The notes under the pieces were generated by a model. The model was not told the DNA's origin, searched no databases, and saw nothing but the letters and a program-made list of their open reading frames with translations. A DNA stretch of 34,323 bases, taken from the NCBI GenBank assembly GCA_031288395.1, contig JAITRM010000029.1, positions 95,782 to 130,104 of the forward strand, written 5' to 3'. The DNA comes from Holosporaceae bacterium (GTDB lineage: Bacteria; Pseudomonadota; Alphaproteobacteria; UBA3830). Below, piece after piece: positions 1 through 34,323 of the stretch. The stretch's first letter is position 1; every line of letters starts with the position of its first letter. Both the position numbers and the translations under genes were made by a program.

Positions 1-1
1 A

Positions 2-1162
2 TTATCTCTCTACGTGGCGGAGTTCATAAAAAACGCCGTCGAGAAGCGCGTTTTGGTGGAATCAAAGCAAAGAGCCGCGATGGCCTCTGATTTTTTGATT
101 CTTTTCCAGCGCCGGGACGTGGAGACGATGGAAAATATCGTAGCCGCTCTCAAAGACGCTGGAATTTGCGCGACGGGCGTCGACAAGGTGCTGCTGAAAG
201 ATCAGCTAATAGTTGAGGATCTGATGGCTTTTGCCGAATTCGCGGTTTTTCCGCGCGACGACCTAATGTGCGCTCGCTGCTTGAAGTCTCCGCTGGTGGG
301 CATGACGGAGGAAGATTTAATGCGCTGCTGTCTGGATCGCCAGGAGGAAAAATTGTGGAACTATCTGCAAAATAACGAGGAATTGTATCGCAAATACTCG
401 CTAAACAAATTGCAAAGCTATGTGGACGGCGCGTTCCGGCTATCAGCCTACGATTTTTTCACAAATGCGCTCACGGACGGAGCGGAGGAAAAATTTTTGC
501 GGCGATTGGGAGCGGAATGTTTGGACGTTCTGCATGAATTTCTCGATGTGGCGATGCTCTACGAAGAGGAAAACTCTCCCTCTTTGCCGAGTTTTTTGCA
601 TTGGTTTAAATCCTTCGAACACGAAATAAAAAGAGAATCCTTTTCCGAGGAGAACGCCGTAAGGCTGATGACTGTTCATGCATCCAAGGGATTGCAAGCG
701 CCCTTTGTCCTAATTGCGGACGCGCATTTCTTTCAAACAAAGGGCGAGAAATTTTTGGAAACGGAAGAAAAAGTTCTGCTGTGGAATTTTGGGAACGACG
801 CAAGAGCTGGAAAAACAGCTCCATTGCACGAAAAAAATCTGCAGGACGATCTGGAAGAATCTCGGCGACTGCTGTACGTGGCCCTAACTCGAGCGGAAGA
901 CGCCGTATGCATTCTTGGCCAAAAGCGCGCCAATGCGCCCAATGACAAATGCTGGTATAATTTTGTGAAATCGGGTTTAGACGAGGCCAAATTCACTGGA
1001 ACAAGCGCGTTTGGAGCACAGCTCCTGAGATCCGGTGTCCATGCTCAAGCAGCCGAAGAAAACCAACCCAAAGCGGACAAAATCCCGGAGGATGCGGCGG
1101 AGATACCCTCTTGGTTTTACGAAAAACTGCCCGCTCTGTTTTCGGGGAAAGGAACGGAATGA
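2..1162 (+). CDS. addA: AddA double-strand-break repair helicase, 3' part only
   Basis: This is the C-terminal part of an AddA/UvrD-superfamily 1 helicase. The frame is open to the left edge, so the true start lies outside the window and the GTG at 14 is not convincing as a start. AddA with AddB processes double-strand breaks for RecA loading. Visible helicase motifs are VRLMTVHASKG (about 660-692) and RRLLYVALTRAEDAV (about 868-912). The stretch just before them resembles the alphaproteobacterial AddA type (LMCARCLKSPLVGMTEEDL). The protein stops soon after motif VI, at [19 protein letters not shown]. Alphaproteobacterial AddA proteins normally continue there into a PD-(D/E)XK nuclease domain of some 200 residues or more, which is absent here. 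The stop overlaps the rpiB start (ATGA). Identity as AddA rather than another UvrD-like helicase is likely but rests on the C-terminal part only. Confidence 0.8.
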   Translation, partial: LSLYVAEFIKNAVEKRVLVESKQRAAMASDFLILFQRRDVETMENIVAALKDAGICATGVDKVLLKDQLIVEDLMAFAEFAVFPRDDLMCARCLKSPLVGMTEEDLMRCCLDRQEEKLWNYLQNNEELYRKYSLNKLQSYVDGAFRLSAYDFFTNALTDGAEEKFLRRLGAECLDVLHEFLDVAMLYEEENSPSLPSFLHWFKSFEHEIKRESFSEENAVRLMTVHASKGLQAPFVLIADAHFFQTKGEKFLETEEKVLLWNFGNDARAGKTAPLHEKNLQDDLEESRRLLYVALTRAEDAVCILGQKRANAPNDKCWYNFVKSGLDEAKFTGTSAFGAQLLRSGVHAQAAEENQPKADKIPEDAAEIPSWFYEKLPALFSGKGTE

Positions 1163-1590
1163 ATATTTATATAGCCTCCGATCATGCCGGTTTTTTGCTC
1201 AAACAGCGTCTTATTGAGCGTTTGGATGCGCCGTTGGTTGATTTGGGCACGGATAGCCCGGAAATCTGCGATTATCCGATTTTTGCCCGTAAGCTGGTGG
1301 AAAAAGTCCTGGAAGCGACGGGAAATCGCGGCATACTCGTCTGCGGCTCTGGGATCGGCATGTCCATCGTTGCCAACCGACGTCGACACATTAGAGCAGC
1401 CTTGTGTTTCGACGAATCCATGGCCCAAATGTCTCGCCGGCACAATGACGCCAACGTGTTGGTTTTGGGAGAGCGGATAACGGATGGACAAGCCGCTCTG
1501 AACTGTGTAAGAATGTTCCTGGATACGGAATTTGAAGGCGGCCGCCACAAAAGAAGATTGGACATGATAGACGCTGGAGATGACGGATGA
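1159..1590 (+). CDS. rpiB: Ribose-5-phosphate isomerase B
   Basis: RpiB interconverts ribose-5-phosphate and ribulose-5-phosphate in the pentose phosphate pathway. The 143-residue length is normal for the RpiB/LacAB family. Start [12 protein letters not shown] places the phosphate and substrate pair D8-H9 correctly. The active-site loop [10 protein letters not shown] carries the catalytic cysteine C62, and [15 protein letters not shown] (H95-N96) is the family signature. The frame stays open upstream, but family length and the ATGA overlap with addA fix the start at 1159. The stop again overlaps the glyA start by ATGA, so addA-rpiB-glyA look translationally coupled. Very sure. Confidence 0.96.
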
Positions 1591-2846
1591 AATTTGCCGG
1601 GTACTTGCTGGATGGCGTTAGGGATCGCGAAGTCTTCGGAGCCATAAGCGATGAGCTCCAGAGACAGCAGAATCAGATAGAGCTCATCGCATCGGAGAAT
1701 TTTGTTTCGCGGGAGGTTCTTACCGCCCTCGGATGCGTGATGACCAACAAATATGCCGAAGGGTATCCGGGGCGAAGATACTACGGCGGATGCAAATTTG
1801 TGGATGTTGCGGAAACCATAGCCATCGAGAGGGTTTGTCGGCTGTTCGGCTGTGAATTCGCCAACGTGCAGCCGCACTCGGGAGCCCAGGCAAATTTGTC
1901 GGTACTTTACGCTTTGGCGAACCCCGGCGATACGATTCTCGGCATGGAATTGGCCATGGGCGGGCATCTGACCCACGGCGCAGCCCCGACAATTTCAGGA
2001 AAATGGTTTCGGGCCGTTGGCTACGGAGTTGGCGAAGACGGCATAATCGACTACGATCGAGTCAGGCAGTTGGCGCTGGAACATAAGCCGAAAGTTATCA
2101 TCGCCGGAGCCTCTTCCTATACACGTCAAATAGACTTCGCACGTTTTCGCAGCATTGCCGACGCGGCGGGCGCGTATCTTTTCGCCGACGTCGCCCACTA
2201 TGCAGGACTGATTGCGGCGGATTTATATCCGTCTCCCATGGCGCACGCCCACGTGGTAACCTCAACTACGCATAAGACGCTGCGCGGACCCCGGGGCGGC
2301 ATAATCATGACCAACGACGCGACGCTGGCCAAGAAAATCAACAGCGCTGTATTCCCTGGCGTACAGGGAGGCCCCCAGATGCACTCCATCGCTGCCAAAG
2401 CCGTCGCCTTCGGCGAAGCTCTGCGTCCGGAATTCCGAAAATACGCCAAAAATGTGCTGGACAACTCCATCGCCATGGCCAATCGCCTCAAGCAGCACGG
2501 ATTGGACATAGTCTCCGGCGGAACGGACTGCCACATGTCCGTTGTCGATCTCAGAAAATTGTCCATCAGCGGCAAAATTGCCGAGACGGAGCTGGAAGAG
2601 AGTGGCATCGCCTGCAACAAAAATGCCGTTCCCTTTGACGCATTGCCGCCCTCCCAAACGTCCGGCTTGAGAATTGGCTCCGCGGCCATGACGACCCGCG
2701 GCCTCGGCGCCGCTGAATTTGAAACCATCGCCGACCTAATCTACAAAGTACTTTCCAATTATGGAAAAAGCAGCTACAATGCCGCTCGGGATGAGGTGAG
2801 AGCGGAGGTTTCAAAACTGTGCAAGAAATTTCCCCTCTACAATTAG
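1587..2846 (+). CDS. glyA: Serine hydroxymethyltransferase
   Basis: GlyA is a PLP-dependent cytosolic enzyme converting serine and tetrahydrofolate to glycine and 5,10-methylene-THF. It is the main one-carbon source for purines, thymidylate and methionine. It is full length at 419 residues. Signatures are [11 protein letters not shown] (31-41), the [15 protein letters not shown] substrate region (54-68), QPHSGAQAN (95-103), [10 protein letters not shown] (201-210) and the Schiff-base lysine K230 in [13 protein letters not shown]. The start is set by the ATGA overlap with rpiB. Only 12 bases separate its stop from nusB. In many alphaproteobacteria nrdR and riboflavin genes lie between glyA and nusB; none is present here. 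Confidence 0.98.
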
Positions 2847-2858
2847 TGTAGAACAGGA

Positions 2859-3314
2859 ATGCCAAAAGGCAAAGAACGCAAATCCAAGAGCGGGCTGCGC
2901 GGAGTTACTAGACTCTACGCGGTTCAGGAGCTTTACCGAGCGGAAATGGAAAATCTTCCTCTGGAAAGGATTCTGGAGGAGGCGCTGTCGAAAAGTGAAG
3001 TTTACATTAGCGAGAATATTTCCCTTTTTGAAATAGACGGTGATTTTTTCCGCAGTCTGCTGGAGACTGCAGAGAAAAATTTGACCGCTCTGGACGCGGC
3101 GATTGTCCGCCACCTGTCCGCAAACTGGAAATTCGACAGAATGGCTCCGCTCATGAAAAGCATTCTCCGGCTTGGGCTGGCGGAGCTCCTGTATTTCCCG
3201 CAGATTCCTAAAAATGTCGTTTTCAATGAATACATAGAGATTTCAAAGGCTTTTTTCCTGGAAAACGAGGTGGCATTCGTGAACGGTCTGCTCAATTCAG
3301 TCATCAGCGAATGA
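2859..3314 (+). CDS. nusB: Transcription antitermination factor NusB
   Basis: NusB forms a complex with NusE (ribosomal protein S10) on boxA RNA and supports rRNA antitermination. The 151-residue, mostly helical protein begins with a basic stretch and then the family core TRLYAVQELYRAEM. It ends with the typical C-terminal signature: a hydrophobic helix (LRLGLAELLYF), then NVVFNEYIEISKAFF and FVNGLLNSVISE. It is the last gene of the addA-rpiB-glyA-nusB run, 12 bases after glyA. It converges on asd with only 9 bases between the stop codons and no visible hairpin terminator. Confidence 0.93.
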   Translation: MPKGKERKSKSGLRGVTRLYAVQELYRAEMENLPLERILEEALSKSEVYISENISLFEIDGDFFRSLLETAEKNLTALDAAIVRHLSANWKFDRMAPLMKSILRLGLAELLYFPQIPKNVVFNEYIEISKAFFLENEVAFVNGLLNSVISE

Positions 3315-3323
3315 CCTATCGCC

Positions 3324-4379
3324 TTAGTTTTTCTGCCTCTTGAAAATGTTCAGCGTTGGATCCAGCGAGATCATGTGCTCGGCGATTTGCACGCTGTTCA
3401 GCGCTGCTCCTTTGCGAAGATTGTCGGCGACTACCCAGTAGATCAGCCCGCTCTGGACGAGCGGATCAGACCTTACGCGGCTGACATAGACGGCGTCTTC
3501 TCCTAGAATATCAATGGGAGTCGCAAAGACGCCGCTTTCATCGCGACGATCGACCACAAGAATTCCATCAAAGTTCTCAAAAGCTCGGTATACGTCCCTT
3601 TCTGCGAATGGTGCGCTGAGCTCGCAGTAGACCGACATGGCATGGCCGATAAAAACCGGAACTCGCACGCAGGTTACGGCGACTTTTATATCCGCCATGA
3701 GGATTTTACGAATTTCGCCGGCGATTTTGTCCTCTTCGTCGCTTACTCCGGATGAACATAAATCTCCCACCAGTGGAATAACGTTAAATGCAATTTGCTT
3801 AGGGAAAACGTCAGTTTTCACGGAGCCAGCGCCCACAAGGCATTTGCTTTGGGAGTAGAGTTCGTCGATGGCGCGTCGCCCGGCGCCGGATACCGACTGA
3901 TAGGTTGAAACTACCGCTCTTTTTATGGGAGATACGTCGCCCAATGCTTTCAATGTCATGGCCAGCGGCGCCGCTACGCAATTGGGGGTGGCTATGATTC
4001 CCAACGGTGAACCATTCCGCAGGACATCTCCGTTTATCTCTGGAATTATGAGCGGAATTCGCGGATTCATGCGAAAATGCGAGGTTTTATCCAGAACCAC
4101 GCAGCCGGTTTTCGCGACGGATTCGGCATATTGGCGAGAAACTCCGCCGCCGGCGCAGAAAATCGCCAAATCAACGGACGAGAAATCCACTTCCTTTAGC
4201 ATTTGCACTGGAACATTCTCATTGCCAAAGGAAAGAAGCTTCCCACGGGACCTCTCGGACGCAATTGCCGCTATGGAATTCACCGGGAAACCCCTTTCTT
4301 CCAGGATTTGCAGCACTTTCATCCCAACATTGCCCGTAGCGCCGACTACAGTCACGTTATATTTTCTTTTCGCAGTCAT
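3324..4379 (-). CDS. asd: Aspartate-semialdehyde dehydrogenase
   Basis: Asd reduces aspartyl-4-phosphate to aspartate-4-semialdehyde with NADPH, the branch point to diaminopimelate/lysine, threonine and methionine. The 351 residues start with the Rossmann motif VTVVGATGNVGMKVLQIL. The catalytic cysteine is C134 in ATPNCVAAPL; the residues after it differ from the more usual NCSTxQ type. The histidine-containing motif VRVPVFIGHAMSV is present. The start is well supported: GAGAGG sits 6 bases before the ATG. The gene stands alone and is divergent from rarA. Its presence suggests the cell still makes diaminopimelate for peptidoglycan (inference). Confidence 0.95.
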   Translation of the reverse strand: MTAKRKYNVTVVGATGNVGMKVLQILEERGFPVNSIAAIASERSRGKLLSFGNENVPVQMLKEVDFSSVDLAIFCAGGGVSRQYAESVAKTGCVVLDKTSHFRMNPRIPLIIPEINGDVLRNGSPLGIIATPNCVAAPLAMTLKALGDVSPIKRAVVSTYQSVSGAGRRAIDELYSQSKCLVGAGSVKTDVFPKQIAFNVIPLVGDLCSSGVSDEEDKIAGEIRKILMADIKVAVTCVRVPVFIGHAMSVYCELSAPFAERDVYRAFENFDGILVVDRRDESGVFATPIDILGEDAVYVSRVRSDPLVQSGLIYWVVADNLRKGAALNSVQIAEHMISLDPTLNIFKRQKN

Positions 4380-4400
4380 GGAAACCTCTCGATTCCCAGT

Positions 4401-4429
4401 AGTCTAAAACTAAAACTTGATTAACTCAA
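4401..4429 (-). promoter_or_regulatory. Candidate promoter of asd
   Basis: On the minus strand, TTGAGT (4424-4429) and TAGACT (4401-4406) are separated by exactly 17 bases. Each matches four of six sigma70 consensus positions. It lies about 20 bases upstream of the asd start in the short divergent region. It was found by eye, and it overlaps the candidate rarA promoter. Confidence 0.35.
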
Positions 4430-4445
4430 AGAAAAACATGAGAAT
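4417..4445 (+). promoter_or_regulatory. Weak candidate promoter of rarA
   Basis: TTGATT (4417-4422) and GAGAAT (4440-4445) are 17 bases apart, with four of six consensus matches each. The site overlaps the asd promoter on the other strand, so the two genes may compete for polymerase. The match alone is not strong. Confidence 0.22.
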
Positions 4446-4474
4446 ACCAAGCGACATTTCATGGACTTCATATT

Positions 4475-5731
4475 TTGCAATTATTTGAACAGACTCCTCC
4501 GCTGGCGGACAGAATTCGTCCCACAAAGTTGGGAGAACTCATAGGCCAATCGGTGGAGGAGCAGGCTTCCCTCTTTGAAAGCCTACAGTCTTTGATTTTG
4601 TGGGGCCCTCCCGGATCTGGCAAAACCTCCTTCGCCAAAATTCTTGCCCAGAAAAGCGGACTGAAATTCGAAGAAACGTCGGCAGTCATGCACGCAACGG
4701 CCAAATTTAGGTCGATATTCGACGAACTTTCCAGAGATCCATCTCAAAAAACCGTGCTTTTGATCGATGAAATCCATCATTTGAATAAAAGTCAGCAGGA
4801 TATTTTTCTGCCATATCTGGAAAGCGGCGCTCTCATTTTACTAGGAACAACTACGGAGAACCCCTCGTTCGAGCTACGGCCGGCGCTGCTGTCTCGCTGT
4901 AAGGTCGTCGTATTTAACCGCCTGCAGCTGGAAGATTTAGACAAAATTCTGCAGCGAGCGGAAGATTTCATCCAGAAAGAGCTGCCGCTGAGTCCGGAAG
5001 CTCGGCAACATCTGTGCTTGATCGCCGATGGAGACGGTCGCTATCTGCTAAATCGAGTGGAAGAACTGCTGTCGCTGAACACCCAGAAGAAGATGTCGCT
5101 GGAAGAGTTGCAAAAAATTACTGCCAAAAGAGCGGCAGTCTATGACAAATCACAGGAGGAGCACTACAATCTGATCAGCGCCTTCCATAAATCCATCCGC
5201 GGATCCGACGTAGACGCAGCCTTGTATTGGACTAACAGAATGCTAAACGCAGGGGAAAATCCGCTGTTTGTTGCCCGTAGGTTGATAAGAGCGGCCAGCG
5301 AGGACGTGGGACTTGCGGACCCAAATGCTCTACTGCAGGCAATTGCGGCGCATCAGGTTTATACCATGCTGGGATCTCCGGAGGGAGAGCTGGCCATCAT
5401 CAACGCGGTCATATACATCGCAACGGCTCCAAAATCAAACGCCGGATATGCGGCCCATAATCAGTCCAAGAAATGCGCTGAATTCTACGGTTCGCTGCCA
5501 ACTCCCAAAAAAATACGCAACGCTCCCACGAAATTGATGAAGGAGCTCAACTACGGCGAAGGATACCTATACGACCACGACGCGGAAAATGCCTTTTCCG
5601 GCGACAATTTCTTTCCGGACGAGCTTTCCCGCAAGAAATTTTACCACCCGGTGGAGCGCGGCTTCGAGCGGGAGATCAAAAAACGTCTAGATTGGTGGGA
5701 CAAAAAGCGCAGGCAAAATAAATCCGGCTAG
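4475..5731 (+). CDS. rarA: Replication-associated recombination protein A (MgsA/RarA/WRNIP1 family AAA+ ATPase)
   Basis: RarA is a clamp-loader-like AAA+ ATPase acting at stalled replication forks. It begins LQLFEQTPPLADRIRP, matching the family N-terminus. Walker A is GPPGSGKT (44-51), Walker B LLIDEIHH (about 95-102), and the sensor region is TTENPSFELRPALLSRC. The C-terminal half has the diagnostic SAFHKSIRGSDVDAALYW and AGENPLFVARRLIRAASEDVG stretches. At 418 residues it is full length. The only usable start is TTG at 4475, because a stop lies in frame at 4439 and no ATG or GTG follows before the conserved region. ATGGA about 9 bases upstream may serve as a weak ribosome site. Its stop overlaps that of the convergent PAP2-type gene. 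Confidence 0.94.
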   Translation: MQLFEQTPPLADRIRPTKLGELIGQSVEEQASLFESLQSLILWGPPGSGKTSFAKILAQKSGLKFEETSAVMHATAKFRSIFDELSRDPSQKTVLLIDEIHHLNKSQQDIFLPYLESGALILLGTTTENPSFELRPALLSRCKVVVFNRLQLEDLDKILQRAEDFIQKELPLSPEARQHLCLIADGDGRYLLNRVEELLSLNTQKKMSLEELQKITAKRAAVYDKSQEEHYNLISAFHKSIRGSDVDAALYWTNRMLNAGENPLFVARRLIRAASEDVGLADPNALLQAIAAHQVYTMLGSPEGELAIINAVIYIATAPKSNAGYAAHNQSKKCAEFYGSLPTPKKIRNAPTKLMKELNYGEGYLYDHDAENAFSGDNFFPDELSRKKFYHPVERGFEREIKKRLDWWDKKRRQNKSG

Positions 5732-6501
5732 AACCTCGCCGCCGACGTTTTAAAATTAACCCGCGAGCATAGATTGATGGATCCCATGGTCAAAGTCGGC
5801 AGCAGAGCGAATCTTATCTCGGACAGAAACGGATCCTTAAACGCCAGAGCCTTGAATATAAAATAAACAGCGGCGGTTAGCAGCACGCTCGCCGTAAGAG
5901 AAAGAAGCTTTTGCGGCAAATTGCGATTTTTCCTGTCTTCGATGAAATTCAGAGAGAAAATCGTCCCCGTCAAAGCGTAAAAAGCGAGCCAGACGTGCCA
6001 CTGCAGCTGGTAAATTATAAACAGGATAACCATCGACGATAGAGATACCGCCATGGCGACGGCGGCGAGGGCTTTTTCCCCAAATTTCAACGAAATGAAC
6101 CTGCACAGGAGAATTTCCGCAAACGCAAAGACCGCCGCTCCGGTCACATCAAACAGATCGTGGAAGCGACACTGGATCAGGCTGAGCCCGAAGCAGCACA
6201 GCAGAAACAGCAGCGTGACTCTCAGCGCCCGATTATCGACTTTATAGATGATGTATCCATAAAACACCGCCGCTGCGTGCATATGCCCGCTGGGAAAAGC
6301 ATAGCCGGGCCCCAGATGAGGAAACAGCGGAACCTTGAACCATTGCTTGAGCAACGCATTGAAGATCATCACCACAAAGACAAAGCATATCGCCTTAGCG
6401 TAGAGGTCTCGCCTGTGAAAAATCATCCCCACCATCACCAGAGGAATGATGAAGGTAATGTGCGAAAATTTCAGAACGAAATGCGCGACAGCATCTAGCA
6501 T
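5728..6501 (-). CDS. PAP2-type membrane phosphatase/phosphotransferase-like protein
   Basis: A 257-residue polytopic membrane protein with several hydrophobic segments (about 14-28, 36-50, 74-86, 94-110, 120-136, 146-165 and further on). It has FPSGHMHAA (PSGH at 70-73) and CRFHDLFDV with H114 and D118 in the spacing of PAP2 motif 3. The usual KX6RP motif 1 is imperfect: the expected arginine after KVP is a leucine. The arginine six residues before H114 is also missing, with R112 next to the histidine instead, as in some inositolphosphotransferase-like PAP2 relatives. The substrate may be a lipid phosphate such as undecaprenyl-PP or lipid A, but this cannot be decided. It is the last gene of the run from proS, one base after the aminopeptidase gene. 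Confidence 0.72.
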   Translation of the reverse strand: MLDAVAHFVLKFSHITFIIPLVMVGMIFHRRDLYAKAICFVFVVMIFNALLKQWFKVPLFPHLGPGYAFPSGHMHAAAVFYGYIIYKVDNRALRVTLLFLLCCFGLSLIQCRFHDLFDVTGAAVFAFAEILLCRFISLKFGEKALAAVAMAVSLSSMVILFIIYQLQWHVWLAFYALTGTIFSLNFIEDRKNRNLPQKLLSLTASVLLTAAVYFIFKALAFKDPFLSEIRFALLPTLTMGSINLCSRVNFKTSAARF

Positions 6502-6502
6502 T

Positions 6503-8155
6503 TTAAATAAACGACTCCACGTATCTATTTAACCACATCAGGGTATCGCCTTTCAATTCCAAAGATGCGATAGTTTTTTTATTGTAGGCCTTTAGCCAAG
6601 AAATCTCCTCGGCGCCGAGCATTTCTTTGCGAATGAATTTGGCGTCAAAGGGAACCAGAGATATGGTTTCAAAGGACAAAAACCCATCGGGTTCGGTCCG
6701 CACTACCATCATGTTTTCCAGGCGAATGCCGAAGCTATTTCCCCTGTAGTATCCGGGCTCGTTGGACAGAACCATGCCCGTTTGCAGCGGAGTTTCGTTG
6801 TGGGAGGAGATGGCGCAGGGGCCTTCGTGCACATTCAGTGCATATCCGATCCCATGGCCGGTGGAGTGGCTGTAGTCGCTGGAATATTGCCACAGGAATT
6901 GCCTCGCCAGAGAATCCAGCTGCGCGCCAGTGGTTCCCACTGGAAATTTTGCATTGGCCAGCGCAATATGACCCTTCAACACCAGCGTATAAAATAATTT
7001 TTGCTCCTCGGTCGGGTTCCTTAGGCATACGGTGCGAGTGACGTCGGTAGTGCCGCCCACATATTGGCCTCCGGAATCCACGAGCAGGATATTTTGAACG
7101 ATTTTATTGCTGGCGGCGCTGGGCGAATAGTGGATCATGGCGGCGTGTTCATCTGCCGCAGCGATGGTTTCAAAGCTTTCTCCCCGAAAGCCGTCCTGCA
7201 GTCGTCTAAAATGCAGGATTTTTTCCGCCGCTTCCAATTCGGAAATCTGCCCAGCGTTGGAATGAAACCACAGGAGAAAATTTATTATTGCTCTGGAATC
7301 TTTTTGGGCAGCTTCCTTCAATTGTTCAATTTCATAGCTATTTTTTACGGCCTTGGCCAAGGCAAACGGATTCCGCAGATGAACAAAATTCTCATGTTTC
7401 AAGTGAGACGGCGTTTCATTTTTGTCTATGCCCACGCAATTGAGCTCATCCAGGTCTTTTTGCAAATCGTTTTCGGACTTCATGGAATATTGCGAGAAGT
7501 CAACCTCGTAAGAAGCGTCAACGTAGAGCGTGCTGCTCCGGTCCTTGGTTATCAGCAGATATCCCTTGACCACCGGCACATATTTCCTGCTAAAGTCGCG
7601 GATGTTCAGGAGCCAGGCAACCGTGCACGGATCGCAGATCAAATACGCGGCCAGCCCATTGTCGCCGATCATCTTTTGTGCGGCCTCTATTTTTTCTTCG
7701 GATGTTTTTACGTCCTTCAACGCTTGAATCCTGAGAGTTTGTCTCGGAATTGCAACGCCGAAGACTTCCCTCAGGTTGACGGCTATAAAATCGTAATGAT
7801 TTAGCCTGTCCTTGAAAAAATCCATATCGCAGTGCGTATAAAATTCCTGATCGTAGGCTATGCGACCATGGGGGGGTATATTTTTCCTTATCCATTCGAC
7901 GATTTTCTGCTTTCTTAGGTCTAAAATTTCGAATTTTTTCTGATCCACGCTGCTTTTTGCAGATAACAGATAGCGCCCATCCACAAATAGCGCCGATTTG
8001 TCTGGGGATATGAGGATCGCTCCCTCGGAAGATGCGAGCCCAGTGGTCAATTGGATAATATTATTGGATTCATCGTTTAATCCGGGATATTTGCTGGATT
8101 TTCTGTGCATGAGGACATGAAGAGCGTTTTGCTTCAGGAAATTTTTGATATCCAT
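6503..8155 (-). CDS. pepP: Xaa-Pro aminopeptidase (M24B family)
   Basis: A cytosolic metallopeptidase that removes an N-terminal residue preceding proline. The 550 residues contain two creatinase-like N-terminal domains (about 8-140 and 145-280) and a C-terminal pita-bread catalytic domain, as in the long aminopeptidase P type. All five metal ligands are visible: D360 (LLVDSGG), D371 (TTDVTRTV), H434 (HSTGHGIGY), E466 (LSNEPGYY) and E480 (GIRLENM). No signal peptide is seen. The start codon directly abuts the stop of the upstream YqaA-like gene, and the downstream PAP2-type gene follows after one base. The symbol pepP is used for the family. Confidence 0.92.
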   Translation of the reverse strand: MDIKNFLKQNALHVLMHRKSSKYPGLNDESNNIIQLTTGLASSEGAILISPDKSALFVDGRYLLSAKSSVDQKKFEILDLRKQKIVEWIRKNIPPHGRIAYDQEFYTHCDMDFFKDRLNHYDFIAVNLREVFGVAIPRQTLRIQALKDVKTSEEKIEAAQKMIGDNGLAAYLICDPCTVAWLLNIRDFSRKYVPVVKGYLLITKDRSSTLYVDASYEVDFSQYSMKSENDLQKDLDELNCVGIDKNETPSHLKHENFVHLRNPFALAKAVKNSYEIEQLKEAAQKDSRAIINFLLWFHSNAGQISELEAAEKILHFRRLQDGFRGESFETIAAADEHAAMIHYSPSAASNKIVQNILLVDSGGQYVGGTTDVTRTVCLRNPTEEQKLFYTLVLKGHIALANAKFPVGTTGAQLDSLARQFLWQYSSDYSHSTGHGIGYALNVHEGPCAISSHNETPLQTGMVLSNEPGYYRGNSFGIRLENMMVVRTEPDGFLSFETISLVPFDAKFIRKEMLGAEEISWLKAYNKKTIASLELKGDTLMWLNRYVESFI

Positions 8156-8737
8156 TTACATAAATAATTTTACCAACAGAAATCCGACAACGACGCTGGC
8201 GACTATCAGATACAGCGTAAGTTTTTTGTGCTTTTCCATAAAGTTCAGGAATTTTTCTCCGAAGGCTTTGCAGATGAGCGAAAGCAGCAGAAACCTCGCG
8301 CCTCGGGTAATGATGGAGGCGACGGCGAAGGTGCAGAGGTCTATTTTCGCAAGTCCGCTGGCGATGGTCACTATTTTGTATGGTATGGGAGTTAGGCCCT
8401 TGGCGCATATGAGCCAAAACGCCCATTTGTTCAGGGTAATGCTCAGCCTATTAAAATTTTCCACCTGCCCGTAGAAGGCCAGAATTTTCGATCCGATCAG
8501 TTCGAAGAACGCATAGCCGATGTAGTAGCCCAAAAATCCGCCCAACACCGACGCCGCGGCGCATATAACGGCGTAGCGCACCGCTTTGTCTTTATTTTTC
8601 GCCACCACTATGGCCAATACAGGATCCGGAGGCAGCGGAAAGAATGAACTTTCGACGAAGGAAACGAACACCAGCAGCCGAAGCGCGTTTTGGCTCTCGG
8701 CCTGCTTCATCATCCAGTCGTATATTTTTTCTACCAT
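8156..8737 (-). CDS. YqaA/DedA-like membrane protein (SNARE-associated/VTT domain)
   Basis: A 193-residue inner-membrane protein. Features typical of the YqaA branch of the DedA/VTT superfamily are FVSFVESSFFPLPPDPVL near the start (27-44), glycine-rich GGFLGYYIGYAFFE, and the re-entrant-loop signature KGLTPIPYKIVTIASGLAKI followed by RGARF. DedA-family proteins have been linked to undecaprenyl-phosphate or phospholipid flipping and to membrane homeostasis; the YqaA branch itself has no settled function. The gene sits between dnaE (one base away) and the aminopeptidase gene (abutting), so it is probably co-transcribed with them. A C-terminal hydrophobic segment ends the protein. Confidence 0.85.
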   Translation of the reverse strand: MVEKIYDWMMKQAESQNALRLLVFVSFVESSFFPLPPDPVLAIVVAKNKDKAVRYAVICAAASVLGGFLGYYIGYAFFELIGSKILAFYGQVENFNRLSITLNKWAFWLICAKGLTPIPYKIVTIASGLAKIDLCTFAVASIITRGARFLLLSLICKAFGEKFLNFMEKHKKLTLYLIVASVVVGFLLVKLFM

Positions 8738-8738
8738 T

Positions 8739-11700
8739 TCAATTGCCCACTATTTCGGTTACGTTGTTTGGACCGACGATATTTCTCAAATCCAGCACAT
8801 CGTAGGAGGTGGTGGAATAACTGCCCGGCAGAAGGATTTTCTTGCCGTCGGGAAACGTCAATTCCAGCGTAACATTGCCGTTTTTATTAAAATTGTCAAC
8901 GAGATTTTTGATGGAAACAAGCTCATCCCTGTGATTGATTTTGATCTGCAGCGTCTTGTTTGCAACGACAGAGACATTCGATTCAGAGGCTCTGGCGGCG
9001 TGCCCGTTGAATTTTTGCACCTTCTCGGCGGTCATGCGAAGGCGATCGTCATTTTTTTGGCAGTTGACGGTTACGACAACGATGTTTCCAACTTCCAGCA
9101 TATCTTTGCAGTCGGATAATGCCTCCGAAAATATGGAAATTTCCGCTTCTCCGGATGGATCAGATACCCGCAGTTGGCAAAATTTGCTCTGGGTTTTGGT
9201 AACCTTGTTGGATATGCCGTTAATTATCACCGCAACTCTGGCTTTAGAGAGCTCGCTGGCCTCGGCCAACGACTGAATGCGCTGCTCTTTTATGGCCTGC
9301 TCGTATTGCTGCATCGGATGAGAGGATAGATAAAACCCAATGGCGTCAAATTCATTCTGCAGCTTTTCTCCGTCGCTCCATTCGGGAATGTCCGCAAGCT
9401 TTGGATATGATCTATCAAATAGGGATTCCTGGTTAACGTCGATTTTCATTGATAAAATTTGATTCAACGATCCCAGCAGCTGCTGACGATTCGGATGCAA
9501 TTTGTCGAAGGCTCCGCATTTTATGAAATTTTCCAGGAAGCGTCTGTTTACGATCTTAAGCACCAGCAGTCGCTCCACAAAATCAAAAATCGATTTATAG
9601 GGGCCGTTCGTTTCACGTTCCTTCACGATTTCCTTTACTACGGATTCACCGCTGCCTCTGATGGCGGCGAGGCTATATATGACGCTATTGGAGGAATAAT
9701 CCACCACGAAGTCACAGCCGGATAAATTGACGTCTGCCGGGATAATTTTTATGCCGTTTTTTTTCGCATCCTGGTGGTAGACGCACAATTTGTCAGTGTT
9801 GGAGGAATCGAGGGTCATGACGGCCGCCAAAAACTCCAGCATGTAGTTGGCTTTTAAAAACGCCGTCTGATAGGTGAGCAAACCGTAGGGAGTCGAATGA
9901 GATTTGTTAAATCCATAGCCGGCGAATTTACTCATTTGCTCAAATAAATGTTCCGCCGTATCCAGAAAGATTCCGCGTTCTACGGCCCCGTCCACAAACC
10001 GTTTTTTTTGAGCCTGCATTTCCTCCTTGTTCTTCTTTCCCATGGCGCGGCGCAGAATATCCGCCTGGCCGAGGGAATAGCCCCCTATCTCGCGGGCGAT
10101 TTGCATGACCTGCTCCTGATAAACCATGACTCCGTAGGTTTCTTCAAGAATTGGCTTTAATTTTTCATGCAGGTAGGTAATCTGCTCGATTCCATGTTTG
10201 CAGGCAATGTATTTGGGAATATCGTCCATGGGGCCCGGTCTGTAGAGCGCGACCAGAGCGATCAAATCTTCGATGCGATCCGGCCGCAACCTTTTTAGGA
10301 CGTCGCGCATTCCTCCGCTTTCTATCTGGAACACGCCGACGCAATTCACGCTTCTCAGTAGTTTGAAGGTTTTTTCATCATTCAGAGGGATTTCTTGTGC
10401 AATTAATGCTATGCCGCGCTTGCCTATTAGGTCTAGAACTTTTTGGATGACCGTGAGAGTCTTTAATCCCAGAAAATCGAATTTTATCAGGCTCACGTCC
10501 TCGATGTATTTCATGGAAAACTGAGTTACCGGCATGATGGACTTTGGATCCTTGTACAAAGGCACGACGTCCTTAAGATTTCTGTCGGAAATTACAACTC
10601 CAGCTGCGTGAACGCCCGCGTGTCTGTATAATCCCTCGAGCCGCAGCGCAATTTTCATTAGATTTTGCACCTGTGGATCAGAATCTATTAGATTGCGCAA
10701 CTCCTGTTCGGAATCTATCGCCTCCTGGAGAGTCAATGGGTTCGTCGGATGAAACGGTATCATCTTGGAAATTTTATCCACAAAACCGTAGGACATGGCC
10801 AGAACGCGTCCGATATCCCTCACGACCGCCCTCGCCTGCAACTTTCCAAAAGTTATGATTTGAGCGACGCGCTCGTATCCGTATTTTTCTTGGACATAGG
10901 CGATGACTTCGTCGCGGCGCTCCTGGCAGAAATCGATGTCCAGATCCGGCATGGACACGCGATCCGGATTTAAAAATCTCTCAAAAAATAGACTAAAGCG
11001 AATGGGATCGACGTCCGTTATCTGCACGGCCCAGGCGACTATGGAGCCGGCGCCGGATCCTCGGCCGGGTCCGACCGGAATGGCTCGAGCTTTTGCCCAC
11101 TGGACGTAGTCGGCGACTATCAGAAGATATCCGCTGAAGCCCATTTTTTTTATCATGTCCAGTTCGTATTCCAGTCTTTCGAAGTATTGCCGGCGAATTT
11201 CCTCATAATTTTCTTTTTCCTTGAATTTCTCCAATCTTGCCTCGAGGCCGGCCGCGGCTAGGTTCCGTAGACCCTCGTCCTGACCCTCTCCGCCCTCAAG
11301 CTTAAACTGCGGCAGCTCGGGTTTTTGCTTTCGGAGCATAAAACTACAGCGCTGTGCGATGTGAATCGTATTGGCGATGGCCTCCGGAATATCGGAGAAG
11401 AGATCGGTCATTTCTTCGGTGCTTTTGAAGTAAAATTCCGGAGAAGAAGTAATCCTATCAGCATCGTACAATGTTCGCCCCTGAGCGATGCATATGAGAG
11501 CGTCGTGGGCTGCAAAATCGTCGGAAGTCATGTAGCAGACGTTGTTGGTGGCAACCAGTGGAAGGTTTAGGTCATAGGCCAAAGAAATGGCTTTTTCTTC
11601 TATTCTATTTTCCAGTTCGTTGTTGTGCCTAGATAATTCGACGTAGAGCCTGCCGTCAAAGGCTTTGGCTAAAAATTGTAGATACTCTTTCGCCTCATCG

Positions 11701-12140
11701 TAGGCGTTTTCCAGCAATAATGCCCCCAAAGACCCATATATGCCGCCGGTTGCCAATATCAGATCTCCGGAATACTGTGCCAACGAATCCAGCGAAATTT
11801 CCGGATGCGTCACGGAGGTCGAATCCAAATGAGAGGATGAAACCAACTGCATCAAATTATGGTAGCCATTGTCGCTCTTGGCATATAGCAGCACGCTGCT
11901 CGAATGGTCGCTCTTCTTCGTGTGCTGAACATTCAATTGGCAGGCGATAATCGGCTGAATGCCATGGTCGGCGCATTTGGTGGAAAATTCCATAGCTCCG
12001 AACAGATTATTCGTATCGGTTACGGCGACGGCGGGCATTTTGTTGGTTTCGCAGAGCTCCGCCAGCTTGTCTAGCTTTATGGCCCCCTCCGCCAGAGAGT
12101 ATGCGGAATGCAGGCGTAGATGAATGAATGGCTTGCTCAT
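8739..12140 (-). CDS. dnaE: DNA polymerase III alpha subunit
   Basis: The replicative polymerase catalytic subunit, 1133 residues, close to the usual DnaE1 length. It starts with the PHP domain (FIHLRLHSAYSLAEGAIK, residues 5-22). The C-family polymerase core has GPGRGSGAGS (357-366) and the catalytic aspartates in PDLDIDF (398-404). Next come the fingers and tandem helix-hairpin-helix regions (RPGPMDDIPKYI and GYGFNKSHSTPYG are clear). An OB-fold follows (ARVAVIINGISNKV about 955-970), then a small C-terminal domain ending near residue 1133. The start is fixed by the ATGA overlap with the lolD stop. The order proS-lolC-lolD-dnaE is common in alphaproteobacteria. Confidence 0.98.
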   Translation of the reverse strand: MSKPFIHLRLHSAYSLAEGAIKLDKLAELCETNKMPAVAVTDTNNLFGAMEFSTKCADHGIQPIIACQLNVQHTKKSDHSSSVLLYAKSDNGYHNLMQLVSSSHLDSTSVTHPEISLDSLAQYSGDLILATGGIYGSLGALLLENAYDEAKEYLQFLAKAFDGRLYVELSRHNNELENRIEEKAISLAYDLNLPLVATNNVCYMTSDDFAAHDALICIAQGRTLYDADRITSSPEFYFKSTEEMTDLFSDIPEAIANTIHIAQRCSFMLRKQKPELPQFKLEGGEGQDEGLRNLAAAGLEARLEKFKEKENYEEIRRQYFERLEYELDMIKKMGFSGYLLIVADYVQWAKARAIPVGPGRGSGAGSIVAWAVQITDVDPIRFSLFFERFLNPDRVSMPDLDIDFCQERRDEVIAYVQEKYGYERVAQIITFGKLQARAVVRDIGRVLAMSYGFVDKISKMIPFHPTNPLTLQEAIDSEQELRNLIDSDPQVQNLMKIALRLEGLYRHAGVHAAGVVISDRNLKDVVPLYKDPKSIMPVTQFSMKYIEDVSLIKFDFLGLKTLTVIQKVLDLIGKRGIALIAQEIPLNDEKTFKLLRSVNCVGVFQIESGGMRDVLKRLRPDRIEDLIALVALYRPGPMDDIPKYIACKHGIEQITYLHEKLKPILEETYGVMVYQEQVMQIAREIGGYSLGQADILRRAMGKKNKEEMQAQKKRFVDGAVERGIFLDTAEHLFEQMSKFAGYGFNKSHSTPYGLLTYQTAFLKANYMLEFLAAVMTLDSSNTDKLCVYHQDAKKNGIKIIPADVNLSGCDFVVDYSSNSVIYSLAAIRGSGESVVKEIVKERETNGPYKSIFDFVERLLVLKIVNRRFLENFIKCGAFDKLHPNRQQLLGSLNQILSMKIDVNQESLFDRSYPKLADIPEWSDGEKLQNEFDAIGFYLSSHPMQQYEQAIKEQRIQSLAEASELSKARVAVIINGISNKVTKTQSKFCQLRVSDPSGEAEISIFSEALSDCKDMLEVGNIVVVTVNCQKNDDRLRMTAEKVQKFNGHAARASESNVSVVANKTLQIKINHRDELVSIKNLVDNFNKNGNVTLELTFPDGKKILLPGSYSTTSYDVLDLRNIVGPNNVTEIVGN

Positions 12141-12814
12141 TTTTTAAACAACGTTCCTTCGGAGATTAGGTACCTGCGGTCCATTTTTGCCGCCAATTCA
12201 TAGTTGTGGGTTGCGACGATGGCAGCCATTCCGGTATTTTGCACTATTCGCATCAGATCTTCAAACACCAAAATGGCAGTCTCCGGATCGAGGTTGCCGG
12301 TGGCTTCGTCCGCCAGAAGCAGAGCCGGATCGTTCGCCAGAGCGCGCGCGATGGCGACGCGCTGCTTTTGCCCGCCGGAAAGCTCCGAGGGAAACGAGTT
12401 GAATTTATCCTCCAATCCAATGTCAGCTAGAAGGGACTTCGCCCTGTCCATGGCGCATTTTTTTGAAATGCCGGCGATTAATTGGGGAATGGCTACATTT
12501 TCGAGAGCAGAAAACTCCTGCAGCAGGTGGTGATATTGGTAAACGAAGCCGATTTTGGATAATCGCAGCGAAGTTTTCTCATTATCGGAGATGTTTTTTG
12601 TATTTTTGCCGGAAATGACGATCTCCCCGTCCGTTGGATCGTCCAGGAGACCGGCTATGTGCAGCAACGTCGATTTCCCCGAGCCGGAGGGTCCCAGCAG
12701 CGCCGCAAACTCGGCCTTTTCCACCGTCAAGGACACGTCGTTGAGAACAAAAATGTCGTTTTTGTGATATTGCTTGCTGATATGTCGTAGGGAAATTACG
12801 GAATTGCTAGGCAT
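12137..12814 (-). CDS. lolD: Lipoprotein-releasing system ATP-binding protein LolD
   Basis: ATPase of the LolCDE-type ABC transporter (MacB/LolD family), which extracts outer-membrane lipoproteins from the inner membrane for LolA. The 225 residues show Walker A GPSGSGKST (41-49), Q-loop FVYQYHHLLQEFSALENV, ABC signature LSGGQKQRVAIARAL, Walker B LLLADEATGNLD and the switch histidine in VATHN. The second residue after the Walker B aspartate-glutamate pair is threonine preceded by alanine instead of the more common proline. It overlaps the permease gene upstream by 8 bases and dnaE downstream by 4. Confidence 0.95.
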   Translation of the reverse strand: MPSNSVISLRHISKQYHKNDIFVLNDVSLTVEKAEFAALLGPSGSGKSTLLHIAGLLDDPTDGEIVISGKNTKNISDNEKTSLRLSKIGFVYQYHHLLQEFSALENVAIPQLIAGISKKCAMDRAKSLLADIGLEDKFNSFPSELSGGQKQRVAIARALANDPALLLADEATGNLDPETAILVFEDLMRIVQNTGMAAIVATHNYELAAKMDRRYLISEGTLFKK

Positions 12815-14045
12815 AGCGCAGTATTTCCGTTGGATTTAACTTGCTCGCTTTCTGGGCGGGATACAGCGTAGCCAGGCAGGACAGCAGCAGGGAAACAATT
12901 CCCGTCACGACAACGTCAATGGGCCTCAAAATGGAAGGCAGGTGCGTTAGAAAATAAACTTCCGGGGAAAAAACCTGCGTGTTTAGGAGCGCGTCAAGAG
13001 CGTTTTGAATTTTTTGTATATTCATCGAAAACAGCAGCCCCAGAAGGACTCCCGACAATGTTCCGACAACGCCAATGGATGCTCCGGCCATGAAGAATAT
13101 CCTCAAAATGGAATGGCGTGACATGCCGATGGTGCGCAGTATCGCAATTTCTTTTTCCTTGTCTTTCACCAGCATGATCATGCAGGAAATTATATTGAAG
13201 CTCGCCACCAGGATGATCAGCGTAAGGATCAGAAACATCACGTTGCGCTCCACTTCGATTGCCTTCATGAAGGAGCTGTTGCTCGTTTGCCAGTCGGTTA
13301 CCCGGAAATTACGGGAAAATCTTTGGAGAATCTCATCCTTAATCGCTGAAATTTGCAGTGGATCGTCCACAAAAACCGAAATTGTACTCACGGAATGAGG
13401 CATTTTAAAAAGCTTCTGGGATATCTCCAGCGGGATGAAGGATACGGAGTTATCGTATTCGTGCATTCCGGAGTTAAAAGTCGCCGCCAGCCGGAATGTT
13501 TTCTTGCGCGGAACCGCGCCGAATCCGGTTTCGTCCATTTCCGGAACGACCACAATCACTTTATCTCCGACGTTAACTCGAGTATGGCGGGCTAGCGTTT
13601 CGCCAAGAACTATGGCGTCCTCCGCATTGAAATCTTTCAAATTGCCGGCGACAATGTTGTCGGAAATCAATTTTTTTGCGCTGATATCATCGGCGGAAAT
13701 ACCCTGGATCAGCGATCCCTTTACGGTTCTGTTGTTGGATACTATGGCTTGTCGGTCAATTGTCGGGATGGCTTGGCGGATTCCGGCGATGGACAACAGG
13801 TCCTTTACGGTATCTTTGTAGTCAACGTCTTTGTTTGTGGGATGCAGGGCAAGATGCCCATTGAAGCCCACCACTCGCTCGGCAAATTCTTTGCGAAATC
13901 CGTTCATCACAGATGTGACGATGATAAGCGTGGCTACGCCCAAGGCTATGCCGGCAAGAGAAAAAGCTGCTATGGCTGATACAACCTTCTCTTTTCTTTT
14001 GGATTTTATATATCTCCAGGCGATTAACGGTTCGGTGGATAGCAT
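12807..14045 (-). CDS. lolC: Lipoprotein-releasing ABC transporter permease (LolC/LolE/LolF family)
   Basis: The permease partner of LolD, 412 residues. The N-terminus [20 protein letters not shown], then the first membrane helix and [10 protein letters not shown], is the family hallmark. A large periplasmic domain follows (about 50-260), then three C-terminal membrane helices, with [12 protein letters not shown] before them and [14 protein letters not shown] between them. Only one permease gene is present here. Either the other copy lies elsewhere or the single protein works as a homodimer (LolF type); the sequence does not decide this. The start overlaps the proS 3' end by 22 bases, and the conserved N-terminus supports that start. 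Confidence 0.93.
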
Positions 14046-15310
14046 CTGTGTATGAATCTATTTATGATCTCCGTGACGGTCATGTTGATGGTTTCCCCCG
14101 TTTTTCTATTTTTGAGCTCCACAATATCGTTTTCTGCATTCTTGGGCCCCACGATTATCTGCCACGGAATCCCGATGAGATCGGCATCCGCCAGCTTCTC
14201 TCCCACCGTTATGTCCCTATCGTCGTACAGAACTTCTTGCTTTGGCAAAATGGCGTCGTAAATTTTTTCGGCTATCCGGCTGCATTTGTCATTTTTGACG
14301 TACAAGTTTAGAACGGTAACGTCGAAGGGCGCCACCGATTCCGGCCAAATGATCCCGCGCTCGTCGTGGGACGCTTCGATTATGGCTCCCACCAGCCTGG
14401 AAACGCCTATGCCGTAGGATCCCATTTCGGGAAAAACCTTGTCTCCCTTGTCGTCTAGAACGAAGGCATTCATGGCCTTCGAGTATTTCGTGCCGAAATA
14501 GAAAATGTGTCCAACTTCTATCCCTTTGGAAACCATCAGCTCCGCTTCCGGAATGGGACAGGTCTTGGGATCATGCTTCTCGTCCGCCGCCGCATAGATC
14601 GTCGACAACTCCTCGTCGCCGGCCGTAGACAGTTTTTTATCGTGGTAGAGAGTGCTTTCGCCCGTTTCCGCCAAAATCTGGAACTCATGGCTCATGTTTC
14701 CGCCTATGGCTCCGGAATCAGCCTGAACGGGAACAGGAGTCAGGCCCAATTTTCTGAATGTTTTGACATAGGACCGGAAAATATTCTGATATGTCCGGCG
14801 AGCGCCCTCGAAATTCAAATCGAAGGAATATCCGTCCTTCATGAGAAATTCCCGTCCGCGCATCACGCCAAAGCGAGGGCGTATTTCATCTCTGAATTTC
14901 CAATGAATTTGATAGAGCATGGTGGGAAGGCCCCTATAGCTGTGCACATATTTCCTAAAAACGTCCGTGGCCTGCTCCTCGTTCGTGGGACTATAGAGAA
15001 ATTCCCCGTCCTTGCGGTCTTTTAGCCGCAGCATTTCCTTTCCGTAGGAATCGTAGCGCCCGCTTTCCATCCACAAATCCGCCGGCTGAACGGTCGTGAA
15101 ATATACCTTTTGCGCGCCGATTTTATCCTGCTCCTCGCAGATGATTCGCGAGATTTTCTCCAAAACGCGCGTTGCCAACGGAAGCCAGCAATATATGCCG
15201 GAAGCGGTCTGAGAAATCATTCCGGCCCGCAGCATCAATCTATGAGAGGCTATCTGGGCGTCTGCTGGAGTATCCTTTGACGTGGGAGCAAAAAAGCTGG
15301 AGAATAACAT
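14024..15310 (-). CDS. proS: Prolyl-tRNA synthetase, short alphaproteobacterial type
   Basis: A class II aminoacyl-tRNA synthetase charging tRNA-Pro. At 428 residues it is the short form: motif 2 ([21 protein letters not shown]) is followed directly by the rest of the catalytic core, without the large editing (INS) domain of E. coli ProRS. Motif 1 lies around 45-70. [12 protein letters not shown] is the substrate loop. Motif 3 is [18 protein letters not shown]-terminal anticodon-binding domain follows ([10 protein letters not shown] onwards). Because the editing domain is missing, clearance of Ala-tRNA-Pro must depend on a separate factor or be dispensable (family knowledge). The start has GGTGG 4 bases upstream. 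It is the first gene of the minus-strand run reaching to 5728. Confidence 0.97.
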
Positions 15311-15335
15311 AAAACCACCAAAGCGAAGGTACGGT

Positions 15336-15344
15336 ATTGTAGCA
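15336..15344 (-). promoter_or_regulatory. Candidate extended -10 promoter of proS
   Basis: The minus strand reads TGCTACAAT, an extended -10 (TGn plus a five-of-six match to TATAAT), about 26 bases before the proS ATG. No convincing -35 is seen at 17 bases. A 7-bp inverted repeat (AGATAAA/TTTATCT) lies just upstream in the same 73-base gap, without a T tract. Confidence 0.35.
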
Positions 15345-15383
15345 AATCAACCGTAGATAAAATAGCTTTATCTTCGGCGGGTT

Positions 15384-15596
15384 TTATTCCTGCCTGTCTT
15401 GTTTTTTCATATATTTCAGTATGTTTACGTAGCCGGCGGCGCAGCCAAAAAGAAAAAATATGATTAAAAACAACGGAGGCGCGCAGAAACGCTTGTCCAG
15501 CCATATGCCGATTAGAACGCCGATTATCACCGCAGAGGCGAACTCCAATCCGACGGACGCGCAAAACGCGACTTTTCTAGGTTTTTTCCCGCTCAT
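15384..15596 (-). CDS. AtpI/AtpZ-like small membrane protein
   Basis: A 70-residue protein with two hydrophobic helices (GLEFASAVIIGVLIGIWLD and LFLIIFFLFGCAAGYVNI) joined by a short loop, a basic N-terminus and a charged C-terminus. This is the AtpI/AtpZ (putative F0F1-ATPase accessory) pattern; the E-x-A-x-x-I-x-x-G-x-x-x-D core is clear. Family members assist c-ring assembly or Mg/Ca transport linked to ATP synthase. Usually the gene precedes atpB; here it follows the DivL-like gene after one base and precedes proS. No F0 genes are in the window. No clear ribosome site is seen, so translation may be coupled to the upstream gene. Confidence 0.78.
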   Translation of the reverse strand: MSGKKPRKVAFCASVGLEFASAVIIGVLIGIWLDKRFCAPPLFLIIFFLFGCAAGYVNILKYMKKQDRQE

Positions 15597-15597
15597 T

Positions 15598-18066
15598 CTA
15601 GGAGTTTACAACTTTTGGGAGCTCAGGAGAATCTTCCGGCGTTTCGATCGGTTTGGCGTCGATGACCTCGGCTTTTTTAATCGGAAGAGAGCAGATAACG
15701 CTGGTTCCTTCCACCTCGGAACTGATGCTGAGCGTTCCGCCATGCAATTCTATCAGCGTTCTAACCAGCGGCATACTGATGCTGTTGGAATCGGCCCCCA
15801 GGAAACTAATTCTATTTGCGGTTCTTTTGAAAACCTTTTTCTTTTCGATTTTGGAGCGTCCAATGCTCTGGTCTTTGATTATTATTTTCATATGGGAATC
15901 ATCGGAGGTCACTATCGCTTCTATTTTTCCGTTGGGAGGAGTAAATTGTATGGCGTTGATCAGTATATTGAACAATGCTTGCTTGATGCGGGTTTTATCT
16001 CCGCTAAACAGTGGTCCGTCGGCGCTGTAGTTTCGAACGACGTCTATATTCTTGCCTTTTGCTCGTTTTTCAAGGCTGAGAATTGCTTCATCCAGAGCGT
16101 CTTCAAGGGGAAAGACCGAAAGCTCCAGGTTTGTCGAATCAATATCTATGGAAACCATCTCCAGCAGATTGTTTATGAGCTGGTGCAATTGATTGGACGC
16201 GTCCAGAATGCAGCGACAGTACTCTGTTTGCTTCTCGTTGAGCGCTCCGAAATACTGATGCATCAGCAATTCCGCGAACCCGATCAGCACGTTGAGCGGC
16301 TCTTTTAGCTCCGTTGAAATTCCAGACACAAACTCAAATCTCAGCTTTTGCGCCGCTTTCAGCGCTTGATTCTTTTCCATGATGGCGTTCTCAACGACAC
16401 AGGTGTCCGTAATATCGATGAAACTGTGCATGTGCGCCCCATCCGGCAGCGGAATGTAGGAAAATAAAATCACGGAATTGTCATTTTTCAATAATTTTCC
16501 CGTTTTCGCGATGCGGTCCGTAAGATTACTGATGGCGTCTTCCAGAAATACATGCCAATCTGTGCCGTAGTTTAGGGAATCCTTCAGAGCTTCCAGCATT
16601 TCCGACAGATGGGTGCTCCTCCATTCCACCAGGGGCCTGTTCTTGTCCAATTTCCATATTTTCAGCATGGCGTTGTTGACAATTTTGAGGCGATTGTCGC
16701 TGCCATAGACGGTTATTCCCTCGTAAAGATTGTCCAGCGTTTCCTTTTGAACAGCCAGTAGAGTGTTGTTTTTGCGCTGCAGCGTCAACGAATCCGTTAC
16801 ATCCTCGTACATGAAGGACAAACCGCCCATGGGATAGGGCGCAATGATGAGGCGCAGCGTTTTTCCGTTGGGCAGGTGCATCATTTCCTGAACCGAAGAC
16901 GTTATGGAGGTAAAGAGCGCCAGCTGCGATTTTTTGAAGGCTTGGAAGTCCGCGTGCTCCGGCAGCTGACGATTATTGCGGCTCTCGTCCAGGATTTCCG
17001 CGTAGGTAGGCTTGGCGTGCAGCCAGCCAGCTTCCAGCTTCATGAGACGTTGATAGGCGCTGTTGAAAAATATCAACCTGGCGTTCTCGTTAAATATCGC
17101 AATGGCGGTGGAAAGAGATTCTAGAACTTCACAGTTGGCGGTCATGACTCTGTCTAAATTGGCGGCAAGATTTTCCTCGGCGGTAACGTCAACGGCGAAG
17201 CCGATCAAATTTTCATTGGAAGCAACGCATTCGTGTATGGATAATTTCTTGCGGATACCATTGATTATCACAAACTGAGCGATGGATTGACTCCGATTGC
17301 ACTTTTTGGCGTTCTCCGCCAATGAATGACCCTGCCCGAAAAGATTTCCCGGAACCAACGGGATGTTATCCAGCAGAATTTTTTCCACGTTGGTGTCGAG
17401 AGCGTCGGCGTATATTTTGTTGCAATACATAATCCCCAGCTTTTTGTTCCTTCTCCAAACGAATATGGGCAAAGCATCAAGAATTTCGCTCAGCCAATTT
17501 ATTTTTGCCATGGCGTCGGAAAGTTTTTGCTCCAGAGACGCGACCTGACAGGACGAGCTCGTGATGTTGGAGCACCACAGCAACACCGTTTCTATGCCGT
17601 TTATCATCAGCCGCGAGCCGCTGACTTCTATTTTGTTGTCGTTGGCCAGCGTTTTCACGGTTATTTTAAAAGAGGCGCCAACTTTTTTTAATCTGTTAAA
17701 GTGAAAGGACAAGTCTTCGGCGTCTTTGGCGTCAATGGCCGCCAAAATATCCGAAATGAAAATGTTGGAAGAATGATTTATTCCCAGAAACGTCCTAAAT
17801 TTTTTTGAGGAACCGATGTACTCGTCATGTTTATTCCAGGCTATCCATCCGTTCGAGGCCGAAGATAATGCCGCCTGGTAATGACAAAGGATATCGCGGT
17901 ACTTTATTAGTTCGTACCTGGCGTCATAAATGCTGTGCAGCAGGGCGATACTCGCCAGCAATAGAGTGGCTGTCGTCAGTAGAGTCGAGTTCGAGAATAC
18001 CAAACAAATAATCCCGAACATGACTAAAAACAGGCCGATTAAGTCCGTTTTAGACCAAGTTTTCAT
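15598..18066 (-). CDS. DivL-like multi-PAS sensor kinase relative, probable pseudokinase
   Basis: An 822-residue membrane-anchored protein with two N-terminal hydrophobic helices (about 9-25 and 28-45). About four PAS-like domains follow (roughly 60-165, 190-300, 305-425, 435-560), then a HisKA-like dimerisation helix pair (570-645) and an HATPase_c-like domain (650-795). The H-box reads SGISTELKEPLNVLIGFAEL, so T585 stands where histidine is expected (tyrosine in DivL). The N-box is kept (N700, N704 in FNILINAIQFTP). The G1 box is eroded (DQSIG at 732-736) and the G2 box has lost its glycines (NSISMP, 761-766). Architecture and loss of the histidine resemble DivL, which regulates CckA rather than signalling by autophosphorylation. 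Orthology is an inference. A proline- and glutamate-rich tail ends the protein. Confidence 0.85.
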   Translation of the reverse strand: MKTWSKTDLIGLFLVMFGIICLVFSNSTLLTTATLLLASIALLHSIYDARYELIKYRDILCHYQAALSSASNGWIAWNKHDEYIGSSKKFRTFLGINHSSNIFISDILAAIDAKDAEDLSFHFNRLKKVGASFKITVKTLANDNKIEVSGSRLMINGIETVLLWCSNITSSSCQVASLEQKLSDAMAKINWLSEILDALPIFVWRRNKKLGIMYCNKIYADALDTNVEKILLDNIPLVPGNLFGQGHSLAENAKKCNRSQSIAQFVIINGIRKKLSIHECVASNENLIGFAVDVTAEENLAANLDRVMTANCEVLESLSTAIAIFNENARLIFFNSAYQRLMKLEAGWLHAKPTYAEILDESRNNRQLPEHADFQAFKKSQLALFTSITSSVQEMMHLPNGKTLRLIIAPYPMGGLSFMYEDVTDSLTLQRKNNTLLAVQKETLDNLYEGITVYGSDNRLKIVNNAMLKIWKLDKNRPLVEWRSTHLSEMLEALKDSLNYGTDWHVFLEDAISNLTDRIAKTGKLLKNDNSVILFSYIPLPDGAHMHSFIDITDTCVVENAIMEKNQALKAAQKLRFEFVSGISTELKEPLNVLIGFAELLMHQYFGALNEKQTEYCRCILDASNQLHQLINNLLEMVSIDIDSTNLELSVFPLEDALDEAILSLEKRAKGKNIDVVRNYSADGPLFSGDKTRIKQALFNILINAIQFTPPNGKIEAIVTSDDSHMKIIIKDQSIGRSKIEKKKVFKRTANRISFLGADSNSISMPLVRTLIELHGGTLSISSEVEGTSVICSLPIKKAEVIDAKPIETPEDSPELPKVVNS

Positions 18067-18108
18067 AAAAAACCATCACTCACAGCGCAAACGTCGCTAT
18101 TCGTAAAC

Positions 18109-18137
18109 ATTATCGACAAAATATGCTAGCAAAACAA
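18109..18137 (-). promoter_or_regulatory. Candidate promoter of the DivL-like gene
   Basis: In the 119-base gap between engB and this gene the minus strand has TTGTTT (18132-18137), a 17-base spacer and GATAAT (18109-18114, five of six). It lies about 43 bases before the start codon. The rest of the gap is AT-rich. A short CTTTT-AAT-AAAAG hairpin sits nearer engB and may be a weak terminator. Confidence 0.4.
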
Positions 18138-18185
18138 GCAAAAATTAAAATAACTTTTATTAAAAGCCTGAGAATGCTGGGGGAA

Positions 18186-18788
18186 TTACAAAAAGCTCGC
18201 GATTTCCCTTCGGAGGTCACTTATGCCGATGTTTTTTTCGGCGCTGGTGGAAATAATTGCGGGAAACGCCGCTGGACGAGTTAGAATTTCGGACTCAATT
18301 GGTTTTATGGTCTCCGACACTGAATTTATTTTATCTATTTTTGTCAGTATTATCTGATAGACAACCGCAAGGTCATCCAGCAAATCCATGAATTTTTCGT
18401 CGTCTTTCATGATTCCACGGCGTGAATCAACCAAAAGGAAAATTCGCCGCAGATTTTGTTTCTCTCGAATATAACTCGCCATCAACTCGTCCCAAGACCT
18501 TCGAATTTTTTCAGAAACGGACGCATAGCCATAGCCCGGAAGATCCACCAGCAAGATTCTGTTCCGCAGACTAAAAAAATTAATTTGCCGAGTGCGGCCG
18601 GGAGATTTGGACACGCGCGCGCAATTGCGCCTTCCCACAACGGCGTTAATCAGGGACGACTTACCAACGTTGGATCTTCCCGCAAAAACCACCTCTGGCA
18701 GGGAAAAATTGCGGGGTATCTGCTCCGGAGAAGCGGCTCCGGCGATAAAATCACATCCGGAGCCAAACAAATCTTTCAGCGCGATCAC
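18186..18788 (-). CDS. engB: Ribosome biogenesis GTP-binding protein EngB (YihA/YsxC)
   Basis: A TRAFAC GTPase required for large ribosomal subunit assembly. The frame is open further upstream inside yidC, but the family starts shortly before the GTPase domain. GTG at 18788 gives exactly 200 residues and overlaps the yidC TGA as GTGA, so it is chosen as the start. G1 is GRSNVGKSS (37-45), the switch I threonine is in SPGRTRQIN, G3 is DLPGYGYA (82 onwards), G4 TKID (149-152) and G5 STSAE. The yidC-engB order is conserved in many alphaproteobacteria. It is the last gene of the HIT-yidC-engB run. Confidence 0.95.
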   Translation of the reverse strand: MIALKDLFGSGCDFIAGAASPEQIPRNFSLPEVVFAGRSNVGKSSLINAVVGRRNCARVSKSPGRTRQINFFSLRNRILLVDLPGYGYASVSEKIRRSWDELMASYIREKQNLRRIFLLVDSRRGIMKDDEKFMDLLDDLAVVYQIILTKIDKINSVSETIKPIESEILTRPAAFPAIISTSAEKNIGISDLRREIASFL

Positions 18789-20494
18789 GTTTTTTTCATT
18801 TTCTCCCGAGCCCGGGAGTTTTCGTCTATTTTCATAATCGCATACTGCTGGATGATTCCAAGAATATTGCTGAAAGTCCAGTATATAACCAGCCCGGAAG
18901 GCAGCTGCGCCAGCATAAAGGTAAATATCACCGGCATGCACAGCATCATGGTGGCCTGGGCCGGATCCGGCGAAGTCATGCCTCCCATTTTTTGCTGCAA
19001 AAACATGGAGACGCCCATAATAATCGGCCAAATGCCAATCTGCAAAAAACCGGGCAAATCCAGAGGAAGCAGCCCGAACAGGTTGAAGACCACAAGAGGA
19101 TCCGGCAGCGATAGATCATGAATCCACCCAATGAATGGAGCCTGTCTCATCTCTATGGATATGTAGAGCACCTTGTAGAGAGCAAACAGCACCGGAAACT
19201 GCAGCAAATTCGGCAGGCAGCCGCCCACAGGATTGACTCCCTCCTTCTTGTACAATTCGGAAACTTCCTGCCCGAGCTTCACCTTATCGTCTGCGTATTT
19301 TGCCTGCAAAGCCTGAATTTTGGGTTGAATTTTTTTCATGTGATTCATAGAGCGGTAGGACTTGTTAGCCAGAGGGAAAAGCACCAACTTAATGAGCAGA
19401 GTAATAAGGAGGATGCCCAATCCCATGTTGCCCACAAGGTCCTTGGCATATGCCAGAGCATAGAGCATCGGCTTGGTGATTATGTACAGATATCCAAAAT
19501 CCAAAGCCATGTCGAGATGCTTTATTTGCAGCTTATCTTCGTACATATCCAGTGTTTTTATTTCCTTCGCTCCAACGAACAGGCGATGAGTTTTGGAAAT
19601 TTCCACAGAAGGAGCAACCGTAACGGCGTTGTCCGTGCTTTCGACATTGAAGATACTTTTGTCTGATTGCGCGGAATGTCTGTAGAAGACCTTGTAATTC
19701 AAACTTTGATGCGGAATGAACGCCACCAGCCAGTACTTGTCGGTGATCCCGAACCACCCCCCGGTAGTTTCATGTCGTATTTCGCTTTTTTTGGCTATGT
19801 TGTCGTAGCTTATTTCCTCGAGCTTTCCGTTTAAATATCCCAAAGGACCTTCGTAGAAGCTCATGGCGCCGTCTGCTTTCTGCGCCAATTCGCGATGAAT
19901 TCGCGCTCTGGATTTGAGGGTTACATTTGCCGTCCCGTGATTTTTTACCACATCGACGATGGTAATGAGATAATTATCGTCAATGGATATATGTTTTTCG
20001 AAAACCAGACCATTGCCGTTTTCCCAAGTAAGCGTGACGGGAGAACCTTCCGACAGCTCCGTCGAATCTGTTTTCCAGCAGGTATGCTCATCTGGCAGGA
20101 CGTCGGAGGGATTGTCGGAGGTCCAGTCCGTTTGGGCAAAATAGCGCCCATTTTCCTCTCCAAGAACTGGAGCGCTCTCGCTGCCGTCGAGGTTTTTCCT
20201 ATATTTCGCGAGGCATACGTTGTCTATTTTCGCTCCCCGAGATGAAATAACTCCGGACAGATCGTTGGTTTTGATTTTTATGTGCTTGATTTTGTACTGG
20301 GGAGCAGGGTGGATGGCGGGCGGCGATTTTTTAGGAACATTCGGAGCCGCATTGCCGCCGTCAGCCATTGAAACCGGTCCGTCTATTTTTGCGGAACTTG
20401 GATGCCCGCCGCCGTTGAAAAAATAGGGATATCCCACCATGATGAGCACAGAAACCGCGAAAAACAACAGCACGTTCCGCTTTTCTTCTTCCAT
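18785..20494 (-). CDS. yidC: Membrane protein insertase YidC
   Basis: YidC inserts and folds inner-membrane proteins, alone or with SecYEG, including F0 subunits. The 569-residue long Gram-negative form has an N-terminal membrane anchor (about 7-25), a large periplasmic P1 domain (about 50-330) and the conserved five-helix core. Core signatures are GNMGLGILLITLLIKLVLFPLA, the cytoplasmic MKKIQPKIQALQAKYADD loop, NPVGGCLPNLLQFPVLFALY, the PSGLVIYWTFSNILGIIQQY end segment, and a short basic tail. GGGAG 6 bases upstream supports the ATG. The HIT gene ends 17 bases upstream, and engB overlaps the 3' end by 4 bases. Confidence 0.97.
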   Translation of the reverse strand: MEEEKRNVLLFFAVSVLIMVGYPYFFNGGGHPSSAKIDGPVSMADGGNAAPNVPKKSPPAIHPAPQYKIKHIKIKTNDLSGVISSRGAKIDNVCLAKYRKNLDGSESAPVLGEENGRYFAQTDWTSDNPSDVLPDEHTCWKTDSTELSEGSPVTLTWENGNGLVFEKHISIDDNYLITIVDVVKNHGTANVTLKSRARIHRELAQKADGAMSFYEGPLGYLNGKLEEISYDNIAKKSEIRHETTGGWFGITDKYWLVAFIPHQSLNYKVFYRHSAQSDKSIFNVESTDNAVTVAPSVEISKTHRLFVGAKEIKTLDMYEDKLQIKHLDMALDFGYLYIITKPMLYALAYAKDLVGNMGLGILLITLLIKLVLFPLANKSYRSMNHMKKIQPKIQALQAKYADDKVKLGQEVSELYKKEGVNPVGGCLPNLLQFPVLFALYKVLYISIEMRQAPFIGWIHDLSLPDPLVVFNLFGLLPLDLPGFLQIGIWPIIMGVSMFLQQKMGGMTSPDPAQATMMLCMPVIFTFMLAQLPSGLVIYWTFSNILGIIQQYAIMKIDENSRAREKMKKT

Positions 20495-20511
20495 AAATAC
20501 TCCCGTTTATT

Positions 20512-21006
20512 TTATTGGGACGGCTCAGCGCAGGAGCATATCTTTTGGGAGGCTTCCCGAATACGCTCCGCCAGCGGAGCCAAATCCTCCATGGGGCCGT
20601 GATACTCATGAGACGACACGTAGCCCTCATATTCGGTGAAAAACTTGTTGTGGTCCGTGTGGATCGGCTTCCAATCTTTCAGGTTTGTTTTATGCAGTGG
20701 AAAAAGCTTGGCGTGAACGTGGTTGATGCCAAATCCCTCGAAAATCATCGCAGTTCGCCCAACGTCTTCGAAGGCCGCGTCCAAAATACGGCCGACGATG
20801 GAGGACTTTATCACCAGCTTGCTCAACTCGTCGTCCGGCATATGAAAGGCATAACTGGAGAAATGCGCTTTGGGAATTACCACGGAAGCACCCAACGTGT
20901 TTGGATATATGGACAAAAACGCCATATGTTCGGAATCTTCCCAAATCTTGTGGGCCGGAGCCTCGCCACGGACGATCTTGCAAAAAATACAATCATCTTC
21001 TTTCAT
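20512..21006 (-). CDS. HIT-family nucleotide hydrolase/transferase-like protein
   Basis: A 164-residue histidine-triad superfamily protein. The N-terminal DDCIFCKIVRGEAPAHKIWE with C6 and C9 is the usual zinc pair and strand. The triad region reads GINHVHAKLFPLH: H96 and H98 are kept, while the third histidine position is lysine (K100), a variant seen in some HIT branches. The retained H98 would be the nucleophile. Likely substrates are dinucleoside polyphosphates or nucleoside phosphoramidates, but the exact activity is not determinable. It is the first gene of a short run with yidC and engB. GGTG 4 bases before the ATG is a weak ribosome site. Confidence 0.88.
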   Translation of the reverse strand: MKEDDCIFCKIVRGEAPAHKIWEDSEHMAFLSIYPNTLGASVVIPKAHFSSYAFHMPDDELSKLVIKSSIVGRILDAAFEDVGRTAMIFEGFGINHVHAKLFPLHKTNLKDWKPIHTDHNKFFTEYEGYVSSHEYHGPMEDLAPLAERIREASQKICSCAEPSQ

Positions 21007-21036
21007 TTTGCACCATAAAACGTTAAGCAGTGGCAG

Positions 21037-21065
21037 AGTGTATCAAAAACGCAGCGAAATTGTAA
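21037..21065 (-). promoter_or_regulatory. Candidate promoter of HIT-yidC-engB
   Basis: In the 84-base gap before the HIT gene the minus strand has TTACAA (21060-21065), 17 bases, then TACACT (21037-21042) preceded by TGA as an extended -10. The -35 is poor and the extended -10 moderate. Confidence 0.33.
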
Positions 21066-21090
21066 TGCCATAACGGTCTTTAATTGACGA

Positions 21091-21519
21091 CTAGCCCCAT
21101 CTTTTCAAGATCAGCGATGATGAATTCGCCTTATGCTCTCCTCCTACGCCGAATTCCAGTTTGATATTACACTCTTCGCAGGCTGAGTTTTCCGGAACGT
21201 TTTCCAGAACGCGGTCTCCTCCATTGGCAAAAATCAATTCATCGTCAGGATATTTTATGCGGGCTTTGCGAATCCCGTCGCATGCCGAGTCGTCGGAATC
21301 ATCAAAGGCCAACAGATCGACCACCCCTTTAATATGCGAACAGACCGTCGCTCTCGTGTGGAATCCCAGGAAATTTTTTCCCTTTTTGCGGCAGAGCCAC
21401 TCGTCGGAGTTCAGCAGCAATATCACTCCGTCCGACCTACGCGCGGCTTCTCGGATCATCTCTATGTGCCCTTCGTGGATTGGATCAAATCCCCCGCTAA
21501 CGATGTAGTATTTGCTCAT
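21091..21519 (-). CDS. HIGH-motif nucleotidyltransferase (cytidylyltransferase-like)
   Basis: A 142-residue Rossmann-type nucleotidyltransferase. The nucleotide site is SGGFDPIHEGHIEMI with H15 and H18 of the HxxH (HIGH-like) motif. NSDEWLCRKKG is the usual N-S-D segment, IFANGGDR the middle motif, and NSSSLILKRW the C-terminal ISSS/T-like motif. Known relatives transfer CMP or AMP to sugar phosphates or polyols (TagD, HldE C-domain); the substrate here is not identifiable by reading. Its ATG overlaps the PMM stop (ATGA) and it is the last gene of the run from atpH. The context suggests it acts on the phosphosugar made by the two genes before it (inference). Confidence 0.85.
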   Translation of the reverse strand: MSKYYIVSGGFDPIHEGHIEMIREAARRSDGVILLLNSDEWLCRKKGKNFLGFHTRATVCSHIKGVVDLLAFDDSDDSACDGIRKARIKYPDDELIFANGGDRVLENVPENSACEECNIKLEFGVGGEHKANSSSLILKRWG

Positions 21520-22235
21520 CCCATACTCCTCAAAATTTCCCCAGTGGCGTCGGGGCCGTTTACGGCGAATATCTCAGCATTTCCCAAAGCCAGCAATCTC
21601 TGGGCAATGGCATAGTCGTTGCCTCCCGCTTCGGTGCGATCCCCGAGGAAAATGATTTTTTCGTCCGCGTAGATCTGCCGCAAATAATTTGCCACCTGGT
21701 CTTTTCCAAAGCCTTTGGGAACGATGTCTATGCTTATGTTGCCGCCTATCGAAATATCATATTCCGGATAATCCTGCGCCAAATCACGAGCTATTTTCTC
21801 GCGCTCCTTATTTTGGCTATCCCAGAGACCGTATCTCGCTCTCTCTTTCTGCGGACAATCACGCCCCAGAACGCTAAAATTAAGCATTCCCACCCTAATT
21901 TCTATGTAATTTGGAAATAATTCGAAGGGATAGGCGGTGTTCCGGCGATAATTCTCCAACTTCGCCAGCAGAGATTCCTCTGGTTCGAAATTATTCTGAT
22001 ACACGAGCTTTCCGCCGACATAAAATTCGTTCCCCAGGGATGCGAAAACACCGCTTATTTTCGAAAGAATTCCCTCCGAAACCTGCTCCTGAATTTTTTT
22101 ATAGTCGGAGCCGGAAACGATATAAAAAATCCTCTCCGTTAGGAAATTATCGAAAAATTCAGCAAATTCCTCCGTCATGGGAAGTCGCGCCGGAGTCAGA
22201 GTTCCATCCATATCTGCCACGAAGATGATTTTCAT
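21516..22235 (-). CDS. Phosphomannomutase, eukaryotic PMM type (HAD-IIB superfamily)
   Basis: A 239-residue HAD-fold enzyme close in pattern to eukaryotic PMM1/PMM2, which convert mannose-6-phosphate to mannose-1-phosphate. DMDGTLTPARLPM carries the nucleophile D8 and acid/base D10. VSGSDYKKIQEQV matches the second HAD motif. IEIRVGMLNFSVLGRDC is the substrate-binding cap signature, ISIGGNISIDIVPKG the cap end, and IIFLGDRTEAGGNDYAI the Mg-binding aspartate motif. Most bacteria use the unrelated ManB/AlgC alpha-D-phosphohexomutase instead. ATGA overlaps join it to the cupin gene upstream and to the nucleotidyltransferase downstream. A different phosphosugar substrate remains possible. Confidence 0.88.
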   Translation of the reverse strand: MKIIFVADMDGTLTPARLPMTEEFAEFFDNFLTERIFYIVSGSDYKKIQEQVSEGILSKISGVFASLGNEFYVGGKLVYQNNFEPEESLLAKLENYRRNTAYPFELFPNYIEIRVGMLNFSVLGRDCPQKERARYGLWDSQNKEREKIARDLAQDYPEYDISIGGNISIDIVPKGFGKDQVANYLRQIYADEKIIFLGDRTEAGGNDYAIAQRLLALGNAEIFAVNGPDATGEILRSMG

Positions 22236-22672
22236 GCCATCTCCGACCGGACTTTACAGTGGCAATTTCCGGAGCAGCGTCCGTAGGAGTCTTTATACCT
22301 AACAATATCGCCCTCGTCTAGAATTCCCCCCCTCTGAATCTCCTTCACCAGCAGGATATCAGGTCCGAGATTTTTCAGAGAATGCACAGCTCCGCGCGGA
22401 ATTTCCACGGTCTCTCCCTTTCCAAGGGGCACAGCAGACTCGCCGAGCGTCGCTTCCGCGCATCCCTCAATAATTTCCCACTTTTCGGATCTATGCTCAT
22501 GGGATTGCAGAGACAACTGCGCCCCGGGGTTGACGGCGATGGTTTTTACGACAAATCCTTCGCCTACTTCCTCTACATGCCAGCTCCCCCAGGGCCTTTC
22601 GCATTTGTCACCTTTTTTATAGTTGTTAACCATGATCGATGCAACTCTTGGCAAAACACGCGAATGCATCAT
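22232..22672 (-). CDS. Mannose-6-phosphate isomerase-like cupin (type II PMI C-terminal domain)
   Basis: A single cupin domain matching the isomerase end of type II PMI/GMP (ManC/AlgA) proteins, without the guanylyltransferase half. CERPWGSWHVEEV, VNPGAQLSLQSHEHRSEKW and DEGDIVRYKDSYGR are characteristic. Likely metal ligands are Q56, H58, E63 and H97 (146-residue numbering). The usual histidine after E63 is K64. It would interconvert fructose-6-phosphate and mannose-6-phosphate. The start is uncertain: ATG at 22672 gives 146 residues, but ATG at 22633 (133 residues, MVNNYKKGDK) fits the family better. A cysteine-rich end (CSGNCHC) is unusual. The gene follows atpC by 34 or 73 bases. Confidence 0.85.
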   Translation of the reverse strand: MMHSRVLPRVASIMVNNYKKGDKCERPWGSWHVEEVGEGFVVKTIAVNPGAQLSLQSHEHRSEKWEIIEGCAEATLGESAVPLGKGETVEIPRGAVHSLKNLGPDILLVKEIQRGGILDEGDIVRYKDSYGRCSGNCHCKVRSEMA

Positions 22673-22706
22673 AAAGCCATCGGAAGATTAAAAAAAGACC
22701 CAGGTT

Positions 22707-25263
<2,557 letters not shown>

Positions 25264-25271
25264 GAGGTTAC

Positions 25272-26816
25272 CTAAACTTTTTGATCATTTTTGAAATCTT
25301 TCAAATAGTTGGCAATCAGCAGCTTTAATTTTTCGTCGGTTGCGGCAGTTATTTCTCCGGAACTGCGCATATCCCGCAGAATTTCCTGAGCTTCGCTGTG
25401 GATGCGGGCCGCAACGTAGGTTTCAAAGGGCTTCGCCTGGAGCAGCGGCAAACTATCCAGGAAGCCATGCACTCCCAGATATATGCTGATGACCTGATTC
25501 TCCGCGCTCAGGGGCGAATATTGCGGCTGCTTAAGAAGTTCCGTCAACCTTTCTCCCCTGGAAATCAATTTCTTGCTGGAGGCATCCAAATCAGATGCAA
25601 ACTGCGCAAAATTTGCCATCTCTCGATACTGGGCCAGCTCCAGTTTTATCTTGCCGGCCACCTGCTTCATGGATTTTATTTGGGCCGCAGATCCAACCCT
25701 GCTAACGGATTGGCCAACATTTATGGCGGGGCGAATGCCGTTGTGAAACAGATCGCTCTCCAGGAATATTTGGCCGTCCGTGATGGATATGACGTTGGTT
25801 GGAATATAAGCCGACAAATCGCCGGCTTGGGTTTCAATGATGGGAAGCGCCGTCAGCGATCCTCCGCCTTTGGATTTGCTGAGCTTGGCGGCTCTCTCCA
25901 AGAGCCTGGAATGCAGATAGAAGACGTCCCCAGGATAGGCTTCGCGTCCGGGCGGTCTTCTCAGCAGCAGCGACATCTGCCGATAGGAAATCGCGTGCTT
26001 GGATAGGTCGTCGTAGATCACGAGGGCATGCATCCCGTTATCTCGAAAATATTCTCCCATGGTGCAGCCGGAATAGGGAGCAAGATACTGCATTGTTGCG
26101 GCATCAGAGGCGGTTGCCGCCACGATGGTGGTGTATTCCATGGCTCCGGCGTTTGCCAGTGTTTTCATTATTTGAGCCACGGAAAATCTTTTCTGGCCTA
26201 TGGCCACATAGATGCAGTACAGCTTATCCTTTTCAATGTTGTTGTCGAAGGCATGCTTTTGATTGAGAATGGCGTCTATAGCGATGGCCGTTTTGCCGGT
26301 CTGCCGATCGCCTATTATCAATTCCCTCTGGCCGCGGCCTATGGGAACCAGAGCGTCGATGGCTTTTAGCCCCGTTTGAACCGGCTCATGAACTGACTCT
26401 CTATCAACGATTCCTGGAGCCTTAATGTCAACGGGACGGTATTCCGTGACGTCCAGTGGTCCTTTACCGTCAATTGGTTCTCCCAAAGCATTAACGACGC
26501 GCCCAAGAAGTCCTCTACCCACCGGAGCCTGCATGATTTTACGCGTTCTGCGAACTTCCATCCCTTCGCGGACGTCCCGGTCCTCGCCGAACAGCACTAT
26601 ATCCGTGGTATCCTCTCCGAGATTTAGCGCCATTCCGTTGACGCCGGACTCAAACACGACCATTTCGCCCAAAGAGACGTCCTCCAGGCCGTAGACTTTG
26701 GCTATGCCGTCGCCGATGGATAACACGCGGCCTATCTCCACAAAATCAGCTCCCAAGTCGGCTTCAGCTATGCGCTTTTTTAATATGGCGGTAACTTCGG
26801 AGGATTTAATTTTCAT
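25272..26816 (-). CDS. atpA: F1 ATP synthase alpha subunit
   Basis: Non-catalytic nucleotide-binding alpha subunit, 514 residues. The P-loop GDRQTGKT is at 169-176. The conserved segments [13 protein letters not shown] (as [14 protein letters not shown]), [25 protein letters not shown]-type segment (in part), [19 protein letters not shown] and [18 protein letters not shown] are all present. The start overlaps the atpH 3' end by 11 bases. Complete and ordinary. Confidence 0.98.
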
Positions 26817-27378
26817 GAATACTTCTCGTAATTGCGCCGCACAGACGGTCTAATTTGGATTTGAGTGAATAATCCAGAATCTTTGAGCGGTACTGTATTT
26901 TCGCTCCGCCAATGAGGGCAGGATCCTTTTGTGTAACGCACAGCACGCGGCGGCCGAGCACTTCTTCCATATCCTGGACAAGTTTCTTTTCCTCAGTCTT
27001 GGAAAATCTTTTGGCGTAGGTCACGCAGATGGCTTCTTTGCTATTCTCCTTATCCGCCAAGGAAATATAGGCGTCGCATATTTCGATAATCATGGTTAAT
27101 CGCTTGTTTTTATGCAGCAAATGGAGAAACGCAGACACTTCAGGGGACAGTTTCAGCTTTTTGCTCAGCTTATCCACGAATTCCAGGCCGCATTCCGGAA
27201 GAAGAGAGTCCTTTTTCAGCGTCTTTTTATAGCTTTCCATGGCAAGCACATGCTCTTTTACGCTTTGCATTTGACGCAGTACCTTCGCTTCCTTTTTGAG
27301 GGAAACTGAAACTTCGTACAGCGATCTCGCATACCGGCTAACGACGGAATTTCCGGCACTTGGACTTAAATCTGCCAA
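26806..27378 (-). CDS. atpH: F1 ATP synthase delta subunit
   Basis: Delta (OSCP-like) subunit linking F1 to the peripheral stalk, 190 residues. The N-terminal helical domain begins [17 protein letters not shown]. The C-terminal conserved segment [29 protein letters not shown] is typical (positions about 154-182). The start codon is TTG at 27378, with GGAG six bases upstream. The only nearby ATG (in ATGGAGTAA) runs straight into a stop. It is the first gene of atpHAGDC. No F0 genes are adjacent, as usual for alphaproteobacteria. Confidence 0.94.
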
Positions 27379-27410
27379 CTTTTACTCCATGGACCGAGAA
27401 CATCGCGTAT

Positions 27411-27438
27411 AACATACTCTTTAACCGCAGGATGGCAA
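27411..27438 (-). promoter_or_regulatory. Candidate promoter of the atpHAGDC operon
   Basis: The minus strand has TTGCCA (27433-27438, five of six) and TATGTT (27411-27416, four of six) with a 16-base spacer, about 33 bases before the TTG start of atpH. It lies in the 158-base divergent region shared with thrS. Confidence 0.35.
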
Positions 27439-27477
27439 GTGAAAATTCGTGGAATCGCCATAAAAACTGGAAAATTA

Positions 27478-27506
27478 TTGATAATTCGCGCCTGCAGTTG
27501 TAGCAT
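27478..27506 (+). promoter_or_regulatory. Candidate promoter of thrS
   Basis: TTGATA (27478-27483, five of six), a 17-base spacer and TAGCAT (27501-27506, four of six) lie 30 bases before the thrS ATG. The implied leader is only about 25 bases, too short for a T-box or an operator fold like that of E. coli thrS. Confidence 0.45.
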
Positions 27507-27536
27507 GATCAGCTGTGTTTTTATTGGAGTGATCGC

Positions 27537-29399
27537 ATGGGGGATAATGTTTCTGGATTCGAGCTGGCGAAGCGCTGTGGCGCAAAAAAGGCTCTGGCTA
27601 TGGTTGTGGACGGTGTTGCTCTGGACCTGTCAACTGCGGTTCCGGAAGACACTGCGGCAGAATTTATTACACAGGAGCATCCTTTGGCTTTGGAGATCAT
27701 GCGTCACACTACGTCGCACATTATGGCCCAAGCGGTAAAGGAGCTGTGGCCCCAGACAAAGGTAGCCATTGGCCCCGTAATCGAAGATGGCTTTTACTAC
27801 GACTTTCTGATGGACCGTCAAATCACGCCGAATGATTTTGAAAAAATAGAAAGCAAAATGCGCGAAATCATAAAGGCCGATTATAAAATTTCCCGAAAAG
27901 TTGTGGCCAAAGCAGACGCCGTGAAGATGTTTTCCGATTGCGGTGAATTCTTTAAGGTGGAACTAATTGAAAATCTGGATGCGGCAGAGGTCAGCCTCTA
28001 TCGGCACGTGGATAAGTTCGTAGATTTATGTCGCGGCCCTCATTTGCCAAAGACAGGATACGCGTCGCCCCATCTGAAGCTCATGAAAGTCGCCGGAGCG
28101 TACTGGAAAGGCGATTCAAAGCGCGAGGTTCTGCAGAGGGTCTACGCTACGTCCTGGTTCTCAAAAGAAGATCTAGAAAATCATCTTCACAATCTGGAGG
28201 AAGCCGAGAAAAGAGATCATCGAAGAATCGCGAGGGATATGGACCTGTTCCATATGCAGGATGAAGCAGTGGGCTCCGTTTTCTGGCATCCGAAGGGATG
28301 GGTTCTCTACAACGCACTGCGGGATTATGTGCGCAGGTGCATCGTTAAGGACGGATATGTTGAGGTTTGTACGCCCCAGATGATAGATCGCTCCCTATGG
28401 GAAGCCTCCGGTCACTGGGAGAAATATCGGGAGAACATGTTCATAGCGGAATCCGAAGAAAGAACTCTTGTCGTGAAGCCCATGAATTGCCCCGGAGCCA
28501 TACAGATTTTCAAGCAAGGTGTGAAAAGCTACAGGGATTTGCCGCTGCGGATGGCGGAATTTGGCTATTGTCACAGAAACGAACCATCCGGCTCTCTTTA
28601 CGGAAGCATGCGAGTGCGCGGTTTCACCCAGGATGACGCCCATATTTTCTGCACTCCGGAGCAGATTAACTCGGAAACAAAAAAATTCTGCACGTTGCTG
28701 ACCAAGATCTACAAGGGACTTGGATTTGAGTCTTTTAGCGTGAAATTTTCCGATCGTCCGGAAAAAAGAACCGGATCCGACGAGATTTGGGATCTGGCGG
28801 AAGATCTTCTGAAGAAAGCCACAGCCGAATCGGGATTGGTTTTCTCCCTAAACAAGGGCGAGGGTGCGTTCTATGGTCCGAAGTTGGAGTTTGTGCTGAA
28901 GGATAAATTAAACCGCGATTGGCAATGCGGCACTTTGCAGGTTGATTTTCAAATGCCGGAGAAGCTCGGAGCTTACTATACGGGAGAAGATGGCCAAAAG
29001 CGGCATCCGATTATGCTGCACAGAGCGGTTTTGGGATCGCTGGAGAGATTCATCGGCATTTTGCTGGAAAATTATGCTGGAAAATTGCCGCTCTGGCTCA
29101 GCCCGGTTCAGATAGTATGCGCCGCCATCACCAATGATTTTGACGGCTACGCCACGGATTGCTTTAGGGAATTTGTTAAAAATGGTCTCAGGGCGGAGCT
29201 GGACCTGAGAGCCGAAAAAATTTCCTATAAAATAAGGGCTCACATCGTCGAAAAGGTTCCAATAATTGCGGTGGTTGGAGCCAACGAGGTGAAAGATAGA
29301 ACGATTACGCTAAGGTACTTCGATGCTTCACAGGAAACGTTGCCTTTGGCCGAAGCAATCGCTATGCTCGCCGAAAAATGCCGCTCTCCGGATGCGTAG
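27537..29399 (+). CDS. thrS: Threonyl-tRNA synthetase with shortened TGS domain
   Basis: Class II synthetase charging tRNA-Thr, 620 residues. The N-terminal TGS domain begins late (VSGFELAKRCGAKKALAMVVDG). The first strand and the usual PDGS-like turn, about 12-15 residues, are missing. The editing domain has HxxxH at 57-61 (HTTSH) and VDLCRGPHLPKTG. The catalytic core has the zinc cysteine C318 in MNCPGA, motif 2 around FGYCHRNEPSGSLYGSMRVR, and motif 3 HRAVLGSLERFIGILLE. The anticodon domain starts near WLSPVQIVC. ATG at 27537 has GGAG 8 bases upstream and an in-frame stop at 27501, so no upstream extension with a normal start is possible. Confidence 0.96.
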   Translation: MGDNVSGFELAKRCGAKKALAMVVDGVALDLSTAVPEDTAAEFITQEHPLALEIMRHTTSHIMAQAVKELWPQTKVAIGPVIEDGFYYDFLMDRQITPNDFEKIESKMREIIKADYKISRKVVAKADAVKMFSDCGEFFKVELIENLDAAEVSLYRHVDKFVDLCRGPHLPKTGYASPHLKLMKVAGAYWKGDSKREVLQRVYATSWFSKEDLENHLHNLEEAEKRDHRRIARDMDLFHMQDEAVGSVFWHPKGWVLYNALRDYVRRCIVKDGYVEVCTPQMIDRSLWEASGHWEKYRENMFIAESEERTLVVKPMNCPGAIQIFKQGVKSYRDLPLRMAEFGYCHRNEPSGSLYGSMRVRGFTQDDAHIFCTPEQINSETKKFCTLLTKIYKGLGFESFSVKFSDRPEKRTGSDEIWDLAEDLLKKATAESGLVFSLNKGEGAFYGPKLEFVLKDKLNRDWQCGTLQVDFQMPEKLGAYYTGEDGQKRHPIMLHRAVLGSLERFIGILLENYAGKLPLWLSPVQIVCAAITNDFDGYATDCFREFVKNGLRAELDLRAEKISYKIRAHIVEKVPIIAVVGANEVKDRTITLRYFDASQETLPLAEAIAMLAEKCRSPDA

Positions 29400-29410
29400 C
29401 ATTTTGACGG

Positions 29411-29455
29411 TTTATTGAGCGTGTTGCGCGGTGATTGCGTTGGTTTTTCAATAAA
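29411..29455 (+). other. Inverted repeat between thrS and the flavoprotein gene
   Basis: TTTATTGA (29411-29418) and TCAATAAA (29448-29455) form perfect 8-base arms around a 29-base loop rich in GCG. TTTTA follows, and then the AGGAG of the next gene. It could be a weak transcription terminator for thrS or a structure hiding the downstream ribosome site. The stem is AT-only apart from one G-C pair, so neither role is certain. Confidence 0.35.
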
Positions 29456-29469
29456 TTTTAGGAGCCTTG

Positions 29470-30846
29470 GTGCTAAAACTTGAACCACAGAGATTCTCGG
29501 GAGCGGAAGCTTTGCCTCTGTTCGAAGGAGGGAAAGGGATTTCCATCTCCACCGGAGAGACCTGTGGAGCGTGGGCGGCGGCCGGAGGAGTGGGAACGTT
29601 TTCCGGTGTAAACGCGGATCACTACGACGAAAATAATAGGATCGTTCCACAAATTTTTCGCGGGAAATCCAGGGAAGAACGCCGAATTGAGCTGATCGAA
29701 TATGCCGTTGCCGGTGGCATTGCCCAAGCCAAGATAGCGCGGGAAAGATCCAACGGAAATGGGCGCATTCACATGAATGTTCTCTGGGAGATGGGCGCCT
29801 GCGAGGAGATAATACGTCGCGTTCTCGAGGGAGCGAAGGAATGCATCCACGGTGTGGTCTGTGGGGCCGGTATGCCCTATAATTTGGCGGAAATTACGTC
29901 CAAATTTAGCGTCTATTACTATCCCATCGTATCATCGGCCAGAGCTTTTTCCGCTTTATTTCGCAGATCGTTTCAGAAATTTAAAGATTTTTTGGGCGGA
30001 GTCGTCTACGAGGACCCTTGGCTGGCCGGCGGTCATAATGGGTTATCCAACGCGGAAGATCCGCTGAAACCGGCCAATCCCTATCTTCGACTTGCGGAAT
30101 TGCGGGAGGTTTTGAACGGCTTCAATTTGCAAAGGATTCCCATAATTATCGCCGGCGGCGTTTGGTGGCTTTCGGAGTGGGAGGACTACATCGACAACGG
30201 AAGATTAGGGCCGACTGCTTTTCAGTTTGGAACTCGCTCCATATTAACTGCCGAATCTCCTGTGGCGCGAAGTTGGCACGAAAAATTGACCTCTTTGCGC
30301 AAAGGAGACGTGCTGCTTACGAAGCTCAGTCCAACGGGTTTTTATTCCTCCGCCATAAATAACAGGATGCTGAAAAATTTATTGGAATTACAGGATCGCC
30401 AAGCAAACGTGGTGGAAGCGTCTTCCGTAACCGTTGATGTTCACGGCAGAAAGCTCTATCTGGACGAATCCAAGGCGCAATTCATTGAAGCTTGGGTTAA
30501 AAACGGATTTTCGACGCCCATGTTGACGCCGGATAATACCGTCGTCTTTACCACTCCGGAGCAGTCGGAGCAAATTCTTCAGGACCAGAGAAACTGCCAC
30601 TGCTGTTTGAGCGCCTGCCGCTTCAGCAGCTGGTGTCAACACAAGGGATCGGCCGGCAGAATTCCGGATCCGAGAAGCTTTTGTATTCAAAAGAATCTTC
30701 AGGGCATTGCCCACGGCGGCGACGTGGAGGATAATCTCTTGTTTGCGGGACACTGCGCCTATCGTTTTTCCGAGGATCCATTCTATGACAACGGTTTTAT
30801 TCCAACCACGCAACAGCTGATCGATCGCATTCTTACCGGATATTGA
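29470..30846 (+). CDS. Nitronate monooxygenase-like flavin oxidoreductase with C-terminal cysteine cluster
   Basis: A 458-residue TIM-barrel protein of the NMO/2-nitropropane dioxygenase superfamily, related to FabK and PfaD. The FMN-barrel features are SISTGETCGAWAAAGGVGTFSG near the start, WLAGGHNGLSN (the AGGHxG motif), IPIIIAGGVWWL, and AFQFGTRSILTAESPV (phosphate-binding end). An extra C-terminal segment carries cysteines C376, C378, C379, C383, C389 and C405 (CHCCLSAC, then SSWC), possibly a metal or Fe-S site. The substrate is unknown. GTG at 29470 is preferred over TTG at 29467, because AGGAG (29460-29464) lies 5 bases before the GTG. Its stop overlaps the next start (TTGA). Confidence 0.82.
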   Translation: MLKLEPQRFSGAEALPLFEGGKGISISTGETCGAWAAAGGVGTFSGVNADHYDENNRIVPQIFRGKSREERRIELIEYAVAGGIAQAKIARERSNGNGRIHMNVLWEMGACEEIIRRVLEGAKECIHGVVCGAGMPYNLAEITSKFSVYYYPIVSSARAFSALFRRSFQKFKDFLGGVVYEDPWLAGGHNGLSNAEDPLKPANPYLRLAELREVLNGFNLQRIPIIIAGGVWWLSEWEDYIDNGRLGPTAFQFGTRSILTAESPVARSWHEKLTSLRKGDVLLTKLSPTGFYSSAINNRMLKNLLELQDRQANVVEASSVTVDVHGRKLYLDESKAQFIEAWVKNGFSTPMLTPDNTVVFTTPEQSEQILQDQRNCHCCLSACRFSSWCQHKGSAGRIPDPRSFCIQKNLQGIAHGGDVEDNLLFAGHCAYRFSEDPFYDNGFIPTTQQLIDRILTGY

Positions 30847-31595
30847 TTTTGGAAATTCCGAAAACAAGATTGGCGAAAAAAATTGCCGAAAGCGGCGTTG
30901 CGTCTCGCCGAGAGGCTGAAAAATTAATCGAGGCCGGAAAAGTTCTCGTAAACGATGGGGTTGTTAAAACACCGGTATTTTTCGTTACGGATCAAGATGA
31001 AATTTCAGTGGATGGAAAAAACATATCTGGTATTCGGGAAGAAATAATCATGTGGAAATTTCATAAGCCAAGAGAGGTTGTTACGACAAAATGGGACCCT
31101 CAAAACCGGAGAACCGTTTTCGATTTTTTCCCCGATATTGAAGGAAGGTTATTGTACGTTGGGCGTCTGGATTATAATTCGGAAGGATTGCTGCTATTCA
31201 CCAACAATGGCAATCTTGCGAGGAAGTTGGAGCTTCCAAGCACCGGGTTGAAAAGGACCTATTTAGTGCGATTTCGCGGGAGTTTTTCGGAAGCGAATAT
31301 CCAGGCGCTCAAAAACGGCATTAGCGTGGATGGCGTACAATATGGCTCAATTGACCTGAAACTGCGGAAAAATAGGACGGACGCTAAAAATTTTTGGGCA
31401 ACGGCGACGCTGTCCGAAGGAAAAAATAGGGAAATTCGCAAAATCATGGAATATTGCGGATGCCAGGTCAGCCGCTTGATAAGAACTGGCTACGGGCCGT
31501 TTAAATTGGGCGATCTGCCCACGGGCAAATTTTCCCGCATTCCGGAAAAGGAGATTTTTAAACTGCGGCGCTCTATTTTTTGCAGCGACACCTAG
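30843..31595 (+). CDS. RsuA/RluB-type pseudouridine synthase
   Basis: A 250-residue rRNA pseudouridine synthase. An N-terminal S4 RNA-binding domain (about 8-65: RLAKKIAESGVASRREAEKLI) precedes the catalytic domain, whose signature GRLDYNSEGLLLFTNNG carries the nucleophile D110. LKRTYLVRFRG, and LSEGKNREIRKIMEYCG with RLIRTGYGPFKLGDL near the end, are typical of the RluB/RluE/RsuA group. It most likely modifies 23S rRNA (RluB-like), but RsuA- or RluE-type specificity cannot be excluded. The start is TTG at 30843, overlapping the previous stop; another in-frame TTG lies at 30849. Confidence 0.9.
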   Translation: MILEIPKTRLAKKIAESGVASRREAEKLIEAGKVLVNDGVVKTPVFFVTDQDEISVDGKNISGIREEIIMWKFHKPREVVTTKWDPQNRRTVFDFFPDIEGRLLYVGRLDYNSEGLLLFTNNGNLARKLELPSTGLKRTYLVRFRGSFSEANIQALKNGISVDGVQYGSIDLKLRKNRTDAKNFWATATLSEGKNREIRKIMEYCGCQVSRLIRTGYGPFKLGDLPTGKFSRIPEKEIFKLRRSIFCSDT

Positions 31596-31647
31596 ATTAT
31601 CGTTTTCGAATTTACTAGAATTCGCCGGTTGTTTGCGAGGTGTATTA

Positions 31648-33636
31648 ATGTTAAAGAAGGTGTGCATTTGTATGATGGTTTTTGGCATGATGTGTGATGT
31701 TTCTTCGAAAACGGTTAAACCGGACAAAAGTTCAAGTGGATTGATTCCCCGAAGCGTTCTCCTGGCGAAGCCGGATAGATTCTGCGTCACCATGAGCCAC
31801 GACGGCAGCAAAATCGCCTACATGGCACGAAAGGGCGACGAGGTTGAGGTTTGCGTCGAGGATCTGTCGGGAAAATTACTGATAAAGTTTCCCGTAAAGC
31901 CTTCTCGCAGTTTTGGGGAGTTCGGGCTGAGGTGGATGTACACCGACAACCACATCCTGGTGCTTCAGGACAAAAACGGAGACGAAAACTATCAAATCCA
32001 CTGCTATGACGTCGCCAGCGGAAAATCCAAGAACCTCACTCCATTTGAGGGCGCCAAGTCCCATCCGAACAGATTGAGTCGGAAACATCCGAGGGAACTG
32101 ATAATCTCCTGCAACAAGCGCGATTCCAAGTGGTTTGACGCCTATCGTGTGAACATTGAGAGCGGGAAAATCGACCTGGTGTTCCAGAACGACGAATACG
32201 GCAATTTCATCTTCGATCCGGACTTTAGCTTGAGAATAGCCTGCAAAACTATGCCGGACGGCAGCGAAGAATACTACGAAATCATCGACGGTCAGCCAAA
32301 ATTGTTCAAAAAAGTGCCGTTTGAGGACAGCAAGAATACCATGCTGCTGTATGTCAGCTTCGATGGCGGAACGTTGTATGGGCTGGATTCGTCCGGAGGA
32401 GACAAGAACGCCCTGGTGGCCTACGATCTGAAGAGTAAAAGCTCAAAAGTGCTTTTCCACAGCGATTTGGCCGATGTGTGGCATTTCAACTATGATCCGA
32501 ACACCTATGTGCCCCAGATGGTGACGGTGGATTATATGGTGCCAGAGGTGGTGGCGATTGCCTCCGAGATATCCGGTGACGCCGATTATCTAAAGTCTAA
32601 ACTTAACTGCAATTACACGGTGTTGGACAAAAATCTTGGGAATAATCGATGGCTGATTGCCGCCCACCGCGACGACGCGCCTTGCCGCTACTATCTGTAT
32701 GAAAGAAATCCCCAGAAGAGGACATCGCTGTCTCTGAGATTGCTGTTTTCGGCCCAGCCGGAGCTGGAGAAATATCAGCTGCAGAAAATGACGCCGGTGC
32801 TGGTCAAATCCCGCGATGGCCTGGATTTGGTCTGCTATCTGACAAAGTCCGTTGATTTTCAAGAGGGACATCCGTCGAAGATGGTGGTGCTGGTTCATGG
32901 CGGCCCTTGGGCCCGCGATGATTTGGGCTTCTACAAAGGGGTGCAGCTGCTGGCCAATCGTGGATACTCGGTGCTGCAGGTGAACTATCGCGGGTCGCTG
33001 GGGTTCGGAAAGGCCTTCGTCAACGCCGCCAACGGCAATCTGGATAAAATTCGCAACGACATCGTCGACGCCGCCAATTGGGCAATAGAGAATGGGATCG
33101 CGCATAAGGATCAAGTGGCCATCATGGGCGCCAGTTTCGGCGGCTATTCTGCGCTGGCGGGGCTGGCCTTTACTCCGGACGTATTCTGCTGCGGAGTAGA
33201 CATAGTCGGGCCGTCCAATTGGCTTACCATGGTTAAAACCGTTCCGGCATATTGGCTTCCGCATATGGCTGATTTCTACAAATGCATCGGCGATCCAAAC
33301 ACCGAAGAGGGTAGAGAGCGGATGCTGGCCAATTCGCCAATTACGCGGGTGAATGACATAAAAAAACCGCTCATCATCTTCCAGGGCGAGCATGATCCTA
33401 GGGTCAACAAGGCGGAGTCGGATCAAATGGTGGCCACCATGAAGAAAAATGGGCTGGATGTGGTCTATGTGCTATATCCGGACGAGGGGCACGGGTTCCA
33501 GCGGGATCCTAACGTTAGGTCTTATTTTGCCTTTACGGAGAAGTTTCTTTCAAAAACGCTTGGCGGATGGCATGAGCCGATCAATGATAAGGAGTTGGAA
33601 GGTTCTTCGCACAAGGTTTTGGAAGGGAAAATATAG
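31648..33636 (+). CDS. Secreted S9 family peptidase (prolyl-oligopeptidase/acylaminoacyl-peptidase type)
   Basis: A 662-residue serine peptidase. An N-terminal hydrophobic stretch (LKKVCICMMVFGMM, residues 2-15) looks like a signal peptide, so export is likely. A beta-propeller-like region (about 35-380, WD/TolB-type SHDGSKIAYMA) precedes the alpha/beta-hydrolase domain with MVVLVHGGPWARDD. The catalytic triad is complete: S496 in GASFGGYSA, D583 in GEHDPRV and H615 in DEGHGFQ. ATG at 31648 is chosen over upstream TTG at 31633, because GAGG (31637-31640) lies 7 bases before the ATG. It probably cleaves short peptides in the periplasm. An MFS gene follows after 2 bases. Confidence 0.92.
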   Translation: MLKKVCICMMVFGMMCDVSSKTVKPDKSSSGLIPRSVLLAKPDRFCVTMSHDGSKIAYMARKGDEVEVCVEDLSGKLLIKFPVKPSRSFGEFGLRWMYTDNHILVLQDKNGDENYQIHCYDVASGKSKNLTPFEGAKSHPNRLSRKHPRELIISCNKRDSKWFDAYRVNIESGKIDLVFQNDEYGNFIFDPDFSLRIACKTMPDGSEEYYEIIDGQPKLFKKVPFEDSKNTMLLYVSFDGGTLYGLDSSGGDKNALVAYDLKSKSSKVLFHSDLADVWHFNYDPNTYVPQMVTVDYMVPEVVAIASEISGDADYLKSKLNCNYTVLDKNLGNNRWLIAAHRDDAPCRYYLYERNPQKRTSLSLRLLFSAQPELEKYQLQKMTPVLVKSRDGLDLVCYLTKSVDFQEGHPSKMVVLVHGGPWARDDLGFYKGVQLLANRGYSVLQVNYRGSLGFGKAFVNAANGNLDKIRNDIVDAANWAIENGIAHKDQVAIMGASFGGYSALAGLAFTPDVFCCGVDIVGPSNWLTMVKTVPAYWLPHMADFYKCIGDPNTEEGRERMLANSPITRVNDIKKPLIIFQGEHDPRVNKAESDQMVATMKKNGLDVVYVLYPDEGHGFQRDPNVRSYFAFTEKFLSKTLGGWHEPINDKELEGSSHKVLEGKI

Positions 33637-33638
33637 CG

Positions 33639-34323
33639 TTGCACGGTGGGAAAAAGATCAGCCTTAGGTCCATTATAATATGGGGCGTAGCGAATTTGTT
33701 CTACCTCTATGAGGTGATTCTGAGGGTATCTCCCAGCGTCATGACCGATGGCCTGATGCTGCACTACGGCGTAACCACCGGTATGCTGGGGCTGCTGGTT
33801 TCCTGCTTCTATTTCTCCTATACGGCGCTGCAGATTCCCTGCGGGTTGATTCTGGATCGGCTGGGCGCTCGGAATCTCATAGGCTCCTCGGTGATTTTGT
33901 CAATTCTGGGGTCTGTGCTGTTTGCCCTGACCGATCAGGTGTGGACGGGCCAGCTGGGACGCTTTCTGGTGGGAGCCGGAGCCGCCAGCGCTTTTGTGTC
34001 GAGCCTGCAAATTGCTTCGGTTCTATTTCCGGCAAAATATTTTCCGCTGTTCGCCGGCATAACCAACATGATGGGCACTTTTGGGGCGCTTTGCGGCGGA
34101 TTTCCAGTGGCGAGGTCCGTAAATATCTTCGGCTGGAGGGAAACAGTATTTCTGCTGGCTGCCATTGGCGGCGTCATCGCGCTGCTGACGTTCACGATCA
34201 TTCCGCGAGTAATAAAAATTTCCGAGAATACCCGCCTTAGAGATCATTTTGCATCTGTGCTCGCAAAAGTATTGAGAAATAAGCAGATAATCCTGTCTGG
34301 TCTGGTGGGCGGATTCATGTATC
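33639..34323 (+). CDS. MFS transporter, 5' part only
   Basis: The reading frame runs off the right edge, so only the first 228 codons are visible. It encodes about six hydrophobic helices in major-facilitator order. MFS motif A is seen as GLILDRLGARNLIG between helices 2 and 3, helix 4 as GRFLVGAGAASAFVSSLQ, and GWRETVFLLAAIGG near helix 6. The likely start is TTG at 33639 (LHGGKKISLRSIII), two bases after the peptidase stop; no ATG or GTG in frame lies before the first helix. The substrate is unknown. Tight spacing with the S9 peptidase suggests co-expression and perhaps uptake of peptidase products (inference). Confidence 0.85.
   Translation, partial: MHGGKKISLRSIIIWGVANLFYLYEVILRVSPSVMTDGLMLHYGVTTGMLGLLVSCFYFSYTALQIPCGLILDRLGARNLIGSSVILSILGSVLFALTDQVWTGQLGRFLVGAGAASAFVSSLQIASVLFPAKYFPLFAGITNMMGTFGALCGGFPVARSVNIFGWRETVFLLAAIGGVIALLTFTIIPRVIKISENTRLRDHFASVLAKVLRNKQIILSGLVGGFMY

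Follow-up and report, generated by a model that had tools for sequence, protein, structure and literature searches.

The window analysed here, a stretch of 34,323 nucleotides (G000:C16:95782-130104), comes from a genome of 0.79 Mb that is 95% complete in 37 contigs, in keeping with the reduced genome supposed in a preliminary description of this DNA. On its minus strand lies an uninterrupted reading frame with an ATG start, whose product of 822 aa combines a membrane anchor, an array of PAS domains and the two domains of a histidine kinase (Table 1). Pfam recognises HisKA, HATPase_c and two PAS_7 stretches, and an AlphaFold2 model (mean pLDDT 80.8) places helices at residues 6-25 and 28-69, four PAS folds, DHp helices at 553-602 and 611-642, and a CA domain whose ATP lid (736-763) falls below pLDDT 50. 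A hydropathy scan is consistent with a membrane region at the N-terminus; the four PAS-like domains and two membrane helices that had been read from the letters are thus borne out. The best conserved of the PAS domains is fold C, with a mean identity of 73% within the organism's own family.

Table 1. Features of the divL orthologue (window positions) and of the short DivL genes of a sister family (locus positions).
Feature	Position	Strand	Basis or remark
divL orthologue, acceptor-less membrane PAS pseudokinase, 822 aa	15598..18066	-	ORF; Pfam; DHp-CA tree 99/98
Two N-terminal membrane helices, residues ~6-50	17917..18051	-	AlphaFold2 model; hydropathy
PAS fold A, residues 73-167	17566..17850	-	AlphaFold2 secondary structure
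PAS fold B, residues 202-293	17188..17463	-	AlphaFold2 secondary structure
PAS fold C, residues 321-422	16801..17106	-	Pfam PAS_7; AlphaFold2; conservation
PAS fold D, residues 450-551	16414..16719	-	AlphaFold2; conservation
DHp helices, residues 553-642, docking surface	16141..16410	-	HisKA 6e-13; dN/dS 0.003; 69% mean family identity
Thr585 (ACG), phospho-acceptor position	16312..16314	-	Codon and family alignment
CA domain, residues 650-795, fold kept, ATP site eroded	15682..16119	-	HATPase_c 1.2e-13; AlphaFold2; 4q20 Foldseek match
N-box N700/N704, retained	15955..15969	-	93% and 86% of family
G1 box, ATP lid, G2 box, residues 731-766, eroded	15769..15876	-	Family identity; lid pLDDT < 50
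Membrane and PAS-only DivL, family f3	L051:3605-5254; L060:2552-4249; L067:3978-5630		All stop at about the same place

Two neighbouring loci are recorded as observations in their own right. A small ATPase_gene1 (AtpI/AtpZ-like) gene lies immediately downstream of divL (15384-15596, minus strand); the ATP synthase genes stand apart from it, around 22967-27378. Further along, a phosphomannomutase (21516-22235, minus strand) matches the Pfam 'Eukaryotic phosphomannomutase' family at 2.8e-31 and is flanked by cytidylyltransferase-like and mannose-6-phosphate isomerase cupin genes (21091-21519 and 22232-22672); transfer from a eukaryote is possible.

The H-box of the kinase module reads FEFVSGISTELKEPLNVLIGF, with threonine, read from its codon and from the family alignment, at the position where histidine or the tyrosine of canonical DivL would be expected. 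Among the boxes N, G1, F and G2, the N-box (NILINAIQF) keeps both of its asparagines, N700 and N704, while G1 (KDQSIGRS), the lid and G2 (ADSNSISMPLV) are eroded, with S-M-P forming a new family motif where the G2 glycines stood. The acceptor substitution and the pattern of box loss are therefore as first described.

Is such a protein still DivL? A genome search grouped its relatives into its own family (f1) and three others of the same order (f2, f3 and f4). In a maximum-likelihood tree of the DHp-CA region, the window protein falls on the DivL side of the branch (99/98) that separates 29 sequences from 34 other kinases; the 29 comprise the window protein, its f1 kin, homologues from f2 and f4, 16 class homologues with the tyrosine typical of DivL, and Caulobacter DivL (PDB 4q20). 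Its nearest neighbours there are tyrosine-bearing DivL proteins of Paracaedibacteraceae, with the motif SYELRAPLN, and Candidatus Paracaedibacter symbiosus is the top-scoring named bacterium outside f1. Residues 35-798 align by tblastn to the tyrosine-bearing DivL of genome G069. The PAS and kinase parts match such proteins at 28-40% identity, and the model and the tblastn alignment together give a membrane anchor and multiple PAS domains ahead of DHp-CA, collinear with DivL. Among solved structures, 4q20 is the best match of a tyrosine-bearing class homologue (2e-50), and Foldseek with the window model retrieves it at E 1.9e-13 (TM-score by target 0.65-0.71), although with this multi-domain model other kinases and phytochromes outrank it. 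On account of the tree placement, the Paracaedibacteraceae neighbours and the 4q20 matches, the protein is a DivL orthologue by descent, if not a canonical tyrosine DivL. An unrelated pseudokinase that resembles DivL by chance, the alternative raised in the preliminary description, would be compatible with the missing tyrosine hallmark and with the finding that, among the NCBIfam equivalogs listed, none reaches its own cut-off; the tree and the collinear PAS architecture contradict it, and we regard it as extremely improbable. An ordinary kinase is ruled out by the same branch.

Loss of the acceptor extends through the family. DivL of this kind occurs in some 30 species of gut 'Holosporaceae' with genomes of about 0.7-1.6 Mb. 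Relatives bearing names are metagenome-assembled 'Holosporaceae' or unclassified Alphaproteobacteria, and several have isolate names suggestive of animal guts (goat cecum, yak omasum, water buffalo and roe deer rumen, red deer); other 'Holosporaceae' isolates presumably come from termites, as we read their isolate codes. Neither H nor Y occupies the acceptor position in any f1 sequence read; the residues found there are T, I, V, A and L, and the family tree requires at least eight changes at this position, again none to H or Y. Among the class-level homologues, by comparison, tyrosine was read in 46 of 48. A sequencing error that had removed a histidine is ruled out, since about 30 orthologues from independent assemblies all lack H and Y at the site. 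Around it, S584, E586, L587, P590, G596 and F597 are conserved in 100% of f1, and the DHp as a whole has a mean pairwise identity of 69%, whereas the stretch from G1 through the lid to G2 averages 34% in f1 versus 45% in tyrosine-bearing DivL. Compared with the congener G001, dN/dS over the whole gene is 0.06, with 0.003 in the DHp part and 0.117 in CA; because dS saturates in all but the nearest congeners, one or two pairs per gene underlie these values. Such conservation and dN/dS values show that divL is under purifying selection, which is strongest over the DHp docking surface; constraint has thus been lifted from the acceptor and ATP site and maintained on the docking surface. A pseudogene is ruled out by the low dN/dS and the set of orthologues.

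Retention of the N-box in about 90% of f1 and the predicted CA fold leave room for a protein that has kept or gained some other catalysis, binding nucleotide through these elements and being phosphorylated on Thr585 or another residue. We consider this very unlikely: the acceptor residue varies among relatives, with I, V, A and L all found, G1, lid and G2 are eroded, and canonical DivL itself, as studied in Caulobacter, binds ATP only weakly and has no autokinase, kinase or phosphatase activity (PMC4211667).

Downstream of DivL the pathway appears canonical. CckA, ChpT and CtrA, for which a search of the genome had been proposed, are all present with intact catalytic residues. CckA scores higher with the NCBIfam CckA model (664 bits) than with any other, though short of the strict equivalog cut-off (1000), and CtrA scores 349.8 bits against a cut-off of 350. 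All tested catalytic residues (His, Asp, N, G1, G2 and Lys, as applicable) are kept in 30 of 30 CckA and 30 of 30 CtrA sequences, sets that take in a few sequences from outside f1. The CHD motif of ChpT is kept in every f1 sequence that could be read, one further sequence being unreadable; the Pfam model missed ChpT in several f1 genomes.

Upstream, the search for DivK returned an orthologue, and one that has also lost its phosphorylation site. The genome yielded a single stand-alone DivK-like receiver, at G000:C27:11235-11672 (minus strand), and a receiver tree joins it to ten DivK proteins (99/92), the genes of most of which adjoin PleD. Its phospho-acceptor aspartate is replaced by asparagine in 32 of 32 f1 sequences and the acidic pair has given way in nearly all to EQ, EK, EN or similar, while the lysine is kept wherever readable; judged by these residues, the f1 orthologue cannot be phosphorylated at the usual aspartate. 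Identity to canonical DivK is 21-29% where the query aligned, and the f1 proteins do not come first for that query in all f1 genomes. In family f2, a diverged DivK-like receiver (L271, G046:C1, minus strand 676-1140) that has kept the aspartate and lost the acidic pair enters the DivK clade on a long branch.

Two further kinases of the genome have lost phospho-sites. The first, a membrane PAS sensor kinase at G000:C30:4314-6269 (minus strand), has serine at its acceptor position, and none of the 34 f1 sequences retains the histidine, which is replaced by Asn in most and by S, V, I or T in the others. With its N, G1 and G2 boxes largely intact, it is a candidate ATP-binding pseudokinase; sister proteins with histidine occur in f3. 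It could not be assigned to PleC or DivJ, because it clades with the histidine-bearing f3 kinases and other kinases of the class, and we therefore name it only a PAS sensor kinase. The second is a receiver-kinase protein at G000:C27:5301-6611 (plus strand), in which all 30 f1 sequences have Asn for the receiver aspartate and Q, N or R for the histidine, with ATP boxes intact; among three f3 relatives the aspartate is kept in three and the histidine in two. From their common fate one might guess that both kinases are linked to DivK or DivL. Altogether, six proteins of histidine-kinase type were found in the genome, and three of them lack the acceptor histidine; in a published survey it was missing from 0.9% of HisKA domains (PMC12632262).

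These losses reach beyond the window, as does the condition of the sister family f3, in which DivL lacks the kinase module altogether. In three f3 genera (G042, G045 and G047) the protein stops just past the fourth PAS domain, at 549-565 aa, and no kinase remnant was found downstream; in G042 the genes that follow resemble what we take, from their translations, to be tsaE and addB. No orthologue within the DivK clade was found in f3, where single-domain receivers matching the canonical DivK query at 37-38% identity are nonetheless placed elsewhere by the receiver tree. This absence fits a published observation that where DivL has no kinase domain, DivK is missing too (PMC2877005). A strict rule of no DivK, no DivL kinase domain is broken by G069, which has an intact tyrosine DivL and in which the canonical DivK query returned no stand-alone DivK-like receiver. 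Co-loss of the two is thus not strict, since f3 has another receiver and G069 keeps its full DivL.

How might a DivL and a DivK without phospho-sites still act on an intact relay? We think it probable, reasoning from sequence, that they form an allosteric, phosphorylation-blind input onto CckA-ChpT-CtrA, the parts of which are present and under selection. Caulobacter DivL senses DivK~P and modulates CckA (PMC4211667). Here, DivL would be a purely allosteric membrane scaffold, as the preliminary description also inferred. Signals sensed by its PAS array would change its contact with CckA, and the non-phosphorylatable DivK-like protein would dock on the DHp surface and alter that same contact, thereby tipping the balance between the kinase and phosphatase states of CckA. 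Docking, set by that protein's level or localisation, would then take over from DivK phosphorylation as the input; we infer the binding, the direction of its effect and the signal. Because Caulobacter DivL recognises DivK~P specifically (PMC4211667), an asparagine-bearing DivK might not bind at all, and the example of G069, a tyrosine DivL without a DivK-like receiver, means that constraint on DHp may reflect dimerisation or contact with CckA rather than DivK.

Alternatively, DivL could serve as a PAS sensor scaffold for CckA whose DHp-CA region is a passive dimerisation remnant nearing loss, the DivK-like pseudo-receiver acting elsewhere, for example directly on CckA. The f3 proteins that end after PAS fold D could be seen as the outcome of such a process, DivL of Rhodobacterales has likewise degenerated and then been truncated, and the receiver-like protein Osp inhibits CckA directly (PMC9430884). 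A passive remnant is at odds, however, with the conservation of the DHp, which ranks with the highest in the f1 protein, and we regard this reading as unlikely. The allosteric DivK/DivL input remains the account we prefer.

Comparison with known systems delimits what may be new. Like Caulobacter crescentus DivL (4q20; PMC4211667), with which it shares a clade, the window protein is a membrane-bound pseudokinase that joins a PAS array to DHp and CA domains of HisKA type and has no acceptor histidine; the Caulobacter protein, however, has Tyr550 and all kinase boxes and reads DivK~P, whereas here the residue is threonine, the ATP site is eroded and the DivK orthologue lacks the usual phosphorylation site. 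In Rhodobacterales, too, the kinase module is degenerate or lost while the PAS part and CckA-ChpT-CtrA remain (PMC9430884, PMC2877005), and their short DivL is paralleled by that of f3, but DivK is absent, whereas f1 has a strongly conserved DHp and keeps a DivK with Asn for Asp. Osp of R. sphaeroides (PMC9430884) is likewise a single-domain receiver-like protein upstream of CckA; it has the aspartate and lacks the acidic pair and the lysine, while the DivK-like protein has lost the aspartate and acidic pair, kept the lysine and groups with DivK. RetS and other pseudo-histidine kinases (PMC12632262) also retain the fold and a place in a signalling network after losing one or more kinase functions, though RetS belongs to another family with another partner, and in the window genome several proteins have lost their sites family-wide. 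Degenerate and truncated DivL in the absence of DivK was already described in Rhodobacterales (PMC9430884); what seems new here, judging by the papers searched, is a docking domain retained together with a non-phosphorylatable DivK. Among open-licence papers we found neither a conserved acceptor-less DivL kept alongside such a DivK nor a report on the CtrA network of this gut lineage.

A broader proposal, which we advance tentatively and hold to be somewhat doubtful, is that the whole upstream CtrA branch (DivL, DivK and the two companion kinases) has been converted across the family to phosphorylation-free protein-protein signalling, with CckA-ChpT-CtrA remaining canonical. Arguments over the need for phosphorylation in the control of CckA by DivL and DivK have so far drawn mostly on Caulobacter mutants. 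The roughly 30 species described here amount to a natural experiment in which DivL has lost its acceptor and DivK its aspartate, with the docking surface fixed and the core relay intact, and they offer a natural setting in which control of CckA without phosphorylation can be tested. The graded series from tyrosine DivL through acceptor-less DivL to PAS-only DivL may in turn reveal what each part of DivL does.
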